From contig JAUNAP010000005.1 of the NCBI GenBank assembly GCA_030527545.1, forward strand, positions 62,001 to 126,000: DNA of 64,000 nt. The letters are read 5' to 3'. A program made the translations under genes and the position numbers. Of the stretch, positions 1-64,000 are shown in pieces; the stretch's first letter is position 1, and each line of letters opens with the position of its first letter. The DNA is from Actinomycetaceae bacterium (lineage in GTDB: Bacteria; Actinomycetota; Actinomycetes; Actinomycetales; Actinomycetaceae). The notes under the pieces were generated by a model. The model had not been told where the DNA came from and did not search any database. It saw nothing but the letters and a program-made list of their open reading frames with translations.

Positions 1-201
1 CTCACCGCTCTTACACGCCGCCAGGTAGGACTCGACGTGCTCAGAGCGCACCCGGGTGGGCTCGTCAACGTCAACGACCTTGAGATAATCGGTGTAGCGA
101 TCGAGATCGCGCCGATATGCCGCAGACGTGTGGGGTGACGCATTATGTTCGAGCGTCACGTAGTCGATGTAGCGGCCCACCGCCTCCTCCATGGCATTCA
201 C
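1..201 (-). CDS. xerD: XerC/XerD-type tyrosine recombinase, N-terminal fragment
   Basis: Sixty-seven codons run off the left edge of the window. The translation begins MNAMEEAVGRYIDYVTLEHN and continues with SAAYRRDLDRY, the pattern of the SAM-like core-binding domain of chromosome-dimer-resolution recombinases (short helix, then 'T..AY..DL..Y..YL'). The catalytic R-H-R-Y domain lies outside the window, so XerC and XerD cannot be separated with certainty; XerD is a guess. The GTG start at 199-201 is preferred because a TACGAT -10 element (208-213, minus strand) lies exactly six bases upstream, the leaderless arrangement seen repeatedly here. An in-frame ATG at 190-192 is the alternative. The gene is divergent from tkt. 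Confidence 0.75.
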   Translation of the reverse strand, partial: MNAMEEAVGRYIDYVTLEHNASPHTSAAYRRDLDRYTDYLKVVDVDEPTRVRSEHVESYLAACKSGE

Positions 202-280
202 TCCACCATCGTAAGGCCCCGCGGCGTTTTCATCGCCCGCACCCCGCTTACCTCGTCGTTTCTTTTCCCTGAGAAGCCGA

Positions 281-286
281 TAGACT
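281..286 (+). promoter_or_regulatory. Putative -10 element of tkt
   Basis: TAGACT fits the actinobacterial TANNNT -10 consensus. Transcription would begin near 293, giving tkt a leader of about 45 bases that carries its Shine-Dalgarno sequence. A GTG at 294 lies seven bases after this element, so a leaderless longer form of transketolase is also possible. No convincing -35 is visible. Confidence 0.5.
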
Positions 287-338
287 GGGCAACGTGTCAC
301 CACAACGTGACGTGTCTGCAGCCAAAGGAGCGCAAGGA

Positions 339-2411
339 ATGCCATTGCAATGGAGTGAGCTCGACGAGAGAGCAGTGACGATGGTGAAAGCCCTCGCCGC
401 CGACGCCGTGGAAGAGGCCGGATCCGGGCACCCGGGGACGCCTATGTCGCTCGCCGCCGCCGCCTATCTCATCTACCAGCGCCACCTGCGCTTCGACCCG
501 ACGGACGACCTATGGCTCGGCCGTGACAAGTTCATCCTCTCGGCTGGCCACGCCTCTTTGCTCCAATACCTCCAGCTCTACCTAGCTGGTCAGGGCCTCG
601 AACTCGACGACATCAAACAGTTCCGTTCCTTTGGTTCGAAGATGCCCGGCCACCCCGAATACCGCTGGACCCGCGGTGTCGAGATCACAACCGGCCCACT
701 CGGTTCCGGACTCGCTTCTGCAATCGGCCTTGCCATGTCGCAAAGGCGCCTGCGCGGCCTCATGGATCCCGACAACGAGGGTGACTCGCCCTTCGACCAT
801 CACATCTACGTCATCGCCGGCGACGGCTGCCTCCAAGAAGGACTCGCTGCAGAGGCCTGCTCGCTTGCGGGTACACAAGAGCTCGGTAACGTCATCTTGC
901 TGTGGGACGATAACCACATCTCGATCGAAGACGACACGAACATTGCTTTCAGCGAGGATGTCCTCGCCCGCTTCGCTGCCTACGGCTGGCACACTCAGCG
1001 AGTCGACTGGCTGGGCGAAGACGGCGAATACACCGAGGACGTTGCTGCGCTCGATCGGGCGCTTCACGCCGCGAAGGCGGAAACCTCGCGCCCCTCGATC
1101 ATCGCTTTACGCACGATCATCGGCTGGCCCTCCCCAACGAAGCAAAACACCGGTGCTATCCACGGGGCTAAGCTCGGTCCCACCGAACTTGCGGCCTTCA
1201 AGGAGGCACTTGGTCTCGATCCCGCACGGCGGTTCTACGTCGATGATGAAGCGCTTGAGCATGCCCGCACGAACGCCGCCGAACGCGGTCGCACCGCGCG
1301 CGAGCGCTGGGATAACGACTTCGAAGCCTGGCGTGAACGCCACCCCGACCGCTACGACCTTCTCACCCGGCTCGAACGTGACGAGCGCCCCAGCGGCTGG
1401 CGCGACGCCCTCCCCCACTTCCCCGAAGGCGAGGCGATGGCCACACGCTCGGCATCGGGCAAGGTCCTCGACGCGCTCGTCGGCGTACTACCCGAATTGT
1501 GGGGCGGGTCTGCCGATCTCGCCGGCTCAAACAACACTGCGATGGCCGGCGAACCCTCCTTCTTGCCCGAATCTCGCCAATCGAAGATGTGGCCGGGCGG
1601 TCCTTACGGGCGCACCATCCACTTCGGGGTTCGCGAACACGGCATGGGGGGCATCCTCAACGGCATCGCTCTCGACGGCTTCTCGCGCGTCTTTGGCGGC
1701 ACGTTCTTCGTTTTCTCCGACTATATGCGCGGAGCCGTCAGGCTCGCGGCACTCATGCGCCTGCCCGTCACCTACGTGTGGACACACGATTCCATCGGCG
1801 TGGGCGAGGATGGTCCCACACATCAACCGGTCGAACACCTCGCTGCCTACCGAGCCATCCCCAATCTCTCGATGGTCAGGCCGGCCGATGCCGCCGAGAC
1901 CGTTGAGGCGTGGGCGTGTGCCCTCGAACAGAAGGATGGCCCCATTGGCCTCGTCCTTACGCGCCAGGCAGTGCCCAACCCAGCCCGAGGCGAGGGAGGG
2001 CTTGCCCCGGCGAACGGTCTACGTCGCGGTGGTTATGTCCTCTCCGAGACGCCAGGCTCACTTGACGTCATCCTTATGGCTTCAGGCTCTGAAGTTCAGT
2101 ATGCGCTCGAGGCTCAGCAGCGTTTGGCGAGCGAAGGGATCGGAGCCCGCGTCGTTTCCATGCCCTGCATGGAATGGTTCGATGCCCAAGACGAGTCCTA
2201 CCGCGAGGAAGTACTCCCCGCCGACGTTACGGCGCGGGTGAGCATCGAGGCGGGCATCGCCATGCCCTGGATGAAATATCTTGGCTGCCGTGGCGAAGCA
2301 ATCTCGCTCGAGCACTTCGGCAGCGTGGGGTCCGCTTCGCAGCTCTTCACTCATTTCGGTTTCACCGCCGATCACGTCGTCGACGCCGCCAAGCGACAGC
2401 TCGCTCGCTGA
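339..2411 (+). CDS. tkt: Transketolase
   Basis: The 690-aa product is a full-length transketolase, the thiamine-diphosphate enzyme moving two-carbon ketol units in the non-oxidative pentose phosphate pathway. Visible signatures are SGHPGTPMSLA near residue 30, the TPP motif starting GDG near residue 161 and continuing to a WDDN, the SADLAGSNNT segment near 395, and GVREHGMGG near 430, which holds the catalytic glutamate of the pyrimidine domain. I chose ATG 339 because AAAGGAG at 324-330 is well spaced and the family normally begins with an 'LQW.ELD.RAV' sequence. A GTG at 294 in the same frame would add 15 unconserved residues. A strong palindromic hairpin follows the stop. Confidence 0.97.
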   Translation: MPLQWSELDERAVTMVKALAADAVEEAGSGHPGTPMSLAAAAYLIYQRHLRFDPTDDLWLGRDKFILSAGHASLLQYLQLYLAGQGLELDDIKQFRSFGSKMPGHPEYRWTRGVEITTGPLGSGLASAIGLAMSQRRLRGLMDPDNEGDSPFDHHIYVIAGDGCLQEGLAAEACSLAGTQELGNVILLWDDNHISIEDDTNIAFSEDVLARFAAYGWHTQRVDWLGEDGEYTEDVAALDRALHAAKAETSRPSIIALRTIIGWPSPTKQNTGAIHGAKLGPTELAAFKEALGLDPARRFYVDDEALEHARTNAAERGRTARERWDNDFEAWRERHPDRYDLLTRLERDERPSGWRDALPHFPEGEAMATRSASGKVLDALVGVLPELWGGSADLAGSNNTAMAGEPSFLPESRQSKMWPGGPYGRTIHFGVREHGMGGILNGIALDGFSRVFGGTFFVFSDYMRGAVRLAALMRLPVTYVWTHDSIGVGEDGPTHQPVEHLAAYRAIPNLSMVRPADAAETVEAWACALEQKDGPIGLVLTRQAVPNPARGEGGLAPANGLRRGGYVLSETPGSLDVILMASGSEVQYALEAQQRLASEGIGARVVSMPCMEWFDAQDESYREEVLPADVTARVSIEAGIAMPWMKYLGCRGEAISLEHFGSVGSASQLFTHFGFTADHVVDAAKRQLAR

Positions 2412-2420
2412 CGTGCCGGA

Positions 2421-2444
2421 GGGGCCGGCCTCGAGGCCGGCCCC
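2421..2444 (+). terminator. Hairpin terminator after tkt
   Basis: A perfect 10-bp stem (GGGGCCGGCC paired with GGCCGGCCCC) closes a TCGA loop ten bases after the tkt stop. No T-run follows, as for most hairpins in this window. rlmC starts 12 bases further on, so read-through is likely. Confidence 0.7.
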
Positions 2445-2456
2445 GAGGGTTCCCAC

Positions 2457-3605
2457 ATGCGCTGTTCCTATTGGCAGGCGGGTCGATGTCGCTCTTGCGA
2501 CCTTGCCGACCCCTCCTACGATCGCCAGCTGCAAGCGAAGGTAGGCGCCGTCACCGCGGCGCTCGCCGGATCCGTTCGCGCCGAAGCCTGGCTGCCACCC
2601 GCTGCCTCCGAGCCCATAGCTTTTCGCAACAAAGCCAAATTCTGCGTCGGCGGGAACAGAGGACGCCTGACGTTTGGGCTACTCACGCCTCCTCGATACC
2701 GGGGTGTCGACCTCACACACTGCCCCCTCTACCCGCGCCAGCTCCACGAGCTAGCCCGCCACGTGCGCACGTGGGCGAATACACTCAGGCTGCGTCCCTA
2801 CAGCGTGCGGGAACGAACCGGCGAACTCAAATACGTCCTCATCACCCAGTCGCCGCGTGGGAGGTTTCTCCTGCGCCTCGTCGTGCGGTCCCCCCGCGTC
2901 CTCGGGCTGCTTGCCTCGCATCTTCCCGAGCTCATGCACACCGCGCCCCACCCCATCGACGTAGTCTCGGCTAACATCCAGCCCAAGCCCGCTGCCATCG
3001 TTGAAGGCCCCGAGGAGCGGATCCTTTATGGTTCTCGTCTCGCCATGGATCTCGAGCTTGCCCCGCAGACCCTCTTGCCCCTGCTCCTGCCACCGGGAGC
3101 CTTCTTCCAGACCAATACTGCCGTGGCCTCGCAGCTATATGCGCAAGCGGTGGAGTGGGCAACCCTCGCTGATCCCGCCACAGTTATGGATCTCTACTGT
3201 GGTGTCGGCGGCTTCGCCCTCGCACTCGCCGAGGCGCACCGGACGGTGTACGGAATCGAGGTCACGCCCTCAGCCATCGAGGCTGCCCGAGCCTCCGCAC
3301 GTCTCATGGAAGCAGCTAACGTTACCTTCGACACAGGAGACGCGACTGCCCTAGCCTTACACCGCTTGACACCGGGAAGCCTCCTCGTCGTCAATCCCCC
3401 GCGGCGCGGCCTCACGACCCTCGTCGATTGGATCCAAGACGCCTGCCCGGATCACATCATCTATTCCAGCTGCAACCCCACCACTCTCGCCCGCGACCTC
3501 GACAAGCTCGCCGGCTACACGGCTCGTTCGGCTCGATTGTTCGATATGTTTCCCTACACCTTACACGCCGAAGTTGCCGTCTTACTCGAACGCACCCGCA
3601 CGTGA
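2457..3605 (+). CDS. rlmC: 23S rRNA (uracil-5-)-methyltransferase, RlmC/RumB type
   Basis: The 382-aa protein starts with MRCSYWQAGRCRSC. This places three cysteines at positions 3, 11 and 14, with a fourth in THCPLYP near residue 88: the 4Fe-4S cluster ligands of the RumA/RumB family. It lacks an N-terminal TRAM domain, and its length matches E. coli RlmC. The SAM-binding motif is DLYCGVGGFALALA near residue 243. NPPRRGL follows near 313, and the catalytic cysteine lies in SSCNPTTLARDL near 338. The expected product is m5U in 23S rRNA. Substrate choice (U747 versus other uridines) is inferred from overall similarity. The gene is convergent with secG, with an 11-bp hairpin between them. Confidence 0.88.
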   Translation: MRCSYWQAGRCRSCDLADPSYDRQLQAKVGAVTAALAGSVRAEAWLPPAASEPIAFRNKAKFCVGGNRGRLTFGLLTPPRYRGVDLTHCPLYPRQLHELARHVRTWANTLRLRPYSVRERTGELKYVLITQSPRGRFLLRLVVRSPRVLGLLASHLPELMHTAPHPIDVVSANIQPKPAAIVEGPEERILYGSRLAMDLELAPQTLLPLLLPPGAFFQTNTAVASQLYAQAVEWATLADPATVMDLYCGVGGFALALAEAHRTVYGIEVTPSAIEAARASARLMEAANVTFDTGDATALALHRLTPGSLLVVNPPRRGLTTLVDWIQDACPDHIIYSSCNPTTLARDLDKLAGYTARSARLFDMFPYTLHAEVAVLLERTRT

Positions 3606-3618
3606 AGCCCCATCACAG

Positions 3619-3650
3619 ACGTGGCCGGGACCCAAAGGCCCCGGCCACGT
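3619..3650. terminator. Bidirectional terminator between rlmC and secG
   Basis: An 11-bp perfect stem (ACGTGGCCGGG at 3619-3629 with its complement at 3640-3650) and a ten-base loop lie between two convergent genes. It can serve both strands. No T-run is present on either side. Confidence 0.75.
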
Positions 3651-3673
3651 ACGTACGATCGTCTGCAGGCAGC

Positions 3674-3928
3674 TTAACTCGCGAAACGCGTGATCAATGC
3701 CAAGGCAATGACCACGGCGATCCACACGATGGCAATGCCGACCGTGATCCGGTTAAGGTTGCGCTCGGCGACACCTGACGAACCGGCGGTCGAGGTGAAA
3801 CCGCCACCGAACATGTCGGACAGGCCACCGCCCTTCCCCTTGTGCATGAGCACCGTGAGGATGAGGAAGAAGCTCGACAAGACGAGCAGGACCTGACACA
3901 CGATCGTGACAATCCCAATGGCGTCCAC
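3674..3928 (-). CDS. secG: Protein-export membrane protein SecG
   Basis: This 84-aa protein has two hydrophobic segments (about residues 5-27 and 60-80) separated by a loop rich in glycine and lysine (LMHKGKGGGLSDMFGGG), the usual SecG topology. SecG is the small auxiliary subunit of the SecYEG translocon in the cytoplasmic membrane. Its position directly downstream of tpiA in the gap-pgk-tpiA series is a conserved actinobacterial arrangement. ACGT-rich sequence of about 80 bases separates it from tpiA, so it may be co-transcribed. Confidence 0.93.
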   Translation of the reverse strand: MDAIGIVTIVCQVLLVLSSFFLILTVLMHKGKGGGLSDMFGGGFTSTAGSSGVAERNLNRITVGIAIVWIAVVIALALITRFAS

Positions 3929-4009
3929 GACTGACCTTTCTTCAAACGATGTCGACGGGAAATACCCTACCGCAGCCGGGCGCCCCGACCTAACGGGGCG
4001 CCCGACGTC

Positions 4010-4789
4010 TTACGCCTGCGCGAAGCGGGCGATCTTCGAAAACTCATCCGCCTTCAGCGAAGCGCCGCCAACGAGCGCACCGTCAACGTCAGGCTGCGCC
4101 ATGATGTCGACGACGTTACCCGACTTGACCGACCCACCGTAGAGAACACGGATCGCGTCGGCGGTCTCCGTCGAGTAGAGCTCCGCGAGCTTGTCGCGAA
4201 TCGCCTTGCAGACTTCCTGAGCATCTTCAGGCGTCGCGACCTCGCCCGTGCCGATCGCCCAGATCGGTTCGTAGGCGACGACGGTCTTGACGGCATCTTC
4301 AGCAGAAATGCCGGCAAACGCGCCCTCAATCTGAGCAACGACGTGCTCGACGTGCTTGCCTTCCTTGCGCACCTCGAGACCTTCACCGCAGCAGATGATC
4401 GGCGTCATCCCGGCAGCAAGCGTCACCTGAGCCTTCTTGCCCACGAGCTCATCGGACTCGTTGTGGTACTCGCGACGCTCAGAGTGGCCGACGACGACGT
4501 AGGAGCAGCCGAGCTTCGTCAGCATCGAGGCCGAGACCTCGCCCGTGTAGGCGCCGTTGTCGTGGATCGAGATGTCCTGGGCACCGTAGGCGATCCCCAG
4601 CTCATCGCCCTCGACGAGGGTCTGCACGGAACGGATGTCCGTAAACGGCGGGATGACGACGACGTCGGCCGTTTCGGCGTCGAACTTGTGGTCCTTGAGA
4701 TCGAGGTCGAGCTCCTGGACGAGGCGAATGGCCTCGAGGTGGTCGAGGTTCATCTTCCAGTTGCCGGCCATAAGCGGTTTGCGTGTCAT
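4010..4789 (-). CDS. tpiA: Triosephosphate isomerase
   Basis: The 259-aa product interconverts dihydroxyacetone phosphate and glyceraldehyde-3-phosphate. It carries NWKMN at the start (catalytic lysine near residue 13), [10 protein letters not shown] (catalytic histidine near 104), [11 protein letters not shown] (catalytic glutamate near 174) and the phosphate-binding YGGSVKSGN near 220. The start at 4789 follows a GGAGGA Shine-Dalgarno sequence overlapping the end of pgk, and only four bases separate the pgk stop from the tpiA ATG, so the two are probably translationally coupled. A much longer open frame continues upstream but is a shadow of pgk. Confidence 0.97.
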
Positions 4790-4793
4790 GTGA

Positions 4794-5984
4794 TTAATCC
4801 TCCAAAACTGCGATGCCAGGCAGTTCCTTACCCTCGAGCAGCTCGAGAGAGGCACCGCCTCCGGTAGAGATGTGAGAGAAGGTCGATTCGTCGAAGCCAA
4901 GCTGGCGCACGGCAGCAGCCGAGTCGCCACCACCGATGACGGAGAAGCAATCCGATGTCGAAAGAGCCTCGGCAACCGCCTTCGTACCCTTCGCAAAGGC
5001 CTCCATCTCAAACACACCCATGGGGCCGTTCCAGGCGACAGTCTTCGCGTCGGCGATCTTTTCGGCAAATAGCTTCGCCGTCTCCGGGCCGATATCGAGG
5101 CCCATCTGGTCTTGCGGAATCTCGTTCGAGGCGACGACGGTCGCGGGCGCGTCGGCCTTGAACTCCGGGGCAACAACGGTATCGACAGGCAGAAGTAGCT
5201 CCACGCCCTTCTCCTTCGCGGTTTCCAGGTAGCCCTTCACCGTGTCGATCTGATCCTCCTCGAGCAGCGACTTGCCGACCGAGTAGCCCTGCGCGGCCAG
5301 GAAAGTGTAAGCCATGCCGCCACCGATGAGAAGGAAGTCCGCCTTATTGAGCAGATTCTTGATGACCCCGAGCTTGTCGGAGACCTTCGAGCCACCCAAG
5401 ACGACGCCGTAGGGGCGTTCGGGATCGTCGGTGGCACGACGCAGCGACTCGATCTCCTTGACAACGAGTTCGCCTGCAGCGCTCGGGAGTTTCTTGGCGA
5501 TGTCATAGACCGACGCCTGCTTGCGGTGGACGACTCCAAACCCATCGGAGACGAACACGTCACCGAGCTCGGCGTAGGCCTGCGCCAGCTCCTCGCGCTC
5601 GGCGTCGTCCTTCGAGTTCTCACGCTTGTCGAAGCGGACGTTTTCCAGCAGGACGATCTCGCCGTCGGATAGCGCCTCCACGGCGGCGCGGGCGCCTTCG
5701 CCGACGACGTCACCAGCGAGCGTCACCGGGGCGTCGATGAGCTCGCCCAGTCGAGTAACAACCGGCGCGAGCGAAAACTCGGGCTTAACCTCGCCCTTGG
5801 GGCGACCGAGGTGCGCCATGATAACGACCTTCGCGCCTGCCTCGACGAGGCGGGTCAACGTAGGCAAAGCCGCCTTGATACGGCCGTCATCGGTGATCTG
5901 GCCGTCCTTGAGCGGGACATTAAAGTCGGAACGAACGAGGACGCGCTTGCCGCGCAGATCCCCCAGCGTGTCGATAGTGCGCAT
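4794..5984 (-). CDS. pgk: Phosphoglycerate kinase
   Basis: The 396-aa enzyme transfers phosphate from 1,3-bisphosphoglycerate to ADP. The N-terminal signature [15 protein letters not shown] is present around residues 14-28, followed by the substrate-binding HLGRPKG near residue 60. The nucleotide-binding GGSKVSDK lies near 200, and GGGDSAAA is near the C-terminus. It sits between gap and tpiA. A 15-bp hairpin separates it from gap, so its expression relative to gap is probably reduced by partial termination. The AAGGAGTC Shine-Dalgarno sequence just upstream of the ATG supports this start. Confidence 0.97.
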
Positions 5985-6023
5985 TAAAGACTCCTTGTCG
6001 TGTGACGTCTCGTGCCATAGCGG

Positions 6024-6057
6024 GCACGCCCGTGCACCCGGAGGTGCACGGGCGTGC
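6024..6057 (-). terminator. Long hairpin between gap and pgk
   Basis: A perfect 15-bp stem (GCACGCCCGTGCACC at 6024-6038 with its complement at 6043-6057) closes a CGGA tetraloop in the 108-base gap-pgk spacer. It lies 36 bases after the gap stop. Since gap, pgk and tpiA point the same way, it probably acts as a partial terminator or as a 3'-end stabiliser that lets gap mRNA accumulate above pgk-tpiA. No T-run follows. Confidence 0.7.
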
Positions 6058-6092
6058 TGCTATTCATCGCCAGCGAAGCGGCGAGGCGAAAC

Positions 6093-7139
<1,047 letters not shown>

Positions 7140-7151
7140 TCACAATTTGAG

Positions 7152-7172
7152 GGAGCGGAGTCACTCCGCTCC
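7152..7172 (-). promoter_or_regulatory. Inverted repeat in the whiA-gap spacer (gap leader)
   Basis: A perfect 9-bp stem (GGAGCGGAG at 7152-7160, complement at 7164-7172) with a three-base loop lies in the 208-base spacer between whiA and gap. A second, 6-bp hairpin (7115-7130, loop CTGT) sits just upstream of the gap Shine-Dalgarno sequence. A TAAATT -10 candidate at 7205-7210 would place both in a gap leader of about 100 bases. The first could instead be the whiA terminator. The rest of the spacer shows nothing recognisable. Confidence 0.5.
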
Positions 7173-7308
7173 TGGTACTCACTTTCGTGACACCAGCAGT
7201 ACCTAATTTACACGTCCTAGCTGAGAATTTCCGGGTAGAAGGCCCTACATTTGCCAGATGTCTGGCGAAACCTCGGCGTTGAGCGGTTTCGCCTGGCGCG
7301 AAAGGACT

Positions 7309-8289
7309 TTAGTCGGATTCGTTCTCCCCGCTCAAGGACTCGGTGGTGTCGGGGATCCCCCGTTGTGCGGCTGCCTTGTCAGCCATCGCCAGTAGGCGTC
7401 GGATCCGCCCGGCCACGGCGTCCTTCGTCAACGGCGGCTGTGCCTGGCGACCGAGCTCTTCGAGCGAAGCCTCCCTGTAGGTCACCCGCAGCATCCCTGC
7501 CGCACGCAAGTGCTCTGGCACCTCGTCACCGAGGATGTCGAAGGCGCGTTGAACCCGTGCTGAGGCGGCAACCGCTGCCTTAGCGGAGCGGCGCAGATTA
7601 GCGTCGTCAAAATTAGCCAGGCGATTGATCGAGCCGCGCGTCTCACGACGCTCCTGTTCGCTGCGCCATTGCGCCAGGGTCTTCGGTGCCCCCAAAAGCT
7701 CGATCATGCTTGCGATACCTTCGGTATCGCGAATGGCAACACGATCCCCGCCGCGCACCTGTTTAGCCTTGGCGCTCACGCCCAAGCGACGCGCCGCCCC
7801 CACGAGCGCGAGGGCCGCCTCCTGGCTGGGACACGAGACCTCGAGGGCGCTTGATCGCCCCGGTTGTACGAGCGTGCCACGCGCCAAGAAAGCACCGCGC
7901 CACGTGGCCAGAGATTCGGCTCGTCCCCCCGCCACGATCGCGGGCGGAAGTCCCCGGATGGGCCGGCCCATCCGGTCGAGCAATCCGGTGGCGCGCGCGA
8001 GGTCTTTGGCGCCCTCGACGATGCGGATCACGTAGCGATCGACGCGGTGAAGGCTGCCCGCCTTGACGAGAACGACCTTGGGCTCGACACCGTAGATGCT
8101 CGTCAGGTAGCGGACGAGGCGGGCGGCGACGGCCGGGGAATCGACCTCGGCCTCGATAACGATCCGCTGTGCGATGAGGTGGAGGCCGCCGGCAAAGCGC
8201 ACGAGCGCGGAAACCTCAGCTTGCTTTTCGCTCAGCGTTGCGACCTGCACGCGCGCCAGCTCATCCTTCATGTCCAGGGTCAAAGACAC
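7309..8289 (-). CDS. whiA: WhiA sporulation/cell-division regulator homologue
   Basis: The 326-aa product matches WhiA, a DNA-binding protein made of a degenerate LAGLIDADG homing-endonuclease domain (about residues 90-200) and a C-terminal helix-turn-helix (HLRAAGMLRVTYREASLEELG and onward). In Streptomyces WhiA acts with WhiB in sporulation; non-sporulating actinobacteria retain it, and it influences division. I place the start at GTG 8287-8289: AGGAGG lies nine bases upstream and the result, MSLTLDMKDELARV, has the usual family beginning and length. The upstream in-frame ATG at 8296 directly abuts the AGGAGG and is not credible. It follows yvcK by 67 bases. Confidence 0.93.
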   Translation of the reverse strand: MSLTLDMKDELARVQVATLSEKQAEVSALVRFAGGLHLIAQRIVIEAEVDSPAVAARLVRYLTSIYGVEPKVVLVKAGSLHRVDRYVIRIVEGAKDLARATGLLDRMGRPIRGLPPAIVAGGRAESLATWRGAFLARGTLVQPGRSSALEVSCPSQEAALALVGAARRLGVSAKAKQVRGGDRVAIRDTEGIASMIELLGAPKTLAQWRSEQERRETRGSINRLANFDDANLRRSAKAAVAASARVQRAFDILGDEVPEHLRAAGMLRVTYREASLEELGRQAQPPLTKDAVAGRIRRLLAMADKAAAQRGIPDTTESLSGENESD

Positions 8290-8356
8290 CGTTCGCATCC
8301 TCCTGTTTGCCGCAGGCTTCGATTCTACGTCCGCCCCAGGACGCACACTCACCGCC

Positions 8357-9325
8357 TTACAGGGCCTCCAGGGCGTCCCGCAGGGCCGCTGCCAAACGCA
8401 GCGGATCGTGCCTGGCAGACCCGTCTTGGGCGCCCACTGACCGGCGAAAAACACTCGCTCCAAGCCGCCGTGCCGTCTCCTCGAGGTCGCCGCAATCGCG
8501 CGACAAACGCGGATCGGCGATGACGGCATCAAATGTGAGATCAGGCGCATAATGTGCGAGGGCACGCAGGTGATCGCTGGCAGTGAGCCCCTCCGTTTCC
8601 TTGCCCGACTCAAGGTTCATGACGACGATGCGCTTGGCACGAGAACGCTCGAGCGCCTCGCGTAGCGCAGACACGAGAAGGTGGGGAATGACGGAGGTGT
8701 ACCACGAACCAGGACCCAGGATGAGGGCATCGGCAGCCGCAACCGCCTCGAGCACTTCGTCGAAAACGGGCGGATCTTGAGGAATAAGAGTGACGTCGGC
8801 GACCTCTCCACGGGCCTTCGCCACACGCGCCTGCCCCCGTAAGCGGGTGACGTAGCCCTCGTTGTTGATGCGCGCCTCAATATCCATGGGAACAGCGGCC
8901 ATGGGCAAAACGCGTCCCTGACAGCCCAGCAGCTTCGCTACCCAGTCCAGGCCCGCAATCGCGTCGCCCAACAGGTCCCACATCGTGACGATGAGCAGGT
9001 TCCCTAAGGCATGACCGTTGAGGGCCCCGTGAGAGTCGAAACGATGTTGAATGGCGTCGCGCCAGGTCAGTCCCCACTCCGAATCGTCACACAGCGCAGA
9101 CAGGGCCATCCGCAAGTCCCCTGGAGGTAGGACGCCCAACTCGCTTCGCAGCCGCCCCGAAGAACCACCGTCATCGGCGACGGTCACGATTGCTGTGACT
9201 TCGCGGGTAATGTGACGCAATGCTCGCAGAGTCGCCGATAGTCCGTGTCCGCCACCGAGGGCGCAAATGCGCGGCCCCGAGCTACCGCGGGTCACCCACC
9301 CGCCACTGTCGAGGAGCGTATCCAC
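8357..9325 (-). CDS. yvcK: YvcK/GlmR family UDP-GlcNAc-binding protein
   Basis: The 322-aa protein has the CofD/YvcK Rossmann-type fold signatures CALGGGHGLSATLRALR near residue 21 and VADDGGSSGRLRSELG near residue 48, then PPGDLR and a GPGSWYTSVIPHLLV segment near 210. In Bacillus the homologue binds UDP-N-acetylglucosamine and helps direct carbon into the cell envelope; in mycobacteria it is phosphorylated and needed for envelope integrity. The GTG start is two bases beyond the rapZ stop, so the two are tightly coupled. This fits a conserved rapZ-yvcK-whiA block controlling envelope precursor supply. Confidence 0.93.
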   Translation of the reverse strand: MDTLLDSGGWVTRGSSGPRICALGGGHGLSATLRALRHITREVTAIVTVADDGGSSGRLRSELGVLPPGDLRMALSALCDDSEWGLTWRDAIQHRFDSHGALNGHALGNLLIVTMWDLLGDAIAGLDWVAKLLGCQGRVLPMAAVPMDIEARINNEGYVTRLRGQARVAKARGEVADVTLIPQDPPVFDEVLEAVAAADALILGPGSWYTSVIPHLLVSALREALERSRAKRIVVMNLESGKETEGLTASDHLRALAHYAPDLTFDAVIADPRLSRDCGDLEETARRLGASVFRRSVGAQDGSARHDPLRLAAALRDALEAL

Positions 9326-9327
9326 GG

Positions 9328-10263
9328 CTATTCTTTCCCGGCGTCGCGATGGAGCGTCCTCACCGGCACCCCCCTGTCGCGCAGCTGCTCGGCAATGAAC
9401 TCGGTCATCGCGACCGAGCGGTGACGCCCACCCGTACAGCCAATGGCGACCGTGATAAACGGCTTAAGCTCACGCGCAAATCCGGACAGAATCGGTTCGA
9501 GCAGGTCGACGTAGTTCTGTCCAAACTCGCGCGCCCCCGGCTGCGCCATCACGTAGTCGTAGACCGGGGCGTCGAGACCTGTGAGGTTGCGCAGCTCTTC
9601 TACCCAGTAGGGGTTGACGAGGAATCGCATATCGGCAACCCAATCCGCATCGAGCGGGATCCCGTGCTTGAAGCCGAACGACATGATAGTCAGCCGAACC
9701 TGCTCGCTCGTTTCAGCGGCGACGACGTCGCGCATGTGCCTGGCGAGATCGTGAACGTTCATACGTGTCGTATCGATAAGCACGTCGGCGCGCTGACGCA
9801 CGGGCGCGAGGATGTCACGTTCGCGAGCGATGCCTTCGATGATGCGCGACCCCGCCGGGTGGGGGCGGCGATTCGACTCGTAGCGGCGAACGAGCTCGTC
9901 GGTTTCGGCGTCGAGAAAGACAATCCGATAGTTGACGTCGCGCACCGACAAGTCATCGAGCACCGACGCGAGGCGATCAAAGAACTCTCCGGAGCGAATA
10001 TCGACGACAGCCGCGAGGCGGTGGACTCCCCCGCCGTCGGGAGTCATGAGATCGGCGAAGGGGACGAGCATGTGGGGAGGTAGGTTATCGACGACGTACC
10101 AGTCGAGATCCTCGAGCGCCTGCGCCGCTCGCGACCGTCCCGCCCCGGACATGCCCGTGATAATGAGAAGCTCGGGCTGAAGGGGATCGGGCAGCTGAGT
10201 GTCCTCGTCGAGCTCGGCAACCCCATCGGGTACGTGTGGCGTCGGTGTCGCGCTGGTGTCCAT
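9328..10263 (-). CDS. rapZ: RapZ (YvcJ) nucleotide-binding protein / RNase adapter
   Basis: The 311-aa product has a variable N-terminus of about 30 residues. A Walker A motif follows (ITGMSGAGRSRAAQALEDL, about residues 35-53), then WYVVDNLPPHML. The conserved C-terminal domain contains AIGCTGGRHRSVAMTEFI near residue 275, which in E. coli RapZ is the glucosamine-6-phosphate-sensing and RNA-binding part. E. coli RapZ targets a small RNA controlling glmS; whether the actinobacterial protein does anything similar is unknown. It lies 38 bases downstream of uvrC and is coupled to yvcK. Confidence 0.92.
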   Translation of the reverse strand: MDTSATPTPHVPDGVAELDEDTQLPDPLQPELLIITGMSGAGRSRAAQALEDLDWYVVDNLPPHMLVPFADLMTPDGGGVHRLAAVVDIRSGEFFDRLASVLDDLSVRDVNYRIVFLDAETDELVRRYESNRRPHPAGSRIIEGIARERDILAPVRQRADVLIDTTRMNVHDLARHMRDVVAAETSEQVRLTIMSFGFKHGIPLDADWVADMRFLVNPYWVEELRNLTGLDAPVYDYVMAQPGAREFGQNYVDLLEPILSGFARELKPFITVAIGCTGGRHRSVAMTEFIAEQLRDRGVPVRTLHRDAGKE

Positions 10264-10301
10264 GCGTCTACTGTGCCAGGTTCACCCCTGGCGCGCAGGC
10301 G

Positions 10302-12302
10302 TTAGGACGCGCCGGGATGGAGAGCCTCGTAAATGGTGGACGCCAGCTTGGCCCCAATGCCCTTAACTCCGGCCAAATCCTCTTCACTCGCCTCGCGCAT
10401 CTTGGCGAGGGAACCGAATGCGTTGAGCAAACTGCGCTGCTTAGCCGGCCCGAGTCCGGGTATGTCGTCAAGGAGGGAACGTGTCATGGCCCTCCCCCTT
10501 TTCTTGCGGTGCGCCGTAATCGCAAACCGGTGCGACTCATCGCGCACATGCTGAAGCAGGTAGAGACCAGAGCTCGTACGCGGAAATATGACGGGAAACT
10601 CCTCGCCTGGGATCCACACCTCTTCCAGACGCTTGGCTAACCCGATGACGGGAACGTCGATACCCAGGCGAGCGAGAGCCTCGGCCGCAGCGTTAACCTG
10701 AGGAAGACCGCCGTCAACGACAACGAGGTCAGGCCGGTACGAGAAGCGTCTCGGCCTTCCGGTGTCCGGATCGAGCGGACCGGATGCGAGGGCCACGCCG
10801 TCCTCATCGTAGCCACTCTCGCCAGCCTCCTCAGCCAGTAGTCGGCGGAAGCGTCGGGTCAACACCTCGTCCATGGCGGCAGTGTCGTCGCTTGCTCCCT
10901 CGCCGGCAGGACCGCGGATGGTGAAGTGTCGGTACGCCGATTTACGAGGCGCACCGTCTTCAAAGACGACCATGGAAGCGACCTGGTGGCTGCCCTGAGT
11001 ATGTGAAATGTCGTAGCACTCGATCCGCAGCGGTGCAGAGTCGAGGCCCACGTACTCCTCGATTTCCTCAAGCGCACGCGAACGCTCGGTGAGATCACCC
11101 GCGCGTTTCGTCTTGTGCAAGCGCAAAGCCTCCGCCGCATTGGCTGCCACCGTGTCCATGAGCGCCTTCTTTTGCCCCCGCTTGGGCACGGCAATGGTGA
11201 CTCGCCCACCACGAAGGCCACTCAACCACTGGGCGAGGACGGAGCTGTTCGTCGGTTGCGCACTGACGAGAATGTTGTCGGGGATCGACTGCGTCGACGC
11301 GTGCACGACGTCGTCGACGCCACGGGCCTCCTCAGACTCGCCGTCGCGCTCAAGCGTGTGGCCACCGGCGTCGCCGTAAACCTGGGTGAGAAGCGCCTCC
11401 ATGAGCGCGTCGGCCTCCTCGGCATCGAGACGATCGACGACCCAGCCGCGCTCGCCTCGGATCCTCCCTCCGCGCACGTGAAACACCTGAACCGCTGCCT
11501 CGAGCTCATCCATCGCCAAAGCAAACACGTCGGCATTCGTCCCATCGTCGAAAACGACGGCATTCTTGTTGGCAACGGTCTCAAGCGCCACGAGGTCGTC
11601 ACGCAACTTTGCCGCGCGCTCGAATTCCAAACCGGCCGCCGCGTCCTTCATCTCGCTTCTCACCTGGCGGATAAGAGGCCCGGTCCTGCCGGCCAGGAAC
11701 TGGGCAGCGCCCTGAGCCAAGGCGCGGTGGTCCTCGCGGCTAATCCTGCCCACGCACGGCGCCGAGCACTTGTCGATATATCCGAGGAGGCACGGGCGCC
11801 CCTGAGCCTGTGCCCTGGCAAACGCACCCTTCGCGCACGTGCGCACGGGGAACACACGGAGCAGAAGATCCATCGTCTCGCGGATAGCCCACACCTTCGT
11901 GTACGGACCAAAGTAGCGAGTGCCCTTCCTTTTGCGCTCGCGGGTGATGTGCATACGCGGGTAGACATCTCCCATCGTGAGAGCAAGGTAGGGGTAAGAC
12001 TTATCATCGCGATACATGACGTTGAATCGCGGGGCGAACTCCTTGATCCAGGAGTATTCGAGTGTGAGAGCCTCGACTTCGGTCGCGACGACAACCCATT
12101 TGACCGCGCACGCGGTAGTCACCATCTGCTGGGTGCGCGGGTGGAGAGCCGACAGGTCATGAAAATAGCTGGATAGCCGGTTGCGAAGGTTCTTCGCCTT
12201 ACCGACGTAGATCACTCGCCCGTTTGGATCGAGGAACCGGTAGACACCGGGCAACGTCGGTATATCGGCGGGGCGGGGACGGTATGTTGACGGGTCGGCC
12301 AC
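10302..12302 (-). CDS. uvrC: Excinuclease ABC subunit C
   Basis: The 666-aa nuclease makes the dual incisions of nucleotide excision repair after UvrA/UvrB damage recognition. Domains in order are: GIY-YIG nuclease near the N-terminus (GVYRFLDPNGRVIYVGKAKN, about residues 20-39), cysteine-rich segment, UVR motif near residue 220 (LEFERAAKLRDDLVALE), RNase H-like nuclease core with DGGLPQVNAA near 525, and C-terminal helix-hairpin-helix (DDIPGLGPAKQRSLL and VKGIGAKLASTIYEAL). The GTG start has no Shine-Dalgarno sequence. A TACACT element at 12310-12315 lies seven bases upstream, implying a leaderless mRNA. It is divergent from glnA across a large palindrome. Confidence 0.96.
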   Translation of the reverse strand: MADPSTYRPRPADIPTLPGVYRFLDPNGRVIYVGKAKNLRNRLSSYFHDLSALHPRTQQMVTTACAVKWVVVATEVEALTLEYSWIKEFAPRFNVMYRDDKSYPYLALTMGDVYPRMHITRERKRKGTRYFGPYTKVWAIRETMDLLLRVFPVRTCAKGAFARAQAQGRPCLLGYIDKCSAPCVGRISREDHRALAQGAAQFLAGRTGPLIRQVRSEMKDAAAGLEFERAAKLRDDLVALETVANKNAVVFDDGTNADVFALAMDELEAAVQVFHVRGGRIRGERGWVVDRLDAEEADALMEALLTQVYGDAGGHTLERDGESEEARGVDDVVHASTQSIPDNILVSAQPTNSSVLAQWLSGLRGGRVTIAVPKRGQKKALMDTVAANAAEALRLHKTKRAGDLTERSRALEEIEEYVGLDSAPLRIECYDISHTQGSHQVASMVVFEDGAPRKSAYRHFTIRGPAGEGASDDTAAMDEVLTRRFRRLLAEEAGESGYDEDGVALASGPLDPDTGRPRRFSYRPDLVVVDGGLPQVNAAAEALARLGIDVPVIGLAKRLEEVWIPGEEFPVIFPRTSSGLYLLQHVRDESHRFAITAHRKKRGRAMTRSLLDDIPGLGPAKQRSLLNAFGSLAKMREASEEDLAGVKGIGAKLASTIYEALHPGAS

Positions 12303-12322
12303 GCGCGTCAGTGTAGTAGCCT

Positions 12323-12360
12323 CGCCGGCAGCACGCCCGTGGATGGGCGTGCTGCCGGCG
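12323..12360. promoter_or_regulatory. 16-bp perfect palindrome between divergent uvrC and glnA promoters
   Basis: CGCCGGCAGCACGCCC at 12323-12338 is perfectly repeated in inverse at 12345-12360, with a six-base centre. It looks like a terminator hairpin but lies between two divergent genes, where neither needs one. The -10 candidates flank it: TACACT (12310-12315) for uvrC and TACCCT (12374-12379) for glnA. It therefore occupies the -35 zone of both, where a dimeric regulator could bind. A cruciform, a barrier to read-through, or a displaced terminator are the alternatives. Confidence 0.5.
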
Positions 12361-12373
12361 GGCGGTGAACTGC

Positions 12374-12379
12374 TACCCT
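12374..12379 (+). promoter_or_regulatory. Putative -10 element of glnA
   Basis: TACCCT fits TANNNT. A start of transcription near 12386 would give a leader of about 30 bases containing the GGAAGG ribosome-binding site. No -35 is recognisable; its place is taken by the uvrC-glnA palindrome. Confidence 0.45.
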
Positions 12380-12415
12380 GTCCCTGTCACGTTCTCACAG
12401 GAAGGGTCCCACCCC

Positions 12416-13840
12416 ATGTTCCGAACGACCGAAGAGCTGGCTCACTTCATCACGAGCGAGGACGTACGCTACGTCGACGTCCGCTTCTGTGACCTACCGG
12501 GTGTCCAGCAGCACTTCACTATTCCTGTCAGCGAGTTCCGCGACGGCGCACTCACTAGCGGGCTCATGTTCGACGGATCGAGCGTGCGCGGTTTCACCGC
12601 TATCCACGAATCCGATATGAAGCTCGTTCCCGATATTTCCTCCGCGTTCCTCGACCCCTTCCGCGAGGCGAAGACCCTAGTCGTCAACTTCTCTATCGTC
12701 AGCCCCTTCACCGACGAGCCGTTCTCACGCGACCCGCGCCAAGTCGCCGCCAAAGCGGAGGCGTATCTCGCTTCAACGGGTATCGCCGACACCTGCTACA
12801 TCGGAGCCGAAGCCGAGTTCCATCTCTTTGAGGACGTTCGCTATGCGGTCTCTCCCCAGCACACGTTCTACTCGGTGGACTCCGATGAGGCCTATTGGAA
12901 CACCTCGCGCGTCGAAGCCGACGGCAATCTCGGCTACAAGCATTCGCTCAAGGGCGGGTATTTCCCGGTCTCGCCGCGCGACCGCTTCGTCGATCTTCGC
13001 GACCGCATGGTTGCCAATATGGCGGCTGTGGGCCTCACGGTCGAACGGTCCCATCACGAGGTCGGTTCAGCTGGCCAGCACGAAATCAACTATCGTTTCG
13101 CACCGCTGTTGCAGGCCGCCGACGACATGATGAAGTTCAAATACGTCATCAAGAACACTGCTTGGCAAGCCGGCAAATCGGCGACCTTCATGCCCAAACC
13201 GATCTTCGGGGACAACGGTTCGGGGATGCACACGCACATGTCCTTGTGGAAGGACGGCAAGCCCCTGTTCTACGACGAGCGCGGATATGGATCGCTGTCG
13301 GACACGGCTCGTTTCTTCATCGGCGGGCTGCTCCACCATGCCCCCGCCCTACTCGCGCTGACGAATCCGTCGATCAACTCCTTCCGACGTCTCGTGCCCG
13401 GCTTCGAGGCTCCGATCAACCTCGTGTATTCGGCATCGAACCGTTCGGCGTGCATCCGCATCCCCGCCACGGGCACCTCCGCGGCGGCCAAGCGGGTCGA
13501 GTATCGCGTCCCCGACCCGTCAGCCAACCCGTATTTGGCCTTTGCGGCGTGTCTCATGGCGGGCATCGACGGTATCCGCCAGCGTATCGAGCCGGCCGAA
13601 CCCATCGACAAAGATCTCTACGAGCTTCCGCCGGCCGAATACGAGGGAATCGATAAGCTCCCGCACTCTCTAGATGCCGCTCTCGACGCCTTGCGTGAGG
13701 ACAACGAGTTCCTTCAAGAAGGCGACGTTTTCACGCCCGATCTTCTCGACACGTGGATCGAGTACAAAGAAACGAACGAGATCGCGCCCATGCGCGTCTA
13801 CCCGCATCCGCACGAGTTCGCGCTCTACTACGACCTATAA
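12416..13840 (+). CDS. glnA: Glutamine synthetase, type I
   Basis: The 474-aa enzyme condenses ammonia and glutamate using ATP. Visible are the beta-grasp start ([17 protein letters not shown]), [11 protein letters not shown] near residue 60, the metal-binding [10 protein letters not shown] near 129, GQHEINYRF near 220, the ATP-binding [14 protein letters not shown] near 270, and [10 protein letters not shown] near 343. The KDLYELPP segment holds a tyrosine near residue 402 at the position adenylylated by GlnE in the beta subfamily, so covalent control is possible; glnE is not in this window. The start at 12416 has GGAAGG eight bases upstream. Only six bases separate its stop from the convergent deacetylase gene. 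Confidence 0.96.
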
Positions 13841-13846
13841 GCTCAC

Positions 13847-14716
13847 TCAGGCGAGGTGGGTGAAGGTCACCCCGGCATCGGTCAACCGCGCGAGGGCTTC
13901 TCGATAGCCCTCCGCGGTTGCTCCGTCGGGTTGGTTCATGTGTGAGATGACGATGTCACCCCCGCGCGCCCGGCACACCTCGGCGATGATCTGATCGGCA
14001 CTGAAGGTAGCCCCCGCGTCGCCGTTGATCGTAAATCCCACGGGACTTTCCCCAAAAGCCTGGCAAGCAGCGACGCCTACGTCATCGTAGTGCGCCGTTC
14101 CGGCCCGGAAGTAGCGCGGCGCCGCACCCAGGGTCTGCGCCATGTACTCGTGGTTGGCGGCGACCTCATCGACCGCTTCGCTCACCGTCCGCGTCCCCGC
14201 GATCCCGTAGGCTGAACGTCCCGTCACGCTCAGCGGACAGTGGCGGGTGCCGTGGTTGGCGAGCTGGAACAACGGGTCTTGGGCCAACTCGCGGGCATAG
14301 CCCAGATTGGCTTCGATCCACCGCTTATTGAGAAAAAGCGTCGCCTTAACTCCACGTGAACGTAAAAGGTCGATGAGCTCGGTGTCGACGCGCGATCCAC
14401 CCGGCCCGCCGCAGGCATCAAAAGTCAGCGCAACAGCGTCGGCTGGGCCGTTGCGGATGATCCCCGCGATGTCCATCCCCCACGCGGTGGGTTGACGCCC
14501 CGAAAGCTCGGTGACCACACCGGCGGGGTCGACGGTCTTGCTCTCCTTGGCCAGGGAATGTGCGGGCGCCGGTGCGGACGGCTCGACCGTCCGCTGCGCT
14601 CGTGCGGTCACCCCCGCGTTGCGCGGCGACTCGGACTCTCGCGCACACCCGGCGGCAAGGAGTGCCGAGGCGAGGACGAAGTGGCGGCGGGTGAGCCGCG
14701 CCCCGGGCTCAGCCAC
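13847..14716 (-). CDS. Tat-exported lipoprotein, polysaccharide deacetylase family
   Basis: The 289-aa protein begins with a twin-arginine signal (LTRRHFVLASALLAAGC) ending in a lipobox; Cys24 would be lipidated. The NodB-type carbohydrate esterase domain follows. The metal and base aspartate is in ALTFDACGG near residue 101, and the two metal histidines are in NHGTRH near 160. PRYFRAGTAHYDD and DIVISHMNQP complete the fold. It probably removes acetyl groups from peptidoglycan or another surface glycan outside the membrane. Its GTG start overlaps the end of the ArsR-family gene by eight bases, so the two are translationally coupled. The substrate is unknown. Confidence 0.85.
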   Translation of the reverse strand: MAEPGARLTRRHFVLASALLAAGCARESESPRNAGVTARAQRTVEPSAPAPAHSLAKESKTVDPAGVVTELSGRQPTAWGMDIAGIIRNGPADAVALTFDACGGPGGSRVDTELIDLLRSRGVKATLFLNKRWIEANLGYARELAQDPLFQLANHGTRHCPLSVTGRSAYGIAGTRTVSEAVDEVAANHEYMAQTLGAAPRYFRAGTAHYDDVGVAACQAFGESPVGFTINGDAGATFSADQIIAEVCRARGGDIVISHMNQPDGATAEGYREALARLTDAGVTFTHLA

Positions 14717-15038
14717 GATCGTCGTCGAGGAGATGGTCGATGTGATCGAGCACGTTCTTCACGAGCGCGGTGATGTGAACATCGGGCTGCGAATAATAGA
14801 TTGTTGTTCCTTCGCGTCGGGTCGCAACGAGACGGCCGGCACGCAGCTTCGCGAGGTGCTGCGAGACAGAAGGACTCGGGCGCCCTAGGGCCTCAGCAAT
14901 CGCCGAGACCGACATTTCCCCCTCCGCAAGCATGGCGAGGATGGACAGGCGCGTACGATCGGCCAGCAGGCGCAGGATCTCGATAGACATGGCCAGGGTT
15001 TCATCGTCAGGCAGACACGCGGCATGCTTGTCACTCAT
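14709..15038 (-). CDS. ArsR/SmtB-family metal-sensing repressor, CzrA/NmtR-like
   Basis: The 109-aa winged-helix protein has the family core LLADRTRLSILAMLAEGEMSV, a recognition helix SPSVSQHLAKLRAGRLV, and a wing TRREGTTIYYS. The last helix carries D86-x-H88 and H99-x-x-H102, exactly the spacing of the alpha-5 zinc/cobalt/nickel site of CzrA and NmtR. The cysteine motif of the alpha-3 (ArsR/CadC) site is absent. It should therefore be a repressor released by a divalent metal. TAGACT at 15046-15051 lies seven bases before the ATG with no Shine-Dalgarno sequence, so it is probably leaderless. The partner gene is a deacetylase rather than a metal pump, which is unusual. Confidence 0.87.
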   Translation of the reverse strand: MSDKHAACLPDDETLAMSIEILRLLADRTRLSILAMLAEGEMSVSAIAEALGRPSPSVSQHLAKLRAGRLVATRREGTTIYYSQPDVHITALVKNVLDHIDHLLDDDRG

Positions 15039-15058
15039 GACGAATAGTCTACCCGCAG

Positions 15059-15601
15059 CTAAAAGAGTTGATCCTGTCCGTCGAGCTCCCCGGCGACCGC
15101 CACGGCGTGGGCTGACTCGAGGGCAAGGAGGCTCTCTTTGGCCGCGCTTCCCCCCACGAACCCCCCTAGCCGCCCGCCCGTGGCAACGACACGGTGGCAG
15201 GGCACGACGATCGCCAACGGATTCGCCCCAACGGCCTGCCCAACTGCGCGGGCCTTGTGACGATTACCCAGGGACGCCGCGATCTGACCGTAGGTGACCG
15301 TCTGCCCGTAGGGGATCCGCATGAGCTGAGCCCACACGCGCTCACAAAAGGCTGAGCCCTCGGTTTTGAGCGGAAGGTCGAATTCGCGACGCCGTCCCTC
15401 CATGTATTCGCGTATCTGCAGTGCCGCCGGCTCGAGGACGGGATCGGTCGGGTGGGCCCACACCCCCATCTCGCGTGGAACCATACGTCCCGACACGAAA
15501 TGCACCCCGACTAGGTAGCGCCCGCGCGCGAGGAGAAAGAGCGACCCCACCGGCGTGACCGTGATAAAACGGCGCAGCGGAATGGAGTCGATGGGCATCA
15601 C
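15059..15601 (-). CDS. ogt: Methylated-DNA-protein-cysteine methyltransferase
   Basis: This 180-aa protein repairs O6-alkylguanine by suicide transfer to cysteine. The active-site sequence IVVPCHRVV is present (Cys near residue 136), preceded by the helix-turn-helix segment IPYGQTVTYGQIAASLG and the asparagine hinge region GANPLA, and followed by GGFVGG. The start is GTG 15599-15601 (ATG immediately after, 15596-15598, is equally possible). TAAAAT at 15608-15613 lies six bases upstream, suggesting leaderless expression. Like most actinobacterial homologues it lacks the AdaA domain. Its stop is 20 bases upstream of the ArsR gene, so the two could be co-transcribed. Confidence 0.93.
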   Translation of the reverse strand: MMPIDSIPLRRFITVTPVGSLFLLARGRYLVGVHFVSGRMVPREMGVWAHPTDPVLEPAALQIREYMEGRRREFDLPLKTEGSAFCERVWAQLMRIPYGQTVTYGQIAASLGNRHKARAVGQAVGANPLAIVVPCHRVVATGGRLGGFVGGSAAKESLLALESAHAVAVAGELDGQDQLF

Positions 15602-15666
15602 CCTGTCATTTTAGGGCGAAGCCGACCGTGAGGGCACGCCGTCGCCACGCAAACAAAGCTACGCCG

Positions 15667-15694
15667 CGGTAGGCTACTGAACGGTAGGCTACCG
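15667..15694 (+). promoter_or_regulatory. Tandem dyad repeat upstream of the acyl-CoA ligase gene
   Basis: The 11-mer CGGTAGGCTAC occurs at 15667-15677 and again at 15682-15692, 15 bases apart. The second copy extends to a perfect dyad, CGGTAG-G-CTACCG (15682-15694); the first is the same dyad with one mismatch. Each copy also contains TAGGCT, a -10-like hexamer. Two dyads about 1.5 helical turns apart just upstream of a fatty-acid-activating gene look like an operator for a dimeric repressor. The regulator is unknown. Confidence 0.45.
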
Positions 15695-15713
15695 ATCGAT
15701 GAAGGAGAATACG

Positions 15714-17543
15714 ATGCGATCCCTGGCGCCGACCCCCACACCGCTCAACTCCTACCCGACCGTAGTCGACGCCATCCTTGCCAGGGCGCGCAAATTCCCT
15801 AACGAGCCGGCCGTTGAGAGGCCCTCGCAGCTGGGTCGCACATGGATCACAACGAGCGCTCGCGAACTCGCCGATGACATCGTCAACGTCGCGCGCGGCC
15901 TCATAGCACGCGGCCTCAAGCCCGGGGACACACTCGCCATCATGGCGGCCACGTCGTACGAGTGGATGCTCATCGACCTCGGATCGCTCGCAGCGGGCGT
16001 CATTGTCGTGCCCATCTACGAAACCGATTCGGACTCCCAGATCGCCTGGATCGCCGAGGATGCACGCCTCGTCGCCGCGATCACCGACACACGTCACCAG
16101 GCCGAGCGGGTTGAGCGCGCTATGCGCGACGCGTCCTCGCGCACGCTCGGATCGTGGGCCCTCGACGACGGTGCTCTCGAGGATCTCTTGGACGAGGGTC
16201 GCAGCATTAGCCCCGAGCAAGTCCATAAGCGTCTCGCCTCGATCGACCCGCACGCGGCAAGCTCCATCGTCTACACCTCGGGGACAACGGGCAAGCCCAA
16301 GGGCGTTGAAATCACGCAGGCCTCGCTCATGGACATGCTCGAGGCCGTTAGGGTCCCCTGGGCACCTCTCATCTACAACCGCGCGACCGCGCGGGTGCTT
16401 CTGTTCCTGCCCGTCGCCCACGTTCTCGCGCGCTTCATCAGTTACCAGATGCTCGTCGGCCACGGTGTGGCCGGCTACACGCGCTCGACGAAGACCCTTC
16501 TCGGTGACCTTGCGTCCTTCAAGCCTTACGCACTCCTCGTCGTCCCCCGGGTTCTGGAAAAGATCTACAACGCCGCCGATACGCAGGCCTCCGCGCACAC
16601 TCTCACACGCGTGGCGTTTCGCTGGGCCGCTCACACGGCAGAATCGTGGGCACAAGCACAAGAGACTGGCGGCGGTGCCAGCCGTTTTCATACGCTGCGC
16701 CTCAAAATCGCGCGCGTTCTCGTGCTCAATAAGGTGAAGAAGCTCCTTGGCGGCAACCTCGTCAATTTCACGTGCGGCGGCGCGCCCCTCGCCCACAGGC
16801 TCGGCTACTTCTTCCACGGCATGGGCATAGAGGTGACGCAAGGCTACGGTTCCACCGAATGCACGGGTCCCCTCACGATGGCGCGCCGCGACAACAACAT
16901 CACCGGCAGCGTTGGCCAGCCTCTGTCGTGCAACGAGGTGAAGGTCGACGCCGACGGTGAGCTTCTCGCCCGAGGCGCCTCAATCATGCGCGGGTACCAC
17001 AACGACCCCGAGGCGACAGCGGCTGCCTTCACGCCTGATGGCTGGTATAAGACGGGCGATGTCGCGCGCATCGACGAAGAGGGCCGCGTCTGGGTAACCG
17101 GACGCAAGCGCGAGATCATCGTCACTGCGGGCGGTAAGAATGTTGCTCCGGCCGTACTGGAGGAGTCTCTCAAGGGCCACCCGCTCATCTCCCAGGCAAT
17201 GATCGTTGGCGACAACCGCCACTTCGTGTCCGCGCTCATCACACTCGATCGCGACATGCTCCCTGCCTGGCTGCGCAACCACGGGCTTGCCCCCATGGAC
17301 ATTACCCGCGCAGCACGCAACGAGACGGTCCTTGCAGCTGTCGAAAAGGCTGTCGCACGGACGAACGGGCTGGTCTCTCGCGCCGAGTCCATCAGAAAGT
17401 TCAAGATTCTGACCTCGGATTTCACCGAGGACAACGGCCTGCTCACGCCCTCACAAAAGATCAAGCGCGACAAGATTGCGCAACGTTACGCAGAAGACAT
17501 CGAAGCCCTTTACGCCCCGGGGGCCACGAGCTCCGCCACGTAA
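15714..17543 (+). CDS. fadD: Long-chain acyl-CoA synthetase (AMP-forming)
   Basis: The 609-aa adenylate-forming enzyme activates fatty acids to acyl-CoA. Motifs are the P-loop [11 protein letters not shown] near residue 188, [15 protein letters not shown] near 378, and the hinge region [26 protein letters not shown] near 442-467, followed by TAGGKNVAP. The length and the closest recognisable pattern are those of the FadD15-like group. ATG 15714 is chosen because GAAGGAG ends six bases upstream; an ATG at 15699 lies before that site. Its last 34 bases overlap the 3' end of uvrA on the other strand. Chain-length preference cannot be read from the sequence. Confidence 0.93.
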
Positions 17544-20353
17544 GCCCCCGTGTAAGAGCCCTCGACTGCCGCTATCTGCTCAGGTGTTCCCTCGCACACG
17601 ACCGTGCCGCCGCCATCGCCTCCCTCGGGACCCATATCAATGATCCAGTCGGCGCACTTGATGACGTCAAGGTTGTGTTCGATGACGACGACCGTGTTTC
17701 CTTTATCGACGAGTCCTTGAAGAACGAGGAGAAGCTTGCGGATGTCCTCCAGATGCAGGCCCGTCGTCGGCTCGTCGAGGACGTAGATCGTCCGTCCGCT
17801 CGAACGTCGCTGCAGTTCTGACGCCAGCTTGACGCGTTGTGCTTCCCCACCTGACAGCGTCGTGGCAGCCTGACCGAGCCTGACGTATCCCAAACCGACA
17901 TCCACAAGCGTCGTCAAGTGCCTGGAGATCGCAGAGATGGGCGCGAAGAAACGTGCTGCCTCCTCGACGGGCATGTTGAGGATATCGGCGACGTTCTTAC
18001 CCTTGTATCGGATCTCGAGCGTCTCCTTGTTGTAGCGTGCCCCGTGGCACACCTCGCAGGGCACGTAGACGTCTGGTAGGAAATTCATCTCGATCTTGAG
18101 GGTCCCATCGCCCCTACACGATTCGCATCGCCCGCCCTTGACGTTGAAGCTAAAGCGGCCCGGACCGTAACCGCGAACCTTTGCCTCGGGCGTTTGGGCA
18201 AAGAGCTTGCGTATGTGATCCCACACCCCGGTGTACGTGGCGGGATTAGAGCGCGGGGTACGCCCGATCGGTGACTGATCGACGTGAACAACCTTGTCGA
18301 GGTGCTCGGTTCCCTCGATGCGTTTGTGCCTGCCGGGGACAACGCGCGAGCGATTGAGGTCGCGGGCGAGGCTGCGGTAGAGGATCTGGTTGATGAGCGT
18401 CGACTTGCCAGACCCCGATACCCCCGTGACGACAACGAGATTGCCCAGGGGAAGAGACACCGAAACGTTCTTGAGATTGTTTTCCCTGGCACCGACGATA
18501 CGAAGCTGGCGCAGGGGGTCTTGGGGGCGGCGCTGGCTAGGGACGGGAATCGAGCGTCGTTTCGCAAGATAGTCTGCCGTGAGCGACCCCTTGGCCTCGC
18601 TCAGCCCAGCGACCGGCCCCGAATAGACGATCTCTCCTCCATGTTCACCTGCCCCGGGGCCGATATCGACGATCCAATCTGCGGCCTTGATCGTATCCTC
18701 GTCGTGCTCAACGACGACGAGCGTGTTACCGAGGTCGCGTAGCTTCTCCAGGGTCGTGATCAAGCGCCTATTGTCGCGCTGGTGCAGCCCGATAGAGGGC
18801 TCGTCGAGGACGTAAAGCACACCGACAAGCCCCGATCCGATCTGGGTGGCCAGTCGAATGCGTTGAGCTTCACCGCCGGACAGCGTCGAGGCCCCCCGAG
18901 AAAGAGTGAGATAAGACAGGCCCACGTCGATGAGGAACTGCAAGCGCGCATGGATCTCCTTGAGGACCGCCCCGGCAATTGTCGCCTCGCGAGCCGACAA
19001 CTCGACGGTATCAAGGTAGGCAAGAGCCTTATCGATCGACAGGTCGGTTAACTCGGCGATATTGAGTGCGCCGACCCGCACGGCCAACACCTCCGGGCGC
19101 AACCTGGCCCCGTGACACTTCGAGCACGCGACCTCGCGCATGTAGCCCTCGTAACGAGCCCGCATCGTGTCGGACTCGGTTTCGTCGTGCTTGCGCTCGA
19201 CGAAGTGGATCGCGCCCTCGAAGCCAGAAGCATACGTTCGCTCGCGCCCCCAGCGATTACGGTAGCGCACCTTCACCTTGTAGTCCTTGCCGTAAAGCAG
19301 GGCCTTGCGAGCACGCGCGGGGAGCTTCTCGAAGGGCGTGTCAATGTCGAAGCCCAGCTGCTCGCCCAGTGCCGTCATTTCGCGCAAGAAATGCTCGGCG
19401 TGGGACGTCCACGGCGTAATCGCTCCCTCCCGCAGGGTCTTGGAGGGGTCGGATACGACGAGATCGGGATCGACCTCCAGGTGCGACCCCAGTCCCGAGC
19501 ACTCCGGGCACGCCCCGTAGGGGGCGTTAAAGGAAAAGGTCCGAGGTTCGATCTCGTCAAGCGCGAGCGGATGGCCATTGGGACAGGCACGTTTTTCTGA
19601 GAACCGACGCACCCTCTCCGGGTCGTCTGGGTCGCGATCGACGTAATCGATGAGGACGAGGCCATCGGCCAGGGAAAGCGCCTGCTCGATCGAGTCGTTG
19701 AGACGCGATCTCACTCCGTCTCGGATGACGAGGCGGTCGACGGTAACCCAAATGTCGTGACGTAGCTGTTTCTCCAGTGTGGGTGGGGAATCGAGGCGGA
19801 TGTCCTCTCCGTCGACGCGGGCCCTCGTATAACCGCTGGCTCGCACGTCGGCGAAGAGTTCGTCGTATTCGCCCTTGCGTCCGCGTACGAGCGGGGCAAA
19901 AACCTGCAGCTTGGTCCGCTCGGGCAGTTCGAGTAGTTGATCCGTGATCTGCTCGGCGGTCTGGGACGAAATAGGTTCGCCGCATTCGGGACAATGTGCG
20001 CGTCCCGCACGCGCATACAGCAAGCGCAGATAGTCGTAGACCTCGGTGATGGTGCCGACCGTCGAGCGTGGATTGCGCGACGTCGACTTTTGGTCGATAG
20101 ATACGGCGGGCGAGAGTCCTTCGATGAAGTCGACGTCGGGCTTGTCCATTTGCCCGAGGAACTGGCGCGCGTAGGAAGAGAGCGACTCGACGTAGCGGCG
20201 TTGTCCCTCGGCAAAGATCGTGTCGAAAGCCAGAGAGGATTTGCCCGAACCCGACAGTCCCGTGAAAACGGCCATCGAGGCGCGCGGGATTTCAATGGAG
20301 ACGTTCTTGAGGTTGTGCTCGCGGGCACCGCTCACGCGTAAGGACTCATTCAT
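17510..20353 (-). CDS. uvrA: Excinuclease ABC subunit A
   Basis: The 947-aa damage-recognition ATPase of nucleotide excision repair contains two ABC modules: Walker [10 protein letters not shown] near residue 30 and GVSGSGKST near 645, with signature sequences [12 protein letters not shown] and [12 protein letters not shown]. Zinc-binding cysteine pairs are present (CPECGE, CPNGHP to CPECSG, and CESCRGDG to CEVCHG). ATG 20353 gives the usual [18 protein letters not shown] start. A further upstream ATG would add an unconserved extension. TAGACT at 20361-20366 lies seven bases before the ATG, suggesting leaderless transcription. No LexA box was seen upstream. The 3' end overlaps fadD by 34 bases. 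Confidence 0.97.
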
Positions 20354-20466
20354 CTCTTCCAGTCTAGGGCGCCTTCCGCCCCCGGTCGCGACGAGGCCCC
20401 GCCAGATGCGATCCGAATGTGCCACACTTGGATAGGCACTGTTCGTACTAATCTCCAGGAGATCTC

Positions 20467-20760
20467 ATGGCCACTTTCGTTGTCGAATACGTCTACGACC
20501 CGCACGGCGGAGAGCGCATGGATGATCTGCGGCCGGCGCACCGTGCCTTCCTCGGCGGGCTCGTCGACCAGGGTGTCATCAAGGTTTTCGGTCCCTCGCC
20601 CTCCCCCGAGGGCGCCCCTGGCGCCTACGTCATCATGGAAGCCCGCAGCGTATCGGATGCTTTCGAACTTCTCGAAGACGATCCCTTCTTTGTCAACGAC
20701 CTCATTACCGAGCGCATCGCTCGTGAACTCACGATCGTCGGCGGAGGCTTTTCCTCCTAA
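20467..20760 (+). CDS. YciI-like (YCII domain) protein
   Basis: The 97-aa product is a single dimeric alpha-beta barrel domain of the YCII family: an N-terminal strand (ATFVVEYVYD), a conserved histidine in RPAHRAFLGGLVDQG, a middle strand GAYVIMEARS, and DAFELLEDDPFFVNDL, where family members carry a conserved DPF. Functions of small YciI proteins are largely unknown; some act as lactonases or dehalogenase-like enzymes. CAGGAG lies eight bases before the ATG. Its stop codon overlaps the next start (TAATG), so it is translationally coupled to the transporter downstream. Confidence 0.85.
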   Translation: MATFVVEYVYDPHGGERMDDLRPAHRAFLGGLVDQGVIKVFGPSPSPEGAPGAYVIMEARSVSDAFELLEDDPFFVNDLITERIARELTIVGGGFSS

Positions 20761-21743
20761 TGTCGAGCGCGCTCACAGCGCTGCGACGATGGTGTGATCC
20801 CTTCATCGCAGCGCTCCTTGTTGTCCTCGTAATCGGCATTGCCATTCCCATCCCCCACGTGTTTATCGAGGCGCTCACGTGGGCGGGAACCCTCGCCGTC
20901 ATGGTCCTCTTCTTCGTCTACGGGGCGCGTCTGCGTTCAAGCGAGGTCATCGCCGGGCTCACGAACGTCCGCCTGCAAGCCGGCGTCGCACTGGCGACTT
21001 TCGTTGTCTTCCCGCTGCTGGGATGGGCCGGACACGGGCTGACAGCGAGCCTGCTGGGAGGCATGTTCGCAACGGGCACCCTCTATCTCACGCTGCTTCC
21101 CTCAACCGTGCAGTCCTCTGTCACGTTTACCTCGATCGCGCGCGGAAACGTCGCGGGGGCTGTCTGTTCTGCAACGATCTCTAATATCGCCGGCGTCATC
21201 GTCACCCCCGTCCTCGTCTACGCGATCATGGGTAAGGCGAGCGGTGTCGATCCCTCGAAAATCCTTGATGTCGTTTTGCAGTTGCTCCTGCCCTTCGCGG
21301 TTGGCCAGCTTCTCCAGCCTCGCATCGGCGAGTGGGTGCGTGAAAGGCGATGGTTGACGAAGGGAGTCGACCACGGCACGATCCTCATCGTCGTTGCTTC
21401 CGCCGTCGCTGGGGCAACAGCGAAAGGGCTATGGCGAACCGTGACGCTCGGCCAGATCGGCGGTCTCTTGGTCTCCTCGGCGATCCTGCTTGCGCTCATG
21501 CTCGCCGCCACGTGGTGGGGAGGAAAGGCGCTGTCGCTTTCGCGCGCCGACCGGATCGTCCTCCTCATGTGCGGATCGAAGAAGTCACTGGCCACCGGCT
21601 TGCCCATGGCAGCGATCATCTTCCCGGCCCACACGCTCGCGGCGGTGACCGTACCGGTCATCGTCTTTCACCAGCTCCAACTCGTCGTGTGTGCCTGGTT
21701 AGCGCGCCGGCTCGCGAGAACCACCGAGGAGGAGCCCCGCTAG
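20760..21743 (+). CDS. BASS/SBF-like transporter (YfeH/DUF4137 type)
   Basis: The 327-aa protein is almost entirely hydrophobic, with about ten membrane segments. It matches the SBF-like branch of the bile acid:sodium symporter superfamily, with the crossover-type sequences LLPSTVQSSVTFTSIARGN (about residues 116-134) and CGSKKSLATGLPMAAIIFP (about 278-296). Substrates in this branch are poorly known, with small organic anions a common guess. The ATG overlaps the stop of the YciI gene by one base. Its TAG stop interleaves with the terC stop on the other strand (shared CTAG), leaving no room for a dedicated terminator. Confidence 0.85.
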   Translation: MSSALTALRRWCDPFIAALLVVLVIGIAIPIPHVFIEALTWAGTLAVMVLFFVYGARLRSSEVIAGLTNVRLQAGVALATFVVFPLLGWAGHGLTASLLGGMFATGTLYLTLLPSTVQSSVTFTSIARGNVAGAVCSATISNIAGVIVTPVLVYAIMGKASGVDPSKILDVVLQLLLPFAVGQLLQPRIGEWVRERRWLTKGVDHGTILIVVASAVAGATAKGLWRTVTLGQIGGLLVSSAILLALMLAATWWGGKALSLSRADRIVLLMCGSKKSLATGLPMAAIIFPAHTLAAVTVPVIVFHQLQLVVCAWLARRLARTTEEEPR

Positions 21744-22723
21744 GAGGCCTCGACGGACTTTCGGCGCGAGTACCACACGGACGCGATCGTCGTCGCCACG
21801 AGAACGACCACGATGTAGCCCAGGGAGATACCGATCGATGGCTCCCACACGCCCTCGATGTGATTACCCCCATTGATGAAGGGCAAGTTGTTCTCGGCGA
21901 TCGCGTGAAGGATGAGCTTGACGCCGATGAAGCCGAGGATGAGTGCGAGCCCGTAGTGAAGGAAAACCAGCTTTTCCAACAGACCGTCGATGAGGAAGTA
22001 GAGCTGACGGAGCCCAAGCAGCGAGAATGCCGTTGCCGAGAATACGAGGAAGGGCTCACGGGTCAAGCCGAAGATCGCGGGGATTGAGTCGACGGCGAAC
22101 ATGATGTCGGCAGAGCCGAGGGCGATCATGACGATGAGCATCGGGGTGACGAACGTCTTGCCACGGTGGCGGACGAGAAGTTTGCCGCCCACGAAACCAT
22201 CGGTCATGGGAAAGACTCGGCGCACGAGACGAGTGAAGCGATTCTCCTCATATTCCTCATCCTCACCGTGCGAGCTGCGCGCTTGCGCGATCGCTGTGTA
22301 GATGAGGAAGGCCCCGAAAATGTAGAAGATCCACGCGAAGCGATTAACGAGGCTCGCCCCGACGAGGATGAAGGCAAAGCGGAACACTAGGGCGAGGATG
22401 ATGCCGCCGAGCAGCACCTCCTGCTGGTATTTTCTCGGCACCCTGAAGGCGGAGATGATGATGATGAAGACGAAGAGGTTATCTAGAGACAGGGACCACT
22501 CGGTGATCCAGCCTGCCCAGTATTCGATCGCGTAGCGCGAGCCTCCAAGCCACCAGACGTAACCGCCGTAGGCGACGGCCAGGGCGATGTAGCCGATGCT
22601 CCAGCGAGCTGCCTCGGCGATGGTCGGTTCGTGGGCCGCCCTCACGTGGCCGATGAAGTCGACGGCCAAAAGCGTGACGACGATGGCGATGAGCGCAATC
22701 CACGTGTAGACATGAACGTCCAT
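21740..22723 (-). CDS. terC: TerC/Alx family membrane protein, probable manganese exporter
   Basis: The 327-aa protein has about nine membrane spans. It carries the two TerC signatures with acidic residues in the membrane: SLSLDNLFVFIIII near residue 78 and FAVDSIPAIFGLTREPF near 205. Alx/TerC proteins of the LysE superfamily export manganese, and in several bacteria metallate secreted enzymes. The upstream leader contains a candidate yybP-ykoY (Mn2+) riboswitch, which supports a manganese role. The Shine-Dalgarno sequence GTGGAGG (22736-22742) is 11-13 bases before the ATG and can be masked by the leader. The 3' end shares its stop with the convergent transporter. Confidence 0.92.
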   Translation of the reverse strand: MDVHVYTWIALIAIVVTLLAVDFIGHVRAAHEPTIAEAARWSIGYIALAVAYGGYVWWLGGSRYAIEYWAGWITEWSLSLDNLFVFIIIISAFRVPRKYQQEVLLGGIILALVFRFAFILVGASLVNRFAWIFYIFGAFLIYTAIAQARSSHGEDEEYEENRFTRLVRRVFPMTDGFVGGKLLVRHRGKTFVTPMLIVMIALGSADIMFAVDSIPAIFGLTREPFLVFSATAFSLLGLRQLYFLIDGLLEKLVFLHYGLALILGFIGVKLILHAIAENNLPFINGGNHIEGVWEPSIGISLGYIVVVLVATTIASVWYSRRKSVEAS

Positions 22724-22766
22724 AAGAAGGTCAATCCTCCACCACGGTTAATTAGAACCTAGCTGT

Positions 22767-22851
22767 GGAGGTCTCAAACCGCCCGAAGGCCCCCTGACCG
22801 AGCGTAGACGCCGTGATGACGACCAGGGTGTTCGTGGAATTACTCCCCTCC
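22767..22851 (-). promoter_or_regulatory. Candidate yybP-ykoY manganese riboswitch in the terC leader
   Basis: Read on the minus strand, the leader starts with GGAGGGGAGTA, the hallmark of yybP-ykoY aptamers. It ends about 85 bases later with GAGACCTCC, matching the conserved 'AAGACCU' end. GGAGG (22847-22851) and CCTCC (22767-22771) form P1. Between them are GTCGTCATCACGGCG and a CCTTCGGG hairpin, as expected for the P2/P3 arms. The 3' P1 strand extended, CCTCCAC (22765-22771), can instead pair with the terC Shine-Dalgarno sequence GTGGAGG (22736-22742). Mn2+ binding would thus free the ribosome site. A TAAGCT -10 at 22858-22863 places the transcription start at the aptamer's first base. Confidence 0.72.
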
Positions 22852-22857
22852 TCCCCC

Positions 22858-22863
22858 AGCTTA
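22858..22863 (-). promoter_or_regulatory. Putative -10 element of the terC transcript
   Basis: TAAGCT fits TANNNT, and a start seven bases later coincides with the 5' end of the riboswitch. Its first three bases (22861-22863) are also the TAA stop codon of the upstream P-type ATPase gene, so promoter and stop codon share sequence. Confidence 0.5.
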
Positions 22864-25344
22864 CGGCAGGGCGCGCTCATCACGACATTCAAGCACCGCG
22901 CTGTGGGAATCACCACGGTAGTGGCGACGCACCCACACCTGGCCGATAGCAAGGATGAAAGCCCCAACGACGACGACGATGCCCGTGATAGGCACCCACT
23001 GGTCCATACTCGGCCATTCAAGCGCGAAGAAACGCCTGGCTACCGGGACGAGGGTAATGCACACCACGCACGCGCCCATGGCGGCCACGAGAAGCCCCCG
23101 CCAGGTCAACAAGGGGCGAGCGAGGACGGCGAGGAGCGCGAGCGACAGGCCCGTGATGACAAGCGTCGCCGCCGTTTGGGGCATGTGCCCTCCCCACGGC
23201 AGGGCCCACCAGTAGACACCGACTCCCGAGAGCCCGATCGCAGCGCCTGCGGGAAGAACCATTTTCAACACGCGCGGGAGAAAACCGGGACGATATCGCT
23301 GCGCCGAGGGGGCGAGGGCAAGCAAGAACGCGGGAACCCCGATCGTGAACACGCCGATGAGGGTGAGGTGACGCGGCAAAAACGGATAGCCCAGCCCGCA
23401 CAGAGACACCGTCATGGCGATGACGAAGGCCCACAGTGTCTTGGCGAGGAAGAGTGTGGAGACCCGCTCCATGTTGCCCAGCACCCGCCTACCCTCGGCA
23501 ACGACTGCAGGCAATCGTGAAAACGACGAATCGAGTAGGACGATTTTTGCCGACGCCTTCGTCGCCTGAGCGCCGTTTCCCATGGCGATACCCAGATCGG
23601 CGTCCTTAAGCGCAAGCGAGTCGTTGACGCCGTCGCCCGTCATCGCCACCGTGTGGCCCGCCTGTTGGAGGGCGTGGACGAGCGCGCGCTTTTGCTCAGG
23701 GCTCACGCGGCCGAAAACGTTCGCGCGCTCGATCGCCCGGCCAAACTCCGGATCCACTTCGCGAGCGGGCCGGTCTCTGCGCCCGCGCCGCTGCGACTGG
23801 ACGGGAGAGCTCGGTGCCGGCAGGGTGCGCGCATCGCATACGGTGACATCGCCGATCCCCGCGCGCCTGGCAATTGCCCCGACGGTGGTCGGCGAGTCAC
23901 CGGAAATGATCTTCACGTCGACTCCCTGGGCGGCGAAATAGGCGAGAGTCTCCGCCGCATCGGGCCGGATCTCTTCGCTCAATACGACGAGGCATACGAC
24001 CTCAAGATCACTCGGTAACGACGGCTTATCCGGCTCGATGCTGCCGCTGCCTCTCGCGAAGGCAACGATCCTTGCGCCTTCGGCGGCAATAGCGTCGGCG
24101 CTGCGCCTCGCCTCTTCTCCGTTCGTTGACGCATCGCACACGATCTCCGGTGCGCCAAGGATCCAACAGGCTTCATCGATAACGGCTGACCATTTGCGAG
24201 CCGACGAGAAGGGAATACGGCGCCACTGAGGTGCGCAGGTCTCGCCGAGCTTGTCGCCGATAGCCGTCGCCGTCGCGTTTGTGCGGTCGGCAACCGCTTG
24301 GGCAAGCGCGCGCCGCGTAGTCTCGTCGAGCACCTCCCCGAGTGGCTTCAGCTCGGTCTGCCCCGGCTTGAGTGCCCCCTGGCAGCTAATCGCTCCGGTG
24401 GTGATGGTTCCCGTCTTGTCGAGGCACAGCACGTCGACTCGGGCAAGCACCTCGACGGCAGGTAGCTCCTGAACAAGAACCTTGTTACGTGCGAGTTTCA
24501 ATGACGCTGCCGCGAAGTTGACCGAGGTAAGTAGCACGAGGCCTTGCGGAATCATTCCAACGAGGGCCGCCACGATGGCGAGCACAGCCGTGCGCCACTG
24601 CCCGCTGGCTAGGACACCGCCGAGTCCTCGGCTCCAGTCGATCTGGGAAAAACCCAGGACGAGGATCATAAGCGGCAAAATCCTCGTCAGCCAGGTAAGA
24701 ATCGTGTCGATGCCGGCCGAAAGTTCCGAATGAGCCATCTCGAAACGCTTGACATCGCTGCTCATCTTGTAGGCCCACGCGTCCTCCCCGACCGCGTCAA
24801 CGAGGAGATGCCCCTCCCCGGCGACGACGCTCGATCCAGACAGCGCGCGATCCGATGGATTCTTGCGTTCGGGTTCGGACTCCCCGGTAAGGATCGCCTC
24901 GTCGATCTCAAGTCCCCTCGACTCTACGATCTCCCCATCTGCGGGAACTTGATCGCCGGGACGAAGGACAACAAGATCATCAACGACGATGTCGGAGGGA
25001 GCGACCTGGGTTTCGCTCCCATCGCGGATGACGCTAAGGGGAGTCGTTGACAAGATCGCGAGCTTATCGAGAGTGATTTTCGCCCGAATTTCCGACATGA
25101 TACCGGTCGCCGCGTTGAGCACGAGCACTCCGGCGAAGACGCCGTCGCGCAGCGATCCCACCGTAACCACGACCGCCAGGCAGGCCAGAAGGATGGCGTT
25201 AAACAGGGTGAGGCAGTTGTCGCGAATGATCGCCCCGATCGTGCGCGACGTCGGTTGGTGAGCGACATTGACGCGCCCGTCGCGGCGCCGCTCCGCCACC
25301 TCGCTGTCGGTGAGGCCGTTGAGGGTCGCTGGCATAGTGTTCAT
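22861..25344 (-). CDS. P-type cation ATPase, CtpE-like
   Basis: The 827-aa pump has all P-type core motifs: the actuator TGESEPERKN near residue 155, the phosphorylation site DKTGTITTG near 306, KWSAV in the nucleotide domain, and the hinge TGDGVNDSLALKDADLGIAMG near 570. Membrane segment 4 carries LVGMIPQGLVLLTSV, close to the PEGL-type sequence of mycobacterial CtpE, a calcium-linked transporter. Neighbouring terC makes manganese or calcium plausible substrates, but this is inference. There is no N-terminal heavy-metal domain. The ATG overlaps the uvrB stop (TGATG), so it is translationally coupled to a DNA-repair gene. A second ATG three codons on is also possible. Confidence 0.9.
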   Translation of the reverse strand: MNTMPATLNGLTDSEVAERRRDGRVNVAHQPTSRTIGAIIRDNCLTLFNAILLACLAVVVTVGSLRDGVFAGVLVLNAATGIMSEIRAKITLDKLAILSTTPLSVIRDGSETQVAPSDIVVDDLVVLRPGDQVPADGEIVESRGLEIDEAILTGESEPERKNPSDRALSGSSVVAGEGHLLVDAVGEDAWAYKMSSDVKRFEMAHSELSAGIDTILTWLTRILPLMILVLGFSQIDWSRGLGGVLASGQWRTAVLAIVAALVGMIPQGLVLLTSVNFAAASLKLARNKVLVQELPAVEVLARVDVLCLDKTGTITTGAISCQGALKPGQTELKPLGEVLDETTRRALAQAVADRTNATATAIGDKLGETCAPQWRRIPFSSARKWSAVIDEACWILGAPEIVCDASTNGEEARRSADAIAAEGARIVAFARGSGSIEPDKPSLPSDLEVVCLVVLSEEIRPDAAETLAYFAAQGVDVKIISGDSPTTVGAIARRAGIGDVTVCDARTLPAPSSPVQSQRRGRRDRPAREVDPEFGRAIERANVFGRVSPEQKRALVHALQQAGHTVAMTGDGVNDSLALKDADLGIAMGNGAQATKASAKIVLLDSSFSRLPAVVAEGRRVLGNMERVSTLFLAKTLWAFVIAMTVSLCGLGYPFLPRHLTLIGVFTIGVPAFLLALAPSAQRYRPGFLPRVLKMVLPAGAAIGLSGVGVYWWALPWGGHMPQTAATLVITGLSLALLAVLARPLLTWRGLLVAAMGACVVCITLVPVARRFFALEWPSMDQWVPITGIVVVVGAFILAIGQVWVRRHYRGDSHSAVLECRDERALP

Positions 25345-27413
25345 CAGTGGGCCGCCTTCATGGCACGCAGTTCCTTTTTCAAATCGGCGATCTCGTCGCG
25401 CAGCCTGGCCGCGACCTCGAATTGGAGATCCTCCGCGGCCTGGCGCATTCTGGCGTCGAGCTCTGCGATGAGACCCGCGAGGTCACCTTCGGCGCTCACC
25501 GCCAGTTCTTCGCGTAGCGAGGGTGCTTTCGCCTTCTTACCCGCACCACGATAACCGGTTTCTAGCAGCTCCTTCGTGTCGACAGCCTCGCGCGCGAGCA
25601 TGTCCGTGACATCGGCGATCTTCTTTCGCAAGGGTTGGGGATCGATCCCGTGTTCGCGGTTGTAGGAGATCTGCTTCGTACGCCTACGCTCGGTCTCTTC
25701 GATCGCAGCGCGCATGGAATCTGTGAGCGTATCAGCGTACATGTGAACTTCACCCGAGACGTTCCTAGCGGCACGCCCGATCGTTTGGATGAGCGAGGTA
25801 GTAGAACGCAAAAAGCCTTCCTTATCGGCATCGAGGATGGCAACGAGCGAAACCTCAGGCAGGTCAAGTCCCTCGCGCAAGAGGTTGATGCCGACGAGAA
25901 CATCGAACTTGCCCAGCCTCAGCTCGCGCAGCAGCTCGACGCGGCGGAGAGTATCGACATCCGAATGCAGGTATTCGACGCGCACCCCACGCTCGGCAAA
26001 GTAGGTCGTCAAGTCCTCGGCCATCTTCTTCGTCAGAGTCGTCACGAGGATTCTCTCTTGGAGGTCTACGCGTCTGTTGATCTCGCCGAGGAGATCGTCG
26101 ATCTGCCCCTCGGTCGGTTTGACGACGACCTTCGGGTCGACCAACCCGGTCGGACGAATGATCTGCTCGACGACGCCGTCGCTGCGCTCGAGCTCAAAAG
26201 GCCCGGGCGTGGCCGACATGTAAACGGTCTGCCCAATGCGATCTTCAAATTCGGCAAATCTGAGTGGACGATTGTCCATCGCAGAAGGCAGCCGGAAGCC
26301 GTGATCAACGAGCGTACGCTTGCGCGACATGTCGCCCTCGAACATCCCGCCGATCTGCGGAACCGTGACGTGAGATTCGTCAATAATGAGCAAAAAGTCA
26401 TCGGGGAAATAGTCAAGAAGCGTGTTGGGCGGGGTCCCCGGCCCTCGTCCGTCGATGTGGCGCGAGTAGTTCTCAATCCCCGAGCACGTGCCGATTTCCT
26501 TCATCATCTCGAGGTCGTAGGTCGTACGCATGCGTAGACGCTGCTCTTCCAACAGCTTGTCTTGCATGCGCAATTCCCCCAGCCGATCGCCCAGCTCGTT
26601 CTCGATGGACTCGATCGCCCTCGCCATGCGCTCGGGGCCGGCGACATAGTGCGAGGCCGGGAACAAATAGACGAGCTCCTCGGAGTTGATGACGTCGCCG
26701 CTGACGGGATGCAGCGTCGCCAAGGCGTCGATCTCGTCGCCAAACATCTCGATCCGAATGGCGAGTTCCTCGTAAACCGGGATGATCTCGATCGTATCCC
26801 CGCGCACTCGGAAGGTCCCGCGCTCGAAGGCGACGTCGTTGCGCTGGTACTGCATATCAACGAAACGACGGAGCAGCTCGTCGCGGTCGATACTCATCCC
26901 CACGTGAAGGGGAACCATCCTTTCGACGTACTCCTGGGGAGTTCCCAGTCCGTAGATGCACGACACGGTCGACACGACGATGACATCGCGCCGCGTCAAC
27001 AGCGAGTTGGTAGCGGAATGGCGAAGGCGCTCGACCTCGTCGTTGATGGAGGAATCCTTCTCGATATACGTGTCCGTCTGCGGGACGTAGGCCTCAGGCT
27101 GATAGTAGTCGTAATAGGAAACGAAGTACTCCACCGCGTTGTGGGGGAACAATTCGCGCAGCTCAGCAGCCATTTGTGCGGCGAGGGTCTTGTTCGGCTC
27201 CATGACCAGCGTCGGACGCTGCACGCGTTCGATGAGCCACCCCGATGTCGCTGATTTCCCGGTACCCGTCGCCCCCATGAGCACGACGTCCTTCTCGCCG
27301 TCACCAATGCGCCTGGCGAGCTCATCGATGGCGCGGGGCTGATCCCCCGACGGGGTGTATTCAGACACGACCTCAAAGGGGCGGGCCGAAACTGTTAGTT
27401 CGTCGCGTCGCAT
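25344..27413 (-). CDS. uvrB: Excinuclease ABC subunit B
   Basis: The 689-aa helicase-like protein verifies damage and positions UvrC. Motifs are Walker [15 protein letters not shown] near residue 47, the DNA-opening beta-hairpin with [20 protein letters not shown] near 100-119, the DEAD-like segment [13 protein letters not shown] near 345, helicase motif [11 protein letters not shown] near 550, and the C-terminal UVR motif involved in UvrC binding ([19 protein letters not shown]). Its start abuts the coaE stop with no gap, and its stop overlaps the P-type ATPase start. The coaE-uvrB pairing is conserved in actinobacteria; the coupling to an ion pump is not a familiar one. Confidence 0.97.
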
Positions 27414-28079
27414 CTATCGACTCTTCGTTGCGGCTGCCACGAGCGCGGGCCACAGCTCATCGGCGACGGCCCTATGGACCTCGTCTTGCGCAACGGTGTT
27501 GTCGACGATCGCATGGGCAATGCGTTCCCGCTCGGCGTCCGTCGCCTGCGCCCGAATGCGCGCCATTGCCTCTTCGCGTGTCATCCCCCGCTGCGACGCC
27601 AGTCGAGACAGACGCGAGGCAACATCGGCCCAGACAACGACGACCGCATCACAATAGTCGTGGACCCCCGTCTCGACGAGCAACGGCACATCGTAGACAG
27701 CGACCTCACCACCGCGCGCGGTGGAGAGGAATTGCTGGGCTTGGCGAGCAACGAGCGGATGAACGATGTTCTCGAGATCTCTGCGCGCCTGCGCATCGCT
27801 AAAGACAAGTCTGGCAAGCGCCTTCCGTTCGATCCCGCCGTCGACTCCACGTACCGTCGGCCCGAAGCGTTCGACGATAGCATCGACGGCCGCTCCCCCC
27901 GGCTGCTGGAGCTGGCGCACGAGATCGTCCGCCGAGATCACGCGCGCCCCGAGCGAAGCGAGAACGCTCGTCACCGTCGTCTTCCCGGCGCCGATGCCAC
28001 CGGTGACACCCACCCGCAAACTCCGCGAGGGGCCGGCACTGTGGAATGGACGAAGAATACGCACGGGAGATTCGCTCAC
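27414..28079 (-). CDS. coaE: Dephospho-CoA kinase
   Basis: The 221-aa enzyme phosphorylates dephospho-CoA at the 3'-hydroxyl, the last step of coenzyme A synthesis. The P-loop TGGIGAGKT lies at residues 26-34, followed by VISADDLVRQL, the lid region, VYDVPLLVETG near 135, and a C-terminal RI.AQ segment. I set the start at GTG 28077-28079, because GAGGAG lies five bases upstream and the result has little extra N-terminus. The in-frame ATG at 28092 overlaps that ribosome site and would add five residues. It directly precedes uvrB. Confidence 0.93.
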   Translation of the reverse strand: MSESPVRILRPFHSAGPSRSLRVGVTGGIGAGKTTVTSVLASLGARVISADDLVRQLQQPGGAAVDAIVERFGPTVRGVDGGIERKALARLVFSDAQARRDLENIVHPLVARQAQQFLSTARGGEVAVYDVPLLVETGVHDYCDAVVVVWADVASRLSRLASQRGMTREEAMARIRAQATDAERERIAHAIVDNTVAQDEVHRAVADELWPALVAAATKSR

Positions 28080-28180
28080 TACTGCTCCTCTCATGACGAA
28101 GACACCCTCAACACTAGGATATTGTGCACGACAACGCCGCCTAGCGTAGCCCCCATACGACATAACGGAAGAACTGTCCT

Positions 28181-28186
28181 TATACT
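28181..28186 (+). promoter_or_regulatory. Putative -10 element of the BCCT transporter gene
   Basis: TATACT is an excellent -10 hexamer 51 bases before the chosen ATG. No clear -35 is visible. Transcription would start near 28193, giving a leader of about 45 bases. Confidence 0.6.
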
Positions 28187-28237
28187 GGTGAGGCGCACCT
28201 CGTGCGCGCTGCCCTGTCGTCTACTCAAGAAACATCT

Positions 28238-30151
28238 ATGTCTTCTGCTACTCCTGACCTGTCCGCCTCACCATCCTCGAACGAGGAAGAACTGCCGCAG
28301 ATCAAGGAGGTGAGCGACAAAGCGGTTCAACAAACAGTGCCCGAGGCCACGGCGGTACGGCGCGCCGTCTTCTGGCCCTCCGTCGTCTGTCTCGTCGTGC
28401 TCGTCCTCGCGGCCATCATCGTCCCCGCCCCCCTCAACGACGCGATCTCCTGGTTGTCGAAGACGATCACGAACAACCTGTCGTGGTATTACGTCCTCAT
28501 CGCGTCCTCGTTCGTCCTCTTTGCCCTCTTTGTCGCCTTCTCCCGCTTCGGCGATCTCAAGCTGGGACGCGACGATGAGGAACCCGAATACTCCACCACG
28601 TCGTGGTTTGCCATGCTCTTCGCGGCGGGCATGGGGATCGGCCTCGTCTTCTACGGCGCCGGCGAGCCGCTATCTCACTTCGCCAATCCCCGACCCGGGT
28701 TTTCCGGCACCCCGGCAGAGACCGCCAGAGACGCTATGGGTTCGACGTTCCTCCACTGGGGTTTCCATCCCTGGTCGATCTACGTTGTCGTAGGGCTCGC
28801 TGTCGCCTACACCTCTTTTCGTAGGAACCGCCCGATTTCGCTTCGCTGGACGCTCGAACCGATCCTGGGCGAGCGAGTGACCGGTCGCGTCGGCGACGTC
28901 GTCGACGCCGTCGCCCTCGTGGGAACTCTGCTCGGTATCGCAACCTCGCTCGGGTTCGGTGTCGTGCAAGTGGGGGCCGGGATCAACTATCTGACCGGCT
29001 TCACTGTCACGAAGTCGCTCCTCGTCGTCCTCGTCATCGCTATCTCCTCAATCGCCGCTATCTCCGTCGTCTCCGGTATCGGACGAGGCATTCAATGGCT
29101 GTCGAACACCAACCTCGTACTCGCCTCCTTCCTAGCCATCGCCGTCCTCGTCCTCGGTAACACGACGTTCCTGCTGTCGGAGTTCGTTTCTGACATCGGC
29201 GCTTACTTCGCTGACTTCATTGAGCGCTCCTTCCGCACCCTGCCCTTCCAGGGGCCGGACGGAACGCAGTGGCTGTCCTCGTGGACGACCTACTACTGGG
29301 GCTGGTGGATCTCGTGGTCGCCCTTCGTTGGAATTTTCATCGCGCGTATCTCCCGCGGTCGCACCGTGCGCGAGTTCATCATCGGCGTCGTCGCCGTGCC
29401 CGTGCTCGTCACCATGGCCTGGTTCGCAATCCTTGGTGGCAACGCCCTTTACCAGGTTCTTTTCAAGGGCGCGCAGCTCATCGGCGCCGACGGGACGATC
29501 AACATCGACACCGTTCTCTTCCAGTCCTTCCACCACATGCCGGCAGGGGCGTTCCTGTCCGGCCTCGCGATGGTCGTCGTCGTCATCTTCTTCATCACCT
29601 CCTCCGACTCGGGCTCGTTCGTCATGTCGATGCTTTCGTGCGGAGGAAACCCCGATCCGGCCATGCGCGTCCGTCTGACCTGGGCTGTCCTCACCGGAGC
29701 CGTGACGGCGGCGATGATGTCAACTGCCGAATCGTCGACCGCACTCGCCGCACTTCAAGCTCTCGCCATCCTCGTCGCCCTCCCGTTCTCTATCATCATG
29801 ATCGGCATGTGCGTCTCAACGTCGCGTGCCATGCGCCGCGACCACCTCACGCTCATGCGGCGCCAACGCGAAGCGATTCGCAAAATCCTCGTCGAATCGG
29901 TAGCCGAGCAGGTCAATTCGACTCTCACCCCTTCGATCTCGGGCCCCTACCCTACCGATGGTCAGCTGCCGTCGGGCGATCGTACGAAACAGGTCCTCAA
30001 CGACGCTCGAAGGTTCTTCCTGCGACGCAAACCCGGCAAGCCCGTACAGCCCTCGATGGCAAATCCTGAGGCTTCGGGACGAACGGCATTTGTCGGAGAC
30101 GATGCGCTGGCCACGCCGCCTCCGCGCGAGGACGCGGCTCCCACGCGCTAA
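28238..30151 (+). CDS. BCCT-family betaine/carnitine/choline transporter
   Basis: The 637-aa protein is a sodium-coupled compatible-solute importer of the LeuT fold with 12 membrane segments. It shows the glycine-rich stretch GMGIGLVFYGAGEPLSHF in TM3, the cation-pi tryptophans in WTTYYWGWWISWSPFVG near residue 355, and the neighbouring ISRGRTVREFIIG. About 55 acidic N-terminal residues precede TM1. A charged C-terminal tail of about 130 residues resembles the osmosensing extensions of BetP. The ATG at 28238 is chosen for position; its Shine-Dalgarno sequence (AAGAAA) is weak, and a GTG at 28202 is in frame. Substrate (betaine, choline or carnitine) is not decidable here. A strong hairpin follows. 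Confidence 0.9.
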   Translation: MSSATPDLSASPSSNEEELPQIKEVSDKAVQQTVPEATAVRRAVFWPSVVCLVVLVLAAIIVPAPLNDAISWLSKTITNNLSWYYVLIASSFVLFALFVAFSRFGDLKLGRDDEEPEYSTTSWFAMLFAAGMGIGLVFYGAGEPLSHFANPRPGFSGTPAETARDAMGSTFLHWGFHPWSIYVVVGLAVAYTSFRRNRPISLRWTLEPILGERVTGRVGDVVDAVALVGTLLGIATSLGFGVVQVGAGINYLTGFTVTKSLLVVLVIAISSIAAISVVSGIGRGIQWLSNTNLVLASFLAIAVLVLGNTTFLLSEFVSDIGAYFADFIERSFRTLPFQGPDGTQWLSSWTTYYWGWWISWSPFVGIFIARISRGRTVREFIIGVVAVPVLVTMAWFAILGGNALYQVLFKGAQLIGADGTINIDTVLFQSFHHMPAGAFLSGLAMVVVVIFFITSSDSGSFVMSMLSCGGNPDPAMRVRLTWAVLTGAVTAAMMSTAESSTALAALQALAILVALPFSIIMIGMCVSTSRAMRRDHLTLMRRQREAIRKILVESVAEQVNSTLTPSISGPYPTDGQLPSGDRTKQVLNDARRFFLRRKPGKPVQPSMANPEASGRTAFVGDDALATPPPREDAAPTR

Positions 30152-30170
30152 CCCGCGAAACGACAACGCC

Positions 30171-30202
30171 TGGCCCCCACGCCGCGTGCGGCGTGGGGGC
30201 CA
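30171..30202 (+). terminator. Terminator after the BCCT gene
   Basis: A 14-bp stem (TGGCCCCCACGCCG at 30171-30184 with its complement at 30189-30202) closes a CGTG loop 20 bases after the stop, followed by CGTTTATAA. Between this hairpin and the rpsA terminator (30203-30343) I see no gene or recognisable motif. Confidence 0.8.
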
Positions 30203-30343
30203 CGTTTATAAGCGCAAGCTGTTGACCCTCGCACCCCCGGCCTAGCGATCGCAGCAGAACGTTCCGCCCCCCCACCCTGGGCGCCACCTCACCCGCGGCG
30301 ATGGTCATGTGCTCGCGTATCTCGGCCGGACACACATAAACCA

Positions 30344-30375
30344 ATCCGGGGTGGCCCTACGGGGCCACCCCGGAT
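30344..30375 (-). terminator. Terminator after rpsA
   Basis: A 14-bp stem (ATCCGGGGTGGCCC at 30344-30357 with 30362-30375) and a four-base loop lie 25 bases after the rpsA stop. On the minus strand it is followed by GGTTTATGTG, a weak T-rich tail. Confidence 0.8.
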
Positions 30376-30399
30376 GAACAGTCAGCTCGAAACCGACTA

Positions 30400-31857
30400 C
30401 TAGCGGTCGCTCGTCAGCTTCTCACGCAAAGCGGCGAGCGCCTCGTCAGAAGCGAGCGTACCCGACGTGTCGGCCGTCTCCGTCGAATAGGAGGCGTTCT
30501 CGGCCGGGTCGACAGCCATGGCGTCGCGGTCAGCCTCGAGAGCCTTCGCCGCCTGCTCCTTGTGGGCCTTCCACCGAGCCTCAGCCTGGGCGTACTGCTC
30601 TTCCCACGCCTCACGCTGGGCCTCGAAGCCTTCCTTCCACTCGTTGGTGGCCGGATCGAAGCCCTCGGGGTACTTGTAGTTACCCTCATCGTCGTACTCG
30701 GCCGTCATGCCGTACAGCGACGGATCGAACTCCGAGGCGTTCGGGTCGACGCCGTCGTTCGCCTGCTTAAGCGACAGCGAGATGCGGCGACGATCGAGGT
30801 CGATGTCGATGACCTTGACGAAGATCTCCTCGCCCATCTTGACGACCTGCTCGGGAACGTCGATGTGGCGCTGAGCGAGCTCGGAGATGTGAACGAGACC
30901 TTCGATGCCATCCTCGACACGAACAAACGCGCCAAAGGGAACGAGCTTCGTCACGCGGCCCGGAACGACCTGACCGATCGCGTGCGTGCGAGCAAAGACC
31001 TGCCACGGGTCCTCCTGCGTCGCCTTGAGCGACAGGGACACACGCTCGCGATCCATGTCGACGTCGAGAACCTCGACGGTGACCTGCTGACCGACCTCGA
31101 CGACCTCCGAGGGGTGATCGATGTGCTTCCACGACAGCTCCGACACGTGGACGAGGCCGTCGACACCACCGAGATCGACGAACGCGCCGAAGTTGACGAT
31201 GGAGGAGACGACGCCATCGCGAATCTGACCCTTTTGCAGCGTGTTGAGGAACTGCGAGCGGACCTCGGCCTGCGTCTGCTCGAGCCAGGCGCGACGCGAG
31301 AGGACGACGTTGTTGCGGTTCTTATCGAGCTCGATGATCTTCGCCTCGAGCTGACGGCCGATGTAGGGCTGCAGGTCGCGCACACGGCGCATCTCAACGA
31401 GCGACGCCGGGAGGAAGCCACGCAGGCCGATGTCAAGGATGAGACCGCCCTTGACCACCTCGATGACCGTGCCGGTGACGACGCCGTCGGATTCCTTGAT
31501 CTTCTCGATGTCGCCCCAGGCGCGCTCGTACTGGGCGCGCTTCTTCGACAGCATAAGACGCCCTTCCTTGTCCTCCTTCTGAAGGACAAGGGCCTCGACG
31601 GTGTCGCCGACTTCGACAACCTCGTCGGGGTTCACGTCATGCTTGATCGACAGCTCACGAGAGAGGATGACACCCTCTGTCTTGTAGCCGATATCGAGCA
31701 GCACCTCGTCGCGGTCTACGCGGACGACCGTGCCCTCGACGATGTCGCCATCGTTGAAGTACTTAATCGTGGAGTCGATGGCAGCGAGCAGGTCTTCTTT
31801 CGACCCGATGTCATTGACCGCAACCTGATCGAGCTGCGGAGTGGTGGAGGTGGTCAT
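30400..31857 (-). CDS. rpsA: Ribosomal protein S1 homologue
   Basis: The 485-aa protein consists of four S1 RNA-binding OB folds, at about residues 38-108, 120-190, 207-277 and 293-363, recognisable from repeats of 'G..V.G.V......GAFVDLG..DGLVHVSELS'. An acidic, alanine-rich tail of about 110 residues follows. Four S1 domains plus an unstructured C-terminus is the usual actinobacterial form; E. coli S1 has six. It helps mRNAs reach the 30S subunit. The ATG has GGAG ten bases upstream. A good promoter with -35 and extended -10 elements lies about 75-105 bases upstream. The tail is repetitive (EEQYAQAEARWKAHKEQ). Confidence 0.95.
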   Translation of the reverse strand: MTTSTTPQLDQVAVNDIGSKEDLLAAIDSTIKYFNDGDIVEGTVVRVDRDEVLLDIGYKTEGVILSRELSIKHDVNPDEVVEVGDTVEALVLQKEDKEGRLMLSKKRAQYERAWGDIEKIKESDGVVTGTVIEVVKGGLILDIGLRGFLPASLVEMRRVRDLQPYIGRQLEAKIIELDKNRNNVVLSRRAWLEQTQAEVRSQFLNTLQKGQIRDGVVSSIVNFGAFVDLGGVDGLVHVSELSWKHIDHPSEVVEVGQQVTVEVLDVDMDRERVSLSLKATQEDPWQVFARTHAIGQVVPGRVTKLVPFGAFVRVEDGIEGLVHISELAQRHIDVPEQVVKMGEEIFVKVIDIDLDRRRISLSLKQANDGVDPNASEFDPSLYGMTAEYDDEGNYKYPEGFDPATNEWKEGFEAQREAWEEQYAQAEARWKAHKEQAAKALEADRDAMAVDPAENASYSTETADTSGTLASDEALAALREKLTSDR

Positions 31858-31934
31858 GTAAAAGAGTCTCCGAAACGGAAGCTAGTAGATGGACATGGAC
31901 TCGGACGGTCCCGCCTAGGGTCCGACCGGGAATG

Positions 31935-31963
31935 AGTCTAGCAAAGACGCGGAAAAGTCCCAA
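31935..31963 (-). promoter_or_regulatory. rpsA promoter
   Basis: On the minus strand TTGGGA (31958-31963) and an extended -10, TGC-TAGACT (TAGACT at 31935-31940), are separated by exactly 17 bases. Transcription would start near 31928 and give a leader of about 70 bases before the rpsA ATG. It is one of the two best full promoters in the window. Confidence 0.7.
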
Positions 31964-32010
31964 GCTGCGGTGCTCGAGCAGACGTTGTCTTCCTCACATA
32001 GACTGCCCCT

Positions 32011-32685
32011 ATGACACGCCACATTCTCGTGACCGGATCTACCCGCGGCATCGGCCTTGCTATCGCGAAACGGCTCTGTGCTTCGTCGTCGGTCATCATT
32101 CATGGACGCGAGCGACGCACCTGTGAGGAGGTGGCAGAAGGCATCTTTGGAGCTAGCGCATGGCCGTGCGATCTCGCAGACCTCGACGGCCTCGCTCATG
32201 CTGTGCGCTCACTTCCACCCGTTGACGCGGTCATACACTCCGCCGGTATTGCCCCGTCCGGTCCCCTCGCGCACATGGAAGCCTCCGACTGGCAGGAGGC
32301 CTTTACTATCAATGTTTTTGCCGTCGCCGAACTCACCAGGTTGCTCCTGCCCACGCTGAGGCAGCGGAGGGGAACGGTCGTCACCATTAACTCGGGTTCG
32401 GGCTTTCGCTCCGCTGCCTCTACCGGCGTTTACTCGGCGACAAAATTCGCGCTACGCGCCTTCACCGACGCCCTCAGGGAGGAGGAGCGCACTCGGGTGC
32501 GCGTCATCTCGATCCATCCCGGGCGCGTCGACACCGACATGCAGGTCGCGTTGCAGGGCGCGCGAGGCTACGATCCGGCAGACCACATGCGCCCGAGCAC
32601 GATTGCCTATGCCGTTGAGGCCGCTCTCGAATGCCCCGACGACGCCATCATCGACAGCCTCGAGGTGCGACCTCGCTTCGGTTAG
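32011..32685 (+). CDS. Short-chain dehydrogenase/reductase
   Basis: The 224-aa classical SDR has the cofactor motif TGSTRGIGLAIAKRL (residues 8-22), an HSAGIAPSGP segment in place of NNAG, a catalytic serine in TINSGSGF near 129, and the YSATKFALRAF motif with Tyr near 142 and Lys near 146. PGRVDTDM follows. HGRERR after the second strand suggests NADPH use. The substrate is unknown. TAGACT at 31999-32004 lies six bases before the ATG and there is no Shine-Dalgarno sequence, so the gene is probably leaderless. Its TAG stop overlaps the polA stop on the opposite strand. Confidence 0.9.
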   Translation: MTRHILVTGSTRGIGLAIAKRLCASSSVIIHGRERRTCEEVAEGIFGASAWPCDLADLDGLAHAVRSLPPVDAVIHSAGIAPSGPLAHMEASDWQEAFTINVFAVAELTRLLLPTLRQRRGTVVTINSGSGFRSAASTGVYSATKFALRAFTDALREEERTRVRVISIHPGRVDTDMQVALQGARGYDPADHMRPSTIAYAVEAALECPDDAIIDSLEVRPRFG

Positions 32686-35360
32686 TGGGCTGCTTCCTTC
32701 CAGGTGCTTCCGTAACCGACCGACACCGACAGCGGGACACTCAGCTGCGCCGCCGCACCCATGGCCTCGCGCACGAGAGCCTCGAGGCGGTCTCGCTCCC
32801 CCGGCGCGACCTCAAAGATGAGTTCATCGTGAATCTGCAAGAGCAACCGCGAAGCAAACCCGCCCTCTCGCAATCCGGCATCGACACCGAGCATGGCTCG
32901 TTTCATAATGTCGGCGGCCGAACCCTGGATCGGCGCATTGAGTGCGGCACGCTCAGCGGCCTCGCGCATGCGACGAGAATCCGACCTGAGATCCGGCAGG
33001 TAGCGGCGGCGGCCAAACATCGTTGTCGTATAGCCCTCACGGTTGGCCGTTGCGACCACATCCGCCAGATAGTCCCGAATCTTGCTGAAACGCCTAAAGT
33101 AGCTCGCTCGTAGGTCAGCGGCCTCGCCTCTGGCAATACCCAACTGCTTCGCCAGGCCGTAGTCCGAAAGCCCGTAGGCAAGACCGTAGGAGGTGGCCTT
33201 AATGCGCGAGCGCAGCTGCGGGGTCACCTCTTCGACAGGGATATGGAAGACGAGTGAGGCCATCGACGCATGGAGGTCCTCTCCGCTCGTCAAAGCCGCG
33301 ATAAGCGCGTCGTCCTTCGACAGGTGAGCCATGATCCGCATCTCGATCTGCGAGTAATCGGCCGTCATGAGTCCCTCGTAGCCCTCGCCAGCAACGAAAC
33401 CCGCGCGGATCTCACGGCCCGTCGCTGTGCGCGCGGGGATGTTTTGGAGGTTGGGAGCCGTAGAAGACAGGCGGCCCGTCGCGGCCACCGTCTGCTGGAA
33501 CGTCGTGTGTATACGCCCGGAATCGTCGATGGCCTTTGTCAACCCGTCAACGGATTGAAGAAGCTTGATCTTGTCCCGGTGCTCCAATAAGTAGGCGAGG
33601 AAGGGATGCTGCGTATCGATATAGAGCTGGTTGAGGGCCTCTGCGTTCGTCGTGTAGCCGGTCTTGATCTTACGCGTCGGTGGCAGTGCGAGCTCGTCAA
33701 AGAGGACACGCTGAAGCTGCTTGGGGCTCGACAGATTGAGGTCGGGATCACCGGCGATACGCCGCGCCTCCTCAGCAGCTCGGGTGACCTCGTGGGTGAG
33801 ATCGTCGTGGAGTGCGGCAAAAACGCTGGCGCACGCCGCGATACCGACTTCCTCCATGCGCGCGAGGACTCGCGTCAACGGGATCTCGAGGTCGGCGAGC
33901 AAATCAAACTGGCCCAGAGCCTCGAGCTTTTCGCTGAGAGGGCCGACGAGATCGCCGGCCAGTTGGGCGCGCCACCGCGAGCTCGGCGCCTCGTCTGCCC
34001 ACAGCGTATCCGCCCCGTCCTCACTCGGCATCTCCCGCTGCAGATAGGTCTTCGCCAGGTATTCGGGAGAGTATTCACGCGCATCAGGAACGAGAAGATA
34101 GGCGGCCAGCGCGGCATCGAATACGCGAGCGTTCAGCGACAACCCGGATGCGCTCAGGCGGTGCAACGCTGCCTTCGCGTCGATGAGTGCGAACGCACGG
34201 CTCCTATCGCCCAACACCTTCGCGAGGACGTCTTTCGTCTCGGCCGAAGCCTCATCCCAATCGATCGTGACGGCTTCCTCACCAAACGCGAACGACACTG
34301 CCCTCACGCTAGCGTGGCCGGGAGAGTCATCCCCCACGACGTCGACTCCCACCGGTGCGGAACCGGCGGAATTGAGCCAGTCTTCCAGCTCGTCGGCAGG
34401 AAGATCTCGGTGGCGCAAGACACACTCGAGGGGCTCTTCATCTGCCTCACCCGCATCGTCTGAAAGGTCGCCGACTAGCTCGGTGACGGTGTGCCACATG
34501 GCGTCCTTGAGCGAGTGGAATTCCAAGGTTGCGCACACGTCGTTCCAGGCCTGGGGCCCTCGCGGCGAGAGGGTGAGGTCATCGAAGCTCACATCGAGAT
34601 CGGCGTCCGTGAGCAGTCGATTGAGCCTCCTGTTGCGCCGCACGGCGTCAACACTCGCACGCAGCTGCTCACCGCGTTTACCCCCGATCTCTCCCGCTCG
34701 CTCGAACAGATTGTCGAGTCCGTCGAATTCGTTGAGCCATTTGGCCGCCACTCCCGGCCCTACGCCATACACGCCCGCGAGATTATCGGCATCTTCGCCG
34801 GTGAGCGCGGCAAGCTCGGGATAGCGCTCGGGCGTGACCTTGTACTTCTTAAGGATCGCCTGGGCATCCATCTCACGCATCTGAGACATCGTTTGGCCGG
34901 GCGCAAGAACCGTCACCGCGTCGGTGATCATCTGAAAGGCGTCACGGTCCCCCGAAGCCACCCACACGCGTGCCCCGACGTCCTCGCCCTGGCGAGCGAG
35001 CGTAGCCAAAATATCGTCCGCCTCGATACCGTCCTTCGACGTGGTCTTCACGCCCAGCGCGTGCATCGCTTCGACGATGAATCCGATCTGGGGAGGGAAG
35101 TCCTCGGGCGTGGGCTTACGCCCCGCCTTGTATTCGGGATACTCAATTTTTCGAAACGTCGGCGCCGCCGTGTCGAAGGCCACACACACGTGCGTCGGGG
35201 CGTACTCGCGCAAAAGCCGACGCATCATCGTGCAAAAGATATAGACGGCGTTCGTACGTTCGCCAGTGCTCGTCATAAACCCGGGGCTCTCCCGCGTGGC
35301 ATGGTAGGCCCGGAAAGCGAGCGAGTGACCGTCAACGAGAAGAAGCCTGGGCGTCGTCAT
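32682..35360 (-). CDS. polA: DNA polymerase I
   Basis: The 892-aa enzyme has an N-terminal 5' nuclease (LLLVDGHSLAFRAYHA, then EADDILATLA and the GDRDAFQ segment, about residues 1-290) and a C-terminal family A polymerase with DYSQIEMRIMAHLS (motif A), RSRIKATSYGLAYG (motif B, tyrosine at the fidelity position) and LLQIHDELIFEV (motif C). The middle 3'-5' exonuclease domain has lost its catalytic acids: GVDVVGDD stands where D-x-E is expected, as in mycobacterial PolA. Proofreading is therefore unlikely. TACGAT at 35367-35372 lies six bases before the ATG, a leaderless arrangement. The neighbourhood rpsA-polA-ANTAR regulator is conserved in actinobacteria. Confidence 0.97.
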   Translation of the reverse strand: MTTPRLLLVDGHSLAFRAYHATRESPGFMTSTGERTNAVYIFCTMMRRLLREYAPTHVCVAFDTAAPTFRKIEYPEYKAGRKPTPEDFPPQIGFIVEAMHALGVKTTSKDGIEADDILATLARQGEDVGARVWVASGDRDAFQMITDAVTVLAPGQTMSQMREMDAQAILKKYKVTPERYPELAALTGEDADNLAGVYGVGPGVAAKWLNEFDGLDNLFERAGEIGGKRGEQLRASVDAVRRNRRLNRLLTDADLDVSFDDLTLSPRGPQAWNDVCATLEFHSLKDAMWHTVTELVGDLSDDAGEADEEPLECVLRHRDLPADELEDWLNSAGSAPVGVDVVGDDSPGHASVRAVSFAFGEEAVTIDWDEASAETKDVLAKVLGDRSRAFALIDAKAALHRLSASGLSLNARVFDAALAAYLLVPDAREYSPEYLAKTYLQREMPSEDGADTLWADEAPSSRWRAQLAGDLVGPLSEKLEALGQFDLLADLEIPLTRVLARMEEVGIAACASVFAALHDDLTHEVTRAAEEARRIAGDPDLNLSSPKQLQRVLFDELALPPTRKIKTGYTTNAEALNQLYIDTQHPFLAYLLEHRDKIKLLQSVDGLTKAIDDSGRIHTTFQQTVAATGRLSSTAPNLQNIPARTATGREIRAGFVAGEGYEGLMTADYSQIEMRIMAHLSKDDALIAALTSGEDLHASMASLVFHIPVEEVTPQLRSRIKATSYGLAYGLSDYGLAKQLGIARGEAADLRASYFRRFSKIRDYLADVVATANREGYTTTMFGRRRYLPDLRSDSRRMREAAERAALNAPIQGSAADIMKRAMLGVDAGLREGGFASRLLLQIHDELIFEVAPGERDRLEALVREAMGAAAQLSVPLSVSVGYGSTWKEAAH

Positions 35361-35391
35361 GCCCCCATCGTAGGCGGGTCAGCCGACAGTA

Positions 35392-35425
35392 GCGAGGCGG
35401 AGGATGCGTTCATCCTCCGCCTCGC
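35392..35425 (-). terminator. Hairpin terminator after the ANTAR regulator gene
   Basis: A perfect 15-bp stem (GCGAGGCGGAGGATG at 35392-35406 with 35411-35425) and a CGTT loop lie nine bases after the regulator's stop and just upstream of polA. No T-run follows on either strand. Confidence 0.75.
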
Positions 35426-35433
35426 CGACCGTC

Positions 35434-36048
35434 CTACTTGTTGCCAACCTGTTCGATGACGGCCTGAGCGACTTCGCGCATCGATAGGCGCCGATTCATC
35501 GAGGTCTTCTGTATCCACCGGAACGCCTCCGGCTCGCTCATGTCCATATTCTCCATGAGCAGACCCTTCGCGCGATCCACGGCCTTACGCGTCTCGAAGC
35601 GCTCGGTCATGTCGGCGATCTCGTCCTCCAGAGCCTGGATTTCCTGGGCTCTCGAGACGGCGATCTCGACGGCGGGAAGAAGGTCATTGGGCGTGAACGG
35701 CTTGACGACGTAGGCCATAGCCCCGGCATCGCGCGCACGCTCAACGAGTTCACGCTGGGAAAACGCAGTCAGCATGACAACGGCGCACGAAATCGCCTCG
35801 TTGATCTGCGCCGCCGCCTCAATGCCGTCCATCTTCGGCATATTGACGTCCATCACACACAGGTCGGGCTCGAGCTCCTTCGCCTTCTCCACGGCGGCCT
35901 CACCGTCGCCGACCTCGGCGACGACCTCGTAGCCTGCCTCTGTGAGCGTTTCAACAATATCGAGCCGGATGAGGGTTTCGTCCTCGGCTACGAGGACGGT
36001 ACGCGTCTCCGGCGTCTCCTGGGTTTCGTCTGAGTTAGAAGTTGTCAC
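35434..36048 (-). CDS. pdtaR: Response regulator with ANTAR RNA-binding domain (PdtaR-like)
   Basis: The 204-aa protein has a receiver domain (LVAEDETLIRLDIVETL; phosphoacceptor aspartate in DLCVMDVNMPKMDG near residue 66; switch residues in MLTAFS; lysine in YVVKPF) and a C-terminal ANTAR domain (about 145-200, with RKAVDRAKGLLMENMDMSEPEAF and a conserved aromatic-alanine pattern). ANTAR proteins bind paired RNA hairpins and prevent termination after phosphorylation. The mycobacterial homologue PdtaR is phosphorylated by the kinase PdtaS, which is not in this window. The GTG start has TAGGAT (36055-36060) six bases upstream, indicating leaderless transcription divergent from tRNA-Leu. Confidence 0.93.
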   Translation of the reverse strand: MTTSNSDETQETPETRTVLVAEDETLIRLDIVETLTEAGYEVVAEVGDGEAAVEKAKELEPDLCVMDVNMPKMDGIEAAAQINEAISCAVVMLTAFSQRELVERARDAGAMAYVVKPFTPNDLLPAVEIAVSRAQEIQALEDEIADMTERFETRKAVDRAKGLLMENMDMSEPEAFRWIQKTSMNRRLSMREVAQAVIEQVGNK

Positions 36049-36058
36049 GTCAATATCC

Positions 36059-36085
36059 TATGATGAACACGTAGGGTTTTCCTAC
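36059..36085 (+). promoter_or_regulatory. tRNA-Leu(CAA) -10 element and upstream mini-hairpin
   Basis: TATGAT (36059-36064) is a strong -10 hexamer with a weak -35, TTAGAA, 18 bases upstream. It overlaps the minus-strand TAGGAT of the divergent regulator. Between the predicted start (near 36071) and the tRNA lies a small hairpin, GTAGG-GTTTT-CCTAC (36071-36085), directly abutting the tRNA 5' end. Confidence 0.55.
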
Positions 36086-36159
36086 GCCCCGATAGCCCAA
36101 TTGGCAGAGGCGGTCGGCTCAAACCCGGCTTGTTGTGGGTTCGAATCCCACTCGGGGTA
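36086..36159 (+). tRNA. tRNA-Leu, anticodon CAA, with short (class I) variable loop
   Basis: A 74-base cloverleaf folds cleanly. It has a 7-bp acceptor stem closed by a G1-U72 wobble, a 3-bp D stem, a 5-bp anticodon stem GTCGG/CCGGC around the loop CTCAAAC (anticodon CAA, 36120-36122), a five-base variable loop TTGTT, a perfect 5-bp T stem and a canonical TTCGAAT loop. The discriminator is A73, and CCA is not encoded. CAA reads the leucine codon UUG, yet bacterial leucine tRNAs normally carry a long variable arm. This makes it an atypical tRNA, perhaps with a special role. It runs between the ANTAR regulator and a HAD gene. Confidence 0.85.
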
Positions 36160-36163
36160 CCTC

Positions 36164-36982
36164 TTAGGCCCGCGCCAGTGCGTTCGCAAAGCGCGCGACC
36201 CCCTCCCTCGAACACGCATCGACGACGACGTCTGCCATCGCGGCGACGGCGCGATGAGCATCCTCGGGCACGACGCGATAGCCCACGGCACGCATCCACG
36301 CGATGTCGTTTTCCCCATCGCCCGCGCCGATCGCGCGCTCGGGCGCGACGTCGAGATAGCGACAGAGAGCGTCAAGGGCCGCCTCTTTCGATGCTTCCTT
36401 GCTCGTCAACTCGAGGATCCAGCTGACCGAGCGCACCAGCGCCGGGCACTCGCGCGTCAGCTCGCCTGCCTGCTCATCCTCGCGTCCAGGATCAAGGGCC
36501 ACTGTGAACTTGACGACGTGACCGAGATCGGCGGGATGGTCGCGCACCGACGTGATCCCTTCGGCCTCTTCGAAGAGCTCGTGGAGGACGAAGGGGTAGG
36601 GAGTGTAGACGGCCTCCGGCGTGTAATAGGCGACGCCGACCCCCGTGTCGCGCGCGAGCGCATCGACGCGTTCGAGATCGGCGACCTCGTAGCGGGCTCG
36701 GTGGATCTCGGCCCCGCTAGCGGGATCAACAACGTAGCCGCCGTTGCACGAGCCGATGATGCAGGTAGGAGAGATCGACCGGGCGATTGCCGCGGCCGAG
36801 GCGAACGACCGACCGGTGAGAACGGCCACGCGCATGACGGCCTCGAGCCCGGCAATCAAGCGTGAGGTCGAAGGGGCCACCGTGTACCCGCCATCGGTGA
36901 GAGTCCCATCAACGTCCGAGACGAACAGCGCGGCTCGGGCGCGAATCATGCGCAGCTGGGTGGAGGAAAGGGCAGGGCGCAC
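36164..36982 (-). CDS. HAD-superfamily hydrolase, Cof type
   Basis: The 272-aa protein has the HAD phosphatase motifs: nucleophile region FVSDVDGTLTDGG near residue 21, VLTGRSFASA (motif II), a lysine in KEAALDALCRYL (motif III), and GAGDGENDIAWMRAVG (motif IV). A C2-type cap domain occupies the middle. Cof-type enzymes dephosphorylate sugar phosphates or related metabolites; the substrate here is not predictable. The GTG start has GAAGGAG five bases upstream. The stop lies only five bases from the tRNA-Leu 3' end on the other strand, and the gene sits 15 bases downstream of gntP. Confidence 0.87.
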   Translation of the reverse strand: MRPALSSTQLRMIRARAALFVSDVDGTLTDGGYTVAPSTSRLIAGLEAVMRVAVLTGRSFASAAAIARSISPTCIIGSCNGGYVVDPASGAEIHRARYEVADLERVDALARDTGVGVAYYTPEAVYTPYPFVLHELFEEAEGITSVRDHPADLGHVVKFTVALDPGREDEQAGELTRECPALVRSVSWILELTSKEASKEAALDALCRYLDVAPERAIGAGDGENDIAWMRAVGYRVVPEDAHRAVAAMADVVVDACSREGVARFANALARA

Positions 36983-36997
36983 GGTGGCTCCTTCAAA

Positions 36998-38446
36998 CTA
37001 GGCGAACATGAAAATAGCGCTAACGAGGGCAAACGCCACGACCGATTCGATCGTCTGCTGACTCGTCCACACCTTGAGCGTCGTCTTCACGTCCATGCCC
37101 GTGAGGCGGCCGACGAGCCAGAAGCCCGAATCGTTGACGTGCGAGCCGAACACCGATCCAGCCGACGCCGCCAAGACGATGCACACGATACCCAGCGGCG
37201 ACAGATGCGCGTTCGCGACCGCCGGTGCGACCAGGCTCGTCGCCGTGAGCAGGGCCACTGTCGCCGAGCCTTGGGCAAGCCGCAGCACGACCGCCGCCAC
37301 GTAGGTAGCGAGCAGGATGGGTACCCCCAGGTTGTCGAGCGTGCTGGCGAGGGCACCACCGATGCCCGAGGCCTGAAGAACCTTGCCGAACATGCCGCCA
37401 GCACCTGTGATGAGGATGACCGAGCACACGGGCCCGAGGGCCGAATCAACGATCTTTTCCAATCCCGAGCGATCCGTGGCAATGTAGCGGCCGAGCAGCG
37501 CCGTCGCAACGAGAGCCGAAATAAGCAGGGCTACCGGAGTCTGGCCGAGCTGAATGAGTACCTGGACGAACGCCGAATCCGGCGTCAGCGACTTAGCGTC
37601 CTCACTCGCCTTGTGGCCTGCAATGACGCCCGTTTGCACGAGCGTCGACAAACCGGTGTTCAAAAACACGAGCACGGCGGGCAGGACGAGCATGGCAATG
37701 ACCTCGCCAACACTCGGCATGCGCTCAGGCAGTTCATCGTCGCTCATGGTGCCGAAGAGCTTCGGCATGCTGACCCCCACGCGTCGCGAGATGAAACCAC
37801 CCCACCACACACCCGAGACGTAGAACGTCGGGATCGCGACGATGAGGCCCACGATCATGAGCAGACCCATATTGACGTTAAGGAGCGTACCGGCCCCAAC
37901 CGGTCCCGGATGCGGCGGCACGAGCACGTGCATGACGGAAAATCCAGCGACCGTTGGGATCGCGTAGGCCACGATCGATCCCTTAAGCCGGTGGGCGACG
38001 GCGAAAACGATGGGAAGCATGACGACGAGGCCGGCGTCAAAGAAAATCGGAAAGCCCATGAGCAAGGCAGCAACGCCCAATGCGAGGGGTGCGCGTTTCT
38101 CCCCAAACGCCCTAATCATTGCGTCGGCGAGCACCTTGGCACCACCTGAGGCCTCAACGAGCTTGCCCAGCATCGCTCCTAGACCGACGAGGAGCGCAAC
38201 CGAACCCATCGTCGAGCCAAAACCGCTCACGAGGGTATCGACGATCTGATCCGACGGGATACCCGTGGCGAAAGCGGTAAGGATACTGACGAGGATGAGC
38301 GTGAGGAAGGCGTGAAGGCGGAAGCCAATAACCGCGATGAGGATGAGAGCAACCGCCAGTGCGGCGATCACCAAAAGTGGTCCCGCGCCGAGGGTCTGTT
38401 GCCACTCCGGCGCGACTGTTGCGAAAAGCATCTTCTCGTTCTCCAT
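36998..38446 (-). CDS. GntP-family gluconate:H+ symporter
   Basis: The 482-aa membrane protein has about 12-14 hydrophobic segments with GntP family sequences: LVGLGAMLGKLVEASGGA near residue 88, GFPIFFDAGLVVMLPI near 128, HVLVPPHPGPVGAG near 172, and the C-terminal SAGSVFGSHVNDSGFWLV near 440. It most likely imports gluconate or a related sugar acid. No gluconate kinase lies beside it. The first ATG lacks a ribosome site; GGAG within its first codons is placed nine bases before the sixth residue (Met), which may be the true start. Confidence 0.9.
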   Translation of the reverse strand: MENEKMLFATVAPEWQQTLGAGPLLVIAALAVALILIAVIGFRLHAFLTLILVSILTAFATGIPSDQIVDTLVSGFGSTMGSVALLVGLGAMLGKLVEASGGAKVLADAMIRAFGEKRAPLALGVAALLMGFPIFFDAGLVVMLPIVFAVAHRLKGSIVAYAIPTVAGFSVMHVLVPPHPGPVGAGTLLNVNMGLLMIVGLIVAIPTFYVSGVWWGGFISRRVGVSMPKLFGTMSDDELPERMPSVGEVIAMLVLPAVLVFLNTGLSTLVQTGVIAGHKASEDAKSLTPDSAFVQVLIQLGQTPVALLISALVATALLGRYIATDRSGLEKIVDSALGPVCSVILITGAGGMFGKVLQASGIGGALASTLDNLGVPILLATYVAAVVLRLAQGSATVALLTATSLVAPAVANAHLSPLGIVCIVLAASAGSVFGSHVNDSGFWLVGRLTGMDVKTTLKVWTSQQTIESVVAFALVSAIFMFA

Positions 38447-38507
38447 TGACGAGGGAACACGGGACGGGCACGAAGGCCTTTTTCATCCTAGCTTCGCGAA
38501 TACAGGT

Positions 38508-38539
38508 AATCCCCGCGATGAACATTCACCACGGGGATT
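38508..38539 (-). terminator. Terminator after the 70-aa orphan gene
   Basis: AATCCCCG (38508-38515) pairs with CGGGGATT (38532-38539), and the loop continues the helix through a wobble and GATGAA/TTCACC, making about 15 near-continuous pairs. It lies 17 bases after the small gene's stop and upstream of gntP. Confidence 0.65.
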
Positions 38540-38555
38540 GATGCTCCTGTGCACA

Positions 38556-38768
38556 TCAGGCCACGGGAGAGACCGTCACTCCGAGGACCTTCTGGGCCCA
38601 CATCCGCTCGGACTCCCTGCACGAGCCAAGCAGGGACAGTGCCCTCGTAACCCGCGCGTTGGTGGCGACGTCTGAGAACCACGGACGGACCGCTTCGCTG
38701 ATAGCGGCGGCGAGAACGTTGTTCGCCTGCCGGCCGGTTCCGTGCTCTTCAACATTGAAAAAAGTCAT
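38556..38768 (-). CDS. 70-aa protein of unknown function
   Basis: I do not recognise this protein. It starts MTFFNVEEHGTGRQANNVLA and ends in KVLGVTVSPVA, mostly helical by appearance, with one cysteine (SLLGSCRESERMW) and no membrane segment or signal. The start at 38768 is supported by GAAGGAG seven bases upstream. A longer open frame upstream lacks such support. It has its own promoter candidate, a structured leader of about 70 bases and a terminator hairpin, so it behaves as a monocistronic unit between gntP and pyk. Codon use resembles its neighbours. Confidence 0.6.
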   Translation of the reverse strand: MTFFNVEEHGTGRQANNVLAAAISEAVRPWFSDVATNARVTRALSLLGSCRESERMWAQKVLGVTVSPVA

Positions 38769-38846
38769 GTGATACTCCTTCTTCATCCTTCCAGGGTGGG
38801 CACACTGTGTACCCTGTAGCCCTCGTGGCACTAAACCACTGGTGAA

Positions 38847-38852
38847 AGCATA
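38847..38852 (-). promoter_or_regulatory. Putative -10 element of the 70-aa gene
   Basis: TATGCT on the minus strand (GTGA-TATGCT) would start a transcript near 38840. The 70-base leader holds two inverted repeats: GTGG/CCAC (CAGTGGTTTAGTGCCAC) and CAGGGT/ACCCTG spanning a GTACACAGTGTG core. No known leader class is recognised. Confidence 0.4.
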
Positions 38853-38862
38853 TCACACGACC

Positions 38863-38896
38863 CGGTTGCGGCACCGCTCGAGCTGCGCCGCAACCG
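38863..38896 (-). terminator. Hairpin terminator after pyk
   Basis: CGGTTGCGGC (38863-38872) pairs with GCCGCAACCG (38887-38896) around a 14-base loop containing GCTCGAGC. It begins nine bases after the pyk stop. No T-run follows. Confidence 0.7.
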
Positions 38897-38904
38897 TGCG
38901 CTAC

Positions 38905-40341
38905 TCAGTACATCGATCGGTAGTCCATCTCCTCGCCCACGGTGTGGATACGCAGCGAGTTCGTCGACCCCTCCGTCCCCGGCGGCATGCCACCGAGAAT
39001 GCAGATCTTATCGCCGCGCTCAGCGAGGTGCGAAGCTTGAAGTAGCTGATCAACCTGCCAGACCATGTCGTCGGTGTGCCGAACCTCGGGAACCCGATAC
39101 GTCGTCACGCCCCACGTGACGGCCAGGCGGTTGCGAGTCGTGTCGAGAGGCGTGAAGGCGAGAATCGGAATGGGAGAACGCAATCGCGCCATCTTGCGGG
39201 CCGTGTCGCCCGACTGCGTGAAGGTCACGAGATACTTGAGGTTGAGTTTCTCCGCCACCTCGTTCGCTGCCTTCGTCAACACACCACCGCGAGTGAGCGT
39301 GTACTCCCCCGCCAAGGCCGCGATCCGCTCCCCGCCGTTAACCTCGACGTTCTCCACGATGCGCGACATCGTACGCACGGCCTCGATGGGGAACTGGCCG
39401 ACCGAGGTCTCACCCGAAAGCATGACCGCGTCTGCACCATCGAGGATGGCATTGGCGCAGTCGGACGCCTCAGCCCGAGTAGGCCTCGGGTTGTGAATCA
39501 TCGAATCGAGCACCTGTGTCGCCACGATGACCGGCTTCGACATCCGCCGACACACCTCGATGGCGTGCTTTTGCACAAGCGGCACCTGTTCGAGGGGAAG
39601 CTCGACGCCCAAATCCCCGCGCGCAACCATGACCCCGTCAAAGGTCTCGATGATCTCGATGAGATTATCGACCGCCTGTGGCTTCTCGATCTTGGCGATG
39701 ACGGGACAGTGATAGTCCTCCTCGTCCATGATCGCCTTGACGTCGTGGTAGTCCTCTGCCGAGCGCACAAAAGATAGCGCGATGATGTCGGCACGATTAC
39801 GCAGTGCCCAGCGCAGGTCATCGCGATCCTTATCCGACAGTGCCGGCACCGAAACGGCGACACCGGGCAGGTTGAGGCCCTTATGGTCGGACACGACGCC
39901 GGGGACTTCGACCGTCGTCACGACGTCGGTCTCAGTCACCTCTTTGACACGCACCGACACGTTGCCATCGTCGATAAGGAGCCGATCGCCCGGGCGGCAA
40001 TCGCCCGGCAGACCCGCAAACGTTGTCCCAACGACCTCCGAATCCCCAGGTACATCCCTAGTCGTGATCGTGAACGTGTCGCCCTTGTGCAGGGCCTGCG
40101 GGCCGCCGGAGAACGTCCCCAAGCGGATCTTGGGGCCCTGCAAGTCAACAAGAATCGCCACGGCACGCCGGGAATCGCGCGCCGCCTGTCGCACGAGAGA
40201 GACCACCTTCTCGTGGTCATCTTGGGAACCGTGCGAACGATTAATACGGGCGACATCCATACCGGCGTCGACCAGCGCCTGAATCTGAGAGGGGCTATCG
40301 GTTGCCGGACCGATGGTGCACACAATTTTTGCTCGTCGCAT
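38905..40341 (-). CDS. pyk: Pyruvate kinase
   Basis: The 478-aa enzyme makes pyruvate and ATP from phosphoenolpyruvate. Signatures are KIVCTIGPATDSP at the start, GMDVARINRSHGS (usually N-F/L-SHG), the substrate motif LVDLQGPKIRLG, the catalytic lysine region VIAKIEKPQAVDNL near residue 222, MVARGDLGVELP near 250, and the metal/activation segment RAEASDCANAILDGADAVMLSGET near 292-315. TAGGAT at 40348-40353 lies six bases before the ATG with no Shine-Dalgarno sequence, so a leaderless transcript is likely although lgt is only 32 bases upstream. This is the only glycolytic gene of the window outside the gap cluster. Confidence 0.96.
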   Translation of the reverse strand: MRRAKIVCTIGPATDSPSQIQALVDAGMDVARINRSHGSQDDHEKVVSLVRQAARDSRRAVAILVDLQGPKIRLGTFSGGPQALHKGDTFTITTRDVPGDSEVVGTTFAGLPGDCRPGDRLLIDDGNVSVRVKEVTETDVVTTVEVPGVVSDHKGLNLPGVAVSVPALSDKDRDDLRWALRNRADIIALSFVRSAEDYHDVKAIMDEEDYHCPVIAKIEKPQAVDNLIEIIETFDGVMVARGDLGVELPLEQVPLVQKHAIEVCRRMSKPVIVATQVLDSMIHNPRPTRAEASDCANAILDGADAVMLSGETSVGQFPIEAVRTMSRIVENVEVNGGERIAALAGEYTLTRGGVLTKAANEVAEKLNLKYLVTFTQSGDTARKMARLRSPIPILAFTPLDTTRNRLAVTWGVTTYRVPEVRHTDDMVWQVDQLLQASHLAERGDKICILGGMPPGTEGSTNSLRIHTVGEEMDYRSMY

Positions 40342-40373
40342 GTCTCGATCCTATCGGGAAAAAGGGACCTAGG

Positions 40374-41228
40374 TCAGGTCGACGTCTTCGCCGTCGCCGG
40401 ATCAAGCTCCTCGGGGTCGACGTCGTGGCGCCCACCACGACGCGCGGCGAGCCAGCAAAAGACGAGCGCAACGACAATGCCGACGAGGGACGTCCACACG
40501 TTGAGGCGCACCCCGAAGATGAGATTGGCCTCGTCGATGCGCAAATATTCGATCCACACCCGTCCCGCGCAATACCCGGCAACGTAGAGCCACCACACGA
40601 CCCCGGCGCTCGGCCTACGTCGGCGATCCCACCACACCAGCACCGCAGCTAGCGCGAGATTCCAGATCATTTCGTAGAGGAATGTCGGGTGAAAGAGGGT
40701 ACCCGAGGCATAGCCCGCGGGCAGATGGGCATCATCGATCGACAGTCCCCAGGGAAGGGCGGTCGGTGCCCCGAAGAGTTCCTGGTTGAACCAGTTGCCG
40801 AGGCGCCCGACCGCCTGAGCGCACAGGAGCCCGGGCGCGAGCGCGTCCGCAAAGGGAGCGAAGCGCTGGCGGCGATAGCGCACGATAACGAAGGCGCCGA
40901 GCGCCCCCAGGGCCACTGCCCCCCAAATTCCTAAGCCCCCATGCCAAATCTTGACGGCATCAGCCAGGTTGCGTCCCGGCCCCACGTAATACTGGTAGGA
41001 GGTGACGACGTGGTAGATCCGCCCACCAATGATTCCGGCGGGCACGGCGAGAAGGGCCGCATCGACGACGTAATCGGCATTGCCACCGCGCTCGCGGTAG
41101 CGCCTCATCGCGATGATGAGCGCCGTGAAAATGCCGGCGAGAATACACAGACCGTAGATGCGAACGGTCAGTGGCCCAAGCGACAGGGTCGATATCGGCG
41201 GCGACGGAATCGCAGCGTGCACGATCAT
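40374..41228 (-). CDS. lgt: Prolipoprotein diacylglyceryl transferase
   Basis: The 284-aa membrane enzyme adds diacylglycerol to the lipobox cysteine of prelipoproteins. It has about seven membrane spans, the HGGLGIWGAVALG segment with the essential histidine near residue 95, the signature GRLGNWFNQELFG near 141-153, and a conserved FLYE(M)IWN stretch. A charged tail ends the protein. The ATG overlaps the trpA stop (ATGA), so lgt is translated together with the trp genes. The trp-lgt-pyk order is widespread in actinobacteria. At least one client, the Tat lipoprotein deacetylase, is encoded in this window. Confidence 0.95.
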   Translation of the reverse strand: MIVHAAIPSPPISTLSLGPLTVRIYGLCILAGIFTALIIAMRRYRERGGNADYVVDAALLAVPAGIIGGRIYHVVTSYQYYVGPGRNLADAVKIWHGGLGIWGAVALGALGAFVIVRYRRQRFAPFADALAPGLLCAQAVGRLGNWFNQELFGAPTALPWGLSIDDAHLPAGYASGTLFHPTFLYEMIWNLALAAVLVWWDRRRRPSAGVVWWLYVAGYCAGRVWIEYLRIDEANLIFGVRLNVWTSLVGIVVALVFCWLAARRGGRHDVDPEELDPATAKTST

Positions 41229-42016
41229 GAAAGGGTCGCTTCCCTCAGCTCGCTAGCCAGGGTCTCTAGCCGGCGCCTGGCAGCGGTGAAATCGCTTCCG
41301 CCCAGCGCGCGTATGAAAGCCGAACCAACGATGACACCGTCGGCATAGCTCGCCACGTCCCGTGCCTGCTCGGCGTTGCTTACCCCAAAGCCGACGCAAC
41401 ACAGTTGCGCTCCCGCTTGGCGCGTGCGCTCGACAAGGGAGCGAGCCGCCGCCGAGACGCTCGCACGCTCGCCAGTGACCCCCATGGTCGAGGCAGCGTA
41501 GACCCACCCGCGCGTGTGCTCGCAGATGAGGCGCAGCCGCTCCTCGCTCGACGACGGCGCAACGAGGTAGGTTTGCTCAAGACCGGCTTGACGCGAGGCG
41601 GCCTCCCATTCGGATCCCTCCTCGGGAGGAAGATCCGGCGTGATGACACCGACACCACCAGCGTTGGAAAGGTCGCGCGCATAACGGTCCAGGCCCCTCG
41701 TGAAGATGAGGTTGTAATAGGACATCGTCATGACGACGCCGCCGGCCTTCGCCAACGCCTCGACTGTACGGAACACATCGTCCGTGCGAACCCCCTGCGC
41801 GAGTGCCTGTACGCACGCCTGTTGAATGACGGGCCCGTCCATCGAAGGGTCGCTATAGGGCTGGCCGAGCTCAATAACGTCAACGCCGGCGTCGATGAGC
41901 GCACGCCCTGCCTCAATCGTCTTGTCAAGACTCGGAAAGCCGACGGGAAGATAGGCGATGAGTGCGCTAGCGCCATCGTCCACCCGGCGGCGAATGGCGG
42001 TTTGAGAGGTCAACAT
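41225..42016 (-). CDS. trpA: Tryptophan synthase alpha subunit
   Basis: The 263-aa TIM-barrel protein cleaves indole-3-glycerol phosphate to indole. The catalytic glutamate is in VDVIELGQPYSDPSMDGPVIQ, which also supplies the catalytic aspartate; YYNLIFTRG, LPPEE and the phosphate-binding GFGVSNAEQA and GSAF are present. ATG 42016 lies two bases after the trpB stop with GGAG upstream, while the longer upstream frame is only trpB in another phase. It overlaps lgt by four bases. Confidence 0.95.
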   Translation of the reverse strand: MLTSQTAIRRRVDDGASALIAYLPVGFPSLDKTIEAGRALIDAGVDVIELGQPYSDPSMDGPVIQQACVQALAQGVRTDDVFRTVEALAKAGGVVMTMSYYNLIFTRGLDRYARDLSNAGGVGVITPDLPPEEGSEWEAASRQAGLEQTYLVAPSSSEERLRLICEHTRGWVYAASTMGVTGERASVSAAARSLVERTRQAGAQLCCVGFGVSNAEQARDVASYADGVIVGSAFIRALGGSDFTAARRRLETLASELREATLS

Positions 42017-42018
42017 CC

Positions 42019-43248
42019 TTACGCTCCTTCCGTCTCGCCCGTGCCCGTGGAGGGAATCGCTTGGCCCAGCGAGAACCACTCCGCCGCCGTGTCCATGTCC
42101 TTATCGCCACGACCCGACACGCATACGACGATGATCGGCGGCGTTTGAGCATTCGCGTGTTCGCGGCCCCACGCCATTGCCCCGGCGAGGGCATGGGCAG
42201 ATTCGATGGCCGGGATGATGCCCTCGCTGCGGGAGAGCAACCGCATCGCCTCCATCGCTTCGGAGTCGGTAATCGCCACGTAGCGGGCACGACCGATAGA
42301 GGACAAATGCACGTGCTGCGGCCCCGATCCCGGATAGTCCAGTCCCGCCGAAATCGAATGCGATTCGATCGTCTGGCCGTCGTCGTCGCCGAGTATGAGG
42401 GTGCGTGCCCCGTGGAGAACCGCCTCGCGGCCCGCGCTGATCGACGCCGCATGTCTGCCCGTGTCCACGCCCGCACCGCCGGCCTCGCAGCCGAGCAAGC
42501 ACACCGACGGATCGTCGATGAACGCTGTGAAAGCGCCGATCGCATTCGACCCACCGCCGACGCAGGCGACGACGACATCGGGCAACTGGCCCGTCGCCTC
42601 AAGGATTTGGGCGCGCGCCTCGTCTGAGATGACACGCTGGCAATCGCGCACAAGTCTCGGAAACGGATCGGGCCCTGCGGCCGTGCCAAAAACGTAGTAG
42701 GTCGATTCGGCGTGACTCACCCAATCACGAAAGGCCTCATTGATAGCGTCCTTGAGCGTGCGCGATCCCTCTCGCACCGCAATGACGCGGGCACCTAGCA
42801 TCTGCATACGCGCGACGTTGAGCGCCTGACGCTGAGTATCGACCTCTCCCATGTAGATCGTGCACTCTAGACCAAGCAGGGCCGCGGCCGTCGCCGTCGC
42901 GACGCCGTGCTGGCCGGCCCCCGTCTCGGCGATGACGCGATCCTTTCCCAGCCGCTTGGCCAAAAGTGCCTGACCGAGGACGTTGTTGATCTTGTGCGAT
43001 CCCGTATGGTTAAGGTCTTCGCGCTTAAGAAACACGCGGGCACCGCCACAGTGTTTGGCGAAGCGCGTCGCCTCGGTGAGGAGCGAAGGACGCCCCGCGT
43101 ACTCCGCGAGTAACCTCGCGAATTCCTGCCTGAACTGGGGATCGGCTTGGGCCTCGTCCCATGCTCGATCGATCTCGTCGAGTACGCCCATGAGCGGCTC
43201 GGCGACGAATCTCCCGCCATAGGCCCCAAAATAACGCCGGTCCTTCAC
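42019..43248 (-). CDS. trpB: Tryptophan synthase beta subunit
   Basis: The 409-aa PLP enzyme condenses indole with serine. The PLP lysine is in [16 protein letters not shown] near residue 85; [12 protein letters not shown], the phosphate-binding [10 protein letters not shown] near 230 and [12 protein letters not shown] near 300 are all intact. It is the canonical TrpB1 form with the [10 protein letters not shown] start. The GTG start overlaps the trpC stop (GTGA), and the stop lies two bases before trpA. Confidence 0.97.
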
Positions 43249-44099
43249 AGTTTTCTTCCCTCCTCGTTCCAGCTCGCGTTGACTCGGGCTCTCCGCGAGG
43301 CAGCGAGCGTGGGATGCGCCCCCGCCGCAACCATGCGTGCTACCGCGCCCTGGGGATCGCCGTCGCGCACGAGCGCCTCCCCGATAAGCACCGCGTCGGC
43401 CCCGTCACTGGCGTAAGCCAACACGTCCTTTGGCGTACGCACACCCGACTCTGCGACCGTGATGATGCCCTCGGGAATGACGTCAACGATCTGTGCGAAA
43501 TTGTCGCGGTCGACCTCAAAGGTCGCCAGGTCCCTCGCGTTGACGCCAACGACCCGCGCACCCGCATCGATCGCACGGATCGCTTCCAGGCGGGAATGCG
43601 CCTCGACCAGGGCAGTCATACCGAGAGAGTGGACGCGTTCGACGAGCCCGGTGAGAACGGGTTGCTCAAGCGCGGCGACGATGAGGAGCACCATGTCGGC
43701 TCCGTGCGCGCGCGCCTCGTGCACCTGATAGGGGTGAACGATGAAATCCTTGCGCAACAGCGGCAGCGACACTGCTGCACGCACGTCGTCAAAGTCGCCC
43801 AGACTCCCGAGGAAGCGACGTTCCTCGGTAAGCACGGAAATAACCGAGGCGCCGCCAGCCTCGTAGGCTCTCGCAAGTTGCGCGGGTTCCGCGATCGTCG
43901 CCAGATGCCCTTTGGATGGCGATGCACGTTTCACTTCGGCGATGACCGAGGCAGCACCCGATCCACGTAGGCACGCGACCGCGTCACGCGCACTGGGAAC
44001 ACGCCGGCACCGTTCCTTGAGGTCTTCCAAACTCACCTGCTCGCGCCGGCGTTCCATGTCAGCTAGGGCGCCAGCGACAAGTTCGTCGAGAATACTCAT
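43245..44099 (-). CDS. trpC: Indole-3-glycerol phosphate synthase
   Basis: The 284-aa TIM-barrel enzyme closes the indole ring from carboxyphenylaminodeoxyribulose phosphate. It has [17 protein letters not shown] near residue 55 with catalytic lysine, [24 protein letters not shown] near 120, [14 protein letters not shown] near 187 and SGVRTPKDV. It is not fused to TrpF. ATG 44099 has GGAGG six bases upstream. A 61-base spacer separates it from trpE and contains TACGAT (44121-44126), a possible internal promoter. The actinobacterial membrane protein often found between trpE and trpC is absent. Confidence 0.95.
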
Positions 44100-44120
44100 G
44101 TCGCCTCCTTCCACTCCCCC

Positions 44121-44126
44121 ATCGTA
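44121..44126 (-). promoter_or_regulatory. Possible internal promoter -10 for trpCBA-lgt
   Basis: TACGAT fits the -10 consensus in the only sizeable gap (61 bases) of the trmI-to-lgt gene chain. Transcription would start near 44114, just ahead of the trpC Shine-Dalgarno sequence. No -35 or leader peptide is visible. Confidence 0.4.
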
Positions 44127-44160
44127 GCCGTCCGAGACTGGGGCCCTCAGCGCCGTCCGT

Positions 44161-45693
44161 TCACTGGCTTCTCAAGGCCGCGGCGCGCCGCACGGCGCTC
44201 ACACATGCCTGGGATTTGTGGATCGTCTCTTCGAACTCGGCGCGCGGACGCGAATCCGCGACGATGCCGGCGCCCGCCTGAACGTGCGCTCTCGCCCCCA
44301 CGATCACGGCGGTGCGGATGGCAATCGCAACGTCGGCGTCGCCGGTGAAGTCAAGGTGTCCGATCACCCCGCCGTAAAACCCGCGCCGCGCCGGCTCGTA
44401 GGCATTGATGAGTTCAATGGCCTTGATCTTGGGGGCGCCTGAGAGAGTGCCCGCCGGAAAGGTAGCTTGCAGGCACGACACGGCGTCGATTCCCTCTCGT
44501 ACACGCCCTGTCACACTCGACGTCAGGTGCATGATGTGGGAGTAGCGAACGATGTCCATGAACCCGCTCACGGCAACAGAGTCCGGTTCGCACACCTTCG
44601 ATACGTCGTTGCGGGCAAGATCAACGAGCATGAGGTGTTCCGAACGCTCCTTCTCGTCGGCCGCCAGTTCCTCGGCAAGCTCCCGGTCACGTGTGGGCGT
44701 GTCTCCCCGAGGTCTCGATCCAGCGATCGGGAAGGTCTGCAGTTCACGTCCACGCAACCGCATGAGTGTCTCAGGCGAGGCCCCGACGAGAGAAAACTCC
44801 CTCCCGCGCGCAGACGCATGGATGAGGTACATGTAGGGCGAGGGATTGAGGCCTCTCAACGTGCGGTACACGTCGAAGGGGTGCGCGGGCGATTCGACAT
44901 CGAAGCGCTGTGACGGTACGACCTGGAAGACATCGCCTGCCGCCACGTGCTCCTTACACCGCTCAACGACGTCGCAAAACTCTGTCTCACTCACGCGGGG
45001 CGCGACTGTGAGTTGCGGGGTCTCGCCGAGGCTACCCAACGCCAGCCTCGGCATCTGTGCCAGGGCATGCTCCAGTTCATCCAGACGCGCCACCGCGTCT
45101 GCGTAGGCGGCATCGACACCCGAGGCTAGACCGTTACCGTTGATGGCGTTCGCGATGATCCACACCGACCCGTCGGCGTGGTCGAGGGCAACGACATCGC
45201 TGGCGAGGAGCAGAGCCACGTCGGGCACGTCGACCTCTCGAGGCTTGTCGCTGGCCAGCTGCGGCTCCCACGAGGCGACGAAATCCCACCCGAGCGCGCC
45301 AACAAGTCCACAGGTCAGCGGCGGGAGACCCTCCACGGGCGAGGAACGCAAGATAGCGAGCGTGCGTGCAAGAACTTCGCTAATGTTGCCGCCCGTGGGC
45401 AGGCCCGCCGGGACATCGCCCTCCCACCAGGCCTCATTATCCTCGGCAAGGAGGCACGCTCGCGCTCGCACTCCCACAAAGGACCACCGGTTCCAGCACC
45501 CGTCGCTCTCGGCGGACTCTAGAAGAAAAGTGCCCGGCTTGCCGCGGCACAGCCCGTTGTAAACTCCGACAGCACTCATCCCGTCTGCGAGCAGGCGGCG
45601 CACAACGGGAACAACCCGCTCGTTCGCGGCCCGACGCGCGAACTCGTGGCGACTGGGCCATGTGTGGCCAAAATCGATAGCATTCCTACCCAT
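44161..45693 (-). CDS. trpE: Anthranilate synthase component I
   Basis: The 510-aa enzyme makes anthranilate from chorismate with ammonia supplied by TrpG. The feedback-binding LLES lies near residue 53 ([10 protein letters not shown]), implying tryptophan inhibition. The chorismate-binding core has [68 protein letters not shown] and [12 protein letters not shown] 45693 is supported by GGGAG six bases upstream and overlaps the hisI end by eight bases. A longer upstream frame is a shadow of hisI. trpG and trpD are not in the window. Confidence 0.95.
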
Positions 45694-46051
45694 TTTGCTC
45701 TCCCTTCTCACAGGGGATCTCCCCGCCCGCCAAGAAGCAGGAACGGGCCCCGGTGTGACAGGCTGATCCCACCTGGTGGACACGCACGAGCAGAGCGTCG
45801 CCGTCGCAATCAAGGGCAATCGAACGCACGTACTGCGCATGACCCGAGGTGTCTCCCTTACGCCAGTACTCCCGGCGCGAGCGCGACCAAAATGTCACAC
45901 GTCCCTCAGTGAGCGTGCGGCGCAGGGCCTCGTCATCCATCCACCCGAGCATGAGTACCTCACCGCTCACCTCGTCCTGAATGATGGCAGCGACCAATCC
46001 GTTGGCATCTCGTTTGAGTCGGGCAGCCACGTGCCCTGCAAGCTCAGCCAC
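45686..46051 (-). CDS. hisI: Phosphoribosyl-AMP cyclohydrolase
   Basis: The 121-aa enzyme opens the purine ring in histidine synthesis. The [31 protein letters not shown] and metal-binding [11 protein letters not shown] and [11 protein letters not shown] motifs (cysteines near 93, 100 and a zinc triad with the aspartates) are present. There is no fused HisE domain. The GTG start overlaps hisF by eight bases and the stop overlaps trpE by eight bases. hisF-hisI next to trpE is a common actinobacterial order. Confidence 0.95.
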
Positions 46052-46832
46052 GATTACGCCCCTCGTCCCTCACGGCAAACCCAGCAGCGGCTAGCGCCTC
46101 TTTCACCTCGCCGATCGTCAGTTCACCAAAATGGAAAACGGAGGCTGCGAGGACCGCGTCAGCGCCGGCTCGTGCCGCATCGACGAAATGGGAGGGTTCA
46201 CCGGCTCCGCCGGATGCGATGAGGGGGACGTCGACTGTGTGTCGGACTGCTTCGATGAGCGCGAGGTCGAACCCCGTTTTCACTCCGTCGCTATCCATAG
46301 AGTTGAGGAGAACTTCGCCTGCTCCCCGTTCGACGGCGTGCGTTGTCCATTCAAGGGCGTCGATACCGGTGGCACGGGTGCCTCCGTGGGTCGTCACTTC
46401 CCATCCCGAAGGGGTCGGTTGGGAGGTGGCGCGGCGGGCGTCGACCGACAAGACGATAACCTGTCTGCCGAATTGCTCGGCGATGTCGGAGATGAGCTGG
46501 GGACGCTCGATAGCTGCCGTGTTGAGGCCGATTTTGTCGGCGCCGCGACGCAGTCTCGCGGCGACGTCGTCGACGCTGCGCACTCCCCCGCCCACGGTGA
46601 GAGGGACGAACACTTCTCCGGCTGTCTCTTCGATCACGTCCATCATGGCTTCGTGGCCGCGTAGGGACGCGGAAATGTCGAGGAAGGTGATTTCGTCTGC
46701 TCCGGCGCTATCGTAGGCACGGGCGAGTTCGACAGGGTCCCCCGCGTCGCGTAGTCGGGTGAAGTTCACGCCCTTGACGACGCGGCCGTCGCTGACGTCG
46801 AGGCACGGGATGACTCGGATGGCGAGGCTCAT
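46044..46832 (-). CDS. hisF: Imidazole glycerol phosphate synthase, HisF subunit
   Basis: The 262-aa TIM-barrel cyclase forms imidazole glycerol phosphate and AICAR using ammonia from HisH. Catalytic aspartates are in [15 protein letters not shown] (about residue 12) and in [16 protein letters not shown] (about 138); the phosphate sites VGGGVRS and [11 protein letters not shown] are intact. The ATG overlaps the stop of the FKBP-like gene (ATGA), and the 3' end overlaps hisI. hisH and hisA are elsewhere. Confidence 0.96.
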
Positions 46833-48310
46833 GATTCCTGTGATCCCTTCGTCGCCGTCGTTTCTAATACTGCGAGGATATCGACGACAACGATGAGCGT
46901 GTCGTCACCTTTAGCTTGCTCGGGAGGGACAACGATGAGCACACGCGAGCCTACGCGTTGGTCAGATAGTTGTTCCCTCAGTCCGGGCATTGCGCGAGCA
47001 AGATCGATGACCTGCGGTCCCTTGCCTGTCCATGTGTTAGTCATTTCGTCGTGGCCGTGCCACTTCCAGGCGATGAAGTTGGCGACGACGCTTTGCCCGT
47101 CTCGTACCTGTGCGCCTTCACCTGCTCGCAAAACTTTGATGTAGGCGGAGGACGGTGGCTCGTCGAGTGTGCTCTCGAGCGCTGGCGGATCGGAGGGAGC
47201 GATGGTGGCGGGCGCGCCTTCCTCAGGCTCGGTCGGTTTGCCGACGGCGCGAGTAGGCAAGACATCGATGACGTCAATTTCCATGGCCTGGCTTGCGCCG
47301 CGCGCAACGGGGCGCCTTAGGGCGAGGCGGGATCCGACGCGCTGGCCGACCACTGCGCGGACGACGTCGGGGGTGAGCGTCTCCTCGTCGACGCGGCCGG
47401 CGAGATAGTGAGGGGCGTCGCCCGAAGACAAGAGCTTGCCTGTTTGCCCGTCGAAGACGGTCAGTCGCACGAGCACGGGATCGCCCTCGCGCAGAGGATC
47501 ACCTTCGCCTTCGGTGACGACGGTGGTCTTTGCAAAAGTCAAAGGCAGGGGCGCCTCCAGGGAGACGACGGGGACGGTCGTCGTGTCTTCGGTGATGGAG
47601 ATTCGCGAGGACACGCCCGCCGGGTGCGAGCCACGATAGAGGTCCCATACCGCCATCGCAGCGATACCCACTGCGACGACGACCGCGGCGATGACAACGA
47701 GTGGCCACATGCGCACGATCCGGCGAAACAGCGACGGTTTCTTGACCCGGTTGTGGTCTTTGCGTGACGGTAGTCGGCGTCGTGACTGATCGGTGTCGTC
47801 TCGAGAGAGTCGACCGGTCAGCGTCTCGTCGTCCCCCTCGGCAAGGGGGCCTTCGGTCTCTTCGTAGAAGGCGGGGGTTCGCGAGATGGCCTCAGGAAGC
47901 GTCGCTTCGTCCTCGTCAGGATAAACGAGCTCGTAGTCGTCGTAGGGCTCGGCGGGAGAATAGTAGTCGTCGGCGATGATGCCGCGTTCTGGGTCGCTCA
48001 CACCGATGTCTAAGGTGTCGGCGTCTTCCTCGTCTGCTTCGTCGTAGGCCCCGAGTTCGTCGAGATCGTAGACGAGCCGTTCAGGTTCTGGGAAGCTGCG
48101 TTCGTCATCGGCGTAGGTGGCCTCGGTCGTGGGAATCATGGCCTCGGGCGGAACATACGTCGGTTCGGAGTAGTCAGGCACGCTCCCGTAAGCTTCTTCC
48201 GGAGAGGTGAAAGGCACGCCCTCGCGTACGGATGAGAGCATGTCCTCGTAGATCCAGCGTTCGCGTTCCCCCTCGGTCAAGGGGACGTGCCTTCGATTCG
48301 TCGGGGTCAC
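46829..48310 (-). CDS. Membrane-anchored protein with acidic cytosolic region and two FKBP-like domains
   Basis: The 493-aa protein has about 195 residues rich in Asp, Glu, Tyr and Pro, then a basic stretch and one membrane span near residues 199-222 ([19 protein letters not shown]). A 270-residue extracytoplasmic part follows with two FKBP-type folds (about 250-345 and 375-490). These are recognised from '[19 protein letters not shown]...', '[14 protein letters not shown]', '[14 protein letters not shown]' and '[30 protein letters not shown]'. Key active-site aromatics look degenerate, so prolyl isomerase activity is uncertain. FKBP genes follow pafA in Streptomyces too. GTGA overlap couples it to pafA and ATGA to hisF. 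The acidic region might bind a partner; that is inference. Confidence 0.72.
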
Positions 48311-49662
48311 TGCTGGTCCTCCATGTCGGCGATGAGAGCCTCAACGTCGGGATTGTCGCTCGCCAAAGGGTCGGCCAGGGTGAGCGTGGGTCGCCTCGAG
48401 TCGTTGAGACGAATATGGAGCCAATCGACGCTGACGTCGCGGCCGTGTTCCTTGGCCGCTGCGAGAACCCGGGCACGCAGGTGCGCCCTCGTCGTCGTCG
48501 GTGCTCGGTGGCGCGCCTGCTCAACTTCAGCGTCGGTAACGACCGAGGTCAATGCGCCTGCCGCGGCCAGACTGGGGGCGAGCGAGGCGTCGGTGATGTC
48601 ATGGTAGGCCAGCTCGAGTCGCGTTTGTTCGGCCTTTGTCAGTGACCGGGCGGCGCGTGCGCTTGCACGCTGAAGGAGCCTGTACTTGATGGCAAAGTCG
48701 AGTTCGGTCTCGATCGGCCCCCACTGCTGCGTAGCTAGTGCCTCATTGCCTCGCGCCCACAGATCCATAACCCGCAGGTCGAGTTCGTCATCGCATTCGA
48801 GGTTAAGCACACGTTCACGATAGATTTCCAGCAGCTGCGGGATGGTGAGACGCCGACCGTCACGGAGTTCAACAGGTGTCTTCAATGAAGGATCTCGCGA
48901 GAGCTCACGCAGCGTGCGCAGCGGCTGGGCAAGGCACAGGTCAGAGATATCGATGCCACGCTCGACGGCCGTGAGCATCCGGCAGGTCGACCCGATCTTG
49001 AGCATGGTGGTCGCCTGAGACACCGAGGAGTCCCCGACGATGACGTGGAGTCTGCGGTAGGCGGAGGCGTCGGCAAGCGGTTCGTCCCGGGTGTTAATGA
49101 TCGGACGAGTCCTCGTTGTCGCGGCCGAGATCTCGTCGTCGATTGCTTGGGCGCGTTGGGTGAGATGGTAGGAGCCGTCGGGAGCGACCCACCCGGCACC
49201 GACGAGGGCCGATCGTGCGACGAAAAAGGACACGAGCGCGTCGGCCATGGCGCGAAACTGTGGCGATCGCTTGACGAGATAGTTCTCGTGACAGCCACAC
49301 GAATTCCCGACGGCATCGACGTTGTTCTTGAACACGTGGATGCGCCCGCCTACGCCGCGTTCTCTCATACGCCGGGTAGCCTGGGCAGCGAGGGAAGCGA
49401 GGATACGGGACCCGGCGGCGTCTTGGGCGATGAGCTCTCGAATCGTCGAGCATTCAGCAGTGGCATATTCGGGGTGTGCGCCAACGTCGAGATAGAGCCG
49501 TCCCCCGTTGACGGTGAAGACGTTGGTGGATCGATGACGAGCGAGCACGGGCGTGAAGAGCTCGCGAGCGGCGTGCTCGGCGTCGAGGGGCGGCTTCGCA
49601 CCCTGGGGGCCAACGCAGGCGATGCCGTACTCAGTCTCGATGCCAAAAACGCGTCGCTTCAC
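48307..49662 (-). CDS. pafA: Pup ligase (proteasome accessory factor A)
   Basis: The 451-aa carboxylate-amine ligase joins the C-terminal glutamate of Pup to lysines of target proteins. It shows the glutamine-synthetase-like core: RRVFGIETEYGIACVG at the start, RLYLDVGAHPEYATAEC with the catalytic aspartate near residue 57, FKNNVDAVGNSCGCHENYL near 110, and NTRDEPLADASAYRRLHVIVGD. It lacks the Dop-specific loop, which separates it from dop. Its GTG start overlaps the pup stop (GTGA), coupling ligase to substrate. In mycobacteria prcB and prcA stand between pup and pafA; here there is no space for them. Confidence 0.96.
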   Translation of the reverse strand: MKRRVFGIETEYGIACVGPQGAKPPLDAEHAARELFTPVLARHRSTNVFTVNGGRLYLDVGAHPEYATAECSTIRELIAQDAAGSRILASLAAQATRRMRERGVGGRIHVFKNNVDAVGNSCGCHENYLVKRSPQFRAMADALVSFFVARSALVGAGWVAPDGSYHLTQRAQAIDDEISAATTRTRPIINTRDEPLADASAYRRLHVIVGDSSVSQATTMLKIGSTCRMLTAVERGIDISDLCLAQPLRTLRELSRDPSLKTPVELRDGRRLTIPQLLEIYRERVLNLECDDELDLRVMDLWARGNEALATQQWGPIETELDFAIKYRLLQRASARAARSLTKAEQTRLELAYHDITDASLAPSLAAAGALTSVVTDAEVEQARHRAPTTTRAHLRARVLAAAKEHGRDVSVDWLHIRLNDSRRPTLTLADPLASDNPDVEALIADMEDQQ

Positions 49663-49838
49663 TGCCCGCCCTTTTGCACAAAACCCTCGACGAAGGCGAC
49701 GGCGTCTTCTTCCAAAACGGTATCGATGTGGTCGAGGAGGTCGTCAAGACCGGCGCTCGTGTGCTGGATGAGTCCTGCTGCTTCCTCGGATTCGGTACCG
49801 CCAGACGCACCGCCGGCGTGGACCTGTTCCTGGGTCAT
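49659..49838 (-). CDS. pup: Prokaryotic ubiquitin-like protein Pup
   Basis: The 59-aa product starts MTQEQVHAGGASGG, carries the central ARC-binding helix region (GLDDLLDHIDTVLEEDA) and ends VEGFVQKGGQ. The terminal Gly-Gly-Gln is the hallmark; Dop must deamidate the last residue to Glu before PafA can ligate it. The protein is strongly acidic and slightly shorter than the 64-residue mycobacterial Pup. GGAGGA lies just upstream of the ATG. It is a small gene that a longer open frame hides. The stop overlaps the pafA start, and dop ends 28 bases upstream. Confidence 0.96.
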   Translation of the reverse strand: MTQEQVHAGGASGGTESEEAAGLIQHTSAGLDDLLDHIDTVLEEDAVAFVEGFVQKGGQ

Positions 49839-49866
49839 GTCTCCTCCTTCGTCGTGTGTCTCTACT

Positions 49867-51447
49867 CTAGTGGGTTGCGCCTTCGGCAAGGAGAGCCACG
49901 AAAGCGTCAACGTCGCCGCTAAGGGCAGCCGCGCGCGCGGGCGCGGTGGGCGCGGCTGCGGGGTCGGGCAGGGCCACCCGGGTGAGCCGGGGCTGGCCGG
50001 TATCGAAGATAAGGCTCGTCCACGAGGCCTCGGTGAGCCCAGGCAGATAGCGCGCGGCGAGCCCCCGGCAGGCGGCGCGCGTCGTCTGCGGTGGGGTGGT
50101 CGTTGCGACGGCGATCTCATCGGGGCTGGCGAGGCGGCGGATGCGCCCTGCTTTTTCGAGGTGCCCCAGAGGCGATCGGTCGGGGCGCAGATCGGCCCAC
50201 CTGAGATCGAGCGCCTGAAGTCTGGGGTCGGCCCAGGTGGTGTTCCAGCGCTGACGCATGGCGTTGAACAGCTCGTACTTGGCAACCCATTCGATGTCGG
50301 TTGCGGCAGCGATCGGGTCCGTGGCCAAGACGTTAAGCACGCGCTCCCACTGGGCAAGGACGTCGACACGTTCGTCGTCGTCGGCGACATGGGGCAGATC
50401 GGCGATTCGCTCGAGGTAGGCCCGTTGGATATCGAGAGCGCTCATAGCGATTCCACCCACGGTGTCCATGGTGTGGGTGAGCGTAAGGTCGTGGGAGAAG
50501 GCAGCGGTTTCACACACGATATCGCCGCAGGCCGTGAGATCGTCGAAAGCATGGCCATGGCCTGTTTCGATTGCCCACAAGAGGGCGGAAAGCGTCCCGA
50601 TCCTTAGATACGTAGACACGTCAAATTGATTGGCGTCTCCGCAGATAATGTGGAGCCTCCGGTGGGCTGAAGCGTCGGCGTGGGGCTCGTCGCGGGTGTT
50701 GATGAGCGGCCTGTTGAAGGTCGTTTCGAGGCCGATGGTGTTTTCGATGTAGTCGGCTCGCTGAGAGATTTGGAAGCCAGCCTCATCGCTACGTTGGCCT
50801 ATGCCCACGCGACCGGCGCCGCAGATGAGCGGGCGCGTAGCGAGAAAAGGCAGCGCGGCGCGGGTGAGCGTGGAGAAATCGACGTCTCTGCGAAGTAGGT
50901 AGTTTTCGTGCGCGCCGTAGGAGGCACCCTTGCCGTCAACGTTGTTCTTGAACAACACGATGGGATCACCGAGCGCGGCCGCCGCCGCCATGGCGTCGCG
51001 GGCGATAGCGTCACCGGCTCGGTCGTAGATGACGGCCTCTCGAACGCCGCGGCACTCTGGTGAGGAGTACTCCGGATGCGCATGGTCGACATAGAAGCGG
51101 GCACCGTTTGCCAGGACGCAGGCGTGGGCGCGAGGCAGGCGAGCCTCGTCGCGGCTGGTGCGTTCAAGCTCAGTGAGGGTCGGTCCTGAGGGCGCGGGCC
51201 GGCTCGGATCGTCGGTGAGCAGGGAAGGGTCGGCGCTCGCACGCGCGAGCCTGTGACCGCGCTGATCCTTGAGCGGGTCCTCCCCGCGGTAGTCCCAACC
51301 GACGGGCGGCGCGTCGATGCCTCCTCGAGAGGAGGGATAGTAGGCAGCGACGAGGCTCGAGGAGGCTGCTATCGCCGAGCGGTAGGGATCGCCCTGCGTG
51401 ACGATCCCGTACTCGGTTTCTATCCCAACGATGCGGCGGTTATCCAT
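49867..51447 (-). CDS. dop: Pup deamidase/depupylase
   Basis: The 526-aa protein converts Pup-Gln to Pup-Glu and removes Pup from substrates. It shares the PafA fold (VGIETEYGIVTQGDP; RFYVDHAHPEYSSPEC; FKNNVDGKGASYGAHENYL; NTRDEPHADASAHRRLHII) but has an insertion around residues 40-90 (GGIDAPPVGWDYRGEDPLKD onward), the Dop loop that distinguishes it from PafA. ATG 51447 is chosen because AAGGAG is four bases upstream and the product then begins at the conserved core; an upstream extension is a shadow of arc. It lies eight bases after arc. Confidence 0.95.
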   Translation of the reverse strand: MDNRRIVGIETEYGIVTQGDPYRSAIAASSSLVAAYYPSSRGGIDAPPVGWDYRGEDPLKDQRGHRLARASADPSLLTDDPSRPAPSGPTLTELERTSRDEARLPRAHACVLANGARFYVDHAHPEYSSPECRGVREAVIYDRAGDAIARDAMAAAAALGDPIVLFKNNVDGKGASYGAHENYLLRRDVDFSTLTRAALPFLATRPLICGAGRVGIGQRSDEAGFQISQRADYIENTIGLETTFNRPLINTRDEPHADASAHRRLHIICGDANQFDVSTYLRIGTLSALLWAIETGHGHAFDDLTACGDIVCETAAFSHDLTLTHTMDTVGGIAMSALDIQRAYLERIADLPHVADDDERVDVLAQWERVLNVLATDPIAAATDIEWVAKYELFNAMRQRWNTTWADPRLQALDLRWADLRPDRSPLGHLEKAGRIRRLASPDEIAVATTTPPQTTRAACRGLAARYLPGLTEASWTSLIFDTGQPRLTRVALPDPAAAPTAPARAAALSGDVDAFVALLAEGATH

Positions 51448-51455
51448 GATGCTCC

Positions 51456-52991
51456 TTAATCGAGGGCACGAGAGATGGGGATCACCTCGGTCACGCGTTC
51501 GCCTCGCATGCCGAGCGTGCGGCCCCATTGCTGCGGATCGTAGGCCCCCGCGAGTGCCGCAGATTCACCGATTTCTTGGGCAAGCGCCCTGTCGATGTGA
51601 CGGATATCGAGGCCGTCATCGGCGTGGGTGAGCACGTCCTTAATGGCGTGGTGCTTGGCTCGCTGGATGATACCGGCAATCATCGCGCCGGAAACGAGGT
51701 CGCGCATGTAGCCGGTGGTTTGGCGGCCGCTGGCCCAGGTGACGGTGACAAGGGCGTTGTCAGGCTCGGTTTGCCACAAGACGTCGATGAGGTGGTCGAC
51801 GAGATGATCGCGTGCACCGGCTGGGGTGGCGGCGTGGCGTAGGAGGCGGGTGGAAAAAGGAATGGATGCCGCAAGGTGAATCCGGGCGATGTCGCGAGCG
51901 CCGTCTCGTGTAGGCCTGTCGATGGCGATACGACGGTCGAGACGTCCGGGGCGTAGCACCGCGGGGTCGATCATGTCTTCACGGTTGGACGCGCCAATGA
52001 CGATGACGTTGTCGAGGCCTTCGACACCGTCAATTTCGGCGAGGAGTTGAGGGACGACGAGGGTCTCAATGTCGGTGGAAATGCCGGCGCCCCGCGTGCG
52101 AAAGAGGGCTTCCATCTCGTCGAAGAAGATGACGACCGGGTGGTCTTCGGCGGCGAGTTCACGGGCGCGGGCGAAGAGGGCGCGAATATGACGTTCGGTC
52201 TCACCGACGAATTTCGACAGCAGCTCGGGGCCTTTAACCGAGAGGAAGTAGGCACCTTCGACGCCGCCCAAGGAGGAGGCGATGGCGCGCGCTATGAGAG
52301 TCTTTCCACATCCGGGGGGCCCGTACAAGAGGATGCCTTTGGACGGGGTGAGCCCAAAACTGCGGTAGAGATCGGGGTGGCGGAAAGGCATTTCGACGGT
52401 GTCGCGGATGAGGGCGATGTGGTGGTCGAGCCCGCCGATCTCGGCGTAACTCACGCGCGGTATCTCGGGAGTGAGCATCTGTTCGACGTCGGCGCGCTCA
52501 ACACGCTCGAGCCCGACACGGGCTTGCAGATCGGCGAGGAGAGTATCACCGGCCCCAACGGGGTGGCATCTCGGAGTGAGGGTGAGGATGATGCTGCCGG
52601 TGGCCGAGGTTTCGACAAGAGCCCTGCCGTCGGGAAGAATCTCCTTGACACCGACGGTTTCTCCGGTGGATGGGGGCGGGACCTGGGCAACCAGAACGAG
52701 GTCGGAATTGATAAGTCCGTAGTCTCCTGCTGCGATGCTCGCCGCCGTGGAGGCAACGCTTACTCGCTGGCGGCGGCCGTGGTTGGAAACATCGGCGCGC
52801 GTCCCCTCGCGCGCAAGTACGGCCACGTGGGTCAGCGGCGGGTCGGCCAGGGAGTCGAGGACGATGTTGAGTTCGGTGAGCTTTTCTCGCGCCGTGGCAA
52901 GCGCACGGGTGAGGCGCGCGTTTTTCTCTCTCACGCTCGCGAGTTCTCGGCCGAGTGCTGAGTCTCGTTGACTGGCGGGAATCTCGCTCAC
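51456..52991 (-). CDS. arc: ARC/Mpa AAA+ ATPase (Pup-dependent unfoldase)
   Basis: The 511-aa ring ATPase has an N-terminal coiled coil (about residues 12-48), two OB-type segments (about 55-165) and an AAA+ module with Walker A GPPGCGKTLIARAIA near 221, pore loop KFVGETERHIR near 255, Walker B VVIFFDEMEALF near 290 and sensor GASNRED. The coiled coil binds Pup in mycobacterial Mpa. It is shorter than Mpa and ends in PISRALD, not in the Gln-Tyr-Leu tail that docks Mpa on the 20S proteasome. With no prcBA here, it probably works as a stand-alone unfoldase, as in Corynebacterium. Start and stop overlap or abut trmI and dop. Confidence 0.95.
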   Translation of the reverse strand: MSEIPASQRDSALGRELASVREKNARLTRALATAREKLTELNIVLDSLADPPLTHVAVLAREGTRADVSNHGRRQRVSVASTAASIAAGDYGLINSDLVLVAQVPPPSTGETVGVKEILPDGRALVETSATGSIILTLTPRCHPVGAGDTLLADLQARVGLERVERADVEQMLTPEIPRVSYAEIGGLDHHIALIRDTVEMPFRHPDLYRSFGLTPSKGILLYGPPGCGKTLIARAIASSLGGVEGAYFLSVKGPELLSKFVGETERHIRALFARARELAAEDHPVVIFFDEMEALFRTRGAGISTDIETLVVPQLLAEIDGVEGLDNVIVIGASNREDMIDPAVLRPGRLDRRIAIDRPTRDGARDIARIHLAASIPFSTRLLRHAATPAGARDHLVDHLIDVLWQTEPDNALVTVTWASGRQTTGYMRDLVSGAMIAGIIQRAKHHAIKDVLTHADDGLDIRHIDRALAQEIGESAALAGAYDPQQWGRTLGMRGERVTEVIPISRALD

Positions 52992-54085
52992 AGGTCCTCC
53001 TTTGTTGTCTCGCCTTCCTTATCGTAGGTAGACCTGGGCGATGCCGCTAGCGGCGTGGGGTCCTCCCCCGCCATGCCGCTGCTCCATCTCCCTCGCCTGG
53101 CGACGGCGTCACGGCGGACGCGGCGTAGTTTTTTGGCGGAAATGGGCTTTTGGCCAGCATCCGACTCGCTCCAACCTTCGGTGTCATCCCACTGTCCGGC
53201 CTTACCTTCGGCAGCCTTTTGGGGACGTGTCTTCTTGCGGGGCGGTCGACATCCCGGGGCGAGCGTGCGTGCCATGACGAGGAAGCCGGTGTGACCAACC
53301 ATAGAGTGTTCGGGGCGCACGGCAAGTCCCTCCACGTGCCAGGCGCGCTGAATGGTCTCCCAGGATTCAGGCTCGCTGAAACGCTCGGTGAGGCGTAGGT
53401 CCTCGACGAGCCTCGACATTTGGGTGACGGTAGCAACATAGGCGACGAGAACGCCGCCGGGGGCGAGGAGGTCGGCAACAGCCTGCAGGTGTTCCCAAGG
53501 GGCGAGCATATCGAGGACGCACCGGTCGTAGTATCCACGCGGCAGGGTTCGCGCACGCTGGGCAAGATCGTCGACAATGAGCTCCCAGGCCGGATGGGCT
53601 CCACCGAACCACAGTTCGACATTGGCCGCGGCGATGTCGGCGAATTCTTCGCGCAGCTCGACGCTGGTGAGGTGCCCGTTGACGCCGACAGCGGCAAGGA
53701 GAGCCATCGACATCGCCCCCGACCCGGCGCCGGCTTCGAGGACACGGGCGCCTTCGAAGATATCGGCCAAACCAATAATTTGACCCGTGTCCTTCGGGTA
53801 GATGATTGTAGCGCCGCGCGGCATCTGCAGGCTGTAGTCCTGCAGACGCGGCCTCATGGCCACGAATTCGCGTCCCTCGCGACTCGTCACGACGGTTCCC
53901 TCCGGCGCCCCGATGAGATCGCCTAGGGGGAAGGATGCCTTGTTGACGTTGAACCATCCCTTTTCCGTCAGGGTGACCGTGTAGGCCCGTCCCTGGGCGT
54001 TTTGGAGCCGTACCCTCTCGCCTATCCGGAAGGGACCGCGTCTGGAGGCCGGGCCGCACGGCGTGGTCTGGGTTGTTTCACTCAT
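52988..54085 (-). CDS. trmI: tRNA (adenine-58-N1)-methyltransferase TrmI
   Basis: The 365-aa protein has the TrmI layout: an N-terminal beta-rich domain (GERVRLQNAQGRAYTVTLTE), the conserved FVAMRPRLQDYSLQMPRGATIIYPKD, and a Rossmann methyltransferase with VLEAGAGSGAMSMALLA near residue 115, DRCVLDMLAPWEHL and a C-terminal basic tail of about 90 residues (RPPRKKTRPQKAAEGKAG onward). It makes m1A58 in the T loop. trmI directly before arc is conserved in pupylating actinobacteria. TACGAT at 54092-54097 lies six bases before the ATG, suggesting a leaderless start for the whole chain; AAAGG is also present. It overlaps arc by four bases. Confidence 0.93.
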   Translation of the reverse strand: MSETTQTTPCGPASRRGPFRIGERVRLQNAQGRAYTVTLTEKGWFNVNKASFPLGDLIGAPEGTVVTSREGREFVAMRPRLQDYSLQMPRGATIIYPKDTGQIIGLADIFEGARVLEAGAGSGAMSMALLAAVGVNGHLTSVELREEFADIAAANVELWFGGAHPAWELIVDDLAQRARTLPRGYYDRCVLDMLAPWEHLQAVADLLAPGGVLVAYVATVTQMSRLVEDLRLTERFSEPESWETIQRAWHVEGLAVRPEHSMVGHTGFLVMARTLAPGCRPPRKKTRPQKAAEGKAGQWDDTEGWSESDAGQKPISAKKLRRVRRDAVARRGRWSSGMAGEDPTPLAASPRSTYDKEGETTKEDL

Positions 54086-54123
54086 CCTTTCATCGTAGGT
54101 CCTCCACGCCCTAGGCTAGGCGT

Positions 54124-54948
54124 GTGTCCTATCAACCCGCTCTCTCGCCCTCGCGCGTTAACGACTTTGCGACCTGCCCCCTGCAGTTTCGCCTCCTCGT
54201 CGTCGACAAGATCCCCCAGGCCCCGACGCTGCCGCAGAAGAAGGGCACACTCATCCACTCCGTGCTCGAAGGCCTGTTCAACCAAGACGCACACGAGCGC
54301 ACCCGTGAGTCCGCCGAGGCCGCACTCGTCCCGGCGTGGGAGGCCATCGAGGCGAACGAACCCGATCTCGCCGAGCAGCTGTTTTCAAGCGCCGCCGAGC
54401 GCGACGAATTCCTCGATGATGCCAGGCGGCTCCTGTCGCATTATTTCGCTTTGGAAGACCCCACCCACCTAGCCCCGGCCGGGCTCGAGCGCTACGTCAA
54501 GGCCACGATCGGTGACGGGCTCCACATCCACGGCTATATCGATCGGGTCGACATCGCTGCTAACGGGGCCGTGCGCATCGTCGATTACAAGACGGGAAAG
54601 TCCCCGCGCGAACGCTACCTGGGTCCCTATCTTCTTCAGCTACGCATGTACGCCCTGGCCTGGCGCGAAAGCGAGGGCGTGACGCCAGCGCGGCTGCAGC
54701 TGCATTTCCTCAAAGACACGAGAACATTCACCCACGATCCAAAAGACGCCGAGGTCGACGCGACGGTCGATCACCTCGTCAACGTGTGGCGCGACATCGA
54801 ACGAGCCGCTTCATCGGGGTCGTTTCGCCCCCGAAAGAACCCACTGTGTCCGTGGTGCCCCTTCCAGCATCTGTGCCCAGTCTTTGGCGGAAAGACCCCG
54901 CCGATCCCCGCCGCGGGCATCGACAGGCTCCTCGCCATGCACGACTAG
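54124..54948 (+). CDS. RecB-family PD-(D/E)XK nuclease with Fe-S cysteines
   Basis: The 274-aa protein carries the PD-(D/E)XK core: HGYIDRVDIAANGAVRIVDYKTGK, with the metal aspartate near residue 153 and the lysine at 155, followed by a QLRMYALAW helix (motif QxxxY). One cysteine near the N-terminus (DFATCPLQFR, Cys18) and a C-terminal CPWCPFQHLC give the C-Xn-C-x2-C-x5-C pattern of AddB/Cas4-type 4Fe-4S nucleases. It is a stand-alone nuclease without a helicase domain, conserved next to trmI-arc in actinobacteria. The GTG start has TAGGCT (54112-54117) six bases upstream and no Shine-Dalgarno sequence. Role in repair is inferred. Confidence 0.88.
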   Translation: MSYQPALSPSRVNDFATCPLQFRLLVVDKIPQAPTLPQKKGTLIHSVLEGLFNQDAHERTRESAEAALVPAWEAIEANEPDLAEQLFSSAAERDEFLDDARRLLSHYFALEDPTHLAPAGLERYVKATIGDGLHIHGYIDRVDIAANGAVRIVDYKTGKSPRERYLGPYLLQLRMYALAWRESEGVTPARLQLHFLKDTRTFTHDPKDAEVDATVDHLVNVWRDIERAASSGSFRPRKNPLCPWCPFQHLCPVFGGKTPPIPAAGIDRLLAMHD

Positions 54949-55598
54949 GCGCCCACGTGGTCAAGGAGTGCCGCCGTCACATCGGCGACGGTGGGCACAC
55001 GCACCGCGATCCCCTCCTCGTCGCCGTGGTAGTCATCGCCGACGACGATGACGGGACTACCGGCTGCAATCCCCGCCGTCGCGCCGGTGGCAGAGTCCTC
55101 GACCACAGCCATTTCCTCGGGGCGACACCCCAGACGAGAAGCCGCCTCAAGATAGGGATCTGGTGCCGGTTTCGCGTGGGCGACCTCGTTGCCACCGATC
55201 GTCGTATCGAACAGATCATCGTCGCTGCCGGCCAAGACGGCGTCTAGGAGGACCCGATAGGACGACGAGACGAGCGCCAGCTTGAATCCTTGCATGCGCA
55301 GGCGGCGCAGGCACGCCAGCGCCCCCGGTATCCACGGAACCTCGCTCCTATAGAAGTCCGCCATGTAGGAAAGCATGGCCGCAACGGCTTCGTCTTCACT
55401 CAGCGGGGCCTGCTCCGTCAGGTCCAAGAGGCGCCGCGCCGTGTAGGCCAGGGGTCGTCCACGCAGCTCAAGGGCGATCGCCGGATCGAAACTGCTCACT
55501 CCCCAGCTGCAAGCCAGCGTTTTCTCGCACCTCATCCACACCGGCTCCGAATCGATGAGCGTCCCGTCGAGGTCAAAAGCTACCGCCGCGATCCTCAT
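54945..55598 (-). CDS. HAD-superfamily phosphatase, beta-phosphoglucomutase-like
   Basis: The 217-aa protein has HAD subfamily IA motifs: VAFDLDGTLIDSEPVW near residue 8 (nucleophile Asp and the Asp two residues on), LALVSSSYR (motif II), GNEVAHAKPAPDPYLEAASRLG (motif III lysine) and MAVVEDSATGATAGIAAG (motif IV). The helical cap resembles sugar-phosphate phosphatases. ATG 55598 overlaps the uppP stop (ATGA), while longer upstream frames are shadows. The stop interleaves with that of the convergent nuclease gene (shared CTAG). The substrate is unknown. Confidence 0.87.
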   Translation of the reverse strand: MRIAAVAFDLDGTLIDSEPVWMRCEKTLACSWGVSSFDPAIALELRGRPLAYTARRLLDLTEQAPLSEDEAVAAMLSYMADFYRSEVPWIPGALACLRRLRMQGFKLALVSSSYRVLLDAVLAGSDDDLFDTTIGGNEVAHAKPAPDPYLEAASRLGCRPEEMAVVEDSATGATAGIAAGSPVIVVGDDYHGDEEGIAVRVPTVADVTAALLDHVGA

Positions 55599-56449
55599 GC
55601 GACCGTTCCCCCCAGGGGCTCCAGGACTCCAATGATCAGCAGGATGCCCACGGCGATCGCCAAGGCGATGCGATAGATGACAAAGGGCGTAAACGTCTTC
55701 GTCTCTACCAGCCGCAAGAACCACACGATGACGGCGTAACCGACCCCGAAGGACACGGCCGTCGCGACAAGGGTCGGCCCCCAGCCGGCCTCGTTGACGC
55801 CAGTAAGCGCCTTCGCCGCCTTATACAGTCCAGAAGCGAAGACCGCAGGCATGGCCAACAAGAATGAGTAGCGTGCCGCACTCACCCTGTCGTAGCCCAT
55901 GAACCGCCCCGCCATGATCGTGCCCCCCGAACGCGACACGCCCGGAATGAGCGCGAGGGCCTGAGCGAACCCGTACGTGACCGCATCACGCCACGTCATG
56001 TGGGCAAGATTTCGCCTGGTAGAACCGTAGCGATCGGCCAGCCCCAAAAGTAGGGCGAAAGCGATGAGCATGACGACCGTGACCCACAGGTTACGAAACG
56101 TCGAATCGATCCAATCCTCAAGCGCCAACCCGAGGATACCGATGGGCAGGGAACCGACGATAATCATCCATCCCAGCCGCACGTCATCGTCTGCGCAGCT
56201 CAAACGCCCCTCGCCTTGAGCATCACATACGACGGTGCGGCACCATCGCGTGAGAATGCGCCAAATGTCGCGCCAAAAGTACAGCAGTACCGCCGCTTCG
56301 GTGCCGATCTGGATGATCGCAGTGAAGGCTGCCCCCGCGTCGTGCCCCAACAGTCCCGAGGCAATACGCAGGTGGGCTGACGAAGAGATCGGGAGGAACT
56401 CCGTGAGCCCCTGAACGATACCGAGAAAAATCGCTTCTGCGTAATTCAC
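55595..56449 (-). CDS. uppP: Undecaprenyl-diphosphatase
   Basis: The 284-aa polytopic membrane enzyme recycles undecaprenyl diphosphate for peptidoglycan synthesis and gives bacitracin tolerance. It has the BacA motifs GIVQGLTEFLPISSSAHL near residues 10-27 (catalytic glutamate and serine) and ALIPGVSRSGGTIMAGRF near 172-189. I chose GTG 56447-56449, giving MNYAEAIFLG, the usual family start; the open frame upstream is unrelated. TAGGGT at 56458-56463 lies eight bases upstream, so it may be leaderless. It is coupled to the HAD phosphatase and divergent from the aldo-keto reductase. Confidence 0.95.
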   Translation of the reverse strand: MNYAEAIFLGIVQGLTEFLPISSSAHLRIASGLLGHDAGAAFTAIIQIGTEAAVLLYFWRDIWRILTRWCRTVVCDAQGEGRLSCADDDVRLGWMIIVGSLPIGILGLALEDWIDSTFRNLWVTVVMLIAFALLLGLADRYGSTRRNLAHMTWRDAVTYGFAQALALIPGVSRSGGTIMAGRFMGYDRVSAARYSFLLAMPAVFASGLYKAAKALTGVNEAGWGPTLVATAVSFGVGYAVIVWFLRLVETKTFTPFVIYRIALAIAVGILLIIGVLEPLGGTVA

Positions 56450-56488
56450 GACTACCCACCCTACCGGCGAGGCGGCTACGGTGAGGAT

Positions 56489-57439
56489 ATGGAACAAAGG
56501 CGAGTCGGTCACACGGGCCTGCATGTAAGTCCCGTCGGCCTGGGAACACTGACGTGGGGCAGGGATACCGACGCAGACACTGCTCGAGCGCAGCTGTGTG
56601 CCTATCGCGACGCCGGGGGAAACCTTATCGACACCGCGGGCAACTACGGTGACGGCGAAGCCGAAGACCTTCTCGGCCATCTCCTTGCAGACACGGGCCT
56701 CGCCCGCGACCTCGTCGTCGTGTCCAAGGCCGGCCTCGCTCCGTGCGGGCAGACCGTGGCCCCCTGCGCGTCGCGCCACGTCATGCTCGACGCCCTCGAT
56801 CGCACGCTGACGGCGCTACGACGTGACCATCTCGACGTGTGGCTCGTCCAACACTTCGATCCGGTCACGCCGCTCGATGAGACCCTCTCGGCTCTCACGA
56901 GCGCCGTCGCCTCCGGGCGCGTGCGCTACATCGGGGTGTCGAACTATCCAACGTGGGCACTTGCCGAGATCGCCACCGAGCTTCGCCTCATACGTACCCC
57001 ACTCGCCGTCCTTGAGTCGGAATATTCGCTTCTCAACCGCGATCTCGACAAGGAGGGTTTCACCGCGTGTGAGCGCTTCGGCGCCGGCGTCATCGCCTGG
57101 TCGCCACTTGCTCGAGGTGTCTTATCCGGAAGATATCGCACCCACACTCCCCCGGACTCTCGGGCCGCCTCCCCTCATCTGGGTGGATTCGTCAAGCCCT
57201 ACCTCGATGAACGCTACGCGGGCGCGATCGAGGCAACGTGCGCGGCCGCAGCGGGTCTCGACCTCACACCCGCTCAGGTGGCCTTCCTATGGGCGAAGGA
57301 CGCCCCCGGCGTCTCCTCCATCTTGCTGGGGTCGCGTACGATCACCCAACTCACCCAGCTCCTCGACGTCGCCGATGACACGCTGCCCCACCAGATCCGT
57401 CACGCCCTAGACGACGTGACCGCCGATCTGTCAGCTTAG
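56489..57439 (+). CDS. Aldo-keto reductase
   Basis: The 316-aa NADPH-dependent oxidoreductase has the AKR barrel and its catalytic tetrad: Asp and Tyr in NLIDTAGNYGDGEAE near residues 46-52, Lys in VVVSKAGL near 79, and His in VWLVQHFDPVTP near 123. GVSNYPTWAL and the C-terminal cofactor-binding SSILLGSRTITQL are present. The closest pattern is the YajO/AKR11-12 type acting on small carbonyl compounds. TACGGT (56477-56482) lies six bases before the ATG, and GAGGAT in between could also act as a weak ribosome site. A 13-bp hairpin follows. Confidence 0.92.
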   Translation: MEQRRVGHTGLHVSPVGLGTLTWGRDTDADTARAQLCAYRDAGGNLIDTAGNYGDGEAEDLLGHLLADTGLARDLVVVSKAGLAPCGQTVAPCASRHVMLDALDRTLTALRRDHLDVWLVQHFDPVTPLDETLSALTSAVASGRVRYIGVSNYPTWALAEIATELRLIRTPLAVLESEYSLLNRDLDKEGFTACERFGAGVIAWSPLARGVLSGRYRTHTPPDSRAASPHLGGFVKPYLDERYAGAIEATCAAAAGLDLTPAQVAFLWAKDAPGVSSILLGSRTITQLTQLLDVADDTLPHQIRHALDDVTADLSA

Positions 57440-57453
57440 GACCGCCTCTACGG

Positions 57454-57483
57454 CAAGGGCGCGGCCCCGCGGCCGCGCCCTTG
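57454..57483. terminator. Bidirectional terminator between the aldo-keto reductase and acidic-protein genes
   Basis: CAAGGGCGCGGCC (57454-57466) pairs perfectly with 57471-57483 around a CCGC loop, midway between two convergent genes. TTG-TCT follows on the plus strand. Confidence 0.8.
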
Positions 57484-57498
57484 TCTAAGCGTCACGAT

Positions 57499-57780
57499 CT
57501 AGTAGTCGTCGTCTTCGTCGTCGTCTCCGAAATCGTAGTCGTCGTCGTCGAAGACCTCATCCTCGTCATCGTCACTGTCTTCGTCGACGATATCGAAAGG
57601 CAGCTCCACGCCGACGGCCTCGTAGAGGACGTGGTCGTAGGTGAAAAAGGCGTCTTGGAGGGCCGACTCGGTGTCAACGACCTCCTCGGCATCGGGGTCC
57701 TCGTGCTCGATCGCCGCCCGATGGTGTTTCTCCAGCGCGGCAATGAGTCGGTCAAGTGCGGCGCGAGGATCTTTAGCCAT
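57499..57780 (-). CDS. Small protein with a highly acidic C-terminal tail
   Basis: The 93-aa product starts MAKDPRAALDRLIAALEKHH, a helical stretch, and ends with about 30 residues that are nearly all Asp and Glu with a few Tyr and Phe. The tail is encoded by long GAC/GAT runs, which create equally open shadow frames; this frame is chosen because it alone has a plausible N-terminus, and AAGGGAAAG lies before the ATG. I do not recognise a family with certainty. Such tails can mimic DNA or bind basic proteins, but that is speculation. It has its own terminator and lies 44 bases downstream of the flavoprotein gene. Confidence 0.75.
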   Translation of the reverse strand: MAKDPRAALDRLIAALEKHHRAAIEHEDPDAEEVVDTESALQDAFFTYDHVLYEAVGVELPFDIVDEDSDDDEDEVFDDDDYDFGDDDEDDDY

Positions 57781-57824
57781 TCCCTTTCTTCCCTTCTCGT
57801 CGAGACAGAATCAACTCGCCTACT

Positions 57825-58919
57825 TTACGGCAGATGGAGCTGACCGCGAATCATCGACACCATGAGATCGGTGCCCTTGATTTCGGTCGTCTCCTCAGGG
57901 CCAACGACTCTCGTGTTTCCGTTGGGCTCGACCAGCTGGGAGGCACCGCCATCGGGCCCCAGGGGCAGGATGACCCATTCCTTGCCCGGCGCGTAAGTCG
58001 TCGACGGCTCACGGCCGACGATCTGATCACGAATGTTGGCGATAACGACGCGGGCGTGTGCGCGGGCAGCATCAGCTCGTTTGGACTCGGGCACGTCGGT
58101 GATGTCGCCGACCGCGTAGACGTTGTCGTGACCAATAACCCGCATGTACTCATCGACGCGGACTTTACCGTTGGGGCGAACCTGTTCGGCATAGGAGCGC
58201 CCCAGATATCCCGTCGCGGTCTGCGAGCCGTAGCACAGGAACCACATGTCGGCCTCAATCTGGCGGCCGTCGACGGTGGAAACCTGGAAGGGCGAGAGCG
58301 TCCCCACGTCCGTGGGCGGAACGAAGGCCAGCGGCGATCCGAGCACGAGCTCGACTCCGCGGTCAGTGAGTTGGCGCGTGATTGTCTCACGCAGCTCGTC
58401 TTTGTATCCGGGGGTCCCCAGGATGGTCGACGCCTTATCGACCATGACGAGCTCGAGGTCGGGGAAGGTCGAGGTGAGCTCGCCGGCGAACTCGACGCCC
58501 ACGGTCCCGGCCCCCACGAGGAGAACGCGCCGGGCCCGGCTGAGAGCCTCGCGCGTGACGTCGAGACGGGCCTTCGCTACCGCCGACTCCGAGACCAGGT
58601 GCTTGGCCGGATAGGGGTAGGTGGTGCCCGTAGCAAGGACGAGATAGTCGGCCTCGATGGGATCGTGGCCAGCGACGTGAACGGTCGTCCCATCAACGCT
58701 CATCGCCGTTCCGTGCACGACCTGACCACGTTCAAGCAGGCGCGTGTACGGCATGAAGATCGTGTGTCCCCACACCGAGTCGACCGTGGCGCGCAAGGCC
58801 GCCGCGTGGTGAACAAATTGATCCTTCTGTTCAACGAGGGTGACGTCCGCGACGTCATCGAGGCCGCCCGCCACGGTGATACCGCCATAGCCTCCACCAA
58901 CAACGACAACCTTTGCCAT
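57825..58919 (-). CDS. FAD-dependent NAD(P)H oxidoreductase, FSP1/AIFM2-like
   Basis: The 364-aa flavoprotein has an N-terminal FAD-binding GGGYGGITVAGGL (residues 8-20), the ATG motif LVLATGTTYPYP near 95, an NAD(P)H-binding VLLVGAGTVGVEFAGEL near 133, and the second FAD contact VYAVGDITDVPESK near 270. The pattern fits the FSP1/AIFM2 and NDH-2-related group that reduces quinones at the membrane; there is no obvious C-terminal membrane anchor. GAAGGA lies ten bases before the ATG. The 130-base upstream spacer shows no recognisable promoter. Quinone (menaquinone) as substrate is inferred. Confidence 0.88.
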   Translation of the reverse strand: MAKVVVVGGGYGGITVAGGLDDVADVTLVEQKDQFVHHAAALRATVDSVWGHTIFMPYTRLLERGQVVHGTAMSVDGTTVHVAGHDPIEADYLVLATGTTYPYPAKHLVSESAVAKARLDVTREALSRARRVLLVGAGTVGVEFAGELTSTFPDLELVMVDKASTILGTPGYKDELRETITRQLTDRGVELVLGSPLAFVPPTDVGTLSPFQVSTVDGRQIEADMWFLCYGSQTATGYLGRSYAEQVRPNGKVRVDEYMRVIGHDNVYAVGDITDVPESKRADAARAHARVVIANIRDQIVGREPSTTYAPGKEWVILPLGPDGGASQLVEPNGNTRVVGPEETTEIKGTDLMVSMIRGQLHLP

Positions 58920-59049
58920 GGTGTGTGTCCTTCTTCCGCTCTTTGCGCCTCAGTGTTGTTCAGCCGCGAACCGAGTGCCGCGCCATTGTTAGGCAAAGGG
59001 ACGCAGCCTCGACCCACTCGGAAGTCACGATACTATATGCGACCTGGCT

Positions 59050-59541
59050 TCACCGGCTGCTTGGGCCCTCTGCGGCGATCGGTTTTTCGAGCGCGGCCGC
59101 CACGTCGGGCGGGAAAAATCCAGGCCCCTTGAGCACTTTGCCGTCCTCACGTAAGACGGGCTTACCGTCTGCCCCAAGCTTTGACAGATTCGATGCCTGG
59201 ACCTCGCCGAGAACGGCCGGCAGGTTGATGCCAGATTCGAGCGCCATTCCGTAGATGACGTAGACAAGGTCGGCAAGGGCATCGGCGGTTGCGACGACGT
59301 CACGGGTGCCTTCGTCACGTTCTTCGACCTCTCCCATGGCCCGGCGCACGTGCGCGGCAGCCGCGGGACCATACACAGCCTCGATGAGCTCGCTCATCTC
59401 TTCCATGATGAGGCGCATGCGCATATGGATGCGCTCGTAGTCGCCTCGCGCCCCGTCCGTTACTACGGGCATCGCGTAGGTCGTATGAAACTGCTTGACC
59501 AGGGCTTCGGGGTCTCTGGGATCCGGAATGTCGTGGGTCAT
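59050..59541 (-). CDS. MazG-like all-alpha NTP pyrophosphohydrolase family protein
   Basis: The 163-aa helical protein has the metal-binding pattern of the MazG/PRA-PH superfamily: MRLIMEEMSELIEAVYG near residue 45 (paired glutamates) and DALADLVYVIYGMALESGI near 100 (aspartates). A C-terminal segment, SNLSKLGADGKPVLREDGKVLKGPGF, is typical of a small family often annotated as HAD- or PRA-PH-like. It probably hydrolyses a nucleotide triphosphate or related diphosphate; the substrate is unknown. ATG 59541 has GGAGGAAG upstream; an upstream ATG at 59613 would add a poorly conserved extension. TAGCGT about 30 bases upstream is a -10 candidate. Confidence 0.83.
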   Translation of the reverse strand: MTHDIPDPRDPEALVKQFHTTYAMPVVTDGARGDYERIHMRMRLIMEEMSELIEAVYGPAAAAHVRRAMGEVEERDEGTRDVVATADALADLVYVIYGMALESGINLPAVLGEVQASNLSKLGADGKPVLREDGKVLKGPGFFPPDVAAALEKPIAAEGPSSR

Positions 59542-59661
59542 ATGTCTTCCTCCTCGCTCCTCCCCCACGCTACCCGCTTGATCCCCCTCCAGCACAGCGG
59601 CAGTTTGCGGCATACCTCCACCACACCCCGTCCTAGTGACGCGAGACACACACCTCCGATT

Positions 59662-59689
59662 TTGACACCCCTCACCGTCGTGCTAATCT
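59662..59689 (+). promoter_or_regulatory. Promoter of tRNA-Leu(GAG)
   Basis: TTGACA (59662-59667) and the extended -10 TGC-TAATCT (TAATCT at 59684-59689) are separated by 16 bases. This is the clearest consensus sigma-A promoter in the window. Transcription should start near 59696, nine bases before the mature tRNA. Confidence 0.82.
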
Positions 59690-59704
59690 TTTCTTCGTTG
59701 CCCA

Positions 59705-59792
59705 GCGCGGGTGGCGGAATTGGTAGACGCGCTAGCTTGAGGTGCTAGTGACCAATTAAAAGGTCGTGAGGGTTCAAGTCCCTTCCCGCGCA
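59705..59792 (+). tRNA. tRNA-Leu, anticodon GAG
   Basis: An 88-base class II tRNA: acceptor GCGCGGG/CCCGCGC, D arm GGCGGAATTGGTAGACGC, anticodon stem CTAGC/GCTAG around TTGAGGT (anticodon GAG, 59739-59741), a long variable arm GACC...GGTC, and T arm with TTCAAGT. The discriminator is A73; CCA is not encoded. It reads CUC and CUU and has the normal leucine long arm, in contrast to the other leucine tRNA in this window. A T-rich terminator follows nine bases later. Confidence 0.96.
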
Positions 59793-59800
59793 CGAGCCGC

Positions 59801-59837
59801 AAGCCTCGATCCTTCTTCAGGATCGGGGCTTTTGTTT
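59801..59837 (+). terminator. Intrinsic terminator of tRNA-Leu(GAG)
   Basis: AAGCCTCGATCC (59801-59812) pairs with GGATCGGGGCTT (59820-59831, one G-T pair), then TTGTTT. It is the most classical terminator in the window. dnaE2 ends five bases beyond it on the other strand, so the stem may serve both. Confidence 0.88.
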
Positions 59838-59841
59838 ATCG

Positions 59842-62800
59842 CTAGCGAAAATCGCGCGAATGCGTGGCCACGGCGAGATCGAGGGGCCACGCCTTCTCGG
59901 CGACGAGGGCACACGCCCCATCGCCAGCTTCCACGCGACCACGCACCACAAGGGCCTGGGCGGTCGTAAGAACGCCACGATAACGTTCCCACATTCCCGG
60001 CGAACAGATGATGTTTGCCAATCCAGTTTCGTCCTCGAGCGAGAGGAAAGTCGTTCCGCATGCGGTGTGGGGACGTTGGCGATGGGTGACGATTCCGGCG
60101 ATGAGACAGCGCTGCCCGGCACGCGAGGCGGTGAGACGATCGATGGTATCGACTCCTCCGCGACGAAGCCGACGCCGCACCAGTTGAGTCGGAAAGCCTG
60201 TCGTGGCCGTCCCGGTGTAAGCCACATCGGACGCGATCACTTCCCCGTCGGTGAGGGGAGGCAGGCAGGGAACGGGCGCGGCGGGGCCAACCCCCGGCAA
60301 GGTTGGCTGATACCAGGGGTCCTCTTGACTGCGGGGCTTGGCCGCGGCACCGGCCCTCCACATCGCCGCACGCCGCTCCCCTTCGAGGCTGTCGAAGGCT
60401 CCAGCTGCCGCGAGGCTTTCGAGACATCGTGCAGGCAGTCCTGTGCGCTCCGCACATTCATCAATCCCTCCAAAAGGCCCCCGCTCGCGCTCGCTCACGA
60501 GCCTCCTCGCGCGCCGCTCCCCCACGTTCTGGATAGGGGCCAACCCCAATTGCACAGCGAGGTGACCGTCGGGATCGCTCACGACCTTGGCATGCACGTC
60601 AGAGATCGCCACGTCGGCTCTTCTCACCTCGACGCCATGGCGTTTGGCATCGTCGACAAGTGTCAGTGGAGAGTAAAACCCCATCGGCTGAGCAGCCAGT
60701 AACGCGGCATAAAAATCATGGGGATGGTGAGCTTTGAGCCATGCGGACGCATAGACCAGTCTGGCAAAAGAAAAGGCGTGAGATTCGGGAAAGCCAAAAT
60801 CAGCAAAGCCTTGTAGGTATCCCCAGATGGTTTCGGCGGCTTCGCGGTCGAGTCCGCGAGCGGCCATGCCGTCGAAGAGGAGGGGTTTGAGGGAGTCGAG
60901 GGCGTGGCGGGAGCGCGAGGAGCTTATGGCTTTGCGGAGGGCGTCTGCTTGGGCGGGGGTGAATCCTGCGGTGCGTTCGGCTAGCTGCATGAGTTGTTCT
61001 TGGAAAAGCGGGACGCCGAGTGTCTTTTCCAAGATAGGTCGGGTGAGGGGGTGGGGGTAGGTGATGGGTTCGCGCCCTGTTCGTCTGGCGAGGTAGGGGT
61101 TGACCGCTTGGCCTTGGATGGGGCCGGGGCGGATGAGGGCGACCTCGATGACGAGGTCGTAGAAGCAGCGGGGTTTGAGTCGCGGGAGGGTGGCCATTTG
61201 GGCGCGGGATTCGACCTGGAAGACTCCGATGGTGTCGGCGCGAGTGAGGAGGTCGTAGACGAGGGGGTCGTCGTCTGGGATGGCGGCGATGTCCCAGGCG
61301 GTGCCGCGGGGTGGTGCGATTGCGCGGTGGGTGAGGCTGGTGAAGGCCAATCGCAAGGCGGTGAGCATACCGAGGCCGAGGAGGTCGAATTTGACGAGGC
61401 CGGCGCTGGCGCAGTCTTCTTTGTCCCATTGCAAGACGGTGCGTCCGGGGGTGGCGGCCCAGGTGACGGGGCAGATGTCGATGACGGGGCGGTCGCATAG
61501 GACCATGCCGCCGGAGTGGATTCCCATGTGGCGTGGCAGGTTGGTCATTCGTGTGGCGAGTGTGGCTGGTAGCGCGGGGATGTCGGGGTTGTCGAGGGGG
61601 TTTCGGTGGGCGCCTCCGAAGCTGGTGGCGTGCCAGGTTGAGTGGGTTCCTTCGGGGTAGCCGAGGGCGCGGGCGGCGTCTCGTAGGGCTGATCGAGGCC
61701 GGTAGGTGATGACGGTGGCGACCTGGGCTGCACGCTCGCGTCCGTAGCGGTTGTAGACGTAGGTGATGACTTCTTCGCGTCTGCTGGCTTCGATGTCGAT
61801 ATCGATGTCTGGGGGGCCGCTGCGTCCGGTTGAGAGGAAGCGTTCGAAGTGGAGGCGGTGGGTGACGGCGTCGACGGCGGTGATGCCTAGTGCGTAGCAC
61901 ACGGCTGAGTTGGCGGCCGATCCGCGTCCTTGGGCGAGGATTCCGTGGGTTCGGCAGTAGGTGACGATGTCGTTGACGATGAGGAAGTATCCGGGGAAAT
62001 CGAGGTGTTCTATGAGATCAAGTTCGTGGGTGAGCTGGGTGGATACGGGTGGGCGGAGGGCGTCTTCTCCCCAGCGGTCGCTAGCACCTTGCGCCGTGAG
62101 GTGGCGCAGCCAGGTGGCGGGGGTGTATCCGGGAGGAACGTCGGGGTTGGGTAGGCGGGGGGCGATAAGCGACAGATCGAAGGTGAGGTCGCGCGCGAGC
62201 TCGGCTGCCAGGGGGACGGCGTGGGGGTGGCGGCGGTGGAGTTGGCGCATGTCGGCGGGGCTGCGGAGGAAACGGGGGTGGGCGTCGATGCTGACGCCGT
62301 AGGCGTCGTTGAGGGTGGAGCGGTCGCGGCGGGCCGCGAGGAGGTGGGCGAGGGGGATGTCGGCGGGATCGGCGATATCGGCGGAGGTGGTAGCGACGAG
62401 GGGCAGGCAGGTGCGGGAGGCGAGGTCGGCAAGGTAGTCGGCGAGGGAGTCGTCGTCGGGGTGTCCTTCGAGGCAGGTTTCGATGGCGATTCGATCGGCT
62501 CCGAAGAGGTTGATGGCCTCGCGTAGCCACTCTTCGGCGCGGAAGGGGCCTTCGCGGGAGAGGATCGTGCGCAGGGGCCCCCTGTGGTCGCCGGTGAGGA
62601 TGAGCCAGTCCTCGGCGCGGGTGGCGAGTTCGGTAAGGGAGTGGGCGGGATCGCGGCGGGTCGAGTGGGCGAGAGCGTGAAGGGACAGGGCACGGCTGAG
62701 AGCGTGATAGCCCTCGGGGCTGGAGGCGAGGATGGGCAGTCGGGTGCGGTCTTCGAGGGTGACTTCGGTGCCGCAGATGAGGGGTAGGCCGTGGCGTGCG

Positions 62801-62970
62801 GCGGCGTCGTGGGCCTGGACGACGGCGTAGAGCCCGTCGCGGTCCGTGATGGCAAGGGCGTTCAGCTGGGCAGCGGTGGCGGCCGCGACGAGCTCGTCGG
62901 GCAGGCAGACACCTTCACCGAACGTGTAGGCGGTGTGGGCGTGGAGCTCCGCATACCCGCTATCGAACAT
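59842..62970 (-). CDS. dnaE2: Error-prone DNA polymerase III alpha subunit
   Basis: The 1042-aa C-family polymerase does damage-induced, mutagenic translesion synthesis with ImuB. It has an N-terminal PHP domain (YAELHAHTAYTFGEG near residue 6; later ALAITDRDGLYAVV), polymerase palm acids in PPDIDIDIEASRREEV near 390, GLVKFDLLGLGMLTAL near 520, GVFQVESRAQMATLPRLKP near 580, RPGPIQG, the GFADFGFPESHAFSFARLVYASAWLK segment, and a C-terminal OB fold (LIAGIVTHRQRPHTACGTTFLSLED). ATG 62970 lies inside a perfect LexA box, with TATAGT seven bases upstream. The frame extends further upstream but without conserved sequence. It follows imuB by 43 bases. Confidence 0.94.
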   Translation of the reverse strand: MFDSGYAELHAHTAYTFGEGVCLPDELVAAATAAQLNALAITDRDGLYAVVQAHDAAARHGLPLICGTEVTLEDRTRLPILASSPEGYHALSRALSLHALAHSTRRDPAHSLTELATRAEDWLILTGDHRGPLRTILSREGPFRAEEWLREAINLFGADRIAIETCLEGHPDDDSLADYLADLASRTCLPLVATTSADIADPADIPLAHLLAARRDRSTLNDAYGVSIDAHPRFLRSPADMRQLHRRHPHAVPLAAELARDLTFDLSLIAPRLPNPDVPPGYTPATWLRHLTAQGASDRWGEDALRPPVSTQLTHELDLIEHLDFPGYFLIVNDIVTYCRTHGILAQGRGSAANSAVCYALGITAVDAVTHRLHFERFLSTGRSGPPDIDIDIEASRREEVITYVYNRYGRERAAQVATVITYRPRSALRDAARALGYPEGTHSTWHATSFGGAHRNPLDNPDIPALPATLATRMTNLPRHMGIHSGGMVLCDRPVIDICPVTWAATPGRTVLQWDKEDCASAGLVKFDLLGLGMLTALRLAFTSLTHRAIAPPRGTAWDIAAIPDDDPLVYDLLTRADTIGVFQVESRAQMATLPRLKPRCFYDLVIEVALIRPGPIQGQAVNPYLARRTGREPITYPHPLTRPILEKTLGVPLFQEQLMQLAERTAGFTPAQADALRKAISSSRSRHALDSLKPLLFDGMAARGLDREAAETIWGYLQGFADFGFPESHAFSFARLVYASAWLKAHHPHDFYAALLAAQPMGFYSPLTLVDDAKRHGVEVRRADVAISDVHAKVVSDPDGHLAVQLGLAPIQNVGERRARRLVSERERGPFGGIDECAERTGLPARCLESLAAAGAFDSLEGERRAAMWRAGAAAKPRSQEDPWYQPTLPGVGPAAPVPCLPPLTDGEVIASDVAYTGTATTGFPTQLVRRRLRRGGVDTIDRLTASRAGQRCLIAGIVTHRQRPHTACGTTFLSLEDETGLANIICSPGMWERYRGVLTTAQALVVRGRVEAGDGACALVAEKAWPLDLAVATHSRDFR

Positions 62971-62978
62971 GCGTTCGA
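62963..62978 (-). promoter_or_regulatory. LexA (SOS) box at the dnaE2 start
   Basis: TCGAACATGCGTTCGA (written on the plus strand) is a perfect TCGAAC-N4-GTTCGA palindrome, the actinobacterial LexA operator. It overlaps the last base of the TATAGT -10 (62978-62983, minus strand), the predicted transcription start and the dnaE2 ATG itself. LexA bound here would directly block initiation, giving DNA-damage induction. Confidence 0.9.
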
Positions 62979-63013
62979 CTATAGGGGGGTCTGGGCGCAC
63001 CGACAAGTGGTGT

Positions 63014-64000
63014 TTAGCGTGCAGGGGTGGCGTAAGTGCCTTCGTGCCACCAGGCGCGGTCGCGCCACACGAGGAGGTGGCGCCCGGATGAGAGCTCGAC
63101 CTCGAGGTAGGCTCGCGCCCCGGAGGCATCGGGTGCCCACCAGGTTCCGCTCACGAGAAAGGGACCGCGGTAGGAGCCTACGGCTTCAACCTGCCCAAAG
63201 CGCAGCGAACAGGTTGCGGGTTCGTCGTCGAGAAGTCCCGTTTCCCCGACGACTACGCTACGTCCATCGACGGTGTGAAGACCGGCTTTGAGGGGGGAAT
63301 CGTAGAGGAGCGCCAGTTGTTTACCCTCGATCGCTCCTCGCCATTCCCCGCTGCCTCTGGCAGGGGGCGCAAGATAGTCCCAGGTAGTAACCGAGGAGCG
63401 GGTGCGCGGGTCGAAGCCCGGCTGGAGGCTGGGGCGCAGGATGCGGCCCGGACCGAGTAGATCAGCGAGCCGGCACACTCCCTCGTGGGCACGTCTTGTC
63501 GTGGCCGCCAGCGGGTCTTCGCCCCACAGCGTCGCCGCGGCCTGGCTCGCCTCAATGGTCGCCGTGGCACTTACGCCGAGGGCGCGGACTGGCTGGTTGT
63601 GATCGCCGGCCATCCAGCGAGCCAGGTGCCACCGGAAGCGATGGACGACGTCGCCGGAGGAGGCGTGGGGATCGAGCATCCACGTGCGCGTATGCTCTTC
63701 TTCACCGGCGAGCACCGCGGTGCGAATACGTGTGGGGTGGAGCTGCGCAGATTTCAGGGAGGATAGGAGTGTGTCTGCGAGGTTTTTCGCCGCGAATAAA
63801 GCCGCGTCTATACCAACGAGTGGCGGGTCGTACTCGGCCCAAGTCTCGTGGTCACGCTCGGGTGCGGGGGTGCCCTCGATGATCCAGTCCCCGCCGCGCG
63901 CCAGGGTATCTACGAGGTGCCCCAGGGCGCCGTAACGGGCCGCCAGTACGCCCGGATCCAAGGCCGCAACGTCGCCGCATGTTTCTAGCCCTAGGGCACG
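63014..64000 (-). CDS. imuB: ImuB-like Y-family polymerase homologue, C-terminal part
   Basis: At least 328 codons are open to the right edge of the window, so the start and the palm domain are missing. The visible part begins ALGLETCGDVAALDPGVLAARYG, the helix-hairpin-helix thumb of Y-family polymerases, then a little-finger-like domain and a tail of about 120 residues with SYRGPFLVSGTWWAPD and WWHEGTYATPAR, as in actinobacterial ImuB. ImuB lacks polymerase activity and bridges DnaE2 to the sliding clamp. QLALLY (63302-63319) resembles a clamp-binding motif. Position directly upstream of dnaE2 supports the call; imuA' would lie beyond the window. Confidence 0.87.
   Translation of the reverse strand, partial: RALGLETCGDVAALDPGVLAARYGALGHLVDTLARGGDWIIEGTPAPERDHETWAEYDPPLVGIDAALFAAKNLADTLLSSLKSAQLHPTRIRTAVLAGEEEHTRTWMLDPHASSGDVVHRFRWHLARWMAGDHNQPVRALGVSATATIEASQAAATLWGEDPLAATTRRAHEGVCRLADLLGPGRILRPSLQPGFDPRTRSSVTTWDYLAPPARGSGEWRGAIEGKQLALLYDSPLKAGLHTVDGRSVVVGETGLLDDEPATCSLRFGQVEAVGSYRGPFLVSGTWWAPDASGARAYLEVELSSGRHLLVWRDRAWWHEGTYATPAR

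Follow-up and report, generated by a model that had tools for sequence, protein, structure and literature searches.

The DNA investigated in this study, a stretch of 64,000 nucleotides to which we refer as the window, is located on contig C6 of an Actinomycetaceae genome that comprises 1.75 Mb in 20 contigs and is 80.65% complete. It harbours the genes arc, dop, pup and pafA as four intact genes on the minus strand, which have kept their catalytic motifs and whose reading frames stay open across about 4.7 kb (48307-52991; Table 1). The junctions, as read from the DNA, are tight. The trmI/arc, pup/pafA and pafA/ORF 46829-48310 boundaries each consist of a 4-bp overlap with the sequence GTGA, while arc and dop are separated by a gap of 8 bp containing GGAG and dop and pup by one of 28 bp containing GGAGGAG. 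With these overlaps and short gaps carrying GGAG-type sites, the region extending from trmI to the FKBP-like reading frame looks like a single operon. The terminal frame, for which a Pfam search returned no match, is possibly co-transcribed with pafA. A relative also stands after pafA in a congener of the organism (G001), and FKBP genes near pup loci, including those of Streptomyces, are described in an excerpt of a previous study (PMC2588565).

Table 1. Features of the pupylation locus and its neighbourhood in the window.
Feature	Position	Strand	Description
trmI-type tRNA (adenine) methyltransferase gene	52988..54085	-	upstream of arc; PF08704 and PF14801
arc	51456..52991	-	AAA+ unfoldase of the Mpa/ARC type (511 aa); start codon GTG; C-terminus PISRALD without QYL tail
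dop	49867..51447	-	Pup deamidase/depupylase, 526 aa
pup	49659..49838	-	59 aa, C-terminal GGQ
pup stop/pafA start overlap	49659..49662	-	GTGA; site of prcB-prcA in proteasome-bearing relatives
pafA	48307..49662	-	Pup ligase of 451 aa; start codon GTG; overlaps pup by 4 bp
downstream ORF, weakly FKBP-like	46829..48310	-	overlaps pafA by 4 bp; scores 26 bits with NCBIfam PRK10902 (cut-off 215)

The identity of the encoded proteins is reflected in their matches to profile models and, for ARC, PafA and Dop, in alignments with solved relatives that cover most of their length. PafA scores 422.8 bits with PF03136 and 512.7 bits with TIGR03686, the latter value being below the curated cut-off of 551.3 and far above the 310.5 obtained with the Dop model, and it matches the Pup-ligase structures 4b0t and 4bjr with an E-value of 1.9e-97. 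Its sequence contains GIETEYG and YLDVG, with the Glu-x-Glu motif and the active-site Asp in place. The Asp of YLD aligns with an Asn in chain 4bjr, which we take to be an active-site mutant. Dop reaches 528.6 bits with TIGR03688 (cut-off 492.3), matches the Dop structures 9cku, 5lrt and 4b0r and carries GIETEYG and YVDHAHPEYS, which, together with YLDVG of PafA, we regard as the catalytic motifs of the two enzymes. Pup was recognised by PF05639 (51.4 bits) and TIGR03687 (58.5 bits); since it ends in GGQ, its deamidation by Dop is expected to precede ligation. ARC scores 580.1 bits with TIGR03689 (cut-off 504.75), and in a phmmer comparison its residues 13-503 align with the proteasome-associated ATPases 7ljf and 7px9 at an E-value of about 4e-122. 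The start of this alignment at residue 13 suggests the presence of an N-terminal coiled coil, and at residue 503, its other end, the match to Mpa-type chains breaks off immediately before the tail VIPISRALD. We assume GPPGCGKT at position 224 and VVIFFDE at 286 to constitute the Walker A and Walker B motifs and KFVGE at 260 the pore loop. The OB domains were detected by one Pfam model with a score of 24.5 (cut-off 23), whereas the other, with 21.5, remained just below its cut-off of 23.4. The assembled 80.65% of the genome contains one ARC and two PF03136 proteins, one Dop and one PafA, and our searches have ruled out a second copy of ARC, Pup, Dop or PafA in this assembly and with it a second ARC/Mpa with a docking tail.

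In all eight proteasome-bearing relatives from the order whose loci were compared (G037, G040, G041, G042, G043, G053, G056, G058), prcB and prcA directly follow pup, and pafA was recognised after prcBA in seven of them, with none found in the remaining 2.5 kb of the G042 locus. Reading frames, Pfam and NCBIfam models and motifs thus bear out the original prediction, which had described Pup (ending in GGQ), PafA, Dop and ARC as intact and the four-base overlap of pup and pafA as placed where prcBA would otherwise reside. By name, the closest relatives of PafA belong to Schaalia and Actinomyces, alongside two records with doubtful titles. The records L010 (Xylanimonas cellulosilytica 352_XCEL) and L011 (Sanguibacter keddieii 250_SKED) contain Schaalia-like pup loci with a shared ARC end, PIGTVK, and their titles look wrong.

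As to the proteolytic core, PF00227, a model that covers the 20S proteasome and also HslV, found no match in the assembled part of the window genome. As this assembly is incomplete, we have therefore extended the search to the genomes of the family, where the model was found in none of 213 Actinomycetaceae and consequently in none of the 199 of good quality (completeness of 90% or more, contamination of no more than 5%). Pup was found in 207 of the same 213 genomes and ARC, at an E-value of 1e-100, in 202. The predicted lack of prcA and prcB elsewhere in the genome thus holds for its assembled 80.65% and throughout the family, where the proteasome-free state is apparently universal, and we infer that the loss of the 20S core dates back to the root of Actinomycetaceae or precedes it. 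In a sample of 59 genomes from the order, 37 of the family and 22 from other families, PF00227 was detected in 17, all outside Actinomycetaceae. In a sample of 216 genomes from the class, ARC was found in 183 and PF00227 in 175. ARC without PF00227 was encountered in nine of these genomes (the window genome, G000, and G046, G237, G242, G300, G341, G350, G359 and G386) and PF00227 without an ARC match in one (G277). ARC without the 20S core so recurs outside the family. Of these genomes, the drafts of G237 and G242 are fragmented, and PF00227 is present in G260, which belongs to the same genus as G237.

The relationship between the loss of the core and the C-terminus of ARC turned out to be less strict than anticipated in the original prediction, where the two losses were described to agree. 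They do so in the window genome, whose ARC ends in VIPISRALD without a QYL motif, and in other families, where none of 39 ARC rows without prc in the locus ends in YL, 35 of them being from Bifidobacteriaceae. The ARC of the congener G001, ending in RPAQK, also has no YL. Among proteasome-bearing rows, 16 of 18 end in YL, the exceptions being G041 (DPDLL) and G056 (RQVEA; loci L167 and L164). Within the family, the 98 genomes whose ARC ends were read comprise 19 with YL, 15 with LI or LL, one with FL and 63 with only other ends, where one YL genome and one LI/LL genome also have an ARC with a different end. In G015 and G226, two of these 19, the YL end belongs to the ARC of a second cassette described below, whose clade also includes the only ARC of G030. 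A general rule by which the loss of the tail tracks the loss of the proteasome is thus ruled out by the 19 of 98 genomes with YL but no 20S core and by the two of 18 proteasome-bearing rows without YL, and the comparison across actinobacteria has upheld the missing QYL of the window ARC but not a strict link between tail and core. The YL-bearing ARCs of a family without a PF00227 match also depart from a statement in the excerpted part of PMC3511204, according to which the proteasome motif is missing from the ATPases of organisms that have no proteasome.

Across the 11 genomes of the genera g23, g8 and g14, the ARC tree shows no change in the terminal tripeptide GYL. Three changes each were counted at sites -4 and -5, none at the Pro of -6 and one or two at -7 to -9, compared to three to seven at each of the sites -12 to -25. 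Since GYL is unchanged and the likely start of dop is located downstream of the arc stop codon, the YL end seems to be maintained as protein sequence. ARC ends of the type GYL or DYL without a 20S core in the family are found in L146 and L226-L229 (g23), L128 (G008), L135 (G014) and L230-L232 (g9). The LI and LL ends of 15 family genomes resemble a conserved motif. Their codons coincide with an apparent ribosome-binding site and the start codon of dop in, for example, G027 (L149) and G119 (L250), where ARC ends in GLI, and in G220 and G221, and in such loci the end may be a translation signal rather than a protein motif, whereas the LI/LL codons of G017, G019, G029 and G141 do not coincide with signals for the start of dop. 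On the proteasome-bearing side, G041 retains 20S and Bpa although its ARC has no YL end. This ARC is joined in the tree by those of G044 and G046, both from genomes without PF00227 (SH-aLRT 93, not starred), where the long-branch join of G046 and G041 may be false. G041 and G056 may be intermediates, in which ARC was uncoupled before the core was lost.

We consider it probable that the locus encodes a complete set of pupylation functions operating independently of the 20S core, whose loss we place no later than the root of the family. The uncoupling of a complete Pup system from the 20S proteasome, as originally proposed, is supported by the intact genes, the missing PF00227 match and the missing QYL end. 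In the most likely working, which we derive from the conserved parts and by analogy to known cases, Dop would convert Pup-GGQ to Pup-GGE, which PafA would attach to lysines. A hexamer of ARC would bind the tagged proteins via its N-terminal coiled coil, thread Pup and pull the target apart, be it by unfolding, the disassembly of an oligomer or extraction, and it would then release the target rather than pass it on to a proteolytic chamber. Dop would finally take off the tag, thus rendering the modification reversible. An enhancement of depupylation by Mpa in vitro, reported in the excerpt of PMC3511204, is offered there to explain why the ATPase would be retained when no proteasome is present.

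As an alternative, ARC could pass unfolded pupylated proteins to another protease such as ClpP1P2 via contacts other than QYL. The family lineages that keep a constrained YL end in the absence of 20S do hint at a docking partner, but the ARCs of the window and of G001 have no such end, and the end of the window ARC offers nothing in favour of the recruitment of a different protease. The lack of a PF00227-family chamber in the window genome, HslV included, speaks against such a partner as well, although weakly, as the search was one for this chamber family, and we regard a handover in this organism as improbable.

For the reversible tagging that we favour, a precedent is found in Corynebacterium glutamicum, where ARC disassembles pupylated ferritin, as described in excerpts of two reviews (PMC8223512, PMC12288473). 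This precedent stands as a known proteasome-free case but it does not transfer directly. In the window genome, at its 80.65% completeness, neither a ferritin nor a bacterioferritin was found, and the sole match to PF00210 is a protein of 146 amino acids (G000:C13:42463-42873). Its best NCBIfam model is Dps (88.8 bits, cut-off 114), and its best PDB matches are Dps or Dps-like chains, which characterises it as Dps-like. Moreover, nine of 36 relatives from the family (G007, G011, G012, G015, G021, G024, G027, G031, G032), all at least 94% complete, have no PF00210 match despite containing Pup and ARC. If their systems work, the release of ferritin cannot be the sole role, which suggests that it is not the only proteasome-free function.

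A further question concerns the possibility that the locus is a relic with little function, which decays after the loss of the proteasome. Between the window and G001, the proteins share 55-61% identity, with 50% in the last segment of dop. Differences amount to 0.26-0.38 at codon positions 1 and 2 and to 0.52-0.57 at position 3 of arc, dop, pup and pafA, in a comparison to this one congener that includes three segments of dop and residues 1-357 of pafA. This pattern of substitution is a purifying one in all four genes and indicates that selection keeps the proteins. Signs of decay were encountered in the faster divergence from G001 of arc, dop and pafA compared to hisF, trpE and trmI, where the nuclease gene upstream, with 58% identity, resembles the Pup genes, in the long branch of the window ARC (an end branch of 0.76 in the tree) and in G001 itself, where the frame of dop changes twice and that of pafA once (L119:4831-7971), while arc, trmI, hisF, trpE and the nuclease gene are each matched in a single frame. 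These frame changes may be assembly errors or decay. Additionally, four of the 213 family genomes (G026, G123, G155, G160) contain a match to neither Pup nor ARC, and the system is thus dispensable in the family. However, frames open across 4.7 kb, retained catalytic motifs, the purifying codon-position pattern and the presence of Pup in 207 of 213 genomes all argue against a relic, which we consider to be quite improbable.

Bpa (PF10759), a further activator of the proteasome, was found in 14 of the 17 order genomes with PF00227 and in none of the 42 without. Although the protein is said in the excerpt of PMC8223512 to occur in every species bearing 20S, the order sample contains three misses (G043, G047, G056). 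With PF00227 in none of 213 family genomes compared to Pup in 207, and with Bpa also absent, a gap in the assembly is an unlikely cause of the missing 20S genes. The idea that prcBA resides at an unusual place in the unassembled part of a genome that is only 80.65% complete is thus exceedingly improbable and was rejected on our searches of the genome itself, of the family and for Bpa, in addition to the usual site being assembled and empty and ARC having no docking end.

Some relatives contain more than one system. Pup is matched twice in 48 of the 213 family genomes, and so is ARC in exactly these 48. In the second loci that were read, a full-length second ARC was found in 33 of the 48, a second Dop in 28 and a second PafA in 24, with 19 genomes containing all three. 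The second proteins form exact clades in the respective trees of Dop (30 rows, SH-aLRT 100), PafA (26 rows, SH-aLRT 99), both including G030 and G105, and ARC (35 rows, SH-aLRT 98), indicating that the second arc-dop-pup-pafA cassette is separate and monophyletic, with a history of its own within the family. Its Pups have a core sequence of their own (21 rows), and the single ARC of G030 and that of G105 are of this type. Examples include L206 (G078), L213 (G138), L220 (G142) and L125 (G006). No conserved partner gene stood out beside the second cassette, where many of the called reading frames are probably spurious antisense frames. Two complete systems in one genome are described for Leptospirillum ferrooxidans in the excerpt of PMC3511204.

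In its composition, the system of the window belongs to an already known kind, the proteasome-less pupylation of the Corynebacterium type, which is known here from its genes: a Pup of the GGQ/GGE type, PafA, Dop and ARC, adjacent pup and pafA, no prcA or prcB and no QYL. It is distinct from the Pup-proteasome system proper, as PrcA and PrcB were found neither in its own genome nor in any of the 213 of the family. The excerpt of PMC3511204 describes actinobacteria that possess the pupylation genes in the absence of prcBA, with pup placed immediately before pafA, and according to that of PMC6466877, about half of the sequenced actinobacteria retain the pupylation enzymes after losing the genes of the core. 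The locus of C. glutamicum, as described in PMC3511204, shares with the window the four proteins, pup directly before pafA, the missing prcBA and an ATPase without C-terminal proteasome motif, whereas its Pup ends in glutamate rather than in GGQ (PMC3511204) and ferritin is a substrate there, compared to the Dps-like protein that was the only find of the ferritin family in the window genome. Mycobacteria, Rhodococcus and Streptomyces contain related Pup, PafA, Dop and ARC/Mpa in a gene order that is equal apart from prcBA, in contrast to the window genome without PrcA/PrcB, without Bpa and with an ARC without QYL end. The loci of Bifidobacteriaceae that were read also contain Pup, PafA, Dop and ARC but no prcBA; they differ in a lower score of their ARC against that of the window, in the GGE end of most Pups and in the approximately 1 kb between dop and pup. 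Literature searches naming Actinomyces returned no title on pupylation in Actinomycetaceae.

Tentatively, and with distinctly less confidence than in the proteasome-free working of the locus itself, pupylation in Actinomycetaceae might be viewed as a family-wide, degradation-independent modification, with ARC acting as stand-alone remodeller here and docking by a conserved YL end onto a non-20S partner elsewhere, and with the system doubled, in about one-fifth of the genomes, into two parallel cassettes that evolve separately. Proteasome-free pupylation offers a place to learn about roles of Pup other than marking proteins for destruction. Whereas the window alone repeats a known pattern, the 213 genomes without PF00227 provide natural contrasts, in ARC tails that are kept or lost, in the presence or absence of a ferritin-family gene and in the occurrence of one or two Pup cassettes, which make the question of a non-degradative role of Pup testable.
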